This document shows positions 1 through 64,000 of a DNA stretch of 64,000 nucleotides, one piece after another. Origin of the DNA: Pseudodesulfovibrio profundus (lineage in GTDB: Bacteria > Desulfobacterota > Desulfovibrionia > Desulfovibrionales > Desulfovibrionaceae); the NCBI RefSeq assembly GCF_900217235.1, contig NZ_LT907975.1, positions 3,075,001 through 3,139,000 on the forward strand. The letters are read 5' to 3'. The notes below the pieces were generated by a model. The model was not told where the DNA came from. It made no database searches and saw only the letters and a program-made list of their open reading frames with translations. A program made the translations under genes and the position numbers. Numbering within the stretch: the first letter of the stretch is position 1; every line of letters begins with the position of its first letter.

Positions 1-1640
1 ACCTGTTGCTTATGCGACGTTGGGAAAAGGATTTTGCGCGCACCAATGATGCAAAGTATACGCGTCGGATGCTGGCAACCATGGAGTCTTTTCGACAGGA
101 ATTGGCAGATCGAACCGAAAAGGATGCGAAGCTGACCGCTGTCGAAAGTGGATTCAACAGGTATGTCGCCGCGTTTGATCTATACAGAAACACCTTGTCC
201 GAAGGGGCATACGAGTCGGTTCGGGATGCTGCTCATCAGATGGAAGAGCCGCTCAAGCAGTTATTTGTGCCAGACGTCAAGGGGCTGCTTCTGATGGTCC
301 GTCGTGGCGAGAAGGATTACCTTCTGCGTGGTAGCGACAAGTACGTGGGCAGGACCAATGCAAGCCTCGACAAGCTGGTGCAAGCATTCAAGGATTCCGA
401 TGCTGCTCCTGAGTACGTGGAGAATGCCGTGCGGATGGCGGATGCCTATCGTCAGTCCTTTGAGGCTTTGGTCGCAGAGGATACGCGCATCAAGGGCATA
501 ATCGGCGATATGCGTGCTGCCGTCCATGCCATTGAACCGGAAGTCAATGCCATTGCTGCCTTGGCAAAGGAGCTGGTCGAGGCCAAGGTCATATCAACGG
601 ATGACAACGCCGAGACAAGTGGCATTGTGGCCATGACCATCGGCTTTATCGGTATCTTCCTTGGTATTGGTGTAAGTATACTGATCACGAGAACGACTCT
701 CCGTGTTCTTGGTAAGGACCCCATTCAGTTGGTGAATGTGACCAAGCAGATTGCTGCAGGAAAGCTGGGTGTGCGGTTTACTGGCAACTTCAGCCCGGAT
801 TCCGTGTATGGATGCATGCAGGCCATGGTCAATCAGCTCAATCGTACCCTCAATGAGGTGTCGATGGCTGCGGCAACGGTCGCTTCAGGCGCGGAAGAAC
901 TATCTGCAACCGCTGAGATCGTATCGGAAGGCGCCAATTCTCAGGCCGGTAATGTGCAGGAGATTTCCTCAAACGTTGATGAAATGGTCGCCAGCATCAC
1001 CCAGAATTCGGAAAATGCCGCAGTGACCGAGTCCATCTCGAATCAGGCCCGCGAGGATGCCGAAAGTGGTGGTGAGGCTGTTGCCGGAACCGTTACTGCC
1101 ATGCGTGATATTGCCGATAAGATCAGCATCATTGAGGAAATTGCACGCCAGACCAACCTGCTGGCACTGAACGCCGCCATCGAGGCCGCTCGTGCCGGTG
1201 AGCAGGGCAAGGGGTTTGCCGTCGTGGCAGCCGAGGTTCGCAAGCTGGCCGAGCGAAGCGGTAAGGCGGCTTCCGAGATCAGTGAACTCTCCAGCAACAG
1301 TGTGGCCGTGGCTGAACGGGCCGGTGACATGCTCCAGAAGATGGTGCCCGACATCCAGAAGACATCGGAACTGGTTCAGGATATTGCCGCAGCCAGCCAT
1401 GAACAGTCTCAGGGTGTCAACCAGATCAACGCCGGTGTCAGTCACCTGGATTCGTCGGTGCAACAGAACGCCTCCGCATCCGAAGAGTTGGCTTCGACAT
1501 CCGAACAGTTGGCTGCTCAGGCGCAGCAGTTGCAGATAGCCATCAGTTTCTTTGAGATGGGGGATGTTGCTCCTAAGCGGAGAGAACCGGTCGGAGCGTT
1601 GCCTCCATCCGATGATGACGATGAGTTCAGTCGGTTGTAA
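1..1640 (+). CDS. Methyl-accepting chemotaxis protein, 5' end outside window
   Basis: Membrane chemoreceptor that would signal to CheA/CheW. The frame is already open at base 3 (codons for Leu-Leu-Leu-Met-Arg-Arg), so the TTG at 6 is not the true start and the N-terminal membrane segment lies upstream. The visible periplasmic part is all-helical, with two similar EKD elements (RRWEKDF and RRGEKDY) as in helical bimodular or PilJ-like sensor domains. A membrane helix follows at about codons 205-228, then HAMP-like sequence, then a signalling domain with the invariant hairpin tip ([20 protein letters not shown]). The C-terminus is acidic (DDDDEF) and lacks a clear CheR pentapeptide. The ligand cannot be read from the sequence. 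The gene ends beside a strong hairpin that also lies inside the convergent neighbour's coding end. Confidence 0.93.
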
Positions 1641-2433
1641 TTAAACCAGAACAAGGCCCGCCGTGAGAATCACGGCGGGCCTTGTCATTTGCTTTGTTAC
1701 GGGCGCTTACTTCAGCTCCGCTGAGGAAGACCGCCATGAATTCTGGCCGGACAAGCTGTCGGATATCTGCCCACGGAATGAAAACGGTCTGTTCTCCCGC
1801 CGCATAGGGGGCCACCTGATAGTGTGCGAAGTGAAATGTCATTCCCTCATCACTGACCAGAAAATCTTCATAATTGCTCAGCACCGGCGTGGTGCCGTCC
1901 AAGAGCATATCTTCGGCTGTCCACTCCTTGAGTTTGTCCCGTAACTGCTGACGAACCATTGGGGTGATAGCGTGAAGCCCCTGTTGCGCATCAGTAAAGA
2001 TATCGCTCAAAAAGACCTGCTGCCCTCTGCCCATTTCAAATAACCATGTGACGGGCCAGTGATTGCCGTGTGCGCCACCGGTATACACGGAGACATGCAG
2101 CAGCACCGATGCCAGGCGACCATTCGCCGCGCTCTGCACTGCATAACGGGTGTCCATGGTGTAGCGATGGGGAAAATCGGTCAGATCGTGGTCGGGGTGG
2201 ATCAACTTGAACTTGTTGAGTCCGTTGAGCACGGCGTCGCGAATGGTCCGTGTGGCCTCCTCCGAGCAGAGGACCGGGTAGTTGACGTTGATATCAAAGC
2301 CGGTTGTTTCCTCATCTATTATCACCGAATCAACCAGAGCCGGGGAGCAGGGGGCATCGGTCGCACAGGGACTGGCAGCAAGGGCCGGACAGGTTATCAG
2401 GAGGATGAAAAAGCAATAGAAGATGGTCCGCAC
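1627..2433 (-). CDS. Exported DUF3298/RsiV-like domain protein
   Basis: Protein of 268 residues with a clear signal peptide (short N-terminus, hydrophobic stretch [15 protein letters not shown], cleavage near residue 19), so it is exported or periplasmic. The fold resembles DUF4163/DUF3298 proteins: an early strand region, a [15 protein letters not shown] motif around residues 113-127, and the usual domain end near [11 protein letters not shown] at about residue 225. Function is unknown; relatives include the RsiV anti-sigma sensor. It follows hypF by 3 bases and is probably the last gene of that transcript. The final ~25 residues (after about FLSGAEVSA) are encoded by the intergenic terminator hairpin, so the tail looks like accidental read-through of a lost stop. 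It overlaps the end of the receptor gene by 14 bases. Confidence 0.75.
1651..1685. terminator. 16-bp perfect hairpin between convergent genes
   Basis: Bases 1651-1666 and 1670-1685 are perfectly complementary (ACAAGGCCCGCCGTGA arm) around a 3-base loop. It starts 10 bases after the receptor stop. The T-tract is weak on the plus side. The hairpin lies inside the last codons of the minus-strand DUF3298 gene. Confidence 0.8.
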
Positions 2434-2436
2434 GGA

Positions 2437-4770
2437 TTATCCTTTGTTTTGATCAAGTAACAATTTGTACTGGCCCCAGGCAGCCTGTCCCAGAGAGATG
2501 CAGGCGTCATTGGGTGGCACATGTTTGTGTGTCAGCGGGATGAGGCCGGTTGCACGCAGGGCTTCGGGCAGTTCTTTTGCCATGGTCAGATTCTGCATGA
2601 CACCGCCGGAAAGGGCTACGTGGTGGATATCGAGCACCATGGAGAATGAGTAGGCAATTTCCGCCAGCCCGTTGATCAGCCCTCGATGGAAGCGGCGCGC
2701 TATGACCGGCACAGGAACACCGCTATCCAGATCGTGCAGCACCGCCCTGATAAGCTCATGGGTGTTTAGGGCAACCGGGTCTGCAGAGGTCAGCGGGCAT
2801 GGATACGCGCCGGTCTCCTGCATGTCCTGTACTTTCTCCAGTCGGATGGCAGCCTGTCCTTCGTAGGTGATGGTATTTGCCAGCCCACACAGGGCGGCCA
2901 CAGCATCAAACAGCCGTCCGCAGCTTGAGGTCTTGGGTGTATTGATTTCCTTTTCAAGCAACTGGGGAAGAAATTTCGACTCCTGCGTAAAGTCCTTGAG
3001 CCAGGGCCATTCATAGCTTCCCGGCTCGGTGATGCCCAGCTCCCACAGCGCGGCCTGTGCGATGCGCCATGGCTCACGAACAGCGGTCTCTCCACCGGGA
3101 AGTCGTATGTGGGTGAAGTGGGCCAGACGTTGATGTTCCAACTCTTCGGGCATGACCATCAGACATTCGCCGCCCCATATGGTGCCGTCCTCGCCCAGAC
3201 CGGTGCCATCGAGCGCCAGTCCGATGACCGGTTCGGTAAATTTGTTTTCAGCCAGTACCGCGTGGATATGCGCGTAGTGGTGCTGGAGTGTTTCAACCGG
3301 AATGCCACGCTCCTTGCCCAGATCATCGGCCAGCTCGCTTGTCATGTAGTCCGGGTGCAGGTCGCGGACGATGAGTGACGGTTTGACTTGCAGGATGTCT
3401 TCAAGGTGCGCGTGTATTTCCTTGTAGAATTCGAGGGTTTCAAGGTTCGTCAGGTTGCCGATATGCTGGCTAGGAAACGCCTGATCGCCTTTGGTCAAGG
3501 TCAGGGTGCATTTGAGTTCCGGGCCGGTACCCATGACCGTATCAGTGGACTGCGGCAGAAAAACCGGAGCCGGTGCGAACCCGCGTGCACGGCGCATAAG
3601 GACGGATTCGTCACTGTCAGGGACGGTTCTGACTACGGAGTCGTCGGTACGGATCAGGATGTCGCGGTTATGGTGGAGAAAGAGATCGGCTATTTCCTGC
3701 AATCGATCAAATGCTTCGCGGTTACCCAGTGCGATAGGTTCCGAGGAAAGATTGCCCGAAGTCATGACCAGCGCCGGGATGTTGGATGCGGCCTTTTCGG
3801 CAAAGTCGCCGAGCAGCACGTGGTGCAGCGGGGTGTAGGGGAGCATCAGGCCGATGAAATTGGTGTCTGGGGCAACGAGTTTGGACAGGGGGAAATTCTG
3901 TTGTTTTGCTGCGAGAACTATGGGCCGCTGCATGCCGGTCAGCCATTCTTCCTCATGGGGGCCGATGTGGGCCAGTTCCCGCGCAATGTCGAGATCGGGG
4001 ACCATGACCGCCAGCGGTTTGTCCGGGCGATGTTTGCGTTGACGCAAGGCCGATACCGCCCTGTCGGAGCGGGCATCGCAGACAAGATGAAATCCGCCAA
4101 GCCCTTTGACTGCGGCTATTTTCCCTTCGGCTAGTTCACAGGCCAGCCTGCGGACCGATTCATCGCCCTGGGCAATCATCACCTGTGCATTGTCCGTCAG
4201 CCAGACCTTGGGGCCGCAGCGGGGGCAGGCGTTGGGCTGGGCGTGGAACCGTCTGTCGAGCGGGTCGTCGTATTCGGCCTGGCACTCCTTGCACAGCGGG
4301 AAACAGGCCATGGACGTATGCGGGCGATCATAGGGAATGGACCGCGTGATCGTGTACCTCGGGCCGCAGTTGGTGCAGTTGGTAAAGGGGTAGCGGTGTC
4401 GCCTGTTGGCAGGGTCGTTCATGTCCGCCATGCAATCAGGGCAGGTGGCAACATCGGCGCTGATGAGCACGGAATGCCCTTGGCCGCCGGTCGATTTGAG
4501 GATGATGAATCCTTCTTCGCCTTCCACTACCGGGATGGATTCCATATCAAAGGTCACGATCCGTGCCAGGGGCGGAATCTGCTCGGCAAGGTCATTGCCG
4601 AATTGCTCCACCTGCTCGACACTTCCCTGTGCCTCGATGATGACGCCTTCGCTGGAGTTGTTCACAGAACCTGTGATCCTGTTCTCCAGAGCCACCCTGT
4701 AGACAAAGGGACGAAATCCAACGCCCTGAACCTGTCCGGTTATGATGAAGCGGTGACGAAGAAAATTCAT
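2437..4770 (-). CDS. hypF: Carbamoyltransferase HypF, [NiFe]-hydrogenase maturation
   Basis: Cytosolic enzyme of 777 residues that uses carbamoyl phosphate and ATP to make the carbamoyl adenylate passed to HypE for the cyanide ligands of [NiFe] hydrogenases. All expected modules are present in order: an N-terminal acylphosphatase domain (GQVQGVGFRPFVYR, about 13-26), two HypF zinc fingers between about 105 and 190 (CPDC, CTNC, CKEC, CPRC pairs), a YrdC-like domain (about 200-390, KGLGGFHLVCDA), and a Kae1-like C-terminal domain with HHYAHIHAV metal ligands near 480. Length is normal for the family. It lies 44 bases downstream of the DUF362 gene on the same strand; no other hyp gene is in view. 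Confidence 0.97.
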   Translation of the reverse strand: MNFLRHRFIITGQVQGVGFRPFVYRVALENRITGSVNNSSEGVIIEAQGSVEQVEQFGNDLAEQIPPLARIVTFDMESIPVVEGEEGFIILKSTGGQGHSVLISADVATCPDCMADMNDPANRRHRYPFTNCTNCGPRYTITRSIPYDRPHTSMACFPLCKECQAEYDDPLDRRFHAQPNACPRCGPKVWLTDNAQVMIAQGDESVRRLACELAEGKIAAVKGLGGFHLVCDARSDRAVSALRQRKHRPDKPLAVMVPDLDIARELAHIGPHEEEWLTGMQRPIVLAAKQQNFPLSKLVAPDTNFIGLMLPYTPLHHVLLGDFAEKAASNIPALVMTSGNLSSEPIALGNREAFDRLQEIADLFLHHNRDILIRTDDSVVRTVPDSDESVLMRRARGFAPAPVFLPQSTDTVMGTGPELKCTLTLTKGDQAFPSQHIGNLTNLETLEFYKEIHAHLEDILQVKPSLIVRDLHPDYMTSELADDLGKERGIPVETLQHHYAHIHAVLAENKFTEPVIGLALDGTGLGEDGTIWGGECLMVMPEELEHQRLAHFTHIRLPGGETAVREPWRIAQAALWELGITEPGSYEWPWLKDFTQESKFLPQLLEKEINTPKTSSCGRLFDAVAALCGLANTITYEGQAAIRLEKVQDMQETGAYPCPLTSADPVALNTHELIRAVLHDLDSGVPVPVIARRFHRGLINGLAEIAYSFSMVLDIHHVALSGGVMQNLTMAKELPEALRATGLIPLTHKHVPPNDACISLGQAAWGQYKLLLDQNKG

Positions 4771-4814
4771 GAATTTGTCATAGCCCCCGAAGACAGTGAG
4801 TGCAAGGGGGGTAG

Positions 4815-5753
4815 CTATTTTTTGAAATATTTGAGGAGACTTCGCACTCGCCCTTTGAGGATGCGCATGATGTGGAAATCCAGTGGCCGCTCCTCGGACA
4901 GGATGAAACCGTCATGGGTGAACAGCTCGGGCTGCTCAAGTGGATAGCGTATTGATTCGGCGGTGGCTCCGTCCATGTCCCGGCTGATGGCTTCCTGCCA
5001 CAGGGGTATCTGATCCGGCTGGAGTCCTAAAATGTGGTAGGCGGCGGTATCGATGGCGATGCCGCTGGATGAGGCGGTCAGCATGCCGAGTTCATATGGT
5101 TCGCCGTTGATCGGGCCATCCTTGTGCAGGGGATGAATCGCGTCCATAAGATGGCTGGCGTGTGGGAGTGCTTCGTATACATCCATGAGCATGGATCGGA
5201 AGACGTCGTGAGAGTGTCCAAGGCGGTTGTGGGCCACGGCTTTGCGAAATCCGACCACGCAGCCGAAGAGGTTCTTCACCGCGCCGGACATGGTCATCTG
5301 GCAGTGGACCTTGAGCTTTGGGATGTTGAGGATGCGGTCTGCTTCGAGTGCGTCCTGAGAGATGCCGATGGTGCCACCGCCAGTCAATTCCAGTGGGGTG
5401 GCTCGTTTCAAGGTCTGGACGGAAAGGCCCAGTTTTCCGAGCGGTTCGGTCAGTCCCGCCTTCCTGGCTACCTGAGAGGCCGGGCCATACCCGGGGGAAT
5501 CGGCCACGGTCACGTGTGCGCCGCAATCCAGCAGGTAGGCGCAAGCCGCCTTGACCACCAATCCGTTGGAACAGCAATGGCGGGCGTTGGTGCCTGAAAC
5601 GAGGTTGGGTTTGACCAGAATTCGTTCTCCCGGGGACGGGGTGAATCCGATCTCTTCAAGAAGCAGGGCAGTGGCGGAATCCAGCAGCGTGGATTCATAT
5701 TCCTGTATGCGGGCGATGGCAACGGATGTGGTCATTGACCCATGGTACGTCAT
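4815..5753 (-). CDS. DUF362 domain protein
   Basis: Protein of 312 residues (306 if translation starts at the second Met, 5735). It matches the DUF362 family: ILVKPNLVS near residue 45, VTVADSPGYGP near 101, an IPKLKVHCQMTMSGAVKNLFGCV core near 165-190, and a late AIDTAAYHILGL segment. DUF362 proteins often occur beside or fused to ferredoxin domains; here no Cys-rich cluster motif is attached. The biochemical role is not established. It is the first gene of a minus-strand run with hypF and the DUF3298 gene and is divergent from the ABC ATPase gene, with 62 bases between starts. Confidence 0.85.
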   Translation of the reverse strand: MTYHGSMTTSVAIARIQEYESTLLDSATALLLEEIGFTPSPGERILVKPNLVSGTNARHCCSNGLVVKAACAYLLDCGAHVTVADSPGYGPASQVARKAGLTEPLGKLGLSVQTLKRATPLELTGGGTIGISQDALEADRILNIPKLKVHCQMTMSGAVKNLFGCVVGFRKAVAHNRLGHSHDVFRSMLMDVYEALPHASHLMDAIHPLHKDGPINGEPYELGMLTASSSGIAIDTAAYHILGLQPDQIPLWQEAISRDMDGATAESIRYPLEQPELFTHDGFILSEERPLDFHIMRILKGRVRSLLKYFKK

Positions 5754-5815
5754 AGCTCCTCCCTTTTACAAGACAGAAGGCTTGCCTTTCCCGGAACTTG
5801 GAGCAATGATAGGGT

Positions 5816-7309
5816 ATGTGTCCACTTATTTCTTTGAATAATTGCACGGTTACACGCAACGGATCGCGGCTTGTTGGACCGGTTTCCCTGACCATTGAGC
5901 GGGGAAAACACCTGGCACTCATCGGTGCGAACGGTTCGGGGAAAACCACGCTGCTTCGTCTGTTGCGTGGAGAATTTCCGCCGGATGGCGGTGGCATCCG
6001 CCTGTACGATTTCGGGGAGGGCGAGCAGTCATCCGCCCTAGGTCTGCGGCACCGTATCGGTCTGGTGTCGGCGGAGTTGCAGGAATACTATACGCTCCAT
6101 GCCCCGCGTACCAGTGGCCGCTCCATCATTCTGGCCGGTTTTTTCGATACCCCCTTGCTGTATTCCACGCCTTCTCCCGAGCAGGAAGCTCAGGCAGACG
6201 CGATCATCAATACTCTTGGCATCCATGATCTGGCAGATGCTGACCTAGGCACCTTGTCCACTGGTCAGATGCGCAAACTGGTCATTGCCCGCGCTCTTGC
6301 TCCGCGCCCGGATGTGCTTTTGCTGGATGAGAGCATGGAAGGGCTGGACGCGGCTTCCCGCGAGGAAGTGCGGTCCCTGCTCGATAAAGCCGGGAACATC
6401 TCAACGTTGGTCTGTGCAGCCCATCGAATCGGGGATGTCCCTGAAACCATTAAACAGACCGTGGTCATTGAAGGCGGAACTGTGGTGGTATCGGGGTCTC
6501 GCCAGCACATCGTTGATCATCTTGGTGAACGGCGCATGGAACTGATGGCCTGTGATCTGCCCGACAGACAGTTGCGGGATACCTATGATTTCTTGCTTCG
6601 ATTGCGCCATTGCTCGGTGGTTGTGGGCGGAACGCGCATTCTCCATGACATCAACTGGACCGTGCTCCCTGGTGAGAACTGGCTGGTGCTCGGTGCCAAT
6701 GGGGCCGGTAAATCCACGCTGCTTAAATTGATCACCAGCGAAGTGGCTCCCTATGCCGACGATGACGACGGGATTGGCACTGTCGAGCGTCTTGGTGGGT
6801 TGACCGTGGACGAGGCCCGCCCTCGGATCGGGGTCGTATCCCCGGCCTTGCAGATCAACTATGCCCGTGAACTGGCATGGGAAGTGACGGCACTGGAAAC
6901 CGTTCTGTCCGGGTATCGTGGTTCGGTGGGGATGCTGGATCAGCCCACGGATGAGGAGTTGGAAGGTGCCCGGAAGTGGCTGAAGCATGTGGGGCTTGAT
7001 CATTTGTCGGAACGTCCCTTGCGGCGGTTGTCCTACGGCCAGCAGCGCCGTGTCTTTCTGGCGCGGGCCATGGCCCCGGCTCCGGCCCTGTTGCTGCTGG
7101 ATGAGCCCATGACCGGGCTTGATGCCGCTTCTCGCGGCGTGCTTTTGGGCTTGCTGCAGCAGCTTGCTGAATCGGGCGTTCCGATCATCATGGTGACGCA
7201 TCACGCCGAGGACCGCATCCCGGCCATCAACCGTGTCATGACCATTGAGAACGGTCGCCAGGCGTTCGTCGGTACGCTGGAAGAATACGAGAAGAGTGCA
7301 AGTCATTAA
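5816..7309 (+). CDS. modF: Twin ABC ATPase, ModF/PhrA-like
   Basis: Soluble protein of 497 residues containing two ABC ATPase domains and no membrane segments. Domain 1 has Walker A GANGSGKTT (about 39-47), a signature-like LSTGQMRK and Walker B LLLDESMEGLD, where the usual DEP is DES. Domain 2 has GANGAGKST (about 296-304), signature LSYGQQRR and canonical LLLDEPMTGLD. This organisation matches ModF (PhrA) proteins, which occur near molybdate genes in enterobacteria; no molybdate permease genes are visible here, so the substrate or partner is unknown. The symbol is a family-level assignment. Start ATG at 5816. Confidence 0.8.
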   Translation: MCPLISLNNCTVTRNGSRLVGPVSLTIERGKHLALIGANGSGKTTLLRLLRGEFPPDGGGIRLYDFGEGEQSSALGLRHRIGLVSAELQEYYTLHAPRTSGRSIILAGFFDTPLLYSTPSPEQEAQADAIINTLGIHDLADADLGTLSTGQMRKLVIARALAPRPDVLLLDESMEGLDAASREEVRSLLDKAGNISTLVCAAHRIGDVPETIKQTVVIEGGTVVVSGSRQHIVDHLGERRMELMACDLPDRQLRDTYDFLLRLRHCSVVVGGTRILHDINWTVLPGENWLVLGANGAGKSTLLKLITSEVAPYADDDDGIGTVERLGGLTVDEARPRIGVVSPALQINYARELAWEVTALETVLSGYRGSVGMLDQPTDEELEGARKWLKHVGLDHLSERPLRRLSYGQQRRVFLARAMAPAPALLLLDEPMTGLDAASRGVLLGLLQQLAESGVPIIMVTHHAEDRIPAINRVMTIENGRQAFVGTLEEYEKSASH

Positions 7310-7373
7310 TGGTTGTTGCCAAGTTTCTTCAGCAACGATACGATGCGTGTAGTTTTCAGACCCGGAGGTCAAT

Positions 7374-7604
7374 GTGCGGCAGAACGGAACAGTAAGCTGG
7401 TTTAATGAGCAGAAGGGATTCGGCTTCATCACGGGTGATGATGGCGTGGACGTTTTTGTTCACTATACAGAGATCGTTCGTGATGGATTCCAGACACTGG
7501 AGCCGGGCGAAGCCGTGACGTATGAAGTGACCGGCGAAGAGGTGGGCCTGAAGGCACTCGACGTGCGACTGGTATCCGACGGCCCGCAGATCACCCGCCT
7601 GTAA
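7374..7604 (+). CDS. Cold-shock domain protein, CspA family
   Basis: Small nucleic-acid-binding protein of 76 residues. It starts with GTG, preceded by a strong GGAGG at 7363-7367. Both RNA-binding motifs are present: RNP1 as KGFGFIT (residues 14-20) and RNP2 as VFVHYTEI (about 27-34). The start of the domain reads GTVSWFNEQ, the usual Csp pattern. Likely an RNA chaperone; cold induction cannot be inferred from this sequence. It is monocistronic, with a perfect terminator directly downstream. Confidence 0.93.
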   Translation: MRQNGTVSWFNEQKGFGFITGDDGVDVFVHYTEIVRDGFQTLEPGEAVTYEVTGEEVGLKALDVRLVSDGPQITRL

Positions 7605-7622
7605 ACACGATGTTTCAAAAGC

Positions 7623-7661
7623 AAAACGCGCCCGCAAGATCAATTGCGGGCGCGTTTTTTT
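7623..7661. terminator. Rho-independent terminator
   Basis: 15-bp perfect stem (AAAACGCGCCCGCAA, 7623-7637, with 7644-7658), 6-base loop, followed by a T run. It closes the cold-shock gene and, read on the other strand, the convergent hypothetical gene. Confidence 0.93.
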
Positions 7662-7679
7662 GTTCAAATTCTCTGCGGT

Positions 7680-8003
7680 TTACAGGCCGTGATCACGCAT
7701 GTGGGCGTCAAGGACGTTATCCACTTTGACCTTCTTCTCCTCGATCTTGCCGGGTTTGATGGTATAGCGGGTGACTTCCCATTCGAGGTTGTCGATGAAC
7801 TCCACATGCCCATACCCGTTTTCCGGGAGCAGTTCGCTGATGCCTTCGATGAAATCATCGATCATCAGGTAATTCCCTTCATGGTCCAGACGGAGCACAT
7901 CCCCATCGTATTCCACCTGATCGAAAGGAATGGATTCTTTGATTTTCTCAAATATTTCTGGCGTAATGCGATGAAAATCGCCGTAAACTCTTACGTCGTC
8001 CAT
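7680..8003 (-). CDS. Conserved-looking hypothetical protein, 107 aa
   Basis: Acidic soluble protein with no signal peptide or membrane segment. It begins MDDVRVYGDFHRITPEIFEKI and has a patterned strand-helix layout (GDVLRLDHEGNYLMIDDF in the middle), which suggests a real folded domain. I recognise no family. It is flanked by a shared terminator at its 3' end and by the first glycosyltransferase gene, same strand, 39 bases upstream. Confidence 0.65.
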   Translation of the reverse strand: MDDVRVYGDFHRITPEIFEKIKESIPFDQVEYDGDVLRLDHEGNYLMIDDFIEGISELLPENGYGHVEFIDNLEWEVTRYTIKPGKIEEKKVKVDNVLDAHMRDHGL

Positions 8004-8042
8004 ATGTACCTCTGTAATTCGGAGTTGTTTGGTCAGGAAGAA

Positions 8043-9734
8043 TTAAGCACCGGAATTCAGGCGGTCAACCAGAAAATCGTATTTCGTTTGTAAATCGGCC
8101 CAGAGCTGTGCCTTGTTTTCGGTGCCTAAACGAACAAGTTCTTCGTCGCTGTACTTGGTGTCGAGCTTGTACTTGTTGCCCATGACATGGCCGATCTGTC
8201 GCGTGGTCTGAGACTTTGCCAGACTGGAGTGCTGAATGTGCCGAATGGCCAGTCCTCCGGCATACACGGCAGGCATGCCGCTCAGAGCGGAACGCAGGTC
8301 GCGGTCGAGGTCGTCGAATTGCGACGGGGTGTAGCGAAGGTCGAAGCCGCCCGCCTTATCCACGGCCTCCATATTGATCAGGTGACAGCAGCCGGAAACC
8401 GACAGGCAGGGCCGTTCATAGGTGAACATGCCTGTGTCGGGACTGCCGGCGCAGTTATCGAAAACGAGAACTCGATTGGGCAGTTGCCCCGGTTCGGTGG
8501 GCTTGGGCGGGGTCGGGAACAGATTGTAATCCGCTGATTGCAGCCCGTACGGAGGTGTGGCCGCAGTAATGCGGCAGCCTATGGCCCCGGCGTTGGGGTA
8601 TTTTCCGGCAGTGCCGAGCAGATGGCGTAACCAGTTTTTGGGCAGCACGATATCGTCATCAAGAAATGCGGCCCATCGACAAGCCTTCACCCCGGGCAGG
8701 GCGAGGAGCCAGTTCCGTGCAGCCGGAGCGCCCACGTTCACGGGCAGGGTCTCGATGTGGAATCGCTCACTGCCGTATCGTTGTTGCGCCTCTTTGAGCA
8801 CCTCGGGCGTGTGATCGGTAGAGCCGTTGTCGAGGGTAAAAATCTGCGCATTGCCGATGTCGCTTTCGGCCAACGATCGTAAGGTATCTGCCAGCAGATC
8901 CGCCTTGTTCCACGAATAGGCGAGGATGGCGACATCTGCGGTGTCGGCGTCCGTTCCACTTGGTGTCGGTTGAAATAGATCATGAAGCTTGAGCGTCAGG
9001 TTCACGTGCCACGGTATGGCTTTCCACAATCCGGCGAGCGCGCCCTTGGCCTCGCCCTGTCTGCCCATGCGTAGTAGCAGCTCGGCTCCGGCGTATGCCC
9101 GCCACATGCCCCATAGATCAGGATTGAGTGCCTCGACATGCTCGATCGCTCCAGCAGGCTCCAGACTGTGTAGCGCCCATTCCGCCTGCATGCGCTGCCT
9201 AAGGAGCGCGGCCGGACCCCATGCGACCATATCCAGTGCGGCTTTGCCTATTTCGGGCTGCCCAAGGTGGATCATGTCCTGCCAGCAGTGGTTCAGCCAC
9301 GCCAATCCCTTGACCGGATGCCCCAGTGTGACCATCAGAAAACGGAGGATAAGTGAGCGGTCATCCTGCCGGACAAGGGCGTACCACGTTTCCATGGATT
9401 CGCGGTCGCTATCATCCAGTGGTGGGACAGCGGCCAGATACCGACACATATCCATAAAAGGAGCTGGAGCGTTCAGTCCTGAATCCGCGAATTGGCATAG
9501 CCACGCGGCCATGCCCGGAGTCAGCGGGTGGGCCTGCATTCCCCAGTAAGCCATGGCGCAGGCCGTGTCTGCGCATGCACGATCTTCCTTGCCCAGCGTG
9601 TGCAGGCCGCCAATGATGCCAAGGAGTGTTTCGGGCAGCCCCATGCCGAGGTGCCAGCCGGAGAAACGGTCCTTGAAAGCGGGGTGGATGCCGCGGGTCG
9701 GGGGCAATGGATTGTCGAATGTGAATTGGTGCAT
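8043..9734 (-). CDS. Family 2 glycosyltransferase with helical N-terminal domain (paralogue 1)
   Basis: Protein of 563 residues. The first ~275 residues are helical and repeat-like without a recognised motif. The rest is a GT-A fold of family GT2: VAILAYSWNKADLLADTL (about 269-286), TLDNGSTDHTPEVL for nucleotide-sugar binding, NVGAPAARNWLL, and the DxD-type metal motif FLDDDIVLP near 359. A later SGCCHLIN and SQFDDLDRDLRSAL segment is shared with the two paralogues at 9818 and 12162. Donor and acceptor are unknown. No signal or membrane segment is seen, so it acts in the cytoplasm. Divergent from paralogue 2 with 83 bases between starts. Confidence 0.85.
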   Translation of the reverse strand: MHQFTFDNPLPPTRGIHPAFKDRFSGWHLGMGLPETLLGIIGGLHTLGKEDRACADTACAMAYWGMQAHPLTPGMAAWLCQFADSGLNAPAPFMDMCRYLAAVPPLDDSDRESMETWYALVRQDDRSLILRFLMVTLGHPVKGLAWLNHCWQDMIHLGQPEIGKAALDMVAWGPAALLRQRMQAEWALHSLEPAGAIEHVEALNPDLWGMWRAYAGAELLLRMGRQGEAKGALAGLWKAIPWHVNLTLKLHDLFQPTPSGTDADTADVAILAYSWNKADLLADTLRSLAESDIGNAQIFTLDNGSTDHTPEVLKEAQQRYGSERFHIETLPVNVGAPAARNWLLALPGVKACRWAAFLDDDIVLPKNWLRHLLGTAGKYPNAGAIGCRITAATPPYGLQSADYNLFPTPPKPTEPGQLPNRVLVFDNCAGSPDTGMFTYERPCLSVSGCCHLINMEAVDKAGGFDLRYTPSQFDDLDRDLRSALSGMPAVYAGGLAIRHIQHSSLAKSQTTRQIGHVMGNKYKLDTKYSDEELVRLGTENKAQLWADLQTKYDFLVDRLNSGA

Positions 9735-9817
9735 GATTTTCGATGAATAGCAGAAAACGCCATGCCCTGAAAGTAGCTGATGTTGACTTTCATCGAGTTG
9801 CCGCCTAGTTGAATATC

Positions 9818-11446
9818 ATGAACGATTCTTTTGATTTCGCAGCAATGCCGGAAGATATTCGTCGGCACCTTCTTCTCGGGTTTTCCGGGAGACCCCATCT
9901 CCATGGCGCGGTGGAAGTGGTTTTGAACCATAGCCGTCGACCTGATGATCTATACGCTCGCATGGCTGCCGACATGCTTCTTGCCGCATGGGGCGAGAAT
10001 CCCCTGGATGGCAATTGCGTAGCGGCTTTAGCCGGACGTATGGACAAGTTGCCTGCGGTGAGCAAGCGACTGCTGCCCGCCATCAAATCGGTCCTTGCCC
10101 ACTGGCAGCCGGAGGTGACCCCCGAGGCGCAGGTTGCCATGCAGGGGAGCGGTTCCCAGCAGTTGACCTTCCTGCGCGATCAACTGCGTCATCAGCTGCG
10201 GAATCTGTTCTGGTGGCATCATTTGTATGAATACGCCCGCATACATGGTGACTGGCCCGCTTTTCGCGAGCAGATGTCCGAGGCGCAGGCACCCGAGGGC
10301 TTGGCGCGCGTGTTTTCCTGTGCGTTGGGCCATGCGCTCTTTGCCAAGGGAGACAGAAAGGCCGCGTCGGTTCTGTACGGTGATCTGCTTGCGAAGTTGC
10401 CGTTACCGATTATCGACGAACGTCTCGCCATGGCATGGTTGGGACGTGGGAAGATAGACGAAGGATTGCTGCTGCTTCAGCAGTGTGCAGCCTCTCGCCC
10501 ATGGAATGTCAGCCTGCAACTCCGTCAGTATGAGTTGGCCGTGGATGGAGCGAATGCGCTGGCTGCTCCTGCCGGTCAGACCATGGTTCTGGCATACAGT
10601 TGGAACAAGGCGGATGATCTGGCTGCGACGCTGGATTCCCTTGTTCGATCTGACCTGGAGTCGGTACAGGTTCGTGTGCTTGATAACGGCAGTACGGACC
10701 GGACGCCCGAGGTGATCCGACAGTTTATCGATAAGTTCGGCTCGGATAAAGCGTCTGTGGTGACCATGCCGGTCAACGTGGGTGCTCCGGCAGCGAGGAA
10801 CTGGCTGATGCACCTGCCGGAGGTTCGTGAATCGGAGCATGTGGCATTTATTGATGACGATATCGAACTCCCCGGCGACTGGCTCAAGCGGTTGGGTGCT
10901 GTGGCTTCGCGCTACCCCGAGGCAGGTGTTTGGGGATGCAAGGTTGTGGATTACCATGGCCCATCCCGCATGCAGTGCGGCGAACACAATCTTTATCCCG
11001 TTCCCGGCATGCGAAGGGAAACGCTGATGTCGACCTTGATGTTGCAGGACAGCGACTTCGGGCAGATGGATTATATGCGCCCGTGTGCTTCGGTGACAGG
11101 TTGTGTACATCTGTTTCGCACCTCGCGTCTGTTGCAAAACGGTGATTTCGACCTGCGCTTTTCTCCCACCCAGTACGATGATTTGGATCGGGACCTGCGC
11201 ATGGTGCTCAGTGGTGGATATGCTGCTTACACGGGATTTCTGGCTATCCCGCACAAACGGCGATCCGGTTCTCTGAGCGAAACCGGCAAGCCCGAAGCTG
11301 GTGGGGCAACAGCCAATATGCACAAGCTGCTCGCCAAGTATTCGGACGGAGAATTCGAGGCCATGGCCAAGGTTATGGATGCGGTTTTGCTGGATGATGT
11401 GCAAAAAAAGATAAAAGCACTTGGCGAAAGCGGCACAAAGTTATAA
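9818..11446 (+). CDS. Family 2 glycosyltransferase with helical N-terminal domain (paralogue 2)
   Basis: Protein of 542 residues from ATG 9818; an in-frame TTG at 9809 is less likely. It has the same architecture as the genes at 8043 and 12162: a helical N-terminal half, then GT-A sequence with MVLAYSWNKADDLAATLDSL, VLDNGSTDRTPEVI, NVGAPAARNWLM and FIDDDIELP. The C-terminal half carries SVTGCVHLF and TQYDDLDRDLRMVL, matching the paralogues. Function is inferred only at family level. It reads divergently from paralogue 1 and toward the small Rossmann-like protein gene at 11577. Confidence 0.85.
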   Translation: MNDSFDFAAMPEDIRRHLLLGFSGRPHLHGAVEVVLNHSRRPDDLYARMAADMLLAAWGENPLDGNCVAALAGRMDKLPAVSKRLLPAIKSVLAHWQPEVTPEAQVAMQGSGSQQLTFLRDQLRHQLRNLFWWHHLYEYARIHGDWPAFREQMSEAQAPEGLARVFSCALGHALFAKGDRKAASVLYGDLLAKLPLPIIDERLAMAWLGRGKIDEGLLLLQQCAASRPWNVSLQLRQYELAVDGANALAAPAGQTMVLAYSWNKADDLAATLDSLVRSDLESVQVRVLDNGSTDRTPEVIRQFIDKFGSDKASVVTMPVNVGAPAARNWLMHLPEVRESEHVAFIDDDIELPGDWLKRLGAVASRYPEAGVWGCKVVDYHGPSRMQCGEHNLYPVPGMRRETLMSTLMLQDSDFGQMDYMRPCASVTGCVHLFRTSRLLQNGDFDLRFSPTQYDDLDRDLRMVLSGGYAAYTGFLAIPHKRRSGSLSETGKPEAGGATANMHKLLAKYSDGEFEAMAKVMDAVLLDDVQKKIKALGESGTKL

Positions 11447-11576
11447 CGAGAAAGGGCTGGATATTTCAGAAATAATAATGCACATGGCATTGCTCCGCAT
11501 GCCGGAGGCGTGTATTGGCAACAGAAATTTGCAGTAAGGAATCCATTTCATCGACATACAATTTCAAGGAGAGAAC

Positions 11577-12125
11577 ATGTCCAACGAGTCCTACACCTTG
11601 TTCAGCGGCGGCGCCCAGGGCGCGGAAGCACAGTTCGGCAAACTGGCCGAATACTACGGCCTCGGCGAAGTCAACTACACCTTTGAAGGGCATCGCATCG
11701 AGCGCGAACGCGGCGTTCGTGTACTCACGACCGAGGAATTGACCAAAAAAGACGTCAGCCTGACCTATGTCTCCAAGCTGCTCAATCGCCGCTTCACCAA
11801 CGCGGAAAAAATGCGCAAGGTGCTCCAGACCGTCATGCATCAGATTGAGTCCGGCGATCAGATTTTCGTTGTCGGTACCATTCAGGAAGACGGCACCGTG
11901 AAGGGTGGAACCGGCTGGGGTGCGGAGTTCGCCAAGATTTGCAACAAGGACCTGTTTGTTTTCGGTCAGGTCAAGGACGGTTGGTTCAAGTGGGAGAAAG
12001 GCCAGTGGGTCGATGTGGAAGCACCGGTCATCACCTCCACGCATTTCACCGGAACCGGCACACGCTTCCTTGAGGACAACGGCAAAAAAGCGCTTGAAGA
12101 ACTGTTTGCCCGTTCCTTCAAATAG
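11577..12125 (+). CDS. Small Rossmann-like protein, possible SLOG-type fold
   Basis: Soluble protein of 182 residues starting ATG 11577 after AAGGAGAG. The N-terminus has FSGGAQGAEAQFGKLAEYYGL, a glycine-rich nucleotide-binding-like loop resembling SLOG/DprA-type Rossmann proteins. Later there is FVVGTIQEDGTVKGGTGWGAEFA and THFTGTGTRFL, again glycine-rich turns after strands. I do not recognise a specific family, so ligand binding is inference. It stands between two glycosyltransferase paralogues and is closed by a terminator whose stem is shared with the coding end of the gene at 12162. Confidence 0.65.
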   Translation: MSNESYTLFSGGAQGAEAQFGKLAEYYGLGEVNYTFEGHRIERERGVRVLTTEELTKKDVSLTYVSKLLNRRFTNAEKMRKVLQTVMHQIESGDQIFVVGTIQEDGTVKGGTGWGAEFAKICNKDLFVFGQVKDGWFKWEKGQWVDVEAPVITSTHFTGTGTRFLEDNGKKALEELFARSFK

Positions 12126-12148
12126 CTAGCGAAAAGTAACGTAGATTC

Positions 12149-12180
12149 AAGGCGGACAGGATTACCTGTTCGCCTTTTTT
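12149..12180. terminator. Rho-independent terminator overlapping a coding end
   Basis: 12-bp stem with one G-T pair (12149-12160 with 12165-12176), 4-base loop and a run of T. It terminates the gene at 11577. The convergent gene ends at 12162, so its last codons (KKANR) lie in this stem. Confidence 0.85.
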
Positions 12181-13826
12181 ATGGTGCGCAATAGGGGGGC
12201 CAGAGTCTGCCAAAAGACCCGGGCTGATCCTGTGATGGTTGGCAGTACGGCATGAAGGGCTTGTCGAAACGCTTTCTCATCAGCCGCTTTTACGGCTTCA
12301 TCCATCTGCTTGAGGTCTGTCAGTGAGAACTTGCGCTCCATCTTGTAATGATTGGCGTAGGCTTGTCCGATGGCGGCCTGACTGGGGGCTTTGCCGGTGT
12401 CCTGCAAGTGAACAACCTGCACGCCGCCGTCATAAATGACCTGCGCCCCCGCTTTCCAAATCTGAAGATCGTGTTCGATGTCGTCCACTTGTGAGGGTGA
12501 AAAGCGGATGTCAAAGTCGGGCACATTATGTGATTCCAGTTTCTTTCGATCCAACAGATGACAGCACCCCATGACGGTCAGGCAGGGGCGTGGCGCGTCG
12601 AATTGGCCCATGTCCATGAGCGTTGGGGCGTTAGCTGTCAAACGGATTGTCAGTTCACCGATATCCTCGAAATTGCGAAAGGCGTACTGCAGGGTCCGCA
12701 TGGGGGCATTGAGACACTTGGCCCCGACAGCCGCAGCCTTTGGGAACCTGGCAAGGGTCGAATGAAAACGGGTCAACCAATCAGGCGGTAGCAGAACGTC
12801 ATCATCAAGAAAGGCCACATAGTCGGACTGGCGGACCTGTTCGTCGGCCAGCAACCAGTTGCGTGCGGCGGGTGCTCCGACATTGACCGGCAAATGCAGC
12901 CAGCGGATGGAAAGCTGTGGGGCCGCCTCCCTGACCCGTTGTTCAAGTGCATCAGGAGAACAGGTGGTGGTTCCGTTGTTCAGGATGGTAATCTGTGCGT
13001 CGCCGATGTCTGTTTGTGCGAGACTGGTGATGGTTTGTATCAGTGTGTCCGGCTTGTTCCAGGTATAGAGACAGATGTGGGTGTCGGCAGTTGGAGCCGG
13101 TGATGAGGAGTGCTCCAGGCTGGCCAGTTGCTCGATGATCGCTGGCTGGAACGGTTCCATGTCCAGTGATTCCCGCAACAGGTCGATGCTTTGTTTTGTG
13201 TCGCCATTGTCCAACGCCATCCGTGCGCGCAGGTTGATTGACTGAAATGTTCTGGCGCCCTCATCGAGCAGCATGCCGGCAAGGTCTGCCTGGTTTGCCG
13301 CATAGGCTCCCCATGCCATGACAGGCGCGGCCAGCAGGCCCGATGGTGAGGCGGTGATAATCTGAACTGCCTCAAGGAATGCTTTCTCGGCACCGGTCTG
13401 CCACAAGTGAAGTATGGCTGAAAAACGGTTGTCATTGGATGGTTGCTCACGAATATACTGGACGAAAGCTTCGGGCGACGCCGTACTCGGGTCCGGGGCG
13501 GTAATGTATTCGGGAACCGGGTCCATGTCGGTCAGTCGGCGAGCTGAATCCACCCACTGTGTGAACGGCTCATGGGGGACACGACTGTTGACGTCCTCAG
13601 CCAGTCTTAGCTTTTCCCGGTCAAAGGGATCGAACAGGGCAGCGTGTCGAATCAGGGCTGGTGAAAGAATGGCGAATGCATCGGGGAGCGGGCGGGCGTC
13701 GAGAATGTTGCCTGCCACGGCCATGGCGTGATCGGGGCGGAGGTAGCCACTGTTGCGAACGAGAGTAATAAGCTGGCGAACGAGTCGTGAACTGTTATGC
13801 ATGGGGCAACGTAGCAGATGCCTCAA
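12162..13826 (-). CDS. Family 2 glycosyltransferase with helical N-terminal domain (paralogue 3)
   Basis: Protein of 554 residues with the same design as the genes at 8043 and 9818: a helical N-terminal region of about 245 residues and a GT2 GT-A domain with HICLYTWNKPDTLIQTITSL, ILNNGTTTCSPDAL, NVGAPAARNWLL and FLDDDVLLPPDWL. The conserved late motifs MGCCHLLD and SQVDDIEHDLQIW are present. It departs in DNGSTD (here NNGTTT), so it is the most diverged of the three. Substrates are unknown. Its last five codons fall in the terminator of the convergent gene. Confidence 0.85.
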   Translation of the reverse strand: MRHLLRCPMHNSSRLVRQLITLVRNSGYLRPDHAMAVAGNILDARPLPDAFAILSPALIRHAALFDPFDREKLRLAEDVNSRVPHEPFTQWVDSARRLTDMDPVPEYITAPDPSTASPEAFVQYIREQPSNDNRFSAILHLWQTGAEKAFLEAVQIITASPSGLLAAPVMAWGAYAANQADLAGMLLDEGARTFQSINLRARMALDNGDTKQSIDLLRESLDMEPFQPAIIEQLASLEHSSSPAPTADTHICLYTWNKPDTLIQTITSLAQTDIGDAQITILNNGTTTCSPDALEQRVREAAPQLSIRWLHLPVNVGAPAARNWLLADEQVRQSDYVAFLDDDVLLPPDWLTRFHSTLARFPKAAAVGAKCLNAPMRTLQYAFRNFEDIGELTIRLTANAPTLMDMGQFDAPRPCLTVMGCCHLLDRKKLESHNVPDFDIRFSPSQVDDIEHDLQIWKAGAQVIYDGGVQVVHLQDTGKAPSQAAIGQAYANHYKMERKFSLTDLKQMDEAVKAADEKAFRQALHAVLPTITGSARVFWQTLAPLLRTIKKANR

Positions 13827-13898
13827 GGCAAAGGAATAGGGAGTTCACATGCTTTAATCAACCGCCTCGGCAACTGGATTAATTTAGGCTCGCAACAA

Positions 13899-13935
13899 AA
13901 AAGCCCCCTGACCAAAAAGAGATCAAGGGGCTTTT
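13899..13935 (-). terminator. Rho-independent terminator of the ior-associated operon
   Basis: AAAAGCCCC (13899-13907) pairs with GGGGCTTTT (13927-13935); TGA/TCA pairs extend it inward after one mismatch. On the minus strand it is followed by a T-rich stretch, fitting termination after the sigma-54 activator gene. Confidence 0.85.
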
Positions 13936-13954
13936 ATTCGATGTCGAGGCTGGG

Positions 13955-15550
13955 TTAGTTTTCCAGCTTCTTCTTCGATTTCTTCTTTGATTGCGAGAAC
14001 TTCTTCACGTCGATGTTGTACTTCTTCACCTTGTAGTTGACGATGCGGTAGGAGACGCGGAGGTCCCGTGCCGACTGCAACATATTGCCGCCTGTCTTCT
14101 TCAGGGAATCGACCAGCAGTTCCTGCTCGAACTTGGCGACAGCCTCTCCAAAGGAAAGGTTGGTGCCGGTGGCCGAGCTTTCGGCGGACTGGAGGGTGGG
14201 CGGCAGGTGGTAGGTGCGGATGACCGCTTCCTCGCACAGCAGGACCGCGCGCTCCATGCAGTTCTTGAGCTCACGAACGTTGCCGGGCCAGTGGTACATG
14301 ACCAGCAGTTCAATGGCCGGGGTGGAGATGCGCTTCACTTCCTTGCCGTACTCGTCGCAGAATTCGGTCAGAAAATGTTCTGCAAGGGGGAGGATGTCTT
14401 CGCGACGCTCCTTGAGGGGCGGAATGAAGATGGGGAAGACGTTGATCCGGTAGTACAGGTCTTCGCGGAAACGGCCTTTTTCAAGGAGTTCTTCCAGCGG
14501 CTGGTGGGTGGCGCAGATCAGGCGGACATCAACGGTGATGGACTGTTCCGAACCCACACGCTGAATTTCCTTTTCCTGAATGGCGCGAAGCACCTTGGCC
14601 TGTGCATCCATGGACAGTTCGCCGATTTCATCAAGGAACAGCGTTCCCTGATCCGCTACCTCGAACAGGCCGCGCTTGGTCTGGAAAGCACCTGTGAAGG
14701 CACCTTTTTGGTGACCGAACAGCTCGGATTCGATGAGTTCGGACGGCAGCGCTGCGCAGTTGAGCTTGATGAGCGGCTTGTCGGCCCTCGGGCTGGAAGA
14801 GTGGATGGCCTCGGCCAGCAGTTCCTTACCGGTGCCTGATTCGCCGCGAAGCAGTGCAGTGGCTCGACTCGGTGCTACCTGGCGCGATTGGCGCAATACC
14901 AATCGCATGGCCTTGGATGCGGCCACGAAATCCTTGGGTGGTGCGGCATCAGCCCCACCAGCCATCATGCCCTGGGTCATCATGTGGTTCTGGGCAGCCA
15001 TCTCTTCCTGGAGTTGGGCCACATGACCGGCGATGATGCCGGCAACTACTTCCAGGAATTGACGATGGGCGGACATGTCGTCTGCCGGAATGAGCGGGAC
15101 GTCTACGGAAAGAGCGCCGATGACTTCTTCGTCTTCGGCGCGGCGATTGATGACAGGGACGCAGATGAAGCCGAGCTTCTTGAGTTCTTCCTCACTGCGA
15201 CCGAAAGCTTTGTTCAGGAATTCAGGGTCGTCCGACATCCGGGTCACGGTGATGGACTCGCCGGAATCGAAAACCCGACCGATGATGCCTCGGCCGGGAG
15301 AGTAGGTCACGTCCTCTGCCTGGGCTGGGGAATAGGTCAACGAGAGTTTGAGATTCTCGGTCTTGGGGTCCATGATGACCATGAACGCCCGGACGTATTC
15401 CATGTCCCTGGCAAGGATTTTCAGCAACGCATTCAAAGACTCCTCAAGCGGGGTGTCTCGCTTCAGGGTTTCCTGAATCAGTTTGAGCGTATGGAGATAG
15501 CTCAGATCAGAGGGGTCTTGTGTTGTGTTAGCCATGATGATGTTGCTCAT
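13955..15550 (-). CDS. GAF-type sigma-54-dependent activator, NifA-like architecture
   Basis: Transcription activator of 531 residues. An N-terminal GAF domain (about 30-180, VPVINRR and GALSVDVPL) is followed by a linker and a full AAA+ domain with Walker A GESGTGKE near 237, the sigma-54 contact loop GAFTGA near 283, and Walker B TLFLDEIGEL. A Fis-type helix-turn-helix follows near 480-515, then a very basic end (KKKSKKK). The effector sensed by GAF is unknown. It is the last gene of the TPR-iorA-iorB group, 81 bases after iorB, which makes control of indolepyruvate oxidation or amino-acid use a reasonable but unproven guess. Confidence 0.9.
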   Translation of the reverse strand: MSNIIMANTTQDPSDLSYLHTLKLIQETLKRDTPLEESLNALLKILARDMEYVRAFMVIMDPKTENLKLSLTYSPAQAEDVTYSPGRGIIGRVFDSGESITVTRMSDDPEFLNKAFGRSEEELKKLGFICVPVINRRAEDEEVIGALSVDVPLIPADDMSAHRQFLEVVAGIIAGHVAQLQEEMAAQNHMMTQGMMAGGADAAPPKDFVAASKAMRLVLRQSRQVAPSRATALLRGESGTGKELLAEAIHSSSPRADKPLIKLNCAALPSELIESELFGHQKGAFTGAFQTKRGLFEVADQGTLFLDEIGELSMDAQAKVLRAIQEKEIQRVGSEQSITVDVRLICATHQPLEELLEKGRFREDLYYRINVFPIFIPPLKERREDILPLAEHFLTEFCDEYGKEVKRISTPAIELLVMYHWPGNVRELKNCMERAVLLCEEAVIRTYHLPPTLQSAESSATGTNLSFGEAVAKFEQELLVDSLKKTGGNMLQSARDLRVSYRIVNYKVKKYNIDVKKFSQSKKKSKKKLEN

Positions 15551-15631
15551 TGGCTGCCCCCAAACTCCCGTGCGATAATGCGTTGTATATCATTAATGCA
15601 CGATCGTTTGAGGACAGCCTTTCTTAAATGG

Positions 15632-16228
15632 TTAGGCGTTCAGTGCAGCGACGCCGAGTTCCAGCGCTTTCAGGTTCACGGCCTGAATCTTCTCGGGGAG
15701 ATTGGCCTTGATGGTTGCCTCAAGGGCTTCCGGTCCGAACGGCAGTTCGCCGGAGGCGCACAGGGCGGCCAGCATGGCGATGTTACCCGCCTGAACAGCG
15801 CCCGCTTTCAGACCGATGGTCTGGCTGGGCATGAAGGATATCTTGTTGGTGCAACCGGCGACGGCCTTTTTGATGTCGTCGATGGTCGGACACTCCTGCT
15901 TGCCCATGGCGACCGAAAGGGGCGGCATGAACTCGGTGGAGGACAAAACCAGTCCGTCACACTTCAGGTAGGGCAGCGCACGCATGGTCTCCATGGGCTC
16001 GAAGCCGATGAGGATATCTGCTTCGCCGTGTCCGATCTTGGGCGACTTGCAGCCGATCAGGACGGTGGATTCGACAACGCCGCCGCGCTGGGCCATGCCG
16101 TGGATCTCGCCGGAAGTCACCGGGAGGCCCTGGCTCAGGACGGTTTTGGCGAGCAGTGTGGTCGCGGTCAGGGTTCCCTGTCCGCCAACGCCGGTCATGA
16201 ATATACGAATTTGCTTGGTATCAGACAT
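15632..16228 (-). CDS. iorB: Indolepyruvate:ferredoxin oxidoreductase beta subunit
   Basis: Subunit of 198 residues of the oxygen-sensitive enzyme that oxidatively decarboxylates aryl 2-oxoacids (from aromatic amino acids) to acyl-CoA with ferredoxin reduction, or works in reverse. The gamma-domain pattern of 2-oxoacid oxidoreductases is clear: MTGVGGQGTLTATTLLA near the start, SGEIHGMAQRGGVVESTV around 40-57, and IGFEPMETMRALPYL. The start is ATG 16228, overlapping the iorA stop by one base (TAATG), the hallmark of translational coupling. A longer frame upstream only overlaps iorA and is not used. Confidence 0.95.
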   Translation of the reverse strand: MSDTKQIRIFMTGVGGQGTLTATTLLAKTVLSQGLPVTSGEIHGMAQRGGVVESTVLIGCKSPKIGHGEADILIGFEPMETMRALPYLKCDGLVLSSTEFMPPLSVAMGKQECPTIDDIKKAVAGCTNKISFMPSQTIGLKAGAVQAGNIAMLAALCASGELPFGPEALEATIKANLPEKIQAVNLKALELGVAALNA

Positions 16229-18063
16229 TAGCTGCCCCTCTTCTTTGCTTTGATGTGTCCGCAAACCTGCAGGCAGAGCATGCAGCCGTTGCACAGGATC
16301 GGGTTCACCGCAGCCTTGCCGCCTTCCTTGTACATGGCGGGGCAGGCCAGCTTGTCGAGACATTCGAAGCGCCCGTCACAGGAGTCGGCCACGTAGGCGA
16401 CCATGGGAGCGACTTTCTTGTACACGCGTCGGGAATACAGCGGACAGGGTTCCTTGGCGATCAGAACACGCACACCCTTCTTGGCCTTGAGGTCCTCGAA
16501 CGCGGCAAGGGTCTTCTTCTGGTTGAACGGATTGACTTCGATGATCTCGGAGACACCCAGTCCGCGAATGGCGGTTTCGATGTCCAGAGGGTGCTCGTTA
16601 TCACCGATGACGGTCTTGTCCACGCCGGGGTGCGGCTGGTGGCCGGTCATGGCAGTGGTCCGGTTGTCGAGAACGACGACCAGCACGTCATGATCGTTGA
16701 AGACCGCGTTGGCGATACCGGTCAGACCGGAGTGGAAGAAGGTGGAATCGCCGATGAAAGCGACCACAGTCTGATTGGCGACTTTGGATGCGCCACCACC
16801 TGCGGAGATGGAGGAACCCATGCACAGCAGGAAGTCGGCTGCCTGCAGCGGGGGCAGGATGCCGAGGGTGTAGCAACCGATGTCGGAAGAGTATACGGCG
16901 TCGTCGCCGAAAACCTTTTTGGCAGCAAAGTAGGTGCCGCGGTGCGGGCAACCAGCGCAGAGGTTCGGTGGACGCATGGGCAGCTCGGGCAGCTCGCATG
17001 CACAGTTGACGATCTGTTCCTGACCGACCTGTTCGCGGATGGCGTTCTCGACCTGGGTGACGTGGAATTCGCCATTGCGGGGCAGAACGTCCTTGCCGAG
17101 TATCTCGGTGTCCAGCTTGTTCTTCTGGATGAGTACACGCAGTTCGTTTTCGACAATGGGTTCCAGTTCTTCTACGACAAGCACCTTGGATACGGACTTG
17201 AGGAAGTCGAGGCACATGTTTTCCGGGAGCGGATTGGAGAAGCCAAGCTCAAACACTTTGACTTTGCCTTCCAGCCCCATGTTGGAAAGGGCGTCTGCCA
17301 CGTAAGCGCGGCTGATGCCGGAGCAGACGATACCGAAATCGCCTTCGCCGGTGACGGTGTTATACGGAGATTTTTCCGCTTCTTCGCGCATCTGTTCCAT
17401 GCGCTCCATGAGGGCGAGGTGCATGGGACGGGCAAATGCCGGGATGGGCACGAACTGGGAAGGGTTGCGCTTGAAGCCTTCAGCTTCGCCCGGATCAGGG
17501 GCGGGGCCGAATTCAACCGGACCGCGGAGATGGTTCACGCGGGTGGTGGTACGCAGCATGATGGGTGCGCCGTACTTCTTACCCAGCTTGAGGGCGTCGC
17601 GGGTCATGTCCTTGGCTTCCTGAGCGGTGGATGGCTCGAAAACCGGCAGACCGGCGATGCGGGCGTAGTAGCGGTTATCCTGCTCGTTCTGGCTGGAGTG
17701 GCAACCCGGGTCGTCCGCAGACAACAGGACCAGGCCACCGGGGGCGCCAGTGTAACAAAGGGTCAGCAGGGGGTCGGCAGCGACGTTCACACCAACGTGT
17801 TTCATGGTGCACAGGGTCATGGCCCCGGACAGGGCCGCGCCACCGGCTACTTCCAAAGCAACCTTTTCATTGACCGAGTATTCAAAATAGTACTTCCCTT
17901 CAGGGGAAATACGATAGAACGTGTCAGGGACTTCCGACGACGGCGTGCCGGGATAACAGGTGACGACCTGTATTCCGGCCTCAATTGCTCCGCGAACGAT
18001 AGCTTCGTTGCCGAGGAGCAGATGGGTTGCGCCGGGAGTGTCGGCCAAAAGCGGATTTGCCAT
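16228..18063 (-). CDS. iorA: Indolepyruvate:ferredoxin oxidoreductase alpha subunit
   Basis: Catalytic thiamine-diphosphate and iron-sulfur subunit, 611 residues, partner of IorB. The N-terminal pyrimidine-binding half has GNEAIVRGAIEAG, YPGTPSSEVPDTF and SVNEKVALEVAGGAALSG. The TPP-binding half shows CPHRGTYFAAKK, SDIGCYTLG, and GDSTFFHSG...LDN. The C-terminus carries the ferredoxin-like part (CDGRFECLDKLAC and CNGCMLCLQVC), whose cysteine spacing should be checked against other IorA proteins because the first half is not the simplest CxxCxxC form. It lies 36 bases after the TPR protein gene and is coupled to iorB. Confidence 0.96.
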   Translation of the reverse strand: MANPLLADTPGATHLLLGNEAIVRGAIEAGIQVVTCYPGTPSSEVPDTFYRISPEGKYYFEYSVNEKVALEVAGGAALSGAMTLCTMKHVGVNVAADPLLTLCYTGAPGGLVLLSADDPGCHSSQNEQDNRYYARIAGLPVFEPSTAQEAKDMTRDALKLGKKYGAPIMLRTTTRVNHLRGPVEFGPAPDPGEAEGFKRNPSQFVPIPAFARPMHLALMERMEQMREEAEKSPYNTVTGEGDFGIVCSGISRAYVADALSNMGLEGKVKVFELGFSNPLPENMCLDFLKSVSKVLVVEELEPIVENELRVLIQKNKLDTEILGKDVLPRNGEFHVTQVENAIREQVGQEQIVNCACELPELPMRPPNLCAGCPHRGTYFAAKKVFGDDAVYSSDIGCYTLGILPPLQAADFLLCMGSSISAGGGASKVANQTVVAFIGDSTFFHSGLTGIANAVFNDHDVLVVVLDNRTTAMTGHQPHPGVDKTVIGDNEHPLDIETAIRGLGVSEIIEVNPFNQKKTLAAFEDLKAKKGVRVLIAKEPCPLYSRRVYKKVAPMVAYVADSCDGRFECLDKLACPAMYKEGGKAAVNPILCNGCMLCLQVCGHIKAKKRGS

Positions 18064-18099
18064 AAGTGTCTCTCCGTAATTGGTCTGCGCTGTGCGCGG

Positions 18100-18753
18100 T
18101 TATTTGTTCTTCAGTTGAGCGACTTTGTATTCGATGAACTGCTTGTCGGGCAGGTTCTCTTGTGCGAGCTTCTCGTATGCGGCCAGGGCAGCGGCGTCAT
18201 CCTGTGCCTGTTCGGCAGCTACGGCGAGCTGACGGTTCAGGGGAATGGTGAAGCTCTCGGGAGCGGATTCGGACAGTCCCTGCAGGACAGCCAGTGCTTC
18301 CTTTGCCTTGCCAGCCATGGTCAGGCTCTTGGCCTTGCCGAGCTGGGCGACGAATTCGAGATTTGATCCGGTTTCAGCGGCGACCTTGTCCCAGTATTCA
18401 ACGGCCTTGTCATAATCGGCGTTGATCATGGAGGTCCGGGCCAGTTCGATCAGGATAGCCGGCTTGACACTGGAAGGGCTGTCGCCGAGCAGTGTCTCCA
18501 GTTGAGCGATCTTCTCTTTTCCGGAGGTCTCAATGAGAATGGTGCCGAGTTTGGCGGTGGCTGAACCTTCAGCTTTTTCGCTGTAGGTGTTGAAGCCAGC
18601 ATAGATGGCGGCAGCGACTATCAGGCCTGCGGCACCAAACAGGATGTTTTTCTGGTGCTTGACGAGAGCCTCGATAAAGGGGTTCATTTGGCCCGAATGG
18701 GTTGGGGTAACCTGTTCGTGTGAGCCTTGCTGCTCAGTATTATTTTCAACCAT
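18100..18753 (-). CDS. Single-span membrane TPR protein, YfgM-like
   Basis: Protein of 217 residues with a polar cytoplasmic N-terminus, one membrane helix (ILFGAAGLIVAAAIYAGF, about 37-54) and a soluble remainder made of tetratricopeptide-like helices (for example YDKAVEYWDKVAAETG and KAKEALAVLQGL). The layout matches YfgM/TPR_21 proteins, which associate with the Sec translocon or outer-membrane assembly in some Gram-negative bacteria; that role is not shown here. Strong ribosome site (AGGGAGGA). It leads the iorAB operon, an unexpected partner for an oxidoreductase. Confidence 0.75.
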   Translation of the reverse strand: MVENNTEQQGSHEQVTPTHSGQMNPFIEALVKHQKNILFGAAGLIVAAAIYAGFNTYSEKAEGSATAKLGTILIETSGKEKIAQLETLLGDSPSSVKPAILIELARTSMINADYDKAVEYWDKVAAETGSNLEFVAQLGKAKSLTMAGKAKEALAVLQGLSESAPESFTIPLNRQLAVAAEQAQDDAAALAAYEKLAQENLPDKQFIEYKVAQLKNK

Positions 18754-19085
18754 GCTTTTACAGTCCTCCCTAAGGTGTATATACGGTCTGCAGGGCCGGA
18801 AAATGAGGCCCAGCTTCGCAATGGGCTAGATAAGCAAAATTGTAAAAAAGGTCAAAGCCTATTTTGTGAAAACGGTTGGTTTTCGACAAAATCAACCGTT
18901 TTGGTTATTGGTCCTAGTCGTCAAATGACAAAAAACGTAAAATCAGCGTTTTAACACATCATATTGAGAACAAAATGCGTTCAGCCATGGTTTGACTTTT
19001 ATGGCCGCCCCGGTTTAGCACATTTGGTTCATGATGAAGAGAATTTCATTCGGTTGATTATTCTCAAATATTTCAAGGAGATTGT
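18754..19085. other. Divergent intergenic region with a 15-bp stem-loop
   Basis: AT-rich 332-base spacer between the divergent TPR and proA genes. It holds a long hairpin (18869-18902) described separately. The proA ribosome site is CAAGGAG just before 19086. I could not place convincing -35/-10 boxes for either gene. Confidence 0.6.
18869..18902. repeat. 15-bp stem with CGAC loop
   Basis: Bases 18869-18883 pair with 18888-18902 across a 4-base loop, with one G-T pair. It lies upstream of both divergent genes, so it is not their terminator. It may be an operator dyad, a terminator of an unseen small RNA, or a structured leader. Confidence 0.7.
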
Positions 19086-20345
19086 ATGGATATTCGCGAA
19101 CAGATGGTGAATATGGGTAAAAAAGCGCGGAAAGCAGCGCGTGGTCTGGCCAGTGCATCGGGCAAGGCAAAGCAGGAGGCCCTGCTTGTTCTGGCGGATT
19201 TGCTGGAGTCTGAAAAGGACGCCATTGCCAAGGCCAACAAGCTTGATCTTGATGCTGCCGCCGAACGCGGACTGGATAAGGCGCGTGTCCAGCGTCTGAC
19301 CATAAGCGACAAGGTGCTGCACTCCATGATTCAGGGATGTCGCGAAGTGGCCGCCATGGATGATCCGGTGGGCGAGATCGAAGGCATGACCAAGCGCCCC
19401 AACGGCATGCTGGTCGGCCGTATGCGTGTGCCCCTTGGCGTTGTGGCCATGATCTACGAATCCCGTCCCAATGCAACCATTGATGCGGGTATTCTTTGCC
19501 TGAAGGCCGGAAACGCTGTCATCCTTCGTGGTGGCTCCGAAGCGTTCCACTCCAACAAATGCCTTGCTGAACTGATGCATGCCGCTCTTGAGCGTGCCGG
19601 ACTGCCCAAGGACGCCGTTCAGGTGCCGCCTACCACCGACCGTGAAGCAGTGGCCGAAATGCTCAAGCTGGAAGAATACATCGACGTGGTCATCCCGCGC
19701 GGTGGCGAAGGGTTGATCCGCGCCGTCACCAAACAGGCCACCATGCCCGTGCTCAAGCACTACAAGGGTGTTTGCCATATCTACGCTGATGATGCCTGTG
19801 ATATCGAAAAGGCCGTCCCCATCGTCGAGAACGCCAAGATGCAGTACCCCAGCGGTTGCAATGCGTTGGAGTGCCTGCTTGTCCACAAGGATGTCGCCGA
19901 GAAGCTGCTGCCCAAGGTGGCGGAAACCATCGGTCCCAAAGGCGTCAAGTTCAAGGCGTGCGAGCGTTCCTTGCCGCTTCTTGGCGACTACGCCGAAGCT
20001 GCCGGTCCCCTTGACTGGGGATTTGAGTTCCTTGATCTGGTCATGGCCGTCAAGGTGGTCGACTCCATGGATGAAGCCATGGATTATATTGCCGAGCATG
20101 GTTCCAACCACACGGAATCGATCCTTTCCGAAAACTATGAGCGCTGCATGCGTTTTATTCGCGAAGTGGACGCTTCTCTGGTTGTTGCCAATGCCACCAC
20201 GCGGTTCAATGACGGTGGACAGCTTGGTCTTGGTGCCGAAATCGGTATTTCTACCTCCAAGCTCCACGCCTACGGTCCCATGGGGATCAAGGAATTGACC
20301 AGTGCCAAGTTCGTCCTTTTGGGCGAAGGGCAGATTCGCGAGTAG
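19086..20345 (+). CDS. proA: Glutamate-5-semialdehyde dehydrogenase (gamma-glutamyl phosphate reductase)
   Basis: Cytosolic enzyme of proline synthesis, 419 residues, reducing gamma-glutamyl phosphate with NADPH to glutamate semialdehyde. Family motifs are plain: VPLGVVAMIYESRPNATID (about 118-136), NAVILRGGSEA, VIPRGGEGLI near 200, and a catalytic-cysteine segment YPSGCNALECLLVH (about 255-268). Length is normal. ATG 19086 is preceded by AAGGAG. proB is not in this window, so the pathway genes are split. A perfect terminator follows. Confidence 0.97.
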   Translation: MDIREQMVNMGKKARKAARGLASASGKAKQEALLVLADLLESEKDAIAKANKLDLDAAAERGLDKARVQRLTISDKVLHSMIQGCREVAAMDDPVGEIEGMTKRPNGMLVGRMRVPLGVVAMIYESRPNATIDAGILCLKAGNAVILRGGSEAFHSNKCLAELMHAALERAGLPKDAVQVPPTTDREAVAEMLKLEEYIDVVIPRGGEGLIRAVTKQATMPVLKHYKGVCHIYADDACDIEKAVPIVENAKMQYPSGCNALECLLVHKDVAEKLLPKVAETIGPKGVKFKACERSLPLLGDYAEAAGPLDWGFEFLDLVMAVKVVDSMDEAMDYIAEHGSNHTESILSENYERCMRFIREVDASLVVANATTRFNDGGQLGLGAEIGISTSKLHAYGPMGIKELTSAKFVLLGEGQIRE

Positions 20346-20372
20346 CCGAAAATACCGTTATATATCTCACAC

Positions 20373-20405
20373 AGCCTCGGACCGTTTTGGTCCGAGGCTT
20401 TTTTC
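20373..20405 (+). terminator. Rho-independent terminator of proA
   Basis: AGCCTCGGACC (20373-20383) pairs perfectly with 20389-20399 across a 5-base loop, followed by six or more T. Confidence 0.95.
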
Positions 20406-20471
20406 TTCCTTTGCGGCCTTCCGGTAACCGCTTTATTGCTTTTGGTTGAGAAAAGGTGATAGCTAACAGCT

Positions 20472-21506
20472 ATGCCCTTACGAGTTATCGAGCTGGTCAC
20501 CCCGCGCAAAGATGAAGAGCCCATTCGGGAGTCTTTGAAAAAGCATCATCCTGATGAAGATTATATCTTCTGGGTATCTCCTTTGGATGATGAGGATATG
20601 CTGTGCATTCGCATCGTATTGGATGTGCAGGAATCGGAAAACGTCATTGACATGCTCGATAACGAAATGTCCTTTGGCGAGCAATATCGAATCGTGGTGT
20701 ATCCGGCCCAGGCGACATTGCCGCGTCTGGACCCGGAAGATGAGAACGGGGAAGCCGAGAAAAAGGGGCGCATCAGTCGGGAGGAGTTGTATAGTGATGT
20801 ACTCGACACCTCGCTGACCACGCCCAGCTACCTATTGCTCATCCTGTTTTCATCCATCGTGGCGGTCATTGGCTTGATGCGCGACAATGTGGCTGTGATC
20901 ATCGGTTCCATGGTCCTGGCACCGCTGCTTGGGCCGAACGTCGGACTGGCGCTTGCCACGACGCTGGCTGATATCAAACTGGCATTGCGTGCTTCCATGA
21001 CTTTGACCACCGGCGTGATCATCGCCTTTATCATTGCGCTGAGTGTCGGGTACTTCTTTGGTGCACCAATGGAATCGCAACAACTGCTGGACAGGTGCGA
21101 GACACGCTATTCGGATATTGCGCTGGCCCTTGCTTCCGGAGGTGCTGGTATTCTGGCGTTTACCATGGGTGTGCCATCGTCGGTTGTCGGTGTCATGGTC
21201 GCGCTGGCTCTGCTGCCGCCACTGGCTTCTGCCGGACTGTTGGTGGGAGCAGGCCAATTCGAGGAGGCAGGCGGTGCCATCCTGCTGTTTTTCACCAACG
21301 TCATCTGCCTCAATCTTGCCGGAGTCGGCATGTTCCTGGTGCAGGGCGTCAAGCCGCAAAGACGTCGTGAAAAGGAGCGGGCATTGACGCTGGTTCTGCG
21401 CATGGGCACGTTGTGGGTCGCCTTGCTCATATTGTTGAGCGTCATAATCCATTACGCCCAACCGGCAGTTCCCAATGCCTGGCCGGAGTCATTTCTTCCC
21501 TTCTGA
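20472..21506 (+). CDS. DUF389 (TIGR00341-type) membrane protein
   Basis: Protein of 344 residues. The N-terminal ~110 residues are soluble and acidic. Six or so hydrophobic helices follow, beginning with YLLLILFSSIVAVIGLMRDNVAVIIGSMVLAPLLGP (helix pair near 117-150), a DNVAVIIGSMVLAPL pattern diagnostic for DUF389. Others include GILAFTMGVPSSVVGVMVALALLPPLASAG. Function is unknown; transport or sensing in the inner membrane is only inference. ATG 20472 lacks a strong ribosome site. Monocistronic between two terminators. Confidence 0.87.
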   Translation: MPLRVIELVTPRKDEEPIRESLKKHHPDEDYIFWVSPLDDEDMLCIRIVLDVQESENVIDMLDNEMSFGEQYRIVVYPAQATLPRLDPEDENGEAEKKGRISREELYSDVLDTSLTTPSYLLLILFSSIVAVIGLMRDNVAVIIGSMVLAPLLGPNVGLALATTLADIKLALRASMTLTTGVIIAFIIALSVGYFFGAPMESQQLLDRCETRYSDIALALASGGAGILAFTMGVPSSVVGVMVALALLPPLASAGLLVGAGQFEEAGGAILLFFTNVICLNLAGVGMFLVQGVKPQRRREKERALTLVLRMGTLWVALLILLSVIIHYAQPAVPNAWPESFLPF

Positions 21507-21541
21507 CTCTCAGGGCTGCTTTCAATCTATTAGCCATAAAA

Positions 21542-21570
21542 AAGCCCGCTTCCCCAAGGGAAACGGGCTT
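21542..21570. terminator. Terminator hairpin between convergent genes
   Basis: AAGCCCGCTTCCC pairs with GGGAAACGGGCTT with one mismatch and a 3-base loop. The T tract is on the minus-strand side (AAAAAA just before it), so it best serves the gene at 21591. Confidence 0.85.
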
Positions 21571-21590
21571 GAAATAGCTATTTGCTGATA

Positions 21591-22067
21591 CTAACAGGTG
21601 CCGCAAAGCTCATCGTCGTCTTTGGCCTGAGCCGCGATTTTAGTCATCTGGGCGCGGATGTAGTTGGCAGCGAGATCCCCGAGATCGTCCTGCCCGGAGG
21701 CAGCCAGTCCATGTTCCCGCAGGTCCTTGTCGATCTGCTTTTCCATGCGTTCGGATTCGAGAAACATGATGTAAGCGAGGACCAGAGCGCCCTTGTTGTT
21801 TTCTGAACCGTCGCACAGCAACTCGATGTTCTGGGTAGGAACGGTTTCCAGTAGTCGATCGATGAACATGGTGATCCATTTATCATACAGGTCATGCATG
21901 ATGGGCGGAATGAGGCTTGCGACCTTTTCGGAAGCATTGCCGGCGGTGCCGGTCACGGCCATGAATTCATTGAGCGCTTCCTGGCGTTTGCCTTCATCCT
22001 GTTCTTCAACCTTGTCGAGGATGATGCGATAAATGTGGTCTCGAATCTGCTTGGCGTCCATGGGCAT
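21591..22067 (-). CDS. Hypothetical protein, 158 aa, C-terminal CGTC
   Basis: Soluble, mostly helical, acidic protein beginning MPMDAKQIRDHIYRIILDKVEEQ and ending with a CGTC motif. There is no signal peptide or membrane helix. I recognise no family. The terminal Cys pair could bind metal or form a disulfide, but nothing else supports a role. The short N-terminal MPM leaves a choice of two start codons. It lies between a terminator and the insertion element. Confidence 0.65.
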   Translation of the reverse strand: MPMDAKQIRDHIYRIILDKVEEQDEGKRQEALNEFMAVTGTAGNASEKVASLIPPIMHDLYDKWITMFIDRLLETVPTQNIELLCDGSENNKGALVLAYIMFLESERMEKQIDKDLREHGLAASGQDDLGDLAANYIRAQMTKIAAQAKDDDELCGTC

Positions 22068-22170
22068 CTGATAAGTCTCCGATTGATTACGATATTCATC
22101 CGTTCAGGCCGAGACAGTCTAGACCAATGTCAGCTTTACAGCAAGGGTATAAGTAATTCTATTGATATCT

Positions 22171-22175
22171 TGTTT
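22171..22175. repeat. Target-site duplication, left copy (TGTTT)
   Basis: Identical to 23444-23448 immediately outside the opposite inverted repeat. Confidence 0.75.
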
Positions 22176-23443
22176 GAGACCTCTGCGCATCCCCTTTTCG
22201 CGTCCGTGCCTTGCGCTCCGCACCCAATTTGATGTTCTGACCGCACCCCAGCTTGGGCTCATTCCCGGCCTTTTCCTGCCATTTCTGGCCGAAATGCCGG
22301 ATTTTGGACGCACCTCTCCCTTCAGGCTCGCGCCAGTCGAACAGCTTTTTTCAAATTGAACGCCATGGCGAGGATGTGGAACTCTCCCTCCACCTTCTCA
22401 CGACCCACGTATCGGGACCGAAAGAATGCGTAGCCACGTTTGAGTGTGCCGAAGGCCCGCTCGACTATTTGCCGAATGCTGCTGATGTCACGGTTGCGGG
22501 TCTTTTCGAAGTCTGTCAGCCTGCCGCCACGAGGCGTCTTGTCCATGGTTCCGTCCTCCAAATCGCGATCAAACAGAATGTCCCGGTTCTTCCCGCTGCA
22601 ATAGCCCTTGTCCGCATAAACCCGTGCGCCGGGATCAAGGCCGACGCCATTCACGAGCCGCTCGAATTCGCCCGTGTCCGAATGGTTCGCGGGAGTGATG
22701 TGACCACAGAGCAGAAACCCGTCTCGACTGTCCGTCGCGGCATGGAGCTTGTAGCCGTAATAGGCCCGATTTCTCTTGCGGAGCCAGGCCGCCTCCTCGT
22801 CATCCGAATAGCTGACCCGGCAGTCCACCGGCCCATCCTGTTCTTCGGCGTCCTCGGAACGGTCCTCAGGCATCACGTCGATAACCTTGCGCGGCCGCCG
22901 CTGCGACTCGACTACCGAGGCGTCCACCACGGCTCCCTCACGGACAAGAAGCCCTTGTCCTTCAAGCTGGCGGTTAAGCATGTCGAGCAAGGAGTCCAGC
23001 ACCTTCAGGCGGATCAAACCGTTACGGAAACGGCATATGGTGGTCTCGTCCGGCACGTCGTCCTCGATGGAAAAACCGGTAAATCTGACAAAGGAGAGCC
23101 GGTCGAGCAGCGCCTGCTCCACGCCCGGATCACTCAGGTTGTACCAACGCTGCAAGAGCAGAATCTTGAACATCGCCAGAGGCGGATAGGCGGGATTGCC
23201 CACGGCGTTGGCCTTGCGCCTGATCTTCTTGCACAGAAAGGCGTTGATGGGCTGCCAGTCGATGAGTTCGTTGATCTCATCCAGAAATGTGGTCTTGGTT
23301 CTGCGGTGCCCCAGGAAGTAATCACCCAACCGAGGTCCTTTCTGCCGAATAGCCATGCCTTCCTCCTTTGGATGGAGAAATAATAGCATAATAAATCAAA
23401 TAGTTAAAGAGTAAAAGTGTGGGATTTGCCGTGCAGAGGTCTC
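22176..23443 (-). mobile_element. IS5-like insertion sequence, intact, about 1268 bp
   Basis: The element is bounded by an 11-bp perfect inverted repeat, GAGACCTCTGC at 22176-22186 and its complement at 23433-23443. It is flanked on both sides by the same 5 bases TGTTT (22171-22175 and 23444-23448), consistent with a target-site duplication. It contains one transposase gene. The terminal GAGACC start is common in IS5-family elements, though 5 bp is slightly longer than the duplications usual for that family. No second copy is seen in this window. Confidence 0.9.
22322..23356 (-). CDS. IS5-family DDE transposase
   Basis: Transposase of 344 residues from ATG 23356, which has a strong AAAGGAGGAA ribosome site. 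An N-terminal DUF772-type region (RWYNLSDPGVEQALLDRLSFVRFTGF, DETTICRFRN) precedes the RNase H-like catalytic core. The likely DDE residues are Asp in VVDASVVESQ, Asp in YADKGYCS and Glu in RQIVERAFGTLKR. The Y-(2)-R-(3)-E-like spacing in IVERAFGTLKR fits IS5 relatives. The frame is uninterrupted, so the element may still be active. Confidence 0.95.
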   Translation of the reverse strand: MAIRQKGPRLGDYFLGHRRTKTTFLDEINELIDWQPINAFLCKKIRRKANAVGNPAYPPLAMFKILLLQRWYNLSDPGVEQALLDRLSFVRFTGFSIEDDVPDETTICRFRNGLIRLKVLDSLLDMLNRQLEGQGLLVREGAVVDASVVESQRRPRKVIDVMPEDRSEDAEEQDGPVDCRVSYSDDEEAAWLRKRNRAYYGYKLHAATDSRDGFLLCGHITPANHSDTGEFERLVNGVGLDPGARVYADKGYCSGKNRDILFDRDLEDGTMDKTPRGGRLTDFEKTRNRDISSIRQIVERAFGTLKRGYAFFRSRYVGREKVEGEFHILAMAFNLKKAVRLARA

Positions 23444-23448
23444 TGTTT
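23444..23448. repeat. Target-site duplication, right copy (TGTTT)
   Basis: Identical to 22171-22175; the pair marks the insertion point, 46 bases before the ATG of the DUF401 gene. Confidence 0.75.
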
Positions 23449-23494
23449 GCTTTATTTTTCAAAAGGCGTAGATCAGTCTTCATCCTCCCTTATT

Positions 23495-24784
23495 ATGAAA
23501 GGATTTTCCGTGGAATCGTTACTACCATTTCTCAAAGTGCTGGCTGCGTTTGTCGTCATGCTGGCCGGTATTCGGCTGAGGGCTGGCATCGGTCCCTCCA
23601 TTCTCGGGGGTGGCTTCGTGTTGGCGATGTTGTTCGGCATGTCCATTCCTTCGTGGGCTGTCACCGGCATGCATGCCCTGACCCATGAGAAGTTTCTGTT
23701 TTTGATAGCCATCGTGGGACTGATCCTGGTGCTGTCCGACGCCATGGAACGATCAGGACAGTCTCGTCGTCTTATGGACGCCTTGTCCGGTTATTTGCAA
23801 AGCCCTCGTTTGCGGCTGGTGTTTTTCCCGGCCCTCATCGGTATGCTCCCCATGCCGGGCGGAGCTGTTTTCTCTGCACCCATGGTCAAGACAGTCTCCG
23901 AAGGAATGCGCGTTTCCAACAGTGACAGGGCAGTGGTAAACTACTGGTTTCGGCATGTCTGGGAGGTCTGCTGGCCGCTGTACCCCGGAATCATCCTGAC
24001 GGTGTCGCTGGCAGATATCACCATTATTGAACTGATCTCCAAGACCTGGCCGGGAACCTTGGCTATGATCGGTGCCGGGTGGTTTTTCTTCCTTCGGCCC
24101 GGCGTGTTGGGTGCCGGAGAACTCATGGCGCAGCCCATCCCCTCTGGCGGGAAAAAACGCATCGTGCTCAGGGAAGGGCTGCCGCTGCTGGTTGCCATTG
24201 GCGGTGCCATCGGTCTGGAGGGACTTATTTCAGTCTTTGTGCCGAGTGTGGATTTCGAGTGGGGCGTCGTGGTCGCTCTTGGCGGCGGCGTGATCTGCGT
24301 GATGGTACAGAATACGAGTCTCGGCATGCCGTTTTTGCGGGACGTGATCACCAGAAAATCCGTCTGGTCCATGCTGTTCGTCATCGTGGCGATCTTTGTT
24401 TTCAAGGATGTCATGCAGGCCGCTGGTGTGGTCGAGGAAATGGCCCGTGTGTCCGGGGGCGGTGCCGCGCTGTTTGCCGCTGCCGTGTTCCTGCCGTTTC
24501 TTGTCGGGTTGGTGGCAGGGATCAATGTCGCATTCGTGGGTGCTACTTTTCCGTTGCTTCTGGGGCTTCTGTCCAACATGGGCATGGATGCGCAGGTCGT
24601 GCCGTACCTCATTCTGGCAACGTTTGCCGGATTCACCGGTGTGATGGTTTCCCCCATTCACATCTGCTTCATTCTTACCTGTCAGTATTTCGGGTGTGAT
24701 CTGATGGGGACATGGCGAAAACTCGTTCTGCCTTGCGTCGTACTTATGTCGAGCGGGGCGCTACTGTTCTGGATTTGGCTGTAG
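23495..24784 (+). CDS. DUF401 family membrane protein, putative permease
   Basis: Integral membrane protein of 429 residues with about 10-12 hydrophobic helices (for example FLKVLAAFVVMLAGIRL and FLFLIAIVGLILVLSDAM). Motifs such as LIGMLPMPGGAVFSAPMV, NYWFRHVWEVCWPLYPGIIL and TFAGFTGVMVSPIHICFILT match DUF401 proteins, relatives of large anion or gluconate-type transporters; the substrate is unknown. ATG 23495 has only a weak ribosome site. A GTG five codons later (23510) follows GAAAGGA with good spacing and may be the real start. The frame continues upstream into IS sequence, but that part is not native. The IS lies 46 bases upstream and probably altered its promoter. Confidence 0.85.
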   Translation: MKGFSVESLLPFLKVLAAFVVMLAGIRLRAGIGPSILGGGFVLAMLFGMSIPSWAVTGMHALTHEKFLFLIAIVGLILVLSDAMERSGQSRRLMDALSGYLQSPRLRLVFFPALIGMLPMPGGAVFSAPMVKTVSEGMRVSNSDRAVVNYWFRHVWEVCWPLYPGIILTVSLADITIIELISKTWPGTLAMIGAGWFFFLRPGVLGAGELMAQPIPSGGKKRIVLREGLPLLVAIGGAIGLEGLISVFVPSVDFEWGVVVALGGGVICVMVQNTSLGMPFLRDVITRKSVWSMLFVIVAIFVFKDVMQAAGVVEEMARVSGGGAALFAAAVFLPFLVGLVAGINVAFVGATFPLLLGLLSNMGMDAQVVPYLILATFAGFTGVMVSPIHICFILTCQYFGCDLMGTWRKLVLPCVVLMSSGALLFWIWL

Positions 24785-24891
24785 AGCAACATTTGCGGCG
24801 GATTGAGACCTGTTCTGCTTGATGGAATCCCTGTTTTGCTGTAATCCCTGCTCTTTCATGGGTAAACAATTATCTAGAGGGTGCTTCGATT

Positions 24892-25272
24892 ATGAGCCAA
24901 TACGCTGATATTTTTACGGAAGAAAAGTTGGAATCCATTTTCCCGGCTGACCGTGCCGACGATTTCTTTGAAGCTCTGTTTGGTGATGCAGAAGAAGGAA
25001 GCTATGATATTGCAGTCGGTTATAGCGGTTCAAATGGGGATGTCCTCGATTTTGAGCTTCGTCTGACTCAGCGCCCCGGAAAATGTCTGGCGTGCAACCT
25101 GACCTACGGTTTGCCCCAGGTCTTTTCCCGCCACCCGATTATCAACATTCCGGGTGTGGCTGAAGCCGTTGCTGATGCCACCGGCAAGCAGCTTGGCTCC
25201 TGGAAGCTTGGGGCCACTCGTGAGATGACAAACAAGCTGCATGTCATTCCTTTGCAGATAGAACTGACATAA
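24892..25272 (+). CDS. Hypothetical protein, 126 aa
   Basis: Soluble protein beginning MSQYADIFTEEKLESIFPADRADDFFEALFGDAEEGSYDIAV. The C-terminal half holds RPGKCLACNLTYGLPQVF and a predicted strand-rich part. There is one CxxC but no recognisable metal-binding domain. I recognise no family. AGAGGGTG precedes the ATG. It has its own terminator, so it is a single-gene transcript. Confidence 0.7.
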   Translation: MSQYADIFTEEKLESIFPADRADDFFEALFGDAEEGSYDIAVGYSGSNGDVLDFELRLTQRPGKCLACNLTYGLPQVFSRHPIINIPGVAEAVADATGKQLGSWKLGATREMTNKLHVIPLQIELT

Positions 25273-25295
25273 ATTTCTTACGGTTTGGCAAAATC

Positions 25296-25325
25296 AGGGC
25301 GTCGGTTGTATCGACGCCCTTTTTG
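25296..25325 (+). terminator. Rho-independent terminator
   Basis: AGGGCGTCG (25296-25304) pairs with CGACGCCCT (25312-25320), 7-base loop, then a T-rich tail. Confidence 0.93.
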
Positions 25326-25391
25326 TTTATCTATAGATTGTATCAATGTAATAAGTGCGGTTGATCGAATCTTGATTTGGGCATTGTTTGA

Positions 25392-26489
25392 ATGAGTTTG
25401 AGAGCATATTGTTCCAGCACTATGCATAACTCCATAACACAGTATTCTCGGGTTATCGATGCCGCATGCACTCGTTGCGGCAAGTGTCAGATAGGGTGCA
25501 GTTTCCTGCAGGAATATGGCCTGCCAGGTGATATCGCGCATCAATCGTTGTTGTCTGATTCACAATGTCCTGATCCATTCCATTGTTCTCTGTGTGGGTT
25601 GTGCACGGAAGTCTGCCCTGAAAAGCTGACCCCCGAGGCGCTGTTCCTGTCCATGCGGCGAGAACGGGTGCAAACCGGGATCGTGGACCTGAAACCCTAT
25701 CGTCCGATTCTGACATACGAATCGCTTGGCGAAAGTTCTTTGCTGTCCACTATCAAGATGCCGGAAGGTGGTGATACCGTTTTTTTTCCGGGATGCACCT
25801 TGTCGGGAACACGGCCGCATGTAGTGCGTCGGCTGTTCCGTTCGTTGCAGCAGGTGGATTCAAAGATCGGAGTCGCGCTGGGGTGTTGCCTTAAGCCGTC
25901 CCATGACCTGGGGAGGCAGGATCGTTTTGAAACAGGCTACGCACGATTGCTTGAGCGTTTGCTGGATAGTGGCGTCAGTCGCGTACTGACGGCCTGTCCC
26001 AATTGTTACAAGATTTTCAGTACCTATGGCGAAGGTGTGGATGTGGTGTCAGTCTATGAAGTTCTGGCGGATACAGATGTCGAGCCCTCTGCGATGAGCG
26101 GGGACGTCATTGTCCACGATCCCTGTCCCATACGCCATGCGACACCATTTCAGGATGCGGTCCGAACCCTCACACAGAAGGCCGGCCTGACACTCAAGCC
26201 GATAAAGAAGGAACGTGAGTTGACGCAGTGCTGCGGTGAAGGTGGCATGGTCGGCTTCGTGCGTCCCGAATTTGCCCGGGCATGGACGGCCAAACGCGTG
26301 GAGGCTACCAAAGGCACTCCGGTGGTGACAGCCTGCGCAGGGTGCACAGGCTTCTTGGGCCAGCACATGGATGTGACGCACATTCTGGATGTGCTGTTCA
26401 ATCCCGAGGGCAAATCAGCACATCGCCCGCCAATGACCTATTGGCAGCGCTGGAGGCTCAAGCGGTGGTTCAATCGCAACGTGGGCTGA
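25392..26489 (+). CDS. Ferredoxin-CCG domain oxidoreductase subunit, GlpC/HdrD-like
   Basis: Cytosolic iron-sulfur protein of 365 residues. Two [4Fe-4S] ferredoxin motifs come first (CTRCGKCQIGC at 26-36 and CSLCGLCTEVCPEK near 65-78). Two CCG-type domains follow: FFPGCTLSG...GVALGCCLKPS with ACPNCYK, then VHDPCPIRH...ELTQCCGEGG with TACAGCTGF. CCG domains bind special Fe-S clusters or take part in thiol/disulfide electron transfer in HdrB/HdrD, LutA, GlpC and TmcB. The partner dehydrogenase is not adjacent, so the substrate is unknown. It ends one base before the convergent hgcB stop. Whether it works with HgcAB is open. Confidence 0.85.
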   Translation: MSLRAYCSSTMHNSITQYSRVIDAACTRCGKCQIGCSFLQEYGLPGDIAHQSLLSDSQCPDPFHCSLCGLCTEVCPEKLTPEALFLSMRRERVQTGIVDLKPYRPILTYESLGESSLLSTIKMPEGGDTVFFPGCTLSGTRPHVVRRLFRSLQQVDSKIGVALGCCLKPSHDLGRQDRFETGYARLLERLLDSGVSRVLTACPNCYKIFSTYGEGVDVVSVYEVLADTDVEPSAMSGDVIVHDPCPIRHATPFQDAVRTLTQKAGLTLKPIKKERELTQCCGEGGMVGFVRPEFARAWTAKRVEATKGTPVVTACAGCTGFLGQHMDVTHILDVLFNPEGKSAHRPPMTYWQRWRLKRWFNRNVG

Positions 26490-26490
26490 C

Positions 26491-26778
26491 CTAGCAGCAG
26501 GTGTTCTTGATCTCTTTACCTGTCAGTTGATGCCACCAGATGGACATGATCAGGGAGGCGCATCCGACTCCCGGGTTCACCGAGATGGCCGCAGTCGGGC
26601 AGTTCTTGGCGCATGCACCACATTCTATGCAGGCGTCCAGGTCGACTATCTCGGCCTTTTTTTCCCGTAGCTGAAAAATCCGATGCGGACAGACGGCGTG
26701 GCACATGCCGCACCCGACGCACTCGTCCCTGTTCAATTTTAGTGTGGCGACATCCGGAATATATCTGAATGATTTCAT
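26491..26778 (-). CDS. hgcB: Mercury methylation ferredoxin HgcB
   Basis: Ferredoxin of 95 residues that supplies electrons to reduce the corrinoid of HgcA and probably handles Hg(II) in mercury methylation. Two [4Fe-4S] motifs are intact: CVGCGMCHAVCP (20-31) and CIECGACAKNCP (50-61). After the second cluster come the HgcB-specific NPGVGC with Cys73 and a C-terminal vicinal pair Cys94-Cys95 (TCC end). As I recall these three positions match the residues studied in the ND132 protein exactly. AGGATAA precedes the ATG, 9 bases after the hgcA stop, so the two genes are co-transcribed. Together with NIWCAAGKG in the neighbour, identification is strong. Confidence 0.96.
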   Translation of the reverse strand: MKSFRYIPDVATLKLNRDECVGCGMCHAVCPHRIFQLREKKAEIVDLDACIECGACAKNCPTAAISVNPGVGCASLIMSIWWHQLTGKEIKNTCC

Positions 26779-26787
26779 GCTATTATC

Positions 26788-27981
26788 CTAATTGAAAAAG
26801 GGTGCTGCAATCCAAATAAGCAGGCCGACCACGGTTGCTCCCGCCTGCCACGGCAGGGCGCGGCGCATTTCCTTCTCGACCCCGGTGGGGGATGTGAAGG
26901 GGGTGGAGCCGGTGAAGTTCATACCCAGATAGGAACTGCTGGCCACAGTCCACAGCAGAATGGCTGCCAGTTCTGCGGCACCAACGGTGTTCGATGCGTA
27001 TGCCATGAGTGGCAGGGCCATCAGTCCGCCCGTCAACGCTCCCTTGGCTGAAAAGGCCGGCAAAGGCAGGTATGGCAGGAGCAGGGGGAGAGCCACGACA
27101 CCGGCAATGGTTCCGGCCAGCGTCGACAAAGCAAATATCGCCCCACGGCTCCAGGCGGCTGAAAGGGAAAAGAAATCAGGCCCGATACCGGACAAAACAA
27201 ATCCAATGGCAATGATGGCAAGAAGCGCTCTTCCGAACTCGTGAAACTCGACCGGAATCAGCTCGGCCCGTTCTTTCAGAGTGAAGGTTACGGACCGCAT
27301 GGTTTCATCAGCCACGAGATTGTTTTCGATATAAGCCGGAAGGTCATCCGCCCGAACCGGGCCGTAGTGAACGCGGAATCCACATTCTTTTTTGACCGTG
27401 TGGGCTGCTACACCTGTGGAGCCAAGCTGCGGGAGTATCATGTCGCGGTGCTGCACGACCTCTGCAAGTCGGGAGTCACGGACGCTGCGGACCACTTCCT
27501 GAGTGGAGAACAGGCCTTTGCCTGCCGCGCACCAGATGTTGATGCCGCGGGTATCGGTGACGAGCACCCATGCATCCGTACCGTCCAGTCCTCTGCGAAC
27601 CACATCAAAGGTCAACTTGTAGTTGCCGGTGACGATGACCGGGGATTGGCTGGTCGGTGTTCCGACGCAGTACAGTCCCGGTGTCACCTTGTAATCGTAG
27701 CGTGACTGGCCGAATCGAACGGAAAGAGTTCCCATATGATCGCGAAAGGAAAGCTGTGTTGCGACGCGGGGAACGGCTCCAATTGGTGTGGAGAGAAATT
27801 CTTCGACAAACGGCTCGATGCGGTAGCCCGGCTTTTCATGGATCCCGGCACGGGGATCAGGCTTGGGGCCTCAACAGGGAGCGTCGTCGATTTCTTCGCA
27901 TGGTTGTGGCTCCAATGGAGCCATTGGGAAAGGCGGTTGTAATCCGGGCTGCATGTCAGGCTGACAACATTCGTCAGCCAT
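26788..27981 (-). CDS. hgcA: Mercury methylation corrinoid protein HgcA with in-frame TGA, candidate selenoprotein
   Basis: Membrane-anchored corrinoid protein that transfers a methyl group to Hg(II), 397 residues with Sec at 37. The start is ATG 27981 (ribosome site AAAGGA), 4 bases after the arsR stop. The leader is Cys-rich (C5, C6, C28, C36), then comes TGA at 27871-27873. The same frame goes on with GPKPDPRAGIHEKPGYRIEP and PRVATQLSFRDHMGTL, which reads as normal HgcA-type sequence. The cap-helix motif NIWCAAGKG has its cobalt-ligand Cys at residue 151. Five membrane helices fill about 252-394. No start codon exists between the TGA and the ATG at 27735 (Met83), and that ATG lacks a ribosome site. 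A SECIS-like hairpin follows the TGA. A nonsense mutation is the alternative reading. Confidence 0.9.
27841..27858 (-). promoter_or_regulatory. Bacterial SECIS-like stem-loop in hgcA
   Basis: On the minus strand GATCCC pairs perfectly with GGGATC around the 6-base loop CGTGCC. The loop's second base is G, and the loop begins 18 bases after the TGA. Both features meet the published consensus for bacterial SECIS elements as I know it (loop G in the first two positions, 16-37 bases from UGA). An outer GGCCC/GGGCT pairing (27866-27870 with 27825-27829) could extend it. Confidence 0.75.
27871..27873 (-). other. In-frame TGA, proposed selenocysteine codon (residue 37)
   Basis: The TGA is the only stop in an otherwise continuous 398-codon frame and lies directly after a Cys codon, giving Cys-Sec-Gly-Pro. 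From memory, HgcA-like proteins in other anaerobes have Cys-Cys-Gly-Pro at this place; an alignment should confirm this. Confidence 0.8.
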
Positions 27982-27985
27982 TCCT

Positions 27986-28294
27986 TTATCCAGTTTCATC
28001 GAGGATCTCCACAAGGCCGGTCGCGGCAAAGGCGTTCATGGTTGTATTAAAAGCTGCAAGTGTCTCTCTATTGATACAATAACAGGTCCTCGGTCCTTCC
28101 ACTTCTCCTTGAACCAGTCCGGCTTCTTTCAATATTTTCAGATGCTGACTGACTGTGGATTGGGCCAGGGACAGGACGGTCACTATCTTGCCGCAGATGC
28201 AGCGATCTTCTTCCATCAGATGCCGCAAAATCTGAATGCGGGCCGGATGCCCCAGCGCTTTGCAGATAGCGGCAATTTGTTTGTCCTCAAGCAT
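27986..28294 (-). CDS. arsR: ArsR/SmtB family metal-responsive repressor
   Basis: Winged-helix repressor of 102 residues. The recognition region reads LSLAQSTVSQHLKILKEAGLV (about 41-61). Cys32 and Cys34 (RCICGK) sit where ArsR proteins have the As(III)-binding CxC of helix alpha-3; Cys71 and Cys73 (TCYC) form a second pair. This suggests derepression by a thiol-seeking metal or metalloid, As(III), Sb(III) or possibly Hg(II), but the ligand is not proven. It is the first gene of arsR-hgcA-hgcB, with 4 bases to hgcA. ArsR-like regulators linked to hgcAB have been reported in Hg-methylating Pseudodesulfovibrio. A promoter and a dyad operator candidate lie just upstream. Confidence 0.9.
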   Translation of the reverse strand: MLEDKQIAAICKALGHPARIQILRHLMEEDRCICGKIVTVLSLAQSTVSQHLKILKEAGLVQGEVEGPRTCYCINRETLAAFNTTMNAFAATGLVEILDETG

Positions 28295-28317
28295 GGTAAT
28301 CCTTGGGTTCCTGTTAA

Positions 28318-28333
28318 ATCGTTAATCGACGAT
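28318..28333. promoter_or_regulatory. Candidate ArsR operator dyad
   Basis: Inverted repeat ATCGT-N6-ACGAT, 24 bases upstream of the arsR start and overlapping the -10 box at 28329-28334. Position fits autorepression by ArsR of the whole hgc operon. Confidence 0.55.
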
Positions 28334-28357
28334 AGGCGATGATGCAGGCGGTGTCAA
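28329..28357 (-). promoter_or_regulatory. Candidate sigma-70 promoter of arsR-hgcA-hgcB
   Basis: On the minus strand TTGACA (28357-28352) is separated by 17 bases from TATCGT (28334-28329). It lies between the rarD stop and arsR. Confidence 0.6.
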
Positions 28358-28382
28358 TGCCCTGAGTATGACAACGAAAAGA

Positions 28383-29294
28383 CTACTGTCTGGCTATGCG
28401 CCGTTGGCGACGCAAGTTGCGGATGGAGTCGAATGTGTAGACGGCAAGCCCACCCCATATGAAGCAAAAGGTAATGAACTGGCTGGTGCCGAACGGCTCT
28501 CCGAAGACGAAAACGCCCAGAAGAAAGGCGATGCTCGGGCCCAGATATTGTAAGATCCCCAGCGTGGTGAGCTGGAGCCGTCGGGCGCCGTAGGCAAATC
28601 CGATGAGCGGCATGGCCGTGGCGGCACCGGCGCCGATGAGCAGCAGGTTGATGTGCGTTTCGGCTCCGGGAAAGGCGCCGACACCCTGACTGTTGAGGTA
28701 GCCCAGATACAGCAGGGCCACAGGAGTGAGGACGGATGTTTCCAGAAACAGGCCGGGCAGCGATTCAACGGCAGCTATTTTTCTCAATACCCCGTAGCAG
28801 GCGAAGCTGACGGCCAGTGTCAGGGATATCCAGGGCAGTGCCCCGTAATTGATGACGGAATTGATCACTCCGAGCGCGGCCAGTCCGATGGCGATACCTT
28901 GCATTCGATTCAGGCGTTCCTTGAAAAAGAGGAACCCGAACAGCACGTTGACCAATGGATTTATGTAATAGCCAAGGCTGGTTGCCAGAACATGATTGGC
29001 ATTGACCGCCCAGATGTAGATCAGCCAGTTGATCCCGATGCAGATGGAGCTGAGCGCGAGTATGCCGAGGTTTCGAGGAGAGCGCAGGGGGGCCAGTGTT
29101 TCACGCCAACGTGCCTTGAATGTCAGGATGATCCCGATAAATACCAACGACCAGACAATGCGGTGACACAGGATTTCCATGGAGTCCACGGACTGGACTG
29201 CCTTCCAGTACAGTGGGAGTAGCCCCCACATGAGAAAGGCGCTGAGCGCGGCCAGGAAACCGGCTGTTTTTTCGGCGTCGGGGCGATTGTCCAT
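28383..29294 (-). CDS. rarD: RarD-type EamA family permease
   Basis: Inner-membrane protein of 303 residues with about ten helices in two EamA repeats. The start FLAALSAFLMWGLLPLYWKAV, the ICIGINWLIYIWAVN segment, and GYYINPLVNVLFGFLFFKERL are typical of RarD (chloramphenicol-sensitivity protein family) exporters of the DMT superfamily. The substrate is unknown. It is on the same strand as the hgc operon and upstream of it, but a separate promoter is visible between them. It is downstream of the MocR gene by 80 bases. Confidence 0.9.
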   Translation of the reverse strand: MDNRPDAEKTAGFLAALSAFLMWGLLPLYWKAVQSVDSMEILCHRIVWSLVFIGIILTFKARWRETLAPLRSPRNLGILALSSICIGINWLIYIWAVNANHVLATSLGYYINPLVNVLFGFLFFKERLNRMQGIAIGLAALGVINSVINYGALPWISLTLAVSFACYGVLRKIAAVESLPGLFLETSVLTPVALLYLGYLNSQGVGAFPGAETHINLLLIGAGAATAMPLIGFAYGARRLQLTTLGILQYLGPSIAFLLGVFVFGEPFGTSQFITFCFIWGGLAVYTFDSIRNLRRQRRIARQ

Positions 29295-29374
29295 GTCATT
29301 CCTCGGTGCATCGGTTGGTGGAAGATGCGGACAGTACGCCCGAAGTGTTTGGTGGTAAAGCCCTTTTTATGCGG

Positions 29375-30817
29375 TCATCGTCCCATTGCAGCGGCCATGG
29401 TTCCCAGTTGGCGAATGCCCTCGTCCAGCCGCTGCGACCAAGGGGTGCCGCAACTGAGGCGGATGTAATTGCTGAACTTGTCCTGGGTGGAAAAGATGGC
29501 TCCCGGGGCAATGCCGATGGAGCGTGAACGGGCCTGAAAAAACAACTCCACCGTGTCCACATCACCCGGCAACTCAAGCCACAGGACCATGCCGCCGGTG
29601 GGATGGGTGACCCGTGTGCCTTTGGGGAAATGACGCTCCAGATGGAATTGCATGGTGTCCATCTGCTTCTCCAGTTGTAATCGCAACCGCTTGAGGTGTC
29701 GGGCCATGCGCCCCTGCCGCAGGTATTCGCCGATGGCCATTTGTGCGGGAGCGGATGTGGAGACATTGGTGGTTGCCTTCATCTCAAGCACCTTGTCGCG
29801 GAACCGTCCCGGCAGCAGCCAGCCCACGCGGTAGCCCGGGGCCAGTGTTTTGGAAAAAGAGGAGCAGAGCATCACCAGCCCCTTGCGATCGAACTGCTTG
29901 AAGGTACCCGGACGCTTCGGGGTGAAGTGCAGGTCCGTGGACACATCATCTTCTATGAGCGGTATGTCACGACGAGCGAGGAGCGATACAATCTCTTCCT
30001 TTGCATCGTCGGGCGTGAGGCTGGAGTCCGGGTTGTTGAAATTAGGCGCCAGAATGCAGGCAGAAATGTCAAAGGTCTTGAGAGCATGGGCCAGATCATC
30101 CGGCGAAACACCGCCTTCGGGATTGGACGGGATTTCAATGGCGCGCAGGCCCAGTGTTTCGAGTAGCTGCAGGAAACAGTAATAGGTCGGCCCTTGGATC
30201 AGGACCGTATTTCCCCGGCGGCACACGGAGCGGAGGGCGAGATTGAGTGATTCCATGCATCCGGCGGTGATGATGGGATCGTCCGGCTGGACCGGGATAC
30301 CGTGCTCCATGGAGTGGAAGGCGATCTGCCGGATCAGTTCCGGGTCGCCCGGAATGGGGGCGTACCCCAATGCCCGTTCCGGGTGCTCGCGGATCATGGA
30401 CGCGGTGATCTTGCCCAGTTCCTTGAGCGGCAGCAGTTCCGCGCCCGGTGCAATGACGCACAATTCCACGGCATCGTCCCGCCCAACGGATTCGAGGACC
30501 GTCTGGATCAGGCCGCTACGCGTGACCGGCCGTGGTGCATCCATGGGGGCGGCAGCGCTTTCTGTTTTGGGTAGGCGTATGGAGCGGCGCTGAACATAGA
30601 AACCCGAGCGGGGGCGCGCTTCCACCACGCCCTTGCGCTCCAGCTCGACGTAGGCCTGATTCACAGTGGAGATGGACATACCGAGGTTGGTGCTCATGGT
30701 CCGCAGCGACGGTAGCTTATCGCCAAGGCCGAGGGCTCCTTTGTCTATCATGGACAGGATGTGTCGTTCCACTGCCTGATATCGGAACTGATCGTTTGCA
30801 ACCGCTTGTTCTGTCAT
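29375..30817 (-). CDS. MocR/PdxR-type regulator, GntR helix-turn-helix fused to aminotransferase
   Basis: Transcription factor of 480 residues. The N-terminal GntR winged helix (about 10-78) includes LGDKLPSLRTMSTNLGMSISTVNQAY and VEARPRSGFYV. The rest is a class-I aminotransferase fold: QGPTYYCFLQLLETLG, ILAPNFNNPDSS, and the PLP-lysine segment SSFSKTLAPGYRVGW near 320. MocR proteins sense PLP or PLP-amino-acid adducts and control vitamin B6, GABA or amino-acid genes. Its target could be the divergent azlCD pair or rarD, but this is inference from position only. Confidence 0.92.
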   Translation of the reverse strand: MTEQAVANDQFRYQAVERHILSMIDKGALGLGDKLPSLRTMSTNLGMSISTVNQAYVELERKGVVEARPRSGFYVQRRSIRLPKTESAAAPMDAPRPVTRSGLIQTVLESVGRDDAVELCVIAPGAELLPLKELGKITASMIREHPERALGYAPIPGDPELIRQIAFHSMEHGIPVQPDDPIITAGCMESLNLALRSVCRRGNTVLIQGPTYYCFLQLLETLGLRAIEIPSNPEGGVSPDDLAHALKTFDISACILAPNFNNPDSSLTPDDAKEEIVSLLARRDIPLIEDDVSTDLHFTPKRPGTFKQFDRKGLVMLCSSFSKTLAPGYRVGWLLPGRFRDKVLEMKATTNVSTSAPAQMAIGEYLRQGRMARHLKRLRLQLEKQMDTMQFHLERHFPKGTRVTHPTGGMVLWLELPGDVDTVELFFQARSRSIGIAPGAIFSTQDKFSNYIRLSCGTPWSQRLDEGIRQLGTMAAAMGR

Positions 30818-30901
30818 GGTCTCTCCAAACTGTTACGTACAAATTCAAATTGTTTTGTATCTGTACTGGTGGCAGTTTTTCGGCTTTACTGCAAGGGACT
30901 G

Positions 30902-31648
30902 ATGAGAGAAAAACAACGGATGAAGGAGAGAGACGTTTTGCATTCGGAAACTATTTCAGAGACTCCCGGGCAGACACCGGTGGTCTCGGCCCTGAAACAG
31001 GTGGCACCCATCGTCATGGGGTACCTGCCTGTGGGAGCAGCCTTTGGCGTACTGGCGCACAAGACCGGCCTGAGCATGACCGCGACAGTGCTCATGTCGT
31101 TGATGGTCTATGCGGGGTCGGCGCAGTTGATCGCAGTAGCCATGTTTGCTGCCGGCCTGCCGCCCCTGTCCATTGTTGCCACAACTTTTGTGGTCAATCT
31201 TCGGCACCTGTTAATGAGCGCGTCCCTGGCTCCCAATCTGAAAGGGTGGCGCAAGTGGCAGTTGCTTCTGTTCAGCTACGAGATTACTGATGAATCCTTT
31301 GCAATTCACTCTGTCCGTTTTGCCAAGGGAGATAGGTCCCGTACCGTTTCCATATGTATCAACTGTTTTGCCCACGCCTCGTGGGTGATCGCTTCCTGGC
31401 TTGGATTCATGACCGGATCAGCCATACCGGACATCAAGCCGCTGGGTATTGATTACGCGCTTCCGGCCATGTTCATCGCGTTGCTTGCCATGCAGATCAA
31501 GAATGGACTGCATGTGTTTGTGGCTGGTTTCTCGGGTCTGGCCGCCATTGCCCTCATTCAGATGGGAGCGGATCAGTGGAGCGTCATTCTTGCCACCGTT
31601 CTTGGCGCAACCTTTGGAGCAGGAGTGGAGACATGGAAGAACAAATAG
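30902..31648 (+). CDS. azlC: AzlC family branched-chain amino acid exporter, large subunit
   Basis: Membrane protein of 248 residues from ATG 30902. It has the AzlC pattern: PIVMGYLPVGAAFGVLAHKTGLS (about 39-61), LMVYAGSAQLIAVAMFAAG near 77-95, and TTFVVNLRHLLMSASLAPN. AzlC works with the small AzlD protein to export branched-chain amino acids or analogues. An ATG six codons later and a TTG at about 30938 are weaker start options. It reads divergently from the MocR regulator and overlaps azlD by 16 bases. Confidence 0.93.
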   Translation: MREKQRMKERDVLHSETISETPGQTPVVSALKQVAPIVMGYLPVGAAFGVLAHKTGLSMTATVLMSLMVYAGSAQLIAVAMFAAGLPPLSIVATTFVVNLRHLLMSASLAPNLKGWRKWQLLLFSYEITDESFAIHSVRFAKGDRSRTVSICINCFAHASWVIASWLGFMTGSAIPDIKPLGIDYALPAMFIALLAMQIKNGLHVFVAGFSGLAAIALIQMGADQWSVILATVLGATFGAGVETWKNK

Positions 31649-31959
31649 TATTGTTGACCATCGTCGGCATGACGCTGGTGACGTATATCCCCCGGTTTGT
31701 GCCTGTGCTGGCCCTTGCCTCCCGCACGTTGCCCGAGCCGCTGATCCGCTGGCTTTCGTATGTTCCGACAGCGGTTTTGTCCGCCATGCTGGTGCCGTCA
31801 CTGCTCCTCAAGGACACGTCTTTTGATTTTTCCGTGGAAAACTATTTCCTGTGGGCCGCCATTCCTGCCTTTATCCTTGCCTGGCGCACCAAGTCGTTTT
31901 TCGGCACCGTCGCCCTTGGCATGGGATTGGTTGCCGCCGGTCGTTACTTCCTGGGATAA
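31633..31959 (+). CDS. azlD: AzlD family small subunit of amino acid exporter
   Basis: Membrane protein of 108 residues with three or four helices (LLTIVGMTLVTYIPRFVPVLAL, IRWLSYVPTAVLSAMLVPSLLL, FLWAAIPAFILAW). The YIPR and LSYVPTAVLSA motifs identify AzlD. ATG 31633 lies inside the end of azlC, giving coupled translation. The racemase gene follows 12 bases later. Confidence 0.92.
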   Translation: MEEQIVLLTIVGMTLVTYIPRFVPVLALASRTLPEPLIRWLSYVPTAVLSAMLVPSLLLKDTSFDFSVENYFLWAAIPAFILAWRTKSFFGTVALGMGLVAAGRYFLG

Positions 31960-31971
31960 TGGGAGATTGAT

Positions 31972-32664
31972 ATGAAAACAATCGGATTGCTGGGTGGCAT
32001 GAGTTGGGAATCTTCGGCACATTACTATCGGGTAATGAACGAGGCTGTTCAGCAGCATCTGGGTGGATTGCACTCAGCCAAAATTCTCATGAATAGTGTG
32101 GATTTTGCTCCCTTTCGGAAACAGATGCTGGCAGGCGATTGGGAAGGCATCGGTGAACGTCTGGCCCGAGCGGCACAGGTTCTGGAACAGGGCGGAGCCG
32201 ACTTGCTGGTGATTGGCACCAACACCATGCACATGGTCGCTCCGACCGTGGCGGCGGCTGTAGATATTCCCTTGCTTCATATTGCGGATGCAACGGCTGA
32301 AGTGGCGCGTAAGAAAGGAGCGCGTACCCTTGGACTGCTTGGTACCCGCTTCACCATGGAAGAGCGATTCTACATTGATCGCCTGACCGAACACGGCATG
32401 GAGGTGGTCGTCCCCTCAGAGCAGGACCGATCCTTCATTGATGCCGTCATTTTTGATGAGCTGTGCAAAGGGCGGTTTACCCGGGATTCGCGTAAGGAAT
32501 TTCTGCGTATAATTGATGAATTAGCCTCCAATGGGGCAGATGCTGCAATACTCGGATGCACGGAAATAGGGTTGCTGGTCAATCAGGATGATACCTCCGT
32601 CACTTTGCTGGATACTTGTGTCATCCATGCACAGCAGGCTGTCGGGCGTGCTGTTTCCTCCTAA
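31972..32664 (+). CDS. Aspartate/glutamate racemase family protein, YgeA-like
   Basis: Cytosolic protein of 230 residues beginning MKTIGLLGGMSWESSAHYYR. The family uses two cysteines for deprotonation and reprotonation at the alpha carbon. Here the second, in LGCTEIGLLV (about residue 193), is present, but the first position reads IGTNTMHM, with Thr instead of Cys. The same substitution is known in E. coli YgeA (L-Asp/Glu-specific racemase, one-directional). So activity is likely altered or one-way rather than lost. It follows azlD closely and could form an operon concerned with amino-acid handling. Confidence 0.88.
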   Translation: MKTIGLLGGMSWESSAHYYRVMNEAVQQHLGGLHSAKILMNSVDFAPFRKQMLAGDWEGIGERLARAAQVLEQGGADLLVIGTNTMHMVAPTVAAAVDIPLLHIADATAEVARKKGARTLGLLGTRFTMEERFYIDRLTEHGMEVVVPSEQDRSFIDAVIFDELCKGRFTRDSRKEFLRIIDELASNGADAAILGCTEIGLLVNQDDTSVTLLDTCVIHAQQAVGRAVSS

Positions 32665-32787
32665 ATCACCGTTTCAACTCTCTGTTTATACAAAGAATAA
32701 TGGATGACTTGTTATTTTTAGTCTAATGTGATCTCCTGCTTTGCATTTTATTGTCGATTAACGTGCGGGCTTCAAGGAGATTCTGCT

Positions 32788-35730
32788 TTGAAACGCTTTT
32801 CAATCTGGTTGTGCATGTGGGTATTGTTGTTCTTTGGGGGGCAACAAGCCTGCGCCGTTGAACTGCGTGTGGGATTTGTCCCTGAAGAGCCGTTGGCATT
32901 CATGGAAGATGGCGTTGAAAAAGGGTTTGCCATTGATGTCATGAATGCCATCGCTCAGGAAAAGGGGTGGCACGTTTCCTATGTTCCCGGGACTGCCCAG
33001 AACGGACTCAAGCGCCTTCACAGGGGCGAAGTCGACATTTTCCTCTCCATTCCTTTCGAGTACACGCTGATGGAGTCGGTTCATTTTACCGGCAATTCCC
33101 TGATAGAGGACTGGGGAACCATTTACACACACGACCGCCACATCTCCAATCTGCACGAACTGGGGGGACTGCGCATAGGTGTGCCACAGGATAACAGGTA
33201 CACCGAAGCCCTGAAAACCATGGCTAACCGCCAGAACATCAGCTACACCCTTGTTCAATTTTCCAGCTATAATGAAATACTGCAAAAAATAGAATCGGGC
33301 GATCTTGCGGCCGGTATCCTGAGCAGACTCTACGGAACCCGTTATTCCGCATCGTTCGGGGTCGTGAAGACCGAGATTCACTTTGACCCTGTCAGTTTGC
33401 GAATGGCAGTCGCGCCTCAGCGTTCTGCAAAACTCCTTGGCGAGTTGGATGCAGCACTGGGAACCCTGAAGAGCGACCCTTCTTCCGCCTACCACATCGC
33501 CCTCAAAAAATGGCTGTCGCCCGTTGAAGGACATTCGTTACTCTGGCGATCTCCTGTTTTCTGGACAGGCGTCTTCTTCTTCATCCTGACACAGATAGGC
33601 CTCGGCATCTGGGTGTTTCGCCGACTTTCCTCCTCTACATCGGAAGCCAAACAGCGAAAGGTTGAGCTGGAGGAAGAGACCGAAGTCCGCAAGCGGGCAC
33701 AGATCGCTCTCTGGGAAAGTCTTGAGCGTCACCGTGCCATGTTCACGGATAACAAGTTTCCGCAATTCCTCATTGATGCGAATGATTTGACAATTGTTGA
33801 AATGAATCCGGCAGCAGAGATTTTCTATGGTTACAGCAATGAGGAACTGCTCAAGAAAGACATCCGAAGTATCAGCATAGCCGATGAAGTAACAAGGGAG
33901 CGGGTTGTCAGGGAAATTGAGCAGGGGAGCAGTCAGGTCATCTCCAGGCACCGGCTTCGCAGCGGTGAAGTGCGGGATGTGGAACTGTTCGTCAGCCGGT
34001 TGTATGTTCAGGATGTAAAAAAATACCTGGTGACAGTGGTCGATATCACTGATCGAATCCGCAGTGCCAATCGACTGGCCAACATCAACGAATGCGTCCT
34101 TGCCCTTGGTCCCGATCCGGATAAGAACATCGAAAGTCTCATGAAGCTTGCCGGAGAGGAAATGGGCGGTGATGCCGCATATTACCTCCGGGTACGGCAG
34201 GGACAGTTGTCGCTCCTGCGGTCATGGAATGTTCCGGCCAGCCTGCAAAAAAAGGTTGTCGGGCCAGGTCATATTTCCGTCGACCTGCTCGGCCGAGGGC
34301 AGCAAGGGTTGATTCGCATTACCGATCTGCCGGACACGTCATATTCCAGAACCGATCCGAGCGTTCCCGAACTGGGATTGCAAACATACATCGGGCAGTT
34401 GGTCATGGCGAACGGGCGTGTTGCCGGTATCCTGAGCGTTGTTTTCAAGAATAGCTACGCGCTGCAGGAAAGCGATGAAAAACTGTTTGGAATCCTGACC
34501 TCTGCCATTCGAGTGGAAGAGGAACGCAAGCTTTTTGGCGAGCAGATTCTTGAAGCAAAGGAAGTGGCTGAATCGGCCAACCGCGCCAAGAGTGAGTTCC
34601 TTGCCAACATGAGCCATGAGATCAGAACGCCCCTCAATGGTATCTTCGGCATGCTGCAGTTGGTCGAGGAAACCGAATTGACGGTTGAGCAGAAGGAATA
34701 CATTGAAACAGCGCTTCTCTCGGGCCGTGGATTGCTGCGTATCATCAATGATGTTCTCGATTTTTCCAAGATGGAAGCCGGTATGTTGTCACTGGAGGCA
34801 TCGCCCTTTGATTTCCGTAGAATGCTTGGGAACGTTCTCGACAATTTCAAGGTACAGGCCGCGGAAAAGAAATTGTCATTGAATATTGATGTTGATGACA
34901 GCGTCCCAGCGGTTATCCGAGGAGATGAGGCACGGTTGCGGCAGATTTTGTTCAATCTGGTCGGTAACGGTGTCAAATTCACTCATCAAGGTTCTGTCTC
35001 GGTAGAGTCATGGTCGCTTCCCCCGGAAGAGGGGAAGGACGCGATGCGCCTGTTTGTTACGGTGGCTGACACCGGGATAGGTATTGCCGACGATATGATC
35101 GATTCCCTTTTCAACGCGTTTTCACAGGCGGATGGGTCGTATACCCGAAATTATGGCGGGACCGGGCTCGGGTTGAGTATCGTCAAGCGGCTGGTCAATC
35201 TCATGGGTGGTGAGATTGCCGTTGAGAGTGACGAAAACGGGACGAAAATCCACTTTTTTGTTCGGGTCCACAAGAGTCCTGAAGTTCTGCTTGCTTCGGA
35301 AAATGCTGTTCCCATGTCGGTGAAAATTCCCACCATGAATATCCTGCTGGTCGAGGATGAACGGGTGAACCGCTTGTCCATGCGCAAGCATCTGGAAAAG
35401 ATGGGACATACAGTTATCGAGGCCCATGATGGATTGCAGGCTCTTGAAATACTTCCGTGGCAGGATATCGATGTCGTGCTCATGGATGTGCAAATGCCGA
35501 ACATGGACGGATTGACGGCCACTCGTAAAATTCGCACGGATTCGTCACTTGGAGAGAAGTCGCAAGTGCCCATCATTGCATTGACCGCGCACGCCATGAA
35601 AGGCGACCGGGACAAGTTCATGGAAGCCGGAATGGACGATTATCTTGCCAAACCGGTGGAGTTCACCGATCTGGCCGGAAGCCTCGCTCAAATATCTCCC
35701 GGCATATGGCGACGAAAATCCAATACTTGA
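32788..35730 (+). CDS. Hybrid sensor histidine kinase with periplasmic solute-binding domain
   Basis: Large membrane kinase of 980 residues. TTG 32788 is chosen because AAGGAGA precedes it; the upstream ATG in frame lacks a ribosome site. Order: signal/anchor (about 5-24), an SBP_bac_3-type domain ([15 protein letters not shown] to about 245), a membrane helix (about 258-280), a PAS domain (about 315-420), a GAF-like domain (about 435-580), HisKA with the phospho-His in [12 protein letters not shown] near 610, an HATPase ([22 protein letters not shown]), and a C-terminal receiver with phospho-Asp in [11 protein letters not shown] near 899. The ligand would be a small periplasmic solute. No output protein is adjacent. 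Confidence 0.95.
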
Positions 35731-35797
35731 CCCCATGGCCTGACATGATATGGCTGTTTGCGCACTTTTTTGTGCGTAGTACAATTTGGAGGACCGT

Positions 35798-37627
35798 GTG
35801 AACGATCAGGACATGACTCTTAAGAGCTTGCTGGAAGCGACTGTGGAGCGCCATGGAGACAGGGTGGCTCTTGGTTTCGTTGGTGGCGAGCCGATTACAT
35901 ATACTCAGTTTTATGAGAAAGTTGGCGAGCTGTGTGCTTTGCTGGCCAGTTGCGGTGTGGGACCCAAGGACAAAGTCGCGATCATCAGTGAAAACATGCC
36001 CAACTGGGCCATCACGTATTTTGCCGTGACATCCATGGGCGCAATTGCTGTTCCCATTCTGCAGGAATTTCACTCCAGTGCAGTCCATCACATACTGCGG
36101 CACTCGGAGGCCAAGGTGGTTGTGGCGTCCAATCGCTACATCCATAAGGTCGAAGGGGACAACTTTGTTTCCCTCAAGACGGTCATCTGTATGGACGACC
36201 TCTCCATCGTCAATGACGAGGAAGAGGTGGAGCCGGAGGAAGAACCGCAGTCCACGAGCTTTACCGAAGCTGTTGAAGTGGCGAGGGAAAAGCTCGAAGT
36301 CCTCAGCTCCCAGGCCAGAAAAATGTTCGACCGCCGGACGGATGAGGAAACCTTGAAAAAGGTGTCCGAGGCCGTTGATTCAGCTCGTGAGAAGCTCGAT
36401 GAACTGAGCGAAAAAGCACGTAATCTCATTGACCGCAAAACAGGCAAGGCCTTTGACCTGACGCCGGACAGCGTGGCGGCCATCCTTTACACTTCAGGCA
36501 CGACAGGACACTCGAAAGGTGTCGTTCTGACCCACCGCAATCTGGTGTCAAACACTGTCGCCGGCATCAAGACCATCCCGGTTTTTGAAACCGACCGTTT
36601 CCTTTCCGTGCTGCCCATGGCCCATACTTACGAGTGTACTGTCGGACTCATCGTGCCGGTCTACTGTGGTGCATCCGTCTACTATCTGCAAAAGCCGCCG
36701 ACTCCCAAGACGTTGCTCCCGGCCATGCAGAAGGTCAAGCCCACGGTGATGAACGTCGTGCCGCTGATCATTGAGAAAATTTACAAAAAACGCATCAAGC
36801 CCAAGCTCAATCGCAAGGGCGTGGTGGGTAGTCTGCTTAAAATCGGAGTCGCCCGTCGCAAGGTGTCCGAAATTGCAGGTAAAAAGCTCGTAGAGGCTTT
36901 TGGTGGAGAACTGCGCTGCATGTGTATCGGCGGCGCGGCACTGGCTGCTGAAGTGGAGAAATTCCTTTCTGATGCCAAGTTCCCCTATGCCATCGGGTAT
37001 GGCATGACCGAAACATCACCGCTCCTGGCTGGAACGCGTCCCGGGCGGCAGCGCCTTCGTGGAATCGGTCCTCAATTGCCGGGAGTTGAACTGCGCATTC
37101 TCGACGCCGATCCGGCAACCGGCGAAGGTGAAATCATCGCCAAGGGCCCCAATGTGATGCGCGAGTACTACAAGGCGCCCAAGGATACCGAGAAGACCTT
37201 CACCGAAGACGGATGGTTGCTTACCGGTGATCTCGGCATCATTGACGAGGACGGATATGTTTTCATCAAGGGCCGTCTGAAAAATGTCATCATCGGTCCC
37301 AGTGGAGAGAATATCTACCCTGAAGAGGTGGAATCCATCATCAATACCCATGATTTTGTCATGGAGTCATTGGTGTACGAATCCGATGGTAAACTCGTGG
37401 CCCGTATCCACCTGAACTACGACGCGCTGGATGAAGTGTTCGACGTCAGCAAGTTGATCGAATCCGATGTGCGCGAAAAGGTCGCAGGTATTCTGGAGGA
37501 TGTCCGAAAGGATGTGAATTCCAAGGTCTCTTCCTTTGCACGCCTTGCCCGCGTCAAGGAACAGAGCGAGCCGTTTGAGAAGACGCCTACCCAGAAGATC
37601 AAGCGATTTATCTATCTGGAAAAATAA
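35798..37627 (+). CDS. AMP-dependent long-chain acyl-CoA synthetase-like protein with helical insertion
   Basis: Cytosolic ligase of 609 residues activating a carboxylic acid, probably a fatty acid, to acyl-CoA. GTG 35798 follows GGAGGA with good spacing. The phosphate-binding loop is YTSGTTGHSKGVVLTH near 232-247; later come IGYGMTETSP and GWLLTGDLGIIDEDGYVFIKGR near 470-491. Unusual is a helical, charged insertion of about 75 residues before the P-loop, holding two similar 34-residue units (AREKLEVLSSQARKMFDRR and AREKLDELSEKARNLIDRK). The insertion is not typical of FadD. A strong bidirectional terminator follows. Confidence 0.9.
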   Translation: MNDQDMTLKSLLEATVERHGDRVALGFVGGEPITYTQFYEKVGELCALLASCGVGPKDKVAIISENMPNWAITYFAVTSMGAIAVPILQEFHSSAVHHILRHSEAKVVVASNRYIHKVEGDNFVSLKTVICMDDLSIVNDEEEVEPEEEPQSTSFTEAVEVAREKLEVLSSQARKMFDRRTDEETLKKVSEAVDSAREKLDELSEKARNLIDRKTGKAFDLTPDSVAAILYTSGTTGHSKGVVLTHRNLVSNTVAGIKTIPVFETDRFLSVLPMAHTYECTVGLIVPVYCGASVYYLQKPPTPKTLLPAMQKVKPTVMNVVPLIIEKIYKKRIKPKLNRKGVVGSLLKIGVARRKVSEIAGKKLVEAFGGELRCMCIGGAALAAEVEKFLSDAKFPYAIGYGMTETSPLLAGTRPGRQRLRGIGPQLPGVELRILDADPATGEGEIIAKGPNVMREYYKAPKDTEKTFTEDGWLLTGDLGIIDEDGYVFIKGRLKNVIIGPSGENIYPEEVESIINTHDFVMESLVYESDGKLVARIHLNYDALDEVFDVSKLIESDVREKVAGILEDVRKDVNSKVSSFARLARVKEQSEPFEKTPTQKIKRFIYLEK

Positions 37628-37640
37628 TACGTTACCGCAA

Positions 37641-37675
37641 AAAAAGGGCGCATCCATTTAGGATGCGCCCTTTTT
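37641..37675. terminator. Bidirectional Rho-independent terminator
   Basis: 15-bp perfect stem (37641-37655 with 37661-37675), 5-base loop, poly-A before and poly-T after. It serves the acyl-CoA synthetase and the convergent cyclophilin gene. Confidence 0.95.
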
Positions 37676-37693
37676 TTTTGATAATGAGTCCGG

Positions 37694-38242
37694 CTATTGC
37701 GCGACATCGGCAGCGATCTGCATGCGAACAATCTTGTCAGGATTGGAAACGATGCCATTGCGGCCGCTTCCTTTCTTGATCATGTCTACATACTCCATGC
37801 CGCTGACCACCTGTCCCCAAACAGTGTACTGACCGTTGAGAAAGGGTGCTGGCGCAAAGCAGATGAAAAATTGCGAGTCTGCGCTATCCGGGGATTGGGC
37901 GCGGGCCATGCCGACAGTGCCGCGCTCAAACGGGGCGTCGGTGAATTCCGCCGGCAGATTTTGACCGGAGCCGCCACGACCTGTTCCGGTGGGATCGCCT
38001 GTCTGCGCCATGAAGCCGTCGATCACGCGATGGAAAACGATGCCGTCGTAAAATTTCAGGCGAACCAGTTCCTTGATCCGTTTCACGTGCTGCGGAGCGA
38101 GTTCAGGCTGCATCTCGATGACGACACGGCCGTCTTCGAGATCGAGGTACAGGGTGTTTTCCGGGTCGGCCGCATTGGCCGGGGCGATAATGCAGACGGC
38201 GAGCAAGGAGGCCAGAATGAGTTTTTTGATGAAATGACGCAT
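37694..38242 (-). CDS. ppiA: Exported cyclophilin-type peptidyl-prolyl isomerase
   Basis: Periplasmic folding catalyst of 182 residues. ATG 38242 gives a clean signal peptide (KKLILASLLAVCIIAPANA, cleavage before about residue 25). Catalytic-domain motifs are FYDGIVFHRVIDGFMAQTGDPTGTGRGG, GTVGMARAQSPDSADSQFFI and VWGQVVSGMEYV. The active-site Arg in FHRV and the Phe in SQFFI are present. An ATG 11 codons upstream would bury the signal peptide and is rejected. Single gene bounded by a shared terminator. Confidence 0.93.
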   Translation of the reverse strand: MRHFIKKLILASLLAVCIIAPANAADPENTLYLDLEDGRVVIEMQPELAPQHVKRIKELVRLKFYDGIVFHRVIDGFMAQTGDPTGTGRGGSGQNLPAEFTDAPFERGTVGMARAQSPDSADSQFFICFAPAPFLNGQYTVWGQVVSGMEYVDMIKKGSGRNGIVSNPDKIVRMQIAADVAQ

Positions 38243-38424
38243 GATGTTCTCTCTTGTTGTTGGTTGTGCGTTCAACGAGTGATACGTCCGTTGAACGCAC
38301 TGATTTACGGGGAAATCTCGTCATGCGCAAGGGGGGAGAGTTGGCATGCCTCAACCGCTCAAGACTCGGCCTTGAGGGTGCGTACTGTGTAGTGACTGAA
38401 GTCAGTGGAGCCGTGATAGAGGCA

Positions 38425-38817
38425 TTACTTTTGTACGTAATGGCAGTTCTGTTTACTGATACATCGGTTGACGTAATCCACCACTTCATCCTTTTCCAAG
38501 GGTTTGGGAAGGAAGAGGGAGGCTCCGAGTTCAAGCAGGTTGGATATATCACTCACGCCGACTACCGCTGACATGATGATGATGGGAAATGTCATGAACT
38601 GCTGGTCGCCGCGTAATGTTTTGATCAATTGTTGACCATCCATTTTCGGCATCATGATATCAGTGATGAGCAGGTCAAAGTCGCTGTTGTTCATCAAGGC
38701 CTCGTACGCGTGCTCTCCGTTGGGGCTGACAAACGGCATATGCCCCATGTCCTCAATGATTTTAGCCGCCAGCTTTTGCGATATCCTGTCATCTTCGGCT
38801 ATGAGAATTTTTTTCAT
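38425..38817 (-). CDS. Stand-alone response regulator receiver
   Basis: CheY-like protein of 130 residues. The acidic pair is in LIAEDD, the phosphorylation site in LLITDIMMPKMDG near 54, the switch Ser in IIMSA and the conserved Lys in FLPKPL. There is no output domain, so it would act by protein contact or as a phosphorelay intermediate. GGGAG precedes ATG 38817. The cognate kinase is not adjacent; the hybrid kinase at 32788 is a distant candidate only. Confidence 0.93.
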   Translation of the reverse strand: MKKILIAEDDRISQKLAAKIIEDMGHMPFVSPNGEHAYEALMNNSDFDLLITDIMMPKMDGQQLIKTLRGDQQFMTFPIIIMSAVVGVSDISNLLELGASLFLPKPLEKDEVVDYVNRCISKQNCHYVQK

Positions 38818-38940
38818 GACCAACTCCCTGCTAGGTCCTGTGTCGAATGGTGAATACGAATTTCAGGCCAATGTGGTTTGCTATATCCTATCCCATTTTT
38901 TTCAAATGTAAAGGGATCGCAGGTTATATGTTCAATGACC

Positions 38941-38973
38941 CAAGCCCGTCTGGTCCGGGGACTGACGGGCTTG
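38941..38973. terminator. Possible terminator hairpin
   Basis: CAAGCCCGTC and GACGGGCTTG pair around a 13-base spacer, directly 3' of the gene at 38985 on the minus strand. A T tract is lacking, so this is tentative. Confidence 0.5.
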
Positions 38974-38984
38974 AGCTGTTGGGG

Positions 38985-39227
38985 TTATTTCTTCTTGATA
39001 TGCATGCAATCACCAAATTCACAGGTAATGATGTAGGTGGAGCCGCTGGCTTCCACCGAGAAATCATTGCCGGGGAATAACGTCACCGCTGGTTGGAATC
39101 CGTCATTGATCATGACATCTTTGGCTTCTCCATTGGACTCGAATCGAATGGTGGTTCCATCGTCGAGTTGAACCATCTGACCATGCTGTACGTCGATCGG
39201 CAGGTCGGTTTCCTTAAACGTAGACAT
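38985..39227 (-). CDS. Small hypothetical protein, 80 aa
   Basis: Soluble beta-rich-looking protein starting MSTFKETDLPIDVQHGQMV, from ATG 39227 with AAGGAGG upstream. It contains VQLDDGTTIRFESNGEAKDVMI and ends CEFGDCMHIKKK. Two Cys near the end could pair. No family recognised. It is divergent from the PAS sigma-54 activator gene at 39379 and may be single. Confidence 0.7.
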   Translation of the reverse strand: MSTFKETDLPIDVQHGQMVQLDDGTTIRFESNGEAKDVMINDGFQPAVTLFPGNDFSVEASGSTYIITCEFGDCMHIKKK

Positions 39228-39378
39228 AGTGCGCCTCCTTTGTTCCTTGGTAGGACATTGCCGCATCTTCCCCATACACCCTTATAAGGAAAAGTGACAG
39301 GATAATTCACAGGAACCGGAATAGGGGGTGGTTAACGTGCGCCAAGTGATGTAAGAGTGTTTTTCAGGAGATTTACCG

Positions 39379-42270
39379 GTGAGTTCGACAATACTTGTCG
39401 CCATGAGCGATGCCGCCATCCACACGCTGATCCATGACATTCTCTCCCGACGGGGATGTCGGGTTCTGTCGGCGTCTTCTCTTGAGGAGGCTGAGAACAT
39501 GACCGGTACGACTGGCGCTGAAGTCGCGTTTGTCGACATGAGTCTGGACGGTGATGTGGCAGGATTCATATATCGTTGTCGGAGCCGGAATATCCCTGTC
39601 GTGGCTCTGGTCGATTCCCATCTGGAGCATCCTTCTGATTATATTGCCGACATTGGTGGCATGGCCCACATGAAAATGCCGCTGACGCGTGATCTGATCG
39701 AATCGCTGGCCCGTCAGGGTATTGAAATGCATCGCTGCTGGAAAGCCCTGTCGGACAATGGTGCTTGTCCGCACAGTGGGCTCCAAATGCAGGAAGTGCT
39801 TGAAGCCGTTGATGATGCTGTTTTTCTGCTTGATGCCGACATGTATCTTTCCGTGGCCAACGATGTGGGGCTCCGTCAGATTGGAGGGGATTCAGATAAC
39901 GTTGTTGGCAGGCCGTACCTGTCCCTGCTTCCGCGCCCTTCGGCCAAGCTGTTGCGAGAGACATTGGAGCAGGTGAAGGCTTCCGGCAAGGAACGTCGCG
40001 TTGAGGAATTCGTCAACGGGCATGTCTACTCGACGACAGTTCGTCCGGTTTTTGAAGGGGCCGTATTATCGGGTATGGTTGTTGTCACGCGTGATCATTC
40101 TGCCCAGCGTCGTTCGGAGGAAGGATTGGCTGAAAGTGAAAAGCGGTACCGTTCGGTATATGACGCTGCGCGTGATGCCATCATCATGTTCGACAGGGCC
40201 GACGGCTCCATCCTTGATTGCAACGTAGCTGCCCGCAGACTCTATGGCTACTCCGAAGAAGCCATGCTGGAGATGTCCATAGCCGATCTTTCCGGCGAGC
40301 CGGAGCGATCCATGGATGTCATCCGCTCCGGTACAGGACGTGTGCCGTTGCAATACCATGTCCGCAAAGGCGGCGCACAGTTCCCGGTGGAAATGTCCAT
40401 GAGTCATTTCATGAACAACGACCGTGATGTTTGCACCGCATATATTCGTGATATTTCCCAGCATAAAATGGTGCAGGAAGCCCTGCAGGAAGGCGCCCGT
40501 CTGTACCGGGCCGTGGTCGAGGACCAGACTGAACTGATCTGCCGCTATGCGCCTGATGGGCTGCTGACTTTCGTCAACGGTGCCTATGCCCGGTTCTTCG
40601 GTGTGGATGAGGATGAAATCATCGGCCATGAATTTTTCCCGGAACTGGCGGAACAGGAACGGCGTGACCTGCGTCACTGGGTTCGCCAAGCCGGTCCTGC
40701 CGAGCCGGTTTTCGACAGGGAGCAGCAGGTTCTGCGTTCTGATGGGGAACCGCGGTGGTTGTTATGGACCAATCGGGCCATACTCAACAATCGGGGCGAA
40801 GTGCAGGAGGTCCAGGCAGTGGGCCGGGATGTCACCGAACGTCGGGAAGCCGAACGGGCATTAAGCGTCGCCACCGAGGAAAAAGAACGGTACCGGCGGA
40901 ATCTGGAAGCGACATTCCGAAGTATCCCTGACGCCATTATTTCCGTGGACAGCCAGTGTCGGGTGATCGCCACCAACAGCGCGGCCAGCCCTTTTCTCGT
41001 GCTTGAGCGGGCCAAGGTCCGCGGCAAGGCCATGGAAGATCTGGTCGCCGATTCCGGCAATCCCTGCCTGACCGTGGTCAAACAGGTTTTGACCAGCGGG
41101 AAACCGGTTCGCGGGTACGAGGCAAAGCTGGACCTCCCATCCCTTGGCGAGCGCATGGTGGAACTGAATTGCACGCCGCTGATCGATCCCGACAAGGAAC
41201 ATTCCGGTGCGGTCCTGGTTATTCGCGATGTCTCGCGTATTGTTGATTTGGAGAAACGACTGCATGAGCGTCACGGTTTCCGTGGCATTATCGGTCGAAG
41301 CTCGCGCATGCAGGACATGTACAAGCTCCTGGAGCAGCTTTCGTCCCTGGAATCCACCGTGCTTATCCTTGGCGAATCCGGCACAGGCAAGGAACTTGTA
41401 GCCGAGGCGTTGCATTACGGCGGTCCGAGGGCCAGTGCATCCATGATCAAGGTCAACTGTTCGGCCCTTTCCGAGAGTCTTCTCGAGAGCGAACTGTTCG
41501 GACATGTACGCGGCGCATTCACCGGTGCGGTCCGTGACAAGGTCGGCAGGATTCAGGCGGCGCAGGGCGGGTCGTTGTTTCTGGATGAAATCGGGGATAT
41601 TTCTCCACTCATTCAGCTCAAGCTGCTTCGGTTCCTTGAGCAGAAGGAATATGAGCGCGTGGGTGAATCAAAAACCCATTCCGCGGATGTGCGTATCATA
41701 GCCGCAACCAACGTGGATCTCATGCAGGCCGTCAAGCAGGGGACGTTTCGTGAGGATTTGTATTACCGGTTGAATGTCATGCCCGTGGCACTGCCGCCCC
41801 TGCGAGAGCGTCAGGCGGATATCCCTCTCCTGGCCGATCATTTTCTGGAAGTCTTTTCCCGCCAGTTCAAGAAGACGTTCTCCAAAGTCTCGGATGAGGT
41901 GATGGATATTTTCATGAGTTATGGCTGGCCCGGTAATGTCCGCGAGTTGCGGCACATTCTTGAGCATGCCTGCATTCTGTGCCCTGGTGGGGCCATCGAG
42001 TTGCGGCATATGCGTCGCGATCTCGTGGAGCAGATGCGAATGAGCGCCTATCCGACAGCGGCTAATTTACCTTTTGCCGAGCGGGATGAGGGCATGATTG
42101 CCATGAGAGAACAGTCCATTCCGATCAATCACAATCGCAAGGTGGGACGGGAAGTCGTTCTGGAAGTTCTCAACCAGTGTGGTGGCAACAAGGCTCGTGC
42201 AGCGCGGGAGCTGGGAATCCATCGGGCAACCCTGTACCGCAAACTGAAGCGATGGGGGCTGGAAGAATAG
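39379..42270 (+). CDS. Sigma-54-dependent activator with degenerate receiver and multiple PAS domains
   Basis: Activator of 963 residues starting GTG 39379 after CAGGAGA. The N-terminal ~115 residues fold like a receiver: Asp53 in AFVDMSLDG is present, but the usual acidic pair is replaced (LVAMSDAA), so phosphorylation is doubtful. About four PAS domains follow (about 130-235, 250-365, 370-490, 505-620; for example [13 protein letters not shown] and [18 protein letters not shown]). The AAA+ domain has GESGTGKE near 664 and GAFTGA near 713. The Fis helix-turn-helix is at about 920-958 ([21 protein letters not shown]). It probably integrates redox or ligand signals; no target is evident. Confidence 0.93.
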
Positions 42271-42429
42271 CTCTGGAACAGGTCTCTCTGGTTCCTTCCT
42301 TTCGTCGATTTCATCCCTGTTTGAAACACATTATCCGGAAATTATAATCGGTATAACGGGTCAACATGATGCATTGCCTTTCGGGTGGTGGTATTCTTTT
42401 TTTGCGAATTATGTAGTGAAAAGGATATT

Positions 42430-42798
42430 ATGATAGGCGGTGTCTCTTTGGAACAGAATAATTTGGTAGAAGTCCTTGAGCCACAACGATTCGATGTGGA
42501 GCTGCAAGGGACTTCCCTTCTACTTTTAGCTTTTCTCAAGCGCAATGAACGCTTCAGAAGCCAGACCGATGTCCTGACAAGGGCGTGCAATGGTTTTGGG
42601 TACCCTCTGGAGTGCTTTGTATATGATTTCGACTACCTCGATACGGCAATGGAGCGTTTCAAGATCAAGGGAACGCCGACTTTCCTGCTGTTTTCCGAAG
42701 GGCAGGAGGTCAACAGATTGATCGGTGAAACCGACAGCGAATCACTGGAGGAGTTCGTACGCTCTTCATTGGAAGAGGACGTAGCTACCAGATTATAA
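42430..42798 (+). CDS. Thioredoxin-fold protein without CxxC
   Basis: Protein of 122 residues from ATG 42430 (AAAGGA upstream). The C-terminal half has the thioredoxin cis-Pro loop and following strands: ERFKIKGTPTFLLFSEGQEVNRLIGETDSESLEEFV. The place of the redox CxxC instead reads LLAFLKRNERFRS, so it cannot be a normal disulfide reductase. Two lone Cys (ACNGF, LECF) lie further on. It may bind partners rather than catalyse redox. It precedes the degenerate GGDEF gene, same strand, by 74 bases. Confidence 0.75.
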   Translation: MIGGVSLEQNNLVEVLEPQRFDVELQGTSLLLLAFLKRNERFRSQTDVLTRACNGFGYPLECFVYDFDYLDTAMERFKIKGTPTFLLFSEGQEVNRLIGETDSESLEEFVRSSLEEDVATRL

Positions 42799-42872
42799 TA
42801 TCCGTAGATTGATATAAATTTCCCCTTGTCGTACCCTGTGCGCACTATCCGCAATTAACCATCGGAGATAGT

Positions 42873-44453
42873 GTGCCAACGCAAAGCAACGACATAAACT
42901 CTGCCATTCGAAAATCCTTCAGAAAATTTTTCACTCTGTCAGTGATTCTTTCTTCTCTGGTAGGCGGCCTTGCCTATGCTTTCTATTCCTATGAACTCAG
43001 ATCGGTCGTCAGTTGGGTCCTGGAACAGGAGATGGCAGGCGTTGACCTGCGTACGGTGATGATCGAGGAGCACCTCGACAGGGTTGATACCGACCTCAGT
43101 ATTTTGAAAGACGTTGCCCAGATTCGTAAGTATGCCACCACTGGCAACAAGGATCAGTTGGAGGGAGTGCAGGAACTTTTCATGGCATTCATTCGTGAAA
43201 ACGAGGTGTATGATCAGATTCGACTCCTCGATGCCAAGGGGATGGAGCTGGTACGCGTCAATCGTAACAGCGGTCTTCCCGTGGCTGTTGGTGCCGATCA
43301 ATTGCAGTTCAAAGGGCTTCGCTACTATTTCAAGGACACCGCTTTGCTCCGACCCGGCGAGGTGTACGTTTCGCCCATGGATCTGAACATCGAACAGGGC
43401 AAGGTGGAAATCCCGTTCAAACCGATGATCCGTTTCGGCGTCCCCCTGTATGATGAGAATTATGAATTGTCGTGCGTGTTGATCATCAACTACATGGCTG
43501 ATCGCTTGTTGGGGTTGTTGCGTAAAACCGGGCAGTTGACTCAGGGGCAAACCATGCTCGTCAACAGGGATGGGTATTGGTTGCTTGCTCCGGATGTGGA
43601 GGATCAGTGGGGATTCATGTTTCCCGAACGCACCAATCGACGATTTTCCCGCCGGTTTCCTCAGTACTGGGACGCCATACAGAACAGCGAGCGCGGCCAG
43701 ATCATCAAAGGAAATGTCCTCATTTCATTTACGACAATCAAACCGCTTCGTGACGAGTTTTTATGGAGCCCGGGATCATCTGCTCCTTTTGGGGAGAGTC
43801 AAGGCGTGCTTAACGCGCAGGATTATTATTGGAAGCTGATTTCCTTTGTGTCCAATACGCATAAATACGAGCAGTCGTACGAGGAGTTCCTTAATTATTT
43901 CGCCAAGGGAGCAGTTGGTGCGGCTTCGGTGGCCCTGCTTGCGCTCGGTGTGTCGTTTTTAACGATGCGCAACCGATTCTATCAGATGTGCGGACGGTGT
44001 GATCTGCAAATTTCGTTTCACGATTATGAATCGTTCTCCACTCTTTTGCAGGAAACCGTAAGAAAATGTCGGGATGAGGAAAGGCGATCTGCGCTGATTG
44101 TGGTTCGGTTCGAGGATTTCGAGAATCTCATTGGCGACTATGGATTTGAATTGGCTAACGATATCCTGTTGCAGGTGGTGGTTCGTGTCAGAAGTATCCT
44201 GCCGGAAGAGGCGGTTTTATCCCGGACAGATTCCAATGAGTTGGGTGTCCTCCTAGAGCAGATAAAGAATCGGGATGAAGGAGAGCGACTCATAGCTGCT
44301 TGCCGTCAGGTATTAACTGAACCGTTCGTATCCAAAGGGGACAGGTTCACGCCGGAGATACATGTTGGCCTTGCCATCTTCCCGGAGGATGGCGAGACTG
44401 CCGTGCAACTGAAAGCCGCCGCACGGATTGGCAAGCCGCTGGTGAGCGACTAG
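42873..44453 (+). CDS. Membrane sensor with degenerate GGDEF domain
   Basis: Protein of 526 residues, GTG 42873 after CGGAG. Two membrane helices (about 20-42 and 348-370) enclose a periplasmic Cache-like sensor of ~300 residues. The cytoplasmic end aligns with diguanylate cyclases (ALIVVRFEDFENLIGDYGFELANDILLQVV), but the signature reads RTDSNELGVLL where active enzymes have RxGGDEF, so c-di-GMP synthesis is not expected. It may bind GTP or c-di-GMP, or act as a partner. Its stop codon and that of the convergent MarR gene share the palindrome CTAG. Confidence 0.88.
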   Translation: MPTQSNDINSAIRKSFRKFFTLSVILSSLVGGLAYAFYSYELRSVVSWVLEQEMAGVDLRTVMIEEHLDRVDTDLSILKDVAQIRKYATTGNKDQLEGVQELFMAFIRENEVYDQIRLLDAKGMELVRVNRNSGLPVAVGADQLQFKGLRYYFKDTALLRPGEVYVSPMDLNIEQGKVEIPFKPMIRFGVPLYDENYELSCVLIINYMADRLLGLLRKTGQLTQGQTMLVNRDGYWLLAPDVEDQWGFMFPERTNRRFSRRFPQYWDAIQNSERGQIIKGNVLISFTTIKPLRDEFLWSPGSSAPFGESQGVLNAQDYYWKLISFVSNTHKYEQSYEEFLNYFAKGAVGAASVALLALGVSFLTMRNRFYQMCGRCDLQISFHDYESFSTLLQETVRKCRDEERRSALIVVRFEDFENLIGDYGFELANDILLQVVVRVRSILPEEAVLSRTDSNELGVLLEQIKNRDEGERLIAACRQVLTEPFVSKGDRFTPEIHVGLAIFPEDGETAVQLKAAARIGKPLVSD

Positions 44454-44866
44454 AATTCCCTGTTGATTTTTTCCAGCAGCGAGGAGAACTGCTCGCATTC
44501 CTCTTCCGACAGGGAAACGGTGATGTCGTGAGTCAGTTGGTGGTGAAGGGCATCATGCTCTTCAAAGACCGCCTGCCCCTTTTCCGTCAACTCCACCAGT
44601 ATCGAACGCCTGTCCTTTTCATGGGGCTTGCGTTGAATCATTTCGGCTTTCACCAGCCTGTCGGCAAGGACTGTCAGGGTTCCGGTGGTGACGCCCATTT
44701 TCTCTGCCAATTCCTTCATGCGAAGTGCCTTATGCGTGCCCAGTATCTCCAGTGCGTGGACCTGCGGCAGGGTCAGCCCCTGATCGCGCACCACGCTGTG
44801 CTCCCATGAAGAGAGTTTTTCATAAAATTCCACGATACGTTGTGTCAGAAGGGTTGGGTCGGACAT
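44450..44866 (-). CDS. MarR family transcriptional regulator
   Basis: Winged-helix repressor of 138 residues. LTLPQVHALEILGTHKALRMKELAEKMGVTTGTLTVLADRLVKAEMIQRK is the DNA-binding core (about 28-77), with the wing KDRRSILVELTEKG. No metal-type Cys clusters are seen. It follows the nickel/cobalt-type exporter gene by 21 bases, so it is probably autoregulated in one operon; a dyad at the promoter fits this. Confidence 0.92.
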   Translation of the reverse strand: MSDPTLLTQRIVEFYEKLSSWEHSVVRDQGLTLPQVHALEILGTHKALRMKELAEKMGVTTGTLTVLADRLVKAEMIQRKPHEKDRRSILVELTEKGQAVFEEHDALHHQLTHDITVSLSEEECEQFSSLLEKINREF

Positions 44867-44887
44867 TCGCAGTTCTCCGCGTCGGCA

Positions 44888-45691
44888 CTAGGCCGGGGCA
44901 AAGTCAAGGTACAGGGTATAAAAGCCAAAGAAGATCGTGAGCACGCCCACCGTTCGCATGATGGCTGGCTCGATCCACGGTTTTTGCAATTTACGCATCA
45001 AATCCGTTACCTTGTATATTGCATAAATCACTCCGGCAAGCGCAATCGCCGTACCTAAAGCGTAGCTGGCGAAAACCGATACCGCCTGCATCGGACTGGC
45101 CGACTCAAGGGCGTAGGAGTACATGATGGCGACAGTAGGGCATGGCACGATCATGTTTACGAAGCCGAGGGTGGCGAGTCCCCAAATCGTTGAGCGTTTG
45201 GCGCTGATGGGTTTGTGTGCATGGTGGTGATGGCCGTGTGAATGATCGTGCTCGTGTTGGTGCGAGTGATCGTGGTCATGCTCATGCGAATGATCGTGCT
45301 CGGAGCAGGTATGCCCGTGGTCATGTCCGTGGCCCGGACAGCCGCAACCGTGGTCATGGTCGTGATCGTGGTCGTGGCTGTGCAGCAAGTGCGGTCGCCA
45401 CAGCAGGATGGCTCCCAGCAGGATGATGATGGATGCCGTGATGATGTCGGTGAAATAGCGTGTCGATTCCGGCAGACTTGCGGAAACGCTCCCAAGAAAA
45501 AGGCCGATGGCGAGACAGCCGACAGTGGTGCCGATGATGAATGCGGTTGTCAGGCTGAAGACCCGTTTGCCGCTTTTGTCTCCGGCAACGAATGGGGCCA
45601 GCACGACCCAGGAATGTCCGCAGGGGTTGACGCCGTGAATGAGTCCGAGGAAGAGGCTGGATTGCATGGCAACCCAAAAGAGTGAGTCCAT
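44888..45691 (-). CDS. NicO/RcnA-type nickel-cobalt exporter with His-rich loop
   Basis: Membrane protein of 267 residues with six or so helices. LGLIHGVNPCGHSWVVLAPF (about 15-34) holds the metal-site HxxxxC-type pattern, and NMIVPCPTVAIMYSYAL mirrors it in the second half. Between them is a cytoplasmic loop with 27 histidines among residues 101-160, many as DH pairs, plus a CGC. This fits sequestration or efflux of Ni(II), Co(II) or Zn(II). The specific ion cannot be stated. It is transcribed with the MarR regulator. Confidence 0.87.
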   Translation of the reverse strand: MDSLFWVAMQSSLFLGLIHGVNPCGHSWVVLAPFVAGDKSGKRVFSLTTAFIIGTTVGCLAIGLFLGSVSASLPESTRYFTDIITASIIILLGAILLWRPHLLHSHDHDHDHDHGCGCPGHGHDHGHTCSEHDHSHEHDHDHSHQHEHDHSHGHHHHAHKPISAKRSTIWGLATLGFVNMIVPCPTVAIMYSYALESASPMQAVSVFASYALGTAIALAGVIYAIYKVTDLMRKLQKPWIEPAIMRTVGVLTIFFGFYTLYLDFAPA

Positions 45692-45716
45692 ATCGCTTTG
45701 TGCTCCTTATATCTTG

Positions 45717-45732
45717 AAAGTCAAAAGACTTT
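45717..45732. promoter_or_regulatory. Candidate MarR operator
   Basis: Perfect inverted repeat AAAGTC-N4-GACTTT overlapping the -10 box of the exporter promoter, 26 bases upstream of its ATG. Confidence 0.6.
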
Positions 45733-45756
45733 ATGGGTGGATTGTTTGATAGTCAA
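45728..45756 (-). promoter_or_regulatory. Candidate sigma-70 promoter of exporter-marR
   Basis: On the minus strand TTGACT (45756-45751), 17-base spacer, TAAAGT (45733-45728). Suits the start at 45691. Confidence 0.6.
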
Positions 45757-45939
45757 GGTAAAATGTTTATCTGATATAAGACCTGCGTTTTCAGGTTGTT
45801 AATCGGAGAAAGTGCTCGTTGAGGTATACCTTTACCGGCCATGTGCGTCGGCAACAGCAAAAGAGTCGGCCATGCGAAGCAGTGGAGAAAACCATTGCTG
45901 CAAGCGTGTAGCTATCGGTTCGATTATGGAAGAGGATGT

Positions 45940-45981
45940 GGTGCGGGCCGGGGCATTTGCAGGGACCCTTGGGCCCGCACC
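45940..45981. ncRNA. Possible structured RNA hairpin
   Basis: GGTGCGGGCC (45940-45949) pairs perfectly with 45972-45981 around a 22-base GC-rich loop. No T tract follows and no gene ends here, so it is not a simple terminator. It does not match tmRNA, SRP RNA, 6S or RNase P as I know them. Confidence 0.3.
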
Positions 45982-46306
45982 AAGACACGTGGGCGGACTG
46001 GGGTTAACATCGTCCACCACGAGGTTGGAAGAGGGGTATTGGACTATGGTTGCATCATACGACAGAGGGCAGGTGATGCAAGTTTTTGGTGGTGAATATA
46101 ACGCCGGTGGGCTCCTGTTGATCAGAGGTAATGAAATCAGTTGGGTCTGATTATAATTTCCTCCTGAAGTGTGGGGGAATAGTCGTTGACTCTGGGGCAG
46201 ATGAATGTGACTGCAGCAGATTTTTGCAACTGGCGCATTTTGCTGCACTCTGCTACGGTGCCTTTATTGGTCTCGTAAATAAACCGTTTGTGTGTGGAGA
46301 GAACAC

Positions 46307-47656
46307 ATGCCCACAGCCAGGCTGCCTGAAAATATCCCCTTGGAATCCGTGCTGAATTCGGTGGCGGAAGGGATTTTCACTGTGGACCTGGACTGGAACA
46401 TTACTTTTTTCAATCAGGCCGCTGCAGACATAACGGGCATTGCCGCGTCCGAGGCGGTTGGGCAGAAATGCTGGGAGGTCTTTGCCTCCAATGTCTGCGA
46501 CGGTGGATGCCCCATGCGTCCCTGCCTTGAAGATGACCACCCCATGGTCTCCAAGTCCGGTTTTCTCCTTCGTATGGACGGCGAGAAGATTCCCATTGGT
46601 ATTTCCTCAGCGCCCCTGAAAGATAACGACGGCAATGTCGTTGGCGGTGTTGAATCCTTTCGCGACCTGACATCCATCCACGAACTGATGCAGAAGGTGG
46701 AGGAGCGGTATTCCGTGGAGGACATCCGCACCAATAACGCGCATATGATCAGAACGCTCCAGATTCTTCCGCCCATTGCCCAGTCCACTTCCACTGTCCT
46801 GCTTCTTGGTGAATCCGGTACCGGTAAGGAACTGTTCGCCCGGGCCATTCACAATCTTTCCCTGCGAAAAAACGAACCGTTTGTGGCCGTGAACTGCGGC
46901 GCACTCCCCGGTAATCTGCTGGAGTCCGAATTGTTCGGGTACAAGGCCGGAGCATTTACCGACGCCCGCAAGGATAAACCGGGGCGTCTGGAATTGGCCC
47001 AGGGTGGTACGCTTTTCCTTGATGAAGTGGGTGATATGCCCATGCCCTTGCAGGTCAAGCTGCTTCGTGTCTTGCAGGAGCGGGTCTATGAGCCGCTGGG
47101 CAGCGTGAAGTCCATGAGTGCGGATGTTAGATTTGTTGCGGCAACCAACCGTGACCTTGAGGAGATGGTGCGCAACGGCGAGTTTCGTCAGGATTTGTTC
47201 TTCCGACTCAATGTTGTCCGTATGGATATCCCGCCGTTGCGGCAGCGCACAGAGGATATCCCTCTGCTCATCAATCACTTCATTCGTCAGCAGAATTCCC
47301 TGAAGGGCAAATCGATTCAGACGGTCTCTGAAGCGGTCCATCAAATCCTGCTGGGGCACGATTACCCCGGTAACGTGCGCGAGTTGGAGAACGTCATTGA
47401 GTATGCCTTCATCTTATGCTCCGGTGAAATGATCGAGATTGATCATCTGCCCGAATACCTGAAGCCCACACCTGAAGATGGCGGTACCTGTGCTCCCTGT
47501 CTGGGCAATAGCAAGGCGGTTATGGAAGATCATAAATACCAGGCGGTATTGGCTGCTCTGGAGCAGCATAACGGTAATAAAAGTGCCGCTGCCCGTGCCT
47601 TGGGAATATCCCGTGACACGGTTCGGCGCATACTGAAGCGGCAAGCAGCAAAATAA
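46307..47656 (+). CDS. PAS sigma-54-dependent activator beside the tmc operon
   Basis: Activator of 449 residues, ATG 46307 after GGAGAG. The N-terminal PAS domain (about 12-125) includes GIFTVDLDWNITFFNQAAADITG and four close cysteines (SNVCDGGCPMRPC), which may bind a metal or cluster and sense redox. The AAA+ domain has GESGTGKE near 168 and Walker B TLFLDEVGD. The sigma-54 contact loop is GAFTDA, not the usual GAFTGA; this variant occurs in some other PAS activators. A Fis helix-turn-helix lies near 410-445 (GNKSAAARALGISRDTVRRIL). It lies 175 bases before the nifX-like/tmc operon and its probable -24/-12 promoter, so it is the likely activator. Confidence 0.92.
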   Translation: MPTARLPENIPLESVLNSVAEGIFTVDLDWNITFFNQAAADITGIAASEAVGQKCWEVFASNVCDGGCPMRPCLEDDHPMVSKSGFLLRMDGEKIPIGISSAPLKDNDGNVVGGVESFRDLTSIHELMQKVEERYSVEDIRTNNAHMIRTLQILPPIAQSTSTVLLLGESGTGKELFARAIHNLSLRKNEPFVAVNCGALPGNLLESELFGYKAGAFTDARKDKPGRLELAQGGTLFLDEVGDMPMPLQVKLLRVLQERVYEPLGSVKSMSADVRFVAATNRDLEEMVRNGEFRQDLFFRLNVVRMDIPPLRQRTEDIPLLINHFIRQQNSLKGKSIQTVSEAVHQILLGHDYPGNVRELENVIEYAFILCSGEMIEIDHLPEYLKPTPEDGGTCAPCLGNSKAVMEDHKYQAVLAALEQHNGNKSAAARALGISRDTVRRILKRQAAK

Positions 47657-47755
47657 GGCATGTCGACAGAAAAGCGCGGCAAAATACGTCAGTTTGTAGC
47701 TGGCAAATGTTAGCTGAAAGAGTTTAAGTATTTGAAATAGTGTAGTTTTTATTGT

Positions 47756-47771
47756 TGGTACGGACTGTGCA
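47756..47771 (+). promoter_or_regulatory. Candidate sigma-54 (-24/-12) promoter of tmc operon
   Basis: TGGTACGGACTGTGCA: the invariant GG (47757-47758) and GC (47769-47770) are 12 bases apart as required, with two mismatches to the consensus TGGCACG-N4-TTGCA. Start of transcription would be near 47782, 50 bases before the first gene. Confidence 0.7.
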
Positions 47772-47831
47772 CAATGAGGTCATGTCGCTGGTCCGGGAAG
47801 GGAACATGGCCTCACAAACGACTCGGGTTCT

Positions 47832-48164
47832 ATGGAAATCTGTATCGCTGGCTATCAAAACCGGGTGGCGACCCTGCTGGAAACAGCAACGGAATTGAGG
47901 GTGTACACGCTCGAAGAAAGCAACGTGGTTCGAAGCGGCATGACGGCTATGCCGCTTGCCGGCCCCGCGGCTCTTCCGGGCTACCTCAAGGCCATGGGTG
48001 TCGAAATCGTCATCTGCGGCGGCCTGGCAAAGGCTGCGAAAGACGGCTTTGAAGCCATGGGCATACAGATCATCCCCTGGGTCAAGGGTCCCATCGAAGA
48101 GGTGCTGAACGCCTTCAACGAGGACCGAATTGGAACGATGATCATGCCCGGGCGCAGAACCTGA
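47832..48164 (+). CDS. NifX/NafY-like (Fe-Mo cofactor biosynthesis family) protein
   Basis: Small protein of 110 residues beginning MEICIAGYQNRVATLLETATEL with the family's VEIVICGGLAKAAKDGFEAMGIQIIPWVKGPIEEVL segment. The family includes NifX, NifB C-terminal and metal-cofactor carrier proteins with an RNase H-like fold. Here no nif genes are near, so it more likely serves in iron-sulfur or other metal-cluster delivery or as a regulator; this is inference. ATG 47832 has a poor ribosome site. It is the first gene of the tmc operon. Confidence 0.8.
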   Translation: MEICIAGYQNRVATLLETATELRVYTLEESNVVRSGMTAMPLAGPAALPGYLKAMGVEIVICGGLAKAAKDGFEAMGIQIIPWVKGPIEEVLNAFNEDRIGTMIMPGRRT

Positions 48165-48206
48165 CCACCGCCATCTCGACGATACCCGACCCCATGTTGA
48201 CGAACA

Positions 48207-48225
48207 GTTCGCCAATTCGGCGAAC
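48207..48225 (+). repeat. Short intra-operon hairpin
   Basis: GTTCGCC and GGCGAAC around AATTC, 21 bases before tmcD. It could tune mRNA processing between the nifX-like gene and tmcD. Confidence 0.45.
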
Positions 48226-48245
48226 GCGCAACCCAAGGGGGTGTT

Positions 48246-49502
48246 ATGGGTATATCCAACTGGGATTGGGAGGTCGGCCAGAAAACGGTCGTCGAATCTC
48301 TCTCCCCAAAACAAGGGCATGGCTGGCAGGAAGAGCCGTACGTATCCTACGACGGTGAAACACTGGCAGCAGTCGTTCAAGTGGACGAAGGCGAATTTTC
48401 CGTCCGTATCAATGACGGCATCTGGGAAAACACATTCGAGAAAATCTGGGGGCTCCGCTTTTCGCCCGACAACCGGCTCACTGCACTGTGTCAGCAGGAC
48501 ATGGAGTGGGCGCTTGCCGTTGATGGCGAACTGCTCGGCGAGACCACGGATTACGTCTGGAACGCCAAGTTTAGTCAGGACGGGTCTGTCATTGCCTGCA
48601 TGTACAAGGGAATGGAACGTTACGGTGTGGCCGTCAATGGCGAGCCATGGCCGGAGCTGTTTGAAAACGTCAACCAGTACACTCTGACCAAAGACGGTGC
48701 GCACACCGCCGGAGTCGCCCAGGTCGAATCGCTGGGACAGGCGGACATCGAAGGGTTCAAGAAGGGCATCTTTACCGTGGTCGTGGACGGCAAGCGCTGG
48801 CCCGGAAAGTACCTCAATGTCTGGACGCCGACGTTCAGCAAGGATGGTCGCAAGGTCGCTGCGCAGGTCCGTACTTCCGTACACAACTACACCATCGCCG
48901 TGGACGACGTGCCATGGACCGATACGTTCAATCAGGTATGGGAACCCGTGTTCCATCCTTCCGGCCAGTATGTCGTGGCCCCTGTTCGCGTGGCGGGTAA
49001 GTGGGGCGTGGCAAAGGACGGCGGCCTGACCTGGCGCAATCGCTACATCCAATGTCTGAACCTGCAGTTCTCAGAAGATGGTGAAAATCTCTGGGCCATC
49101 GTCGCCACCAGCTACGGCCAGTTCACTGCCTGTCGCAATGATGCGGCATGGGGCGAAACCTTCCCAGTCGTCACCGATCTGGTGGTCGCCCCGAGTGGTG
49201 ATCGTGCAGCCATTCTCGCCAACGAAGACAATGCAAACTTCCAGATCGTCGTGGATGGTACCGCTTGGTCCAATACCTACGATATGGCCTGGCCCGCCGT
49301 CTTTTCACCCGACAGCCGCAACGTGGCGGCTTTGGTGGAAAAGGGCGGTCGTTACATTATTCTGGTCAACGGCAAGCCTTTTGAGCGCGACTTTGATCGT
49401 GCCTGGCCGCCGATCTTCAGTGAAGACGGCACCAAAGTGCTCATCCGTGCCCTCGAAAACAACAGCTACGTCCGCATTGTCGCGGATGTGGCCCAATTCT
49501 AG
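48246..49502 (+). CDS. tmcD: Tmc complex Trp-rich repeat subunit TmcD
   Basis: Protein of 418 residues without signal peptide or membrane helix, made of at least seven repeats of about 50 residues. Each runs like AVNGEPWPELFENV followed by a strand with W and a SPDG/SKDG turn, for example VVDGKRWPGKYLNVW, AVDDVPWTDTFNQVW and VVDGTAWSNTYDMAW. This gives a beta-propeller-like, tryptophan-rich protein that matches TmcD, the WD40-resembling cytoplasmic subunit known in Desulfovibrio vulgaris. It has no cofactor motifs and is probably structural. ATG 48246 follows GGGGGTG. It lies 81 bases after the nifX-like gene. Confidence 0.9.
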   Translation: MGISNWDWEVGQKTVVESLSPKQGHGWQEEPYVSYDGETLAAVVQVDEGEFSVRINDGIWENTFEKIWGLRFSPDNRLTALCQQDMEWALAVDGELLGETTDYVWNAKFSQDGSVIACMYKGMERYGVAVNGEPWPELFENVNQYTLTKDGAHTAGVAQVESLGQADIEGFKKGIFTVVVDGKRWPGKYLNVWTPTFSKDGRKVAAQVRTSVHNYTIAVDDVPWTDTFNQVWEPVFHPSGQYVVAPVRVAGKWGVAKDGGLTWRNRYIQCLNLQFSEDGENLWAIVATSYGQFTACRNDAAWGETFPVVTDLVVAPSGDRAAILANEDNANFQIVVDGTAWSNTYDMAWPAVFSPDSRNVAALVEKGGRYIILVNGKPFERDFDRAWPPIFSEDGTKVLIRALENNSYVRIVADVAQF

Positions 49503-49517
49503 GCGGAGGGATACGCT

Positions 49518-50177
49518 ATGATCGAACTGTATAACTTCGTCAGCGGACCTCTGGCCTGGGTTGCCTGGGGCGTATTCATCGTCGGGTCCATCTATCGGCT
49601 GGTGACCATGTACAATCTGGCCAAGGCCAAGGATGGCTCTTCCATTGCCTACATGAGCCTGCCGTTCGGCCTGCGTTCCATCTTCCGATGGGCGATCCCG
49701 TTTGGCACCTTGGGCTGGAAGTCTGATCCGCTCATGACCGTGGCCACTTTCCTGTTCCATATCGGCTTCGTGCTCGTCGCCGTTTTCCTGGGTGGGCACG
49801 TGGTGCTCTGGGATACCGCTTTCGGCATCTCGCTCCCGAGTCTGCCCACGGTTGTCGGCGACATCATCAGCTTCGTGGTCATCGGTGCCTGCGCGGTATT
49901 CGCATACCGGCGCGTGGCGCTGCCTCATGTCAAAGGTGTAACGAAAAGCAAGGACTGGTTCGCTCTTATCCTCGTGGTCATGCCGTTTCTGACCGGCGTG
50001 CTGGCGTATCATCAGGTTGGCCCGGTGCTGCTCATGACGACGCTGCACATCCTGGCGGGCGAAGTCCTGCTCGCGCTGATCCCGTTCACGAGACTGAGCC
50101 ATGCGCTCTTCGTTCCGTTTACCAGGGCGTACATGGGCTCCGAATTCGGTGCCGTGCGTAACGCCCATGACTGGTAG
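49518..50177 (+). CDS. tmcC: Tmc complex membrane cytochrome b-like subunit TmcC
   Basis: Integral membrane protein of 219 residues with about five or six helices (LAWVAWGVFIVGSIYRL, VATFLFHIGFVLVAVFLGGHVVLW, DIISFVVIGACAVFAY, FALILVVMPFLTGVLAYH, LLMTTLHILAGEVLLALIPF). Histidines in helices (FHIGF, GGHVVLW, LAYH, LHILAGE) are candidate heme b ligands as in NarI- and DsrM-like proteins. TmcC carries electrons across the membrane between periplasmic cytochrome TmcA and cytoplasmic TmcB. GGAGGG precedes the ATG; 15 bases after tmcD. Confidence 0.93.
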   Translation: MIELYNFVSGPLAWVAWGVFIVGSIYRLVTMYNLAKAKDGSSIAYMSLPFGLRSIFRWAIPFGTLGWKSDPLMTVATFLFHIGFVLVAVFLGGHVVLWDTAFGISLPSLPTVVGDIISFVVIGACAVFAYRRVALPHVKGVTKSKDWFALILVVMPFLTGVLAYHQVGPVLLMTTLHILAGEVLLALIPFTRLSHALFVPFTRAYMGSEFGAVRNAHDW

Positions 50178-50212
50178 GCCGCAACCACCACAAGCAATAC
50201 GAGGTACGAACA

Positions 50213-51532
50213 ATGAGTCACATAGCTGACAGATTAATCTCCGACCCCGGGCTCGAGAGCGGTGTGGCCGCCCTGACTACCGAAAGGATTCAGGAAGTGG
50301 TCACCCGGATGCTCGAAGGGGAAACCGGAGCCAAACTCAAGGCATATCATGAGACCTGCATGCGGTGCGGACTGTGCTCGCAGGCCTGCCACTACTACAA
50401 GTCCCATGATGACGATCCCAGTTACTCCCCGGTCAACAAGGCCACAGAGACCATGTACGAACTCATGGACAAGAAGGGTAAGGTTGCGCCGCAACGCATT
50501 TATGAGATGGCGCAGATAGCCTTTACCGAGTGTAACCTGTGCAAGCGGTGCGCCCACTACTGTCCGGTTGGCATCGATATCGGCTACATCATGTCCATGG
50601 TACGCCGTATCTGTTACCTGCTGGATGTCGTCCCGCAGTACATTCGCGACACCTCTCACTCCCATGCGTCGACCATGAACCAGATGTGGGTCAAGGATGA
50701 CGAATGGATCGACTCCCTGCAGTGGCAGGAAGACGAGGCCCGCGACGAGTTCCCCAATCTGCGCATCCCCCTCGATAAGGAAGGGGCCGAGGTCTACTAC
50801 TCGGTCATCGCGCCGGAACCCAAGTTCCGAACCCAGCTCATCTATCAGGCTGCCGCCATCATGCATGCGGCGGGCGTGGATTACACCATGCCGTCCGAGC
50901 CGGGCTGGGATAACTCGGACATGTGCATGTTCGTGGGAGACTTCGAAAATATGGGTCGCCTCAAGCGTGCACACTATGAATCCGCTCAGAAACTGCGGGT
51001 CAAGCGCATCGTCATGGGCGAGTGCGGACACGCATTCCGGTCCGTGTACGACATGGGTAACCGCTGGCTCGGTTACAAGAAGATGCCGGTGCCGGTCATT
51101 CACTCCGTGGAATTCTACCACGAGCTGCTGACCTCGGGCAAAATTAAGATACCGAAGAAGTTTGACCGTCCTGTCACCATTCAGGACCCGTGCAACATCA
51201 TTCGCGGCCGAGGGCTCATGGATAAGCTCCGCGAGGTCGTCCACATGCTCTGCGAAGAGGTCGTGGAAATGACCCCCAACCGCGAACACAACTACTGCTG
51301 CTGTGCCGGCGGCGGTGTGATCAACTGTGGTCCGCCGTTCAAGAACACCCGCATGGAGGGCAACAGGGTCAAAGCCGACCAGCTCAGGGCGACCGGCGTC
51401 AAGGATGTGGTCATCCCGTGTCACAACTGTCACGGCGGCCTGGAAGACATCATCGGCTATTACGATCTCGGGATGCACGGCAAGTTCATCGGGGACATCA
51501 TCTACGAACTGATGGAAAAGCCGGAAGTGTAG
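50213..51532 (+). CDS. tmcB: Tmc complex iron-sulfur CCG subunit TmcB
   Basis: Cytoplasmic subunit of 439 residues related to HdrD and DsrK. Two [4Fe-4S] sites: CMRCGLCSQACH (about 47-58) and CNLCKRCAHYCPVG (about 109-122). A CCG-type domain at the C-terminus includes IQDPCNI, NYCCCAGGGVINCG and IPCHNCHGGLEDI, with extra Cys near the CCC. It is thought to pass electrons from TmcC to cytoplasmic acceptors during hydrogen oxidation with sulfate. Overlap or spacing: 35 bases after tmcC, 9 before tmcA. Confidence 0.96.
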   Translation: MSHIADRLISDPGLESGVAALTTERIQEVVTRMLEGETGAKLKAYHETCMRCGLCSQACHYYKSHDDDPSYSPVNKATETMYELMDKKGKVAPQRIYEMAQIAFTECNLCKRCAHYCPVGIDIGYIMSMVRRICYLLDVVPQYIRDTSHSHASTMNQMWVKDDEWIDSLQWQEDEARDEFPNLRIPLDKEGAEVYYSVIAPEPKFRTQLIYQAAAIMHAAGVDYTMPSEPGWDNSDMCMFVGDFENMGRLKRAHYESAQKLRVKRIVMGECGHAFRSVYDMGNRWLGYKKMPVPVIHSVEFYHELLTSGKIKIPKKFDRPVTIQDPCNIIRGRGLMDKLREVVHMLCEEVVEMTPNREHNYCCCAGGGVINCGPPFKNTRMEGNRVKADQLRATGVKDVVIPCHNCHGGLEDIIGYYDLGMHGKFIGDIIYELMEKPEV

Positions 51533-51541
51533 GAGGGGATC

Positions 51542-51940
51542 ATGAACAAGCAACACATCAAACTCGTTGTCTTTGGAGCAGCCATCCTGGCGCTGACGAC
51601 TCTGTACATGGTGCCAATGGCTTTCTCTCAGGAGGACATGACGCACATTCCGGTGGACGCCTTCGGCAAACTGGAGCGGCCACAAGCCGCTTTCCAGCAC
51701 GACTTGCACAATGAGAAGGCAGAGCTGGACGACTGTGTGGTTTGCCACCACTCCATGACGGACGACGGCAAACGCGACATGGAAATGTCCAGCGAAGGCG
51801 AGTCCTGCGAATCCTGTCATGCGGTGGAACCCACCGATGGCAAGACCCCGCTCATGCGCGCCTACCACCGCCAGTGTATCGACTGTCACAAACAATCGCT
51901 CAAAGGGCCTGTGGCCTGCGGCGAGTGTCACAAAAAGTAA
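51542..51940 (+). CDS. tmcA: Acidic tetraheme cytochrome c3, TmcA
   Basis: Periplasmic electron carrier of 132 residues. A signal peptide (LVVFGAAILALTTLYMVPMAFS) is followed by four CxxCH heme sites: CVVCH (65-69), CESCH (89-93), CIDCH (112-116) and CGECH (126-130), plus extra His for axial ligands (HDLHNEK, HHSM, YHRQ). This is the type II cytochrome c3 of the Tmc complex, which takes electrons from periplasmic hydrogenase via type I cytochrome c3. Spacing and gene order D-C-B-A match the cluster known in D. vulgaris Hildenborough. GGAGGGG precedes the ATG. Confidence 0.97.
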   Translation: MNKQHIKLVVFGAAILALTTLYMVPMAFSQEDMTHIPVDAFGKLERPQAAFQHDLHNEKAELDDCVVCHHSMTDDGKRDMEMSSEGESCESCHAVEPTDGKTPLMRAYHRQCIDCHKQSLKGPVACGECHKK

Positions 51941-51956
51941 CTGAAAGGGAGCACGT

Positions 51957-52493
51957 ATGAATACCATCAAGCTCGCACGAAACGGGATGCTCATCTCGGA
52001 ACAGGGGAATGAAGTGGCTCGTCCGCTCTCGGCCCTTGCGGGCAAGATTTCCCTGGAGACCGGATACACCCTGCGCTCGTATTACGAAATGATGCGCCGG
52101 TACGACGTCTTTCAGGAAATCAGCGTATTCATACCGCCCTTTATTGAAGAGTGTGCCGGATGTCCCCAGTCGGGCTGTGTCACGGAGGGAATGACGCACC
52201 TGGCAGTGGTCAAGCGGGTGGAGATGGTCGGTTTTCCGGGCGAACCCCGGTTTAACTTTCTCTGCTCCTTGACCGGGTGGCACCACGAGATGGAACAGGA
52301 ACTCAGAGTGTTTCATTTCGACAAGTTGCTCGACATGCCCGTCAAGTTGGGAATGCTCAAGCACTCGGTCTTCGGGGATTCGGTGAACATCATGGAATTC
52401 GAGACGGATTACAATCTGTTTGAATTCATTGAAGGGATTGCATGGGAACTCGGTTTCCAGCGATTCCCGGAACATTGCAGCATAAAAGGATAG
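51957..52493 (+). CDS. tmc-operon hypothetical protein, 178 aa
   Basis: Soluble protein starting MNTIKLARNGMLISEQGNEVARPL with AAGGGAG upstream. It holds a tight cysteine pattern PPFIEECAGCPQSGCVTEG (Cys around 66, 69 and 74) that could bind a metal. The latter half (FHFDKLLDMPVKLGMLKHSVFG) is unassigned. A gene of this kind lies in the same place after tmcA in D. vulgaris as I recall. Function unknown; it may aid maturation or regulation of the Tmc complex. Confidence 0.75.
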   Translation: MNTIKLARNGMLISEQGNEVARPLSALAGKISLETGYTLRSYYEMMRRYDVFQEISVFIPPFIEECAGCPQSGCVTEGMTHLAVVKRVEMVGFPGEPRFNFLCSLTGWHHEMEQELRVFHFDKLLDMPVKLGMLKHSVFGDSVNIMEFETDYNLFEFIEGIAWELGFQRFPEHCSIKG

Positions 52494-52497
52494 GATT

Positions 52498-53418
52498 ATG
52501 TTTAATAATATCATGTTTGCGACCAGTGGATCTCCCGTTTGTGACAGCCCTGCCAAGATTGCTTTTGACCTGGCGGAACGCGAAGACGCGGAATTGCTTC
52601 TTTTCCACGTTCTCGGTGTCCCCTCCAGAGGATTCAGCGTTGAAGCCACGGACGTCCGCACGGGTGAAAAGGAAAACCTGGGTGAAGATTACGAAGCCTG
52701 GGTCCGCGAAGAGTTGAGCAACACCTATGATAACCAATTGAAGCTGTACGGGGAAAAGACCCGGATCATGACCACGGTCGGCGTTCCCGCCACCGAGATT
52801 CTCCGTCTTGCCCGCAAGGAAAACACCGATATGATCGTCATGGGTGCCAACACCCGCCCGGAAGAGGGAGGCGGTCGATTCAGGGCCATCATGGGTAACA
52901 CCATGCTGACGGTTTCCAAGCGCGCCCGTTGTCCTGTCCTCATCGTCAACAGCCCCTGCAACACCTGCTGGAATCTCTTTTCCAGCATCGTGTACTGCAC
53001 GGACTTTACCAAGGCCGCGGACTACGCCTTCACCTTCGCCCTGAAGGTTGCCAAGGATATCGGGTGTCCGCTGCACATCTTCCATGCCGTGAACATCAAC
53101 TCCGAGGATCTTGGCGGCAAGCCCAGCCAGGAAGCCATTGAAGAGAAGATTGCCGAGGCCCGGAAGAAGATTGAAGAAAAGTACCTCTCACAGGTGGGCG
53201 ACTTCAACATGGTCGAAGTGGACGTGCGCGAAGGTGCTCCCCACGTCGAAATCCTCAAGTATGCTCGCGAGAAGGAAGGCGATCTCATCGTCATGGCGCA
53301 CCATTCCAAGGATCTGCCGCCTGAAGATGCCGAGATCGGTACCACCCTGGAAGAGGTAGTTCTGCGTTCGGCCTGCCCGGTGGCCAGCGTCAATCATCCT
53401 GACTGGATAGTCGACTAA
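52498..53418 (+). CDS. Double universal stress protein (UspA family)
   Basis: Cytosolic protein of 306 residues with two Usp domains. Domain 1 begins NNIMFATSGSPVCDSPAKIAFDLAER and ends MIVMGANTRP...GNTMLTVSKRARCPVLIVNSP. Domain 2 begins IVYCTDFTKAADYAFTFAL and ends LIVMAHHSK...TTLEEVVLRSACPVASVNHP. The ATP-binding G-2x-G-9x-G pattern is incomplete (AHHSK), so nucleotide binding is uncertain. AAAGGA precedes the ATG. Fourth accessory gene in the tmc cluster, 4 bases after the previous stop. Confidence 0.92.
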   Translation: MFNNIMFATSGSPVCDSPAKIAFDLAEREDAELLLFHVLGVPSRGFSVEATDVRTGEKENLGEDYEAWVREELSNTYDNQLKLYGEKTRIMTTVGVPATEILRLARKENTDMIVMGANTRPEEGGGRFRAIMGNTMLTVSKRARCPVLIVNSPCNTCWNLFSSIVYCTDFTKAADYAFTFALKVAKDIGCPLHIFHAVNINSEDLGGKPSQEAIEEKIAEARKKIEEKYLSQVGDFNMVEVDVREGAPHVEILKYAREKEGDLIVMAHHSKDLPPEDAEIGTTLEEVVLRSACPVASVNHPDWIVD

Positions 53419-53435
53419 ACAGGCGGCGATACGCC

Positions 53436-53837
53436 ATGACTGAAGCCACCAAGAGAGTCCTGGTAGTGGACGACGAGATGAACATCCGGCTCTTTCTCAA
53501 GACGCTGCTCGAAACCAGCGGGTATGAGCCTCACCTTGCGCGAAATGCGCGGGAGGGGCTCAAGCGGGCCTGGGAATTGAAGCCGGACCTGATCATCCTC
53601 GACGTAATGATGCCCGGAGAAGGTGGGTTGGTAATGTACCAAGGGTTACAGGAAGATAAGGATTTGAGGAAGGTGCCGGTCATCATGCTCTCCGCAGTGG
53701 GGGCCGACACCTTCAAGCACGCCCTGAAAATCATGGGTGTGGGACAATCCAACTACCCAGATCCCTTTGCGTACGTTCAGAAGCCACCCAAACCGGACGA
53801 CATCAAGGCCATCATCGATCATGCGTTGGTGCGATAA
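53436..53837 (+). CDS. Response regulator receiver, tmc-linked 1
   Basis: Protein of 133 residues: VLVVDDEMNIRLFLKTLLETSG with the acidic pair, phospho-Asp in LIILDVMMPGEGG near 53, switch Ser in VIMLSAVGAD and Lys in YVQKPPKPDD. No output domain. It overlaps no neighbour and lies 17 bases after the usp gene. A pair of single-domain receivers after tmc suggests phosphorelay control or interaction with a kinase elsewhere. Confidence 0.92.
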   Translation: MTEATKRVLVVDDEMNIRLFLKTLLETSGYEPHLARNAREGLKRAWELKPDLIILDVMMPGEGGLVMYQGLQEDKDLRKVPVIMLSAVGADTFKHALKIMGVGQSNYPDPFAYVQKPPKPDDIKAIIDHALVR

Positions 53838-53950
53838 TTGATGAAAACTATGAAAAATGTCGGAAATACGATATCGATAAGCGGGGAGTAATCCCTGCCC
53901 ACCCCGGGCAACGCCGGGTCGGGAAACACTGATAAACAGGGGGTCGATTC

Positions 53951-54307
53951 ATGTCTCATAAAATTCTCATCATTGATGACGATCCTTATATCGTCAAATA
54001 CCTCGAGGACATTCTTCAGGACGACGGGTTCAGCACCTGCACGGCGTCCAATGTGGAGGAGGCCATCGGGTTGCTGAAGAAGGAAAATCCGGATCTCGTA
54101 ACGCTTGATCTGGAAATGCCTAACGAGTGGGGGCCACGCTTCTACCGTAAAATGGTGCAGGATCCGGAGTACAAGGACGTCCCCGTGATCGTCGTTTCCG
54201 GTCTGTCTGGCATTCATCTGGCCATTAAAAACGCAGTGGCCTCGTTTAAAAAGCCCTTCAATCCCCAGGAGCTTCTGGAAGCGATTCGGAAAACTCTGGA
54301 ATCCTAG
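53951..54307 (+). CDS. Response regulator receiver, tmc-linked 2 (DivK/CheY-like)
   Basis: Protein of 118 residues: ILIIDDDPYIVKYLEDIL, phospho-Asp in LVTLDLEMPNEWGP near 53, VIVVSGLSG and Lys in FKKPFNPQELL. The Asp-Leu-Glu-Met-Pro-Asn site is slightly unusual. GGGGGT precedes the ATG. It is separated from the first receiver by 113 bases that contain a short GC hairpin (near 53900), and ends the cluster. Target unknown. Confidence 0.92.
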   Translation: MSHKILIIDDDPYIVKYLEDILQDDGFSTCTASNVEEAIGLLKKENPDLVTLDLEMPNEWGPRFYRKMVQDPEYKDVPVIVVSGLSGIHLAIKNAVASFKKPFNPQELLEAIRKTLES

Positions 54308-54330
54308 GGGAACCCTTACAGCTAGTGTTT

Positions 54331-54356
54331 CCCGGCGGCATGCCCCTGCCGCCGGG
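54331..54356 (+). terminator. GC-rich hairpin after tmc cluster
   Basis: CCCGGCGGCA pairs perfectly with TGCCGCCGGG over a 6-base loop; no T tract, so termination is uncertain. Confidence 0.5.
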
Positions 54357-54482
54357 AAGCCCTCTGCAAGGCTGAATACTCACTACTGGTGGAGTGGAGC
54401 ATTTGCTTTCTGCATCGTCGTGAAGCGCAGAGCAGAGGAGTTCCAAATGCTCCATTGTTAAGCTTTTCTTCCAAACGTATCC

Positions 54483-54512
54483 AATAAAGCCGTCCTTCGG
54501 GATGGCTTTATT
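54483..54512. terminator. UUCG-loop terminator
   Basis: AATAAAGCCGTCC and GGATGGCTTTATT form a 13-bp stem with one G-T pair and a UUCG loop, with a weak following T run. Confidence 0.75.
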
Positions 54513-54713
54513 GTGTTTGAAAAGTGTTATGTAATTTTCTTTTCTCGGTCTTTACGTTGTTATGAACATTTTGTACGGAGTAAAAGAGGCTTACTGTATC
54601 ATTAGATAATTGTTGCCCTTTAAACGGTAGTGTGTCTTGCTTTTGAAAGGGAAGTGTTGAGTAAGTAATATGTAAAAAAAATACGTCATCTGGAATATGA
54701 AGATGTCTCAAAT

Positions 54714-55760
54714 ATGATTGGTAGCACTATGAAGTCAGATGATGGCAGCTCCCCGCTTGAGCATATTACAGCAGACCGTCGAATAATAGATGAGCTCTAT
54801 TCCCATGGGAAGATCACCATGGAAGCACGGGAGTATGCTTTGGAAGCTCTTTACCCTCATAATCATTGGGGGCTATGGGTATCTCGAATACTGCTCACTC
54901 TCGGAACTCTCTTGGTGCTGTCAGGCATCGTTTATTTCTTTGCTTTCAATTGGACAAAAATCACGCCAACAATAAAGCTTTTCTCCATCCAGTTCGGTCT
55001 GGTTGGTTGTCTGGTTGGAGCCTGGTTCTATTCGTTACGACGCTTGACTGGTCAGATATTACTGCTTTCGGCAAGTATGTTGGTGGGTGTCTTTTTTGCC
55101 GTTTTCGGGCAGGTGTACCAAACAGGAGCCGATGCATATCAACTCTTCATGATGTGGGCATTGCTCACGCTCGGGTGGACATTAATCTCCAACTTTGCTC
55201 CCCAATGGGTTTTCTGGTTGGTGATCGCAAATACTTCTCTCATCCTATGGTGGGAGCAGGCTGCGCTGCCCTCCCATGAGATGAAACACCTGATCCATAC
55301 CTACATGGCCTTGCTGAATGGTGCAGCTTTGGGGCTGCGCGAATACTTGTCGGCAAAAAAGACATATGCATGGCTCAAAGGGAGATGGACCCGCGGCTTT
55401 CTTGTCATTGGTGTTTTATCAATTGTTGTAGTCCCTATCATTTCTTTGATCACTGGAGAAAGAGAACCATCCATATCTGTCATGGTGAGTGGGGCTGTCG
55501 GTTTTGTTGCTCATGGATTGGTGTTTTATCTGTATCGCTTCAAATTCCCGGATATGTGGTCGTTGGCGGCTGCGGTGTTATCGGCTTGTATTATAGTCGA
55601 AACCGTTATTGTCGATACAATGGTAAGTGACCGCTTGTTGAAATCGGAAAGTATTACTTTTCTGGTAATGGGGATTGCGACCATAATCCTATTTGCCTGC
55701 GCAGTCGCCTATCTCTCCAGTGTTTCGAAAAAAATGAAGGTCGATCATGTCTCATCCTAA
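54714..55760 (+). CDS. DUF2157 membrane protein
   Basis: Inner-membrane protein of 348 residues. A soluble N-terminus (IIDELYSHGKITMEAREYALEAL) is followed by many helices such as LWVSRILLTLGTLLVLSGIVYFFAFNW and LLLSASMLVGVFFAVFGQVYQTGADAYQLF; GQVYQTGADAY is typical of DUF2157. Function unknown. ATG 54714 has no good ribosome site; an ATG at 54729 is an alternative. First gene of a three-gene unit with DUF4401 and GDYXXLXY proteins that recurs in other bacteria. The region appears more AT-rich than its surroundings by eye. Confidence 0.85.
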   Translation: MIGSTMKSDDGSSPLEHITADRRIIDELYSHGKITMEAREYALEALYPHNHWGLWVSRILLTLGTLLVLSGIVYFFAFNWTKITPTIKLFSIQFGLVGCLVGAWFYSLRRLTGQILLLSASMLVGVFFAVFGQVYQTGADAYQLFMMWALLTLGWTLISNFAPQWVFWLVIANTSLILWWEQAALPSHEMKHLIHTYMALLNGAALGLREYLSAKKTYAWLKGRWTRGFLVIGVLSIVVVPIISLITGEREPSISVMVSGAVGFVAHGLVFYLYRFKFPDMWSLAAAVLSACIIVETVIVDTMVSDRLLKSESITFLVMGIATIILFACAVAYLSSVSKKMKVDHVSS

Positions 55761-56862
55761 ACCCATATACTCTGTGGCTCAGTTGCTTGATGAGCTTGGA
55801 AGCAAGGGGTTTGCTATCGACGAAGGTGTGTCTTCTTTTGTGGTCTCCCGGCTCCCGGAAAAAGAGTTGCCGCTCTACATTCGGATATTGGCTGGCTTTG
55901 GAGCAACCATTGCGTCATTTTTCTTTGTGGGGTTCTTATGGCTTGTCGGCTTGATTGATCTTTCAAATGAAGAGTCCCTTATCCTGGTAGGGATCTTGTT
56001 TGTCGCGGGGGCTATCGCTCTTCAGCGAGCAACTGGTCATAAGTACACGGTCAAGCGTAGTTTCTTTATACAATCTTCCTTTGCTTCAATGTGCATTGGA
56101 AAGACGTTGTTCGTATTTGGCTTGCAGCAGTTGATGAATACTGGGTGGGGGGCAACTGTGGGATTGCTCGTTATCACCTGCGTTACCTATCCCGTATACC
56201 GCATGTCGATAGACCGTTTTCTGTCTTCTTTCGGGGTACTGTTGTCTATTTTGATCAACCTCTCGTTGGATCATGATGTGCGAGGTGTGTGGGAGTTGGT
56301 GTTTAATGGATTCTTTTTCGCTCAATTCATATGTGCTGCTGTTTTAGTAACGCATGGAAAAATCAAACGTGAGTACATACCACTCTCGTATGCTTTTATT
56401 CTGTCACTGTGCATGAGTGTACTCCTGTCGGCTTCAGGAATTCGTTTTGGTTTTTTTGCCGAGACTGCACTGAAACACCCATTCATCATCAACATGGTGT
56501 TGACCGGAGGGTTGATAGCCTTATTCGCTTGGGTTGCAGGGGGCTTCAATAAACTGAAATCCCAACCATTGGCCTTGGCTTCAATTGGTACAGTGATACT
56601 GGGATCAATTACTGCGCCCGGTATCCTGCTGGCAATCGGATTAATGGTGCTTGGGTATGCAAAGCATGAAACAATACTAAGTATTACCGGTGTGCTGCTC
56701 ATGCCTTTGTTTCTAAGCATCTATTATTACAATCTCGATGTATCACTCCTGCAGAAGTCTTTGGTTCTTGTTGGAAGTGGAATCATATTATTGGCTGGCA
56801 GGGTGTACCTGAAGCGTAAGGGATGGGACAATGGAGGAGCCTCATGCGCACAAAACTCATGA
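55747..56862 (+). CDS. DUF4401 membrane protein
   Basis: Membrane protein of 371 residues with about ten helices (GFGATIASFFFVGFLWLVGLIDL, ILVGILFVAGAIALQRATGHKYTVK, FFIQSSFASMCIGKTLFVFGLQQLM). The domain is DUF4401, the usual partner of DUF2157 and GDYXXLXY proteins. No catalytic motif is evident. It overlaps the DUF2157 gene by 14 bases and the next gene by 19, implying a tightly coupled operon and possibly one membrane complex. Confidence 0.85.
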   Translation: MSHPKPIYSVAQLLDELGSKGFAIDEGVSSFVVSRLPEKELPLYIRILAGFGATIASFFFVGFLWLVGLIDLSNEESLILVGILFVAGAIALQRATGHKYTVKRSFFIQSSFASMCIGKTLFVFGLQQLMNTGWGATVGLLVITCVTYPVYRMSIDRFLSSFGVLLSILINLSLDHDVRGVWELVFNGFFFAQFICAAVLVTHGKIKREYIPLSYAFILSLCMSVLLSASGIRFGFFAETALKHPFIINMVLTGGLIALFAWVAGGFNKLKSQPLALASIGTVILGSITAPGILLAIGLMVLGYAKHETILSITGVLLMPLFLSIYYYNLDVSLLQKSLVLVGSGIILLAGRVYLKRKGWDNGGASCAQNS

Positions 56863-57344
56863 TAGTTTTTTCCGTGCTTGTCCTTATTGTTTTCAATTAT
56901 GGAATCTATGAGAAAGAGCAGATCATAAAAAACGGTCAAAGGTTTTTACTTGAACTGGCTCCGGTTGACCCGCGTTCTCTCATGCAGGGAGATTACATGC
57001 GCCTGCGATATGCAATGGAGCGTGATGTGCCAACCAAGGATTTAGTCGAGCATGGAAAGCGTGGATATCTGGTGATTCGCCTGGACGGGAAGCTGGTAGC
57101 GCATTTTGTTCGAGTATATAAGGAAGAGAATCTGGCTGAGGGTGAATATCTGCTTCGTTTTCTGAATGATACCGGTAAGGCGAAGATTGTACCTGATTCA
57201 TTCATGTTTCAGGAGGGACACGCCCAGTATTATGAAAATGCCAAATATGGTGTGTTTACATTGGGAGACTCAGGCCAGTATCTACTCATTGGGTTGGCGG
57301 ATGCGGATGGTGAGTTACTATCAGCACGACAGCCTATGAATTGA
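56844..57344 (+). CDS. GDYXXLXY domain protein
   Basis: Protein of 166 residues from ATG 56844, preceded by GGAGGAG. It has one N-terminal helix (LMIVFSVLVLIVFNYGIYEK) and a soluble part with the signature QGDYMRLRYAMER (about 47-59), which gives the family its name. The remainder is strand-rich. Function unknown. A start 7 codons upstream exists but lacks a ribosome site. The gene completes the DUF2157-DUF4401 unit. Confidence 0.85.
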   Translation: MRTKLMIVFSVLVLIVFNYGIYEKEQIIKNGQRFLLELAPVDPRSLMQGDYMRLRYAMERDVPTKDLVEHGKRGYLVIRLDGKLVAHFVRVYKEENLAEGEYLLRFLNDTGKAKIVPDSFMFQEGHAQYYENAKYGVFTLGDSGQYLLIGLADADGELLSARQPMN

Positions 57345-57692
57345 TACGTTAAACTGTAGCGTGTTGAGAACACGAGCGTCTGCCCATACTGAATCGAATT
57401 CCGCAGGGCGTACAGGGGGATCTCGTTCTCTATTTGCAAGCTACAGGGAAAAGAAGCTCACCATTCTTTTTACCGACACGACTGCAATAGGCCGGTCTTT
57501 TCGTCTTATGCTCAAGCCCGCTAATCCCGCCAATCTCCCTAATCTCCGTAAACGTCGTATTGCCGCTCTATTGTACAAACGATGGTAAAAGGTATACTGT
57601 GCCCACGGTTTGAATACGATTTTTATATCCCGGCCTTTCATATTGTCAGTCAACAAGCCGGGATTCATAACATACATCATAGGTTTTTTATC
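57345..57692. other. 348-base leader region of the DEAD-box helicase
   Basis: No supported gene. A 75-codon frame (57361-57588) has a low-complexity arginine-rich end and is probably chance. An 8-bp perfect stem (57627-57634 with 57657-57664) just before the start suggests a structured 5' UTR, common for cold-shock RNA helicases. Confidence 0.5.
57627..57664 (+). promoter_or_regulatory. Leader hairpin near helicase start
   Basis: ATCCCGGC and GCCGGGAT pair around a 22-base loop, ending 28 bases before the ATG at 57693. Confidence 0.45.
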
Positions 57693-59465
57693 ATGGAAAA
57701 GGAAAACACCAACGAAGTGGTGAACGAGAACGAAGCTGTAGATTCTTCGCTCCCGAAGATGCGTTTTGAGGATCTGCCTGAGCGGTTGCACGATGCGTGC
57801 GTGCGCGTGGGCTGGGATAAATTGATGCCGGTGCAGGAGTTGGCGTTGCCTTTCCTGCTCAATGACAACGATGTCATGGTCCAGGCTCGGACCGGCTCCG
57901 GCAAGACCGGTGCATTTGTGCTTCCCCTGCTGGAAAAACTCGATGCAGACCTGATGGAATGTCAGGCTCTGGTCATGGTACCCACACGCGAACTGGCGCA
58001 ACAGGTTGCGAGCGAAGCCCGTACTTTGGCAGGAGACAAGGGTATCAATGTCGTCGCTGTTTATGGTGGCGTTGGTTACAAGCAGCAGTTGGATGCCTTC
58101 CGCGACGGCGCTCAGCTCGTGGTCGGTACGCCCGGTCGTATCCTGGACCACCTGGTCAGGCGAAGCCTTGATCTGCATAAATTGAAAGTGCTGATTTTCG
58201 ATGAGGCCGACCGGATGCTGTCTGTCGGTTTTTACCCCGATATGGTCGAGGTTAAGCGATACCTGCCCCCAAAAATTGATGGCAGCTATATGTTTTCCGC
58301 TACCTTCCCGCAGTCGGTCCTGCGTCTGGCGCGGGAATTCATGGTTGATCCGGAATTTCTCAGCCTGTCCAGCGATGAGACCAACGTGTCGGCCATTGCG
58401 CATCAGTTCGTCGAGGTCCAGGCCATGGGCAAGGAACGCAAGCTGATCAAGCTGATTGAACTGGAGAATCCTTCTTCGGCCATTATCTTTGCCAATACCA
58501 AGCGCAATGTTGAATTTACGGCAGCGCTTCTGTCACAGTTCGGATTCGATGCCGAAGGATTGACCTCGGACCTGAGCCAGAACAAGCGCGAACAACTCAT
58601 GGCCCGCATCAAGGCCGGACAACTGCGTTTTCTGGTCGCTACAGATGTGGCAGCCCGTGGTATCGATATCCCCGAACTCTCTCATGTCTTCATGATGGAA
58701 CCACCGGAAGACCCGGAGTCCTACGTGCACCGCGCAGGGCGAACCGGTCGCGCCGGGGCATCGGGCAAGGCAATCACCATGGTGGATGTCATCCAGAAGA
58801 TGGAGCTTGAGCGTATCGCCACACGGTTCAAGATCAAATTCGAAGAGATCAAGGACCCGACCGAAGAAGATGTCGCAGCTATCATTGAAGAGCGCCTTAC
58901 CGCACTGCTTGAGAAGCGATTCAGAAAGCTCAAGCCGCTTGAGCGTGAACGTGCTGCCCGTTTCCTGCCGCTTGTTCAGAAGTATGCCGCAGATGAAGAA
59001 GCGGTTGGGTTGATCGCCATGTTGTTGGACGAAATTTATCAGAATACTCTGCACGGCAAGCCCGAAGTGCCTGTTGCTGAACAGGAAAAGCCCAGAGAGC
59101 AACGGAAGCCCAACCAGCCCTCCAAAGGCAATGGCAAAAAGCCGCAGCGGAATCGTAAGCCTCGGAGCGGCGGCGACCATGGTGGACACGGTCGACCTTC
59201 GGGCAATGACCGGTCAGAGGGAAATCGGTCCGATGATAAGCCCTCCGAGAACAGGCGTCCCAAAGGCAAACGCAACGACGAAAATCGTTCGGGTGACAAA
59301 CCCAAGCCGAGGAAGCCTTCCAGGCCTGCCGGTGAACAGCAGTCTGAGCCGCGCCCGGAGAGAAGGCCTGAGCAATCTTCCGGTGCTGATAAAGGTGGTG
59401 ACGGCGAGTCCGGTACCAAGTCGCGTCCCCGACGCAGACGCCCTCGTCGTAGAAGACGCCGCTAG
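57693..59465 (+). CDS. DEAD-box ATP-dependent RNA helicase
   Basis: RNA helicase of 590 residues from ATG 57693. Motifs in order: Q motif region (MPVQELALPFLL), motif I ARTGSGKT near 71, PTRELAQQ, GTPGRILDHL, motif II DEAD (FDEADRML near 170), motif III SATFP, then IIFANTKRN, VATDVAARGIDIP and HRAGRTGRAG (motif VI). A coiled accessory domain follows (about 370-470) and the last ~120 residues are low complexity, very basic and rich in Arg/Gly/Pro, ending in RRRRPRRRRRR, for RNA binding. Role likely in ribosome assembly or mRNA turnover. It starts a three-gene run with the next two genes. Confidence 0.95.
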   Translation: MEKENTNEVVNENEAVDSSLPKMRFEDLPERLHDACVRVGWDKLMPVQELALPFLLNDNDVMVQARTGSGKTGAFVLPLLEKLDADLMECQALVMVPTRELAQQVASEARTLAGDKGINVVAVYGGVGYKQQLDAFRDGAQLVVGTPGRILDHLVRRSLDLHKLKVLIFDEADRMLSVGFYPDMVEVKRYLPPKIDGSYMFSATFPQSVLRLAREFMVDPEFLSLSSDETNVSAIAHQFVEVQAMGKERKLIKLIELENPSSAIIFANTKRNVEFTAALLSQFGFDAEGLTSDLSQNKREQLMARIKAGQLRFLVATDVAARGIDIPELSHVFMMEPPEDPESYVHRAGRTGRAGASGKAITMVDVIQKMELERIATRFKIKFEEIKDPTEEDVAAIIEERLTALLEKRFRKLKPLERERAARFLPLVQKYAADEEAVGLIAMLLDEIYQNTLHGKPEVPVAEQEKPREQRKPNQPSKGNGKKPQRNRKPRSGGDHGGHGRPSGNDRSEGNRSDDKPSENRRPKGKRNDENRSGDKPKPRKPSRPAGEQQSEPRPERRPEQSSGADKGGDGESGTKSRPRRRRPRRRRRR

Positions 59466-59480
59466 CCGCTAGTCACATAT

Positions 59481-60284
59481 ATGTCAGCCAATACACTTAT
59501 ACTTGGCTTGGCCGCCGGGTATCATTATGGCGATGTCGCGCCGTTTCTGCGTTCGCTGGAGCGTGTGCAGTTTGCCGGGACATGCGTGCTGTTCGTTTCG
59601 GAAACCACACGGGATACGGAACGGATGGCAGCCCATGGTGCTGTCATCATTCCCATGGAGCGGCCGTATGATTTGGCCCACGTTTCCTACAATGCCTACC
59701 GGTACTATCTGTATCTTGAGTATCTGCAACAGGCAGGTCCATTCGAGCATGTGATGATTACTGATGTGCGGGACGTGCTGTTTCAGCGCGATCCGTTTGC
59801 GTATGCGTGGGGCCGTGGATTGCACTGCGCCCTTGAGGACGAGGAGATGACCATTGGATCGTGCCCGTTCAATTCGCGGTGGGTGCAAGAGCATATGGGA
59901 GAAGAGGCGCTGGCTGCGGTCAGCGATAATACCATTTCCTGTTCCGGGACCACTGTGGGCGATCATGAATCAATGGTTGAATATCTGGAGCGTATGACAA
60001 ACCGCTTTCTTCCCTTTGCCGGGGGTGAGTGCATGGGCGGTTTTGATCAGGGCGTGCATAATGTGTTGATCCGTACCGATCTGCTTCCAGATGTGACACT
60101 GCATGAAAACGGCAATCCCATTTTGACTCTGGGCTACTATCAGGGAGAACCGCCGCTGAATGAAGCTGGCGAGGTTCTCAATGATCAAGGGGAAGTCGTC
60201 CACGTCGTGCATCAATATGACCGTAAACCCGAGTTGTTTCGGCGCGTGCGAGAGCAATTCGCATGGACGAAAAACGCTGATTAG
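59481..60284 (+). CDS. Glycosyltransferase-like protein
   Basis: Soluble protein of 267 residues, ATG 59481. The region HVMITDVRDVLFQRDPFAY (near 90-108) has the DxxDxxF pattern found in many sugar-nucleotide transferases with a GT-A fold. CPFNSRW and SCSGTTVGDH follow, with GGFDQGVHNVL and a late VVHQYDR. No membrane part. Acceptor and sugar unknown; a role in surface polysaccharide is only a guess. 15 bases after the helicase gene, 14 before the radical SAM gene. Confidence 0.7.
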   Translation: MSANTLILGLAAGYHYGDVAPFLRSLERVQFAGTCVLFVSETTRDTERMAAHGAVIIPMERPYDLAHVSYNAYRYYLYLEYLQQAGPFEHVMITDVRDVLFQRDPFAYAWGRGLHCALEDEEMTIGSCPFNSRWVQEHMGEEALAAVSDNTISCSGTTVGDHESMVEYLERMTNRFLPFAGGECMGGFDQGVHNVLIRTDLLPDVTLHENGNPILTLGYYQGEPPLNEAGEVLNDQGEVVHVVHQYDRKPELFRRVREQFAWTKNAD

Positions 60285-60298
60285 GACATCATCAGACA

Positions 60299-62200
60299 AT
60301 GAGCACTACACGAGCATCAATCAGTCAGCCATCGGTTCTGCCCATGAGCCGCAAGGAAATGGATGAACTTGGCTGGGACGAAATCGACATTCTTCTCGTC
60401 ACCGGGGATGGGTATGTGGACCACCCGTCGTTTGGTGCGGCCCTGCTTGGTCGTTGGCTCGTCCATCATGGCTTTCGGGTGGGTGTTTCAGCCCAGCCAC
60501 GCTGGGGTCGGCCCGATGATGTCATGCGGCTGGGCAGACCCACACTCTTTGCCGGAGTCACTGCCGGTTCACTGGATTCCATGCTCGCCCATTACACGGC
60601 ATTTCGTAAAAAGCGCAGTGACGATGCATATACTCCCGGTGGTCAGGCCGGAGCGCGGCCAAACCGGGCGTGTATTGCATATACGAATATCGTGCAGCGC
60701 GCCTTTCCGGGGTTGCCGGTCATCCTTGGTGGCATCGAGGCATCCCTGCGCCGCATTTCTCATTATGATTTCTGGGTCGATGCGGTTCGGCGTTCTGTTC
60801 TGCTCGATTCAAAGGCCACAGCCATCACATATGGCATGGCGGAAAATTCCATCGTGTCACTCGCCGAGTGTCTTCGCGATTCAGAAGATCGTTCGATCAA
60901 GGCACTTCGTCCGAAGTTGTTGCAAATCAACGGATTGGTGGTTGCCGGAGCCAAAAAGGATGTGCCGGAAGATAAACCGGTAATGGAACTGCCTTCCCAT
61001 GAAGCCATTCAGGAAGACCCGCAGGAGTTGATCAAGGCGACCCTCATGCTGGAGCGACAGGTCCACCAGAATCGGGAAGTGGTTGTTCAGGAAACCGGCG
61101 GCAGGGCGGTTATCATCACACCGCCAGGCGAGCCGCTCGATACTACCGGACTGGATGAGTTGGCCGGTCTGCCGTTTTCTCGTCAACCTCATCCCTCATA
61201 TACGGAACGGATTCCGGCTGCGGACATGATCAGAACCTCGGTAACAACCCACCGCGGCTGTGCCGGTGGCTGCTCGTTCTGCACGCTTGCCCTGCATCAG
61301 GGGCGACAGATTCGCTCACGCACCAAGGAATCCATCATGGATGAGGTGGAGCGTGTCACCGAGGTCAAAGGGTGGACCGGTTCCATCTCGGATGTGGGTG
61401 GCCCAAGCGCGAATATGTGGGGTGCTCATTGTGCTTCAGATCAATCAAAGTGCAAGCGTTCCAGTTGTTTAACTCCTGCCGTTTGTAAACACTACAAGGT
61501 TGCTCAGTCGGATTTCGTGAATCTGCTTCGGTCGATCTCTGATATGCAGTCCGTGAAGCATGTGCGAGTCGCTTCTGGTTGGCGAATTGATCTCGCCTTG
61601 ACGGATATGCGTTCTCTGTCGTGCATGATTCGTGAATTTGTGGGTGGGCAAGCCAAGGTTGCACCGGAGCATCAGGTGGACCATGTGCTCAAACTCATGC
61701 GTAAACCCGGGTTCTCCGCCTTTGAAAAATTTCTTGAACTGTTTGACCACGAGTCTCGCAAGGCCGGAAAAAAGCAATACGTGATTCCGTATCTCATGAG
61801 TGCTTTCCCCGGTTGTACCGATGACGACATGCGTGCTCTTGGAGACTGGCTCCGGTCCCAGGGATGGAAGCCCGAACAGGTCCAGTGCTTCATTCCGCTT
61901 CCGGGAACCGCTGCTGCAGCCATGTTCCATGCGGAAACCGACATGGATGGAAAGCCTATCTACGTAGCCAAGACAGATGCCGATCGGTTGCGTCAGCACG
62001 CCATCTTGATGCCCACACGGGGGCGTCCTCCTCAAAAGGGAAAAAAACACTCCGGCAAACCAGCGCGTTCATCCAAACCGGCGCGTTCCGGCAAGCCCGC
62101 CCGATCTTCCAAGCCAGCTCGGTCAGGTAAACCGTCGCGACCGGGCAAGCCGTCCCGTCATGATGCCCCTGGTAAAGGGCGCAAAAAGCAGAAACGTTAA
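60299..62200 (+). CDS. YgiQ family radical SAM protein
   Basis: Protein of 633 residues. A B12-binding-like N-terminal region (EIDILLVTGDGYVDHPSFGAALLGRWL, VILGGIEASLRRISHYDFW) leads to a radical SAM core with the cluster motif CAGGCSFC near 322-329. YgiQ-type C-terminal sequences follow (VGGQAKVAPEHQVDHVLKLMRKPG, PYLMSAFPGCTDDDMRALGDWL). The reaction of the family is unknown as far as I can tell. The last ~50 residues are a basic repeat tail of KPARS/KPSR units (62047-62175). It may be the last gene of the run. Confidence 0.92.
   Translation: MSTTRASISQPSVLPMSRKEMDELGWDEIDILLVTGDGYVDHPSFGAALLGRWLVHHGFRVGVSAQPRWGRPDDVMRLGRPTLFAGVTAGSLDSMLAHYTAFRKKRSDDAYTPGGQAGARPNRACIAYTNIVQRAFPGLPVILGGIEASLRRISHYDFWVDAVRRSVLLDSKATAITYGMAENSIVSLAECLRDSEDRSIKALRPKLLQINGLVVAGAKKDVPEDKPVMELPSHEAIQEDPQELIKATLMLERQVHQNREVVVQETGGRAVIITPPGEPLDTTGLDELAGLPFSRQPHPSYTERIPAADMIRTSVTTHRGCAGGCSFCTLALHQGRQIRSRTKESIMDEVERVTEVKGWTGSISDVGGPSANMWGAHCASDQSKCKRSSCLTPAVCKHYKVAQSDFVNLLRSISDMQSVKHVRVASGWRIDLALTDMRSLSCMIREFVGGQAKVAPEHQVDHVLKLMRKPGFSAFEKFLELFDHESRKAGKKQYVIPYLMSAFPGCTDDDMRALGDWLRSQGWKPEQVQCFIPLPGTAAAAMFHAETDMDGKPIYVAKTDADRLRQHAILMPTRGRPPQKGKKHSGKPARSSKPARSGKPARSSKPARSGKPSRPGKPSRHDAPGKGRKKQKR
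62047..62165 (+). repeat. KPARS tandem repeat in coding tail
   Basis: Short degenerate in-frame repeats (about 15 bp) coding (S/G)KPARS and SGKPSR units, roughly six to eight copies. Such repeats can change length by slippage. Confidence 0.7.
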
Positions 62201-62396
62201 GGCGTTGATTCCTTTTGCTGCTCACTAACCGCTTCAGCGTGTATTTCACTGTCATAACAGTTTGATACCGCAGCGCATTTGTTTGCGGTTGACCGGGGAT
62301 TGTTGCCTGATCGTAACGCCGATTTAACATGATCGGCGCATTCCGGGGGTATGGTCCGTCCTGAAATCTGAATAATCTATATCAGGCGGTTACCAC

Positions 62397-64000
62397 ATGT
62401 CTCTAGGGTTTCAGAGCAAGCTGACCCTTGCCACGCTGTTCATTGTCGTCTTGACCATTGCCTGCATGGCAGGTGTTAATTTTGTCAATTCAAGAAGCGA
62501 GTATCTCGAAAGTGGGATCGCTGCACTCGAAGATGTGTCTGCTACGCTGGCGGAAACCGTTGCCATGCAGGATCACCTCGCCCGCAAGAAAATCATTTCT
62601 GATCTGAATATATTCAAATCGACCATGGGGGTAAGCGGTCTCCCCATGTTCGAGATGCTCTATGATGTTGATATGACCATAACCGATCAGGTGACAGGGA
62701 CAACTCGTGACGTCACCATTCCTGCCTTCAAACTCGGATCAAAATATCTTCACGAGTCCTCAACACTGGTCGATACAATGGCCGAAACATCGGGCGTATT
62801 GTCTTCGGTGCTTCAGTTGAGTGACGAAAAGCTCATTCGAGTGAGCACCACTATACCTGTTGCTGGCGGAAGTTCGGCCAAAGGGGTGTACATACCGTCT
62901 GGCAACAAAGCGTATCGCGCGATTCTCGCAGGGGACCGATATGAAGGCATCATGCGGATGGGCGGGGGATGGTATGTGGTCGCCTATGAGGCCATCCGCG
63001 ACTTTGATGAAAACGTCATGGGGGCCTTGGAGGTGGCGCGACCCGTCATATCCGATGAGTTCAGCCGCTTCATTCGGAATGTCAACGTGGGAGGAAAGGG
63101 TCATTCGTATGTTTTCCTCGCTGATGGGTGGCAACCTGTTGAGGGCGCGAATGAGCAGACCGATGCTGCTCTCATCACAAAGGTTCTCGCAGATAGGGAA
63201 ATAGCCGCTCAAGGTGGTGTTGTGTCGGTGGATATTGATGGCGAGACCATCCATTCAAGGGTGGTGCCATTTGAGCCGTGGGGAGCGTTTATCGTTACCT
63301 CCATCACCCAGTCGGACATACTCCAGGGAGTTGATAAGCGGATTTTGATCAGTGCGGCAGAGTCGGCGGTGCTTCCGCTGGTTATCGCGCTGGTAATCAT
63401 TGGTGTGGTCAGCAGGCAACTGGTGGCCCCCATGAATACACTCGCAGCCGCGGCTGATGACGTCAGCAAGGGCAATTTCCAGTGTGATTTTGACTACAAA
63501 GCCAAGGATGCTATTGGCCGGACCATGGACGCCGTGGTGCATATGGTTGGAGAAATGAAGAACCAGCTTGGTTTTAGCCAGGGCGTGCTCAAGGGGGTTA
63601 CCATCCCGTGCGCGGTGGTGGACTTGGACAACAAGGTCACCCATCTCAATCAGGCGGCGGCCGATGTGCTCGGCAAGCGGAAAGAGCCAGAGAAGTACTA
63701 TGGCACAACGTTGAATGAAGTCGTCTATCATAATAGCAAGCGCAAGACGTTGACGCAAGTCGCCATGAAGAAGTGCGAGCAGGTGGAGTGGGAGATCGAG
63801 CTTGTTCGTGATGTCGACAACTCCAAGGCAATACTACAGGCCGTTGCCACGCCCATTTATGATCTTGATGGTGTTTTGATCGGAGCCATTACCATCTGGG
63901 TTGACCTGACTGAAGAGCGCAGGCAGCAGCAAACGGTCGAAGCCAAGAACCGGCTCATCGAGGAAGCGGCCCGTGAGGCCAATGGCATTGCACATTCTGT
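62397..64000 (+). CDS. Cache-HAMP-PAS receptor, probable methyl-accepting chemotaxis protein, 3' end outside window
   Basis: The frame from ATG 62397 stays open to the window edge (534 codons). It has an N-terminal membrane helix (LTLATLFIVVLTIACMAGVNFV, about 9-30), a periplasmic Cache-type sensor (GMQ-like part to about residue 300, including YVFLADGWQPVE), a second helix (VLPLVIALVIIGVV), a HAMP-like linker (APMNTLAAAADDVSKGNFQCDF), then a PAS domain (FSQGVLKGVTIPCAVVDLDNKVTHLNQAAADVLG). The last visible residues (NRLIEEAAREANGIAHS) look like the start of a receptor signalling domain. So it is probably a chemoreceptor; the ligand is unknown. It is cut by the window edge. Confidence 0.88.
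   Translation, partial: MSLGFQSKLTLATLFIVVLTIACMAGVNFVNSRSEYLESGIAALEDVSATLAETVAMQDHLARKKIISDLNIFKSTMGVSGLPMFEMLYDVDMTITDQVTGTTRDVTIPAFKLGSKYLHESSTLVDTMAETSGVLSSVLQLSDEKLIRVSTTIPVAGGSSAKGVYIPSGNKAYRAILAGDRYEGIMRMGGGWYVVAYEAIRDFDENVMGALEVARPVISDEFSRFIRNVNVGGKGHSYVFLADGWQPVEGANEQTDAALITKVLADREIAAQGGVVSVDIDGETIHSRVVPFEPWGAFIVTSITQSDILQGVDKRILISAAESAVLPLVIALVIIGVVSRQLVAPMNTLAAAADDVSKGNFQCDFDYKAKDAIGRTMDAVVHMVGEMKNQLGFSQGVLKGVTIPCAVVDLDNKVTHLNQAAADVLGKRKEPEKYYGTTLNEVVYHNSKRKTLTQVAMKKCEQVEWEIELVRDVDNSKAILQAVATPIYDLDGVLIGAITIWVDLTEERRQQQTVEAKNRLIEEAAREANGIAHS

What the first reader, a model, noticed from the sequence alone, without database searches (positions are those of the whole stretch)
26788..27981. 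hgcA has an in-frame TGA at codon 37 and looks like a selenoprotein gene
The 398-codon frame from ATG 27981 (good ribosome site, 4 bases after arsR) has a single stop, TGA at 27871-27873, directly after a Cys codon. Downstream sequence in the same frame keeps reading as HgcA-type protein (PGYRIEP, PRVATQLSFRDHMGTLSVR) before any possible restart; the first later ATG (27735) has no ribosome site. A 6-bp SECIS-like stem with G at loop position 2 sits 18 bases from the TGA. A Sec-containing HgcA would be a new form of the mercury methylase as far as I know.
Basis: partly seen in the sequence, partly recalled or inferred. Interest (0 to 1): 0.97.

Follow-up and report, generated by a model that had tools for sequence, protein, structure and literature searches.

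The report
Selenocysteine tail on mercury-methylating enzyme HgcA
The gene for HgcA, the bacterial enzyme that makes methylmercury, carries an in-frame UGA codon that is predicted to be read as the rare amino acid selenocysteine in a cysteine-bearing tail; this kind of HgcA had already been catalogued, but the tail is absent from the close database copies examined and likely from the laboratory model enzyme.

Summary
Observation confirmed: one TGA at 27871-27873, right after a Cys codon, in an open hgcA frame. The Sec reading is very well supported. The genome has selA, selB, selC and selD. The TGA is in 28 of 28 genomes (own included) with an HgcA-grade match, and Cys fills exactly that place in 26 more distant loci. 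A hairpin at SECIS distance keeps pairing, with compensatory changes that alter amino acids; as a group, Sec genes fold better there than synonymous versions and Cys genes do not. A restart at M83 would remove a beta-hairpin predicted with confidence. That this is new is not supported: a 2026 catalogue lists HgcA with a CU motif as a predicted selenoprotein. What I add: the start is more likely ATG 27999; Sec and its alternatives switched repeatedly; the tail is a predicted disordered arm with extra Cys; the database HgcA of laboratory P. mercurii (338 aa, Cys93) begins at window residue 59, 22 codons after the UGA of relatives, so the protein studied as full-length probably lacks the tail. 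Proposed role, inferred: a Cys-Sec clamp handling Hg(II) or methylmercury beside the corrinoid, like HgcB's C-terminal Cys pair.

The parts
27986..28294 (-). arsR-type regulator, first gene of the arsR-hgcA-hgcB cluster
   Evidence: NF033788 77.7 bits, over its cut-off of 55; PF01022
   Evidence: NF040863 423.6 bits, cut-off 275; translation; ribosome site read
27826..27999 (-). N-terminal tail (ending at residue 52 in the numbering from 27981), mostly predicted disordered; Cys5, Cys6, Cys28, Cys36, Sec37
   Evidence: pLDDT below 50 at residues 1-36 and 50-52 (modelled from ATG 27981); sequence
27871..27873 (-). in-frame TGA, predicted Sec codon (codon 37 from ATG 27981)
   Evidence: conserved in relatives
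27841..27858 (-). SECIS-like hairpin GATCCC / CGTGCC loop / GGGATC, loop starting 18 bases after the TGA
   Evidence: covariation in relatives; synonymous-shuffle test
27529..27531 (-). Cys151 of the NIWCAAGK motif, counterpart of the corrinoid-ligand Cys93 of ND132
   Evidence: position; role of Cys93 from passages of PMC7305189 and PMC11588087
27733..27735 (-). first possible restart codon (ATG, residue 83) after the TGA; would drop the predicted beta-hairpin 59-73
   Evidence: database entry P0002 (315 aa, 2 differences from the window) starts here
26491..26778 (-). hgcB dicluster ferredoxin; Cys73 (GVGC) and C-terminal Cys94-Cys95, no Sec
   Evidence: NF040864 121.5 bits, cut-off 99; sequence

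Best explanation
This hgcA contains an in-frame UGA that is predicted to be decoded as selenocysteine, giving HgcA a likely flexible N-terminal arm that ends in a Cys-Sec pair just before the corrinoid domain. Shown by sequence: the UGA, its conservation, the Cys alternative at the same place in other HgcA, the conserved hairpin, and the Sec machinery in the genome. Inferred: SelB bound to the hairpin delivers Sec-tRNA at the UGA, so the intact 397-403 residue protein is made. Inferred and untested: the Cys-Sec pair (Cys-Cys in other lineages) works as a soft-metal clamp that captures Hg(II) or takes away methylmercury next to the Cys151-liganded corrinoid, on the HgcA side, matching the C-terminal Cys94-Cys95 pair of HgcB; selenolate would bind mercury more tightly than thiolate and exchange it faster (recalled chemistry).
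For: Sec machinery in the same genome: tRNA-Sec 78.4 bits over cut-off with anticodon tca, SelB 383.8 bits, SelA 615.7 bits, SelD 327.7 bits, itself with one TGA, and two FdhA with one TGA each plus a third with one TGA and one TAG. TGA in 28 of 28 genomes (own included) with an HgcA-grade match among the 60 genomes (27 within one hit, G026 on a second contig piece). Of 150 HgcA-search loci, the WCA motif was found in 143; 73 carry the tail TGA after three rows were dropped (L163 and L127, whose TGA precedes an ATG; L055, a duplicate of L019), 47 carry a Cys-Cys pair in that stretch, 26 of these at exactly the position of the TGA in the window's group. Hairpin: 89.6% of cells paired against 34-69% for slid versions in 32 Sec genes, 97% against 35-57% in 20 genes of a second group; L056 (Asp to Val with Val to Asp) and L061 (Asp to Ala with Val to Gly) keep the pair by amino-acid-changing double changes. 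Synonymous-codon shuffles: mean z -0.99 in 73 Sec genes, +0.06 in 47 Cys genes, Mann-Whitney p 2.8e-6. The confident fold begins near residue 59, before the first restart codon at 83. Role: leaving out the residue next to the site, Cys makes up 3.3% (Sec genes) and 6.7% (Cys genes) of up to 36 tail residues before it, against 1.0% of the core.
Against: No protein or selenium data exist here. The window's own hairpin alone is not exceptional (z -0.99, p 0.165); 14 of 73 Sec genes reach p 0.05 singly. In A1 the two outer pairs break in 6 and 9 of 32 rows, and the shuffle control for pairs changed on both sides is reached in 38 of 500; relatedness of the rows is not removed by these shuffles. For the role: 22 of 142 distinct loci have neither TGA nor CC there (one, L068, is cut by a contig end), and some, such as L046, L158 and L170, show no Cys in the stretch printed, so the pair is not universal. 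The Cys-Cys group was picked by its Cys pair, which is why the neighbouring residue was left out of the count. HgcA numbered like the tail-less database protein (Cys93) made MeHg in E. coli lysate (passages of PMC11588087), so the tail is probably not strictly needed in vitro. The confidence given is for Sec decoding and the anatomy; for the mercury role alone I would say about 0.5.
Confidence: 0.82

Rival explanations
1. The TGA is a true stop; a short leader peptide is made and HgcA restarts downstream, as database annotation assumes.
For: The database copies looked at start after the TGA: 315 aa for the entry nearest the window (P0002) and 331-343 aa for the seven relatives fetched with it; in 16 of 32 Sec genes of the window's group the codon at +22 is GTG.
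Against: In the window the first ATG/GTG/TTG is at residue 83 without a ribosome site and would remove strands 59-65 and 68-73, which are predicted with high confidence. The position and kind of the first restart codon vary between relatives while the TGA, the residues around it and the hairpin are kept. Cys replaces it in other lineages with no TGA at the site.
Confidence: 0.04
2. Sequencing error or pseudogene.
For: A single in-frame stop is the usual mark of either; hgcA remnants do exist in the genus (G033).
Against: The same TGA in 21 of 21 genus members with an HgcA-grade match and in other families and orders; the rest of the frame is intact and scores far over the family cut-off.
Confidence: 0.01
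3. Sec is made, but the Cys-Sec pair serves redox protection or maturation (for example keeping the corrinoid or the HgcB cysteines reduced) or binds another soft metal such as arsenic, not mercury.
For: CU motifs occur in other predicted selenoproteins whose role is open, such as SaoC and MbdU (table in PMC13188914); the neighbouring regulator is of the ArsR type, and the native function of HgcAB is unsettled (recalled).
Against: The pair resembles the vicinal Cys pair of HgcB, whose double loss cost 95% of methylation (passage of PMC7305189), and selenolate has a very high affinity for mercury (general chemistry, recalled).
Confidence: 0.35

Closest known systems
Sec-containing HgcA as listed in PMC13188914 (NF040863, motif CU, WP_250697417.1; cites Zhang and Gladyshev 2008 and Haft and Gwadz 2023)
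   Same: Same family, same CU motif (table passage).
   Different: Only one table line was seen; the 2023 paper is not held and its text was not read. Its example is given by accession only. In the 2008 main text four terms for the corrinoid protein gave no hit.
HgcA of Pseudodesulfovibrio mercurii ND132 (Cys93, 338 aa)
   Same: Same corrinoid motif; the papers describe five transmembrane helices and an HgcB with Cys73 and Cys94-Cys95, as here.
   Different: The database protein P0141 starts at the counterpart of window residue 59, so it has no tail and no Sec; its upstream DNA could not be fetched.
Cys-form HgcA of Desulfosarcina alkanivorans (L038), D. cetonica (L049) and others (L021, L022, L024-L034)
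   Same: Same tail and place, Cys-Cys-Gly in place of Cys-Sec-Gly.
   Different: No TGA at the site; different residues where the hairpin lies; as a group no excess folding.
Sec-containing HgcB (NF040864, GVGU)
   Same: Partner protein with Sec at the place of Cys73.
   Different: The window's HgcB has Cys there; in my census only L044 (Natronincola peptidivorans) has U in HgcB, and it also has a TGA in the HgcA tail.

Membership tests
HgcA (NF040863) | profile score over the curated cut-off | tested here: met
   423.6 bits, cut-off 275
HgcA (NF040863) | N(V/I)WCA(A/G)GK cap-helix motif with the corrinoid Cys (motif form recalled) | tested here: met
   NIWCAAGK, Cys151
HgcA (NF040863) | corrinoid domain followed by five transmembrane helices | tested here: met
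   five long C-terminal helices at 235-396 in the model, pTM 0.77; PF03599; membrane insertion itself not tested
HgcA (NF040863) | hgcB next door | tested here: met
   26491-26778, NF040864 over its cut-off
HgcA (NF040863) | mercury methylation activity | not testable with these tools
   none
bacterial selenoprotein gene | in-frame UGA with coding sequence on both sides, conserved in homologues | tested here: met
bacterial selenoprotein gene | Cys homologues at the UGA position | tested here: met
   26 loci with Cys at exactly the same place
bacterial selenoprotein gene | SECIS hairpin just downstream | tested here: met
   for the group; the window's alone p 0.165
bacterial selenoprotein gene | selA, selB, selC, selD in the genome | tested here: met
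bacterial selenoprotein gene | selenium in the protein | not testable with these tools
   none

The most novel reading that the evidence does not exclude
The Cys-Sec arm is a third mercury-handling element of HgcAB and takes part in the second half-reaction, and the biochemistry and structural modelling of the model HgcA used a tail-less, selenium-free form because annotation stopped at the UGA.
Probability: 0.33. Interest if true: 0.82.

Novelty: new member of a known kind. Interest (0 to 1): 0.5.

Why it matters
HgcA makes the methylmercury that enters food webs, and how it handles mercury in the second half-reaction is open. A selenolate near the corrinoid would be a natural mercury ligand, would tie methylation to cellular selenium supply, and would mean that a protein begun after the UGA is incomplete. 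It also shows how gene calls that stop at UGA lose a conserved part of a well-studied enzyme.

Tried and rejected
Rejected: true stop with restart, sequencing error, pseudogene (see rivals). Rejected: Cys forms exist only because the genome cannot make Sec; of 80 phylum genomes given, selA is in 40 of 40 with Sec-HgcA and 37 of 40 without, the three misses being 62, 67 and 81% complete. Weak: plain folding energy separates Sec and Cys genes only slightly (p 0.03); RNAalifold's covariation term for A1 is small (-0.05). The Sec share of my loci is not a frequency: of 100 places without a locus I fetched 60 (all from the top 70), and the genomes are kin of the window. The tree is the quick kind without the mixture model; two rows are long.

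Full report
What is there. On the minus strand lie arsR (27986-28294), hgcA (read through TGA, to 26788) and hgcB (26491-26778). hgcA has one in-frame stop, TGA at 27873-27871, directly after Cys36. HgcA scores 423.6 bits against NF040863 (cut-off 275), HgcB 121.5 against NF040864 (cut-off 99), the regulator 77.7 against NF033788 (cut-off 55). The NF040863 match begins only at residue 70, at position 1 of the profile, so the tail with the TGA lies outside the family model.

Is the TGA read? The genome (4.2 Mb, 3 contigs) has tRNA-Sec (anticodon tca by ARAGORN), SelB, SelA and SelD, itself with one TGA. Two formate dehydrogenases have one TGA each and a third one TGA and one TAG. So Sec decoding is very likely in use there.

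Conservation. Of the 60 genomes (own included), 28 have an HgcA-grade match (130 bits or more); all 28 have the TGA: 27 inside a hit, and G026 on a second contig piece. Twenty-one of these are in the window's genus. In 395 genomes of the phylum 123 match at 1e-30, and 35 of the 130 listed places report one TGA inside the aligned stretch. I read 150 loci from the HgcA searches (L019-L079, L086-L174). The WCA motif was found in 143; 76 had a TGA 103-132 residues before it; L163 and L127 were dropped because the TGA precedes an ATG, and L055 because it repeats L019, leaving 73. Forty-seven others have a Cys-Cys pair in the same stretch, 26 at exactly the position of the TGA in the window's group, for example ...DAPC-Sec-GPKPDPRAG... 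against ...EVCC-GPPAGPPSS.... Cys directly precedes the Sec in 64 of 73, directly follows in 4, neither in 5. Twenty-two loci have neither TGA nor CC there (one cut by a contig end). The set is not a random sample.

The hairpin. In the 32 genes with the TGA at the window's position (L050 is the window's own gene), columns 16-21 pair with 28-33: 89.6% of cells are standard pairs, 34-69% when slid by 1-3 columns; 1 of 500 shuffles reaches the covariation score, but 38 of 500 reach the number of pairs changed on both sides, and the two outer pairs break in 6 and 9 of 32 rows. Two changes are telling: L056 has Val where most others have Asp and Asp where most have Val, and L061 has Ala and Gly; each pair of amino-acid changes keeps the base pair. 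A second group of 20 genes has an unrelated hairpin sequence (consensus GGCTC-AGGT-GAGCC) at about the same distance: 97% paired, 35-57% slid. With codons shuffled synonymously by each gene's own usage, the 45 bases after the site fold better than expected in Sec genes (mean z -0.99; 14 of 73 at p 0.05) and not in Cys genes (mean z +0.06; 2 of 47); Mann-Whitney p 2.8e-6. The window alone is not significant (p 0.165).

Restart. No ATG, GTG or TTG follows the TGA before residue 83, and that ATG has no ribosome site. AlphaFold (57 sequences, mean pLDDT 85, from ATG 27981) gives pLDDT below 50 for residues 1-36 and confident strands at 59-65 and 68-73; a restart at 83 would lose them. Public gene calls nevertheless restart: the entry nearest the window (P0002, 2 differences in 315 residues) starts at residue 83, and the seven relatives fetched with it are 331-343 residues long.

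The laboratory enzyme. P0141, named Pseudodesulfovibrio mercurii on a contig of 3,858,580 bases, is 338 aa and its corrinoid Cys is residue 93, as in the papers on ND132 (passages). Its first residue is the counterpart of window residue 59 (151 minus 58), and in 16 of 32 Sec genes that codon, 22 after the TGA, is GTG. P0018 has the same numbering and, by its contig length (115,928 bases), is P. pelocollis, whose DNA does have the TGA (L019). So the protein called full-length in those papers probably lacks the tail. HgcA made methylmercury in E. coli lysate, more with SAM, while purified HgcAB did the first half-reaction but gave no methylmercury, which its authors put down to Sarkosyl (passages of PMC11588087). 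The tail is thus probably not strictly needed in vitro.

Evolution. On a quick tree of 141 of the 143 core sequences (tail left out) the Sec label needs 18 changes, at least 7 forced by starred branches, against 47.3 in shuffles. Of 80 phylum genomes given, selA is in 40 of 40 with Sec-HgcA and 37 of 40 without, the three misses being incomplete: the choice is not set by lack of machinery. By pattern, an HgcB was found in 119 of the 143 loci: 115 have Cys at GVGC or its like, L044 (Natronincola, which also has the HgcA TGA) has U, and L020, L089 and L093 have DDGCGCA instead of GVGCA.

Mechanism. Shown: a tail with extra Cys (leaving out the residue next to the site, 3.3% in Sec genes and 6.7% in Cys genes; 1.0% in the core) that ends in Cys-Sec or Cys-Cys about 20 residues before the predicted fold begins. 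Inferred: a mercury clamp beside the corrinoid, the HgcA counterpart of HgcB Cys94-Cys95, whose double loss cost 95% of activity (passage of PMC7305189). That selenolate binds mercury more strongly than thiolate is general chemistry, recalled.

Known or new. PMC13188914 (passages, outline and part 2 of 3 of the reference list seen) lists HgcA with CU and HgcB with GVGU among predicted selenoproteins, citing Zhang and Gladyshev 2008 and Haft and Gwadz 2023. The 2023 paper is not held; in the 2008 main text my four terms gave no hit. PMC11588087 says that some homologues may be selenoproteins. The arsR-hgcA link is published (passage of PMC7438021). My paper searches turned up no statement that the ND132 protein lacks a Sec tail, but I saw only search listings and passages of a few papers, and most subscription papers are not in the library. 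I file this as a new member of a known kind.

Noticed in passing
25392-26489 (+): Gene converging on hgcB resembles part of NF045663 (pyridine nucleotide-disulfide oxidoreductase/dicluster-binding protein, 'near Sec'), 215.9 bits, below its cut-off of 530; it has a CCG domain (PF02754) and iron-sulfur domains.
   Followed up: no
22322-23389 (-): 355-aa frame that looks like an IS5-type transposase (by eye, recalled; no search made).
   Followed up: no
L084 (own genome C1:3616386-3619391): A third formate dehydrogenase alpha subunit has a TAG besides its TGA: possibly broken, or a sequencing error.
   Followed up: no
L044 (Natronincola peptidivorans): TGA in the HgcA tail and a TGA (U) in HgcB GVGU of the same locus.
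   Followed up: partly
L020, L089, L093: HgcB of these Sec-HgcA loci has DDGCGCA in place of GVGCA.
   Followed up: no
G033:C3:30250-30603 (genus relative): hgcA-like pieces with a TAG: possible gene decay within the genus.
   Followed up: no
L035, L092, L095, L099: Tails with three or more Cys-Cys pairs, like a metal-binding repeat.
   Followed up: partly
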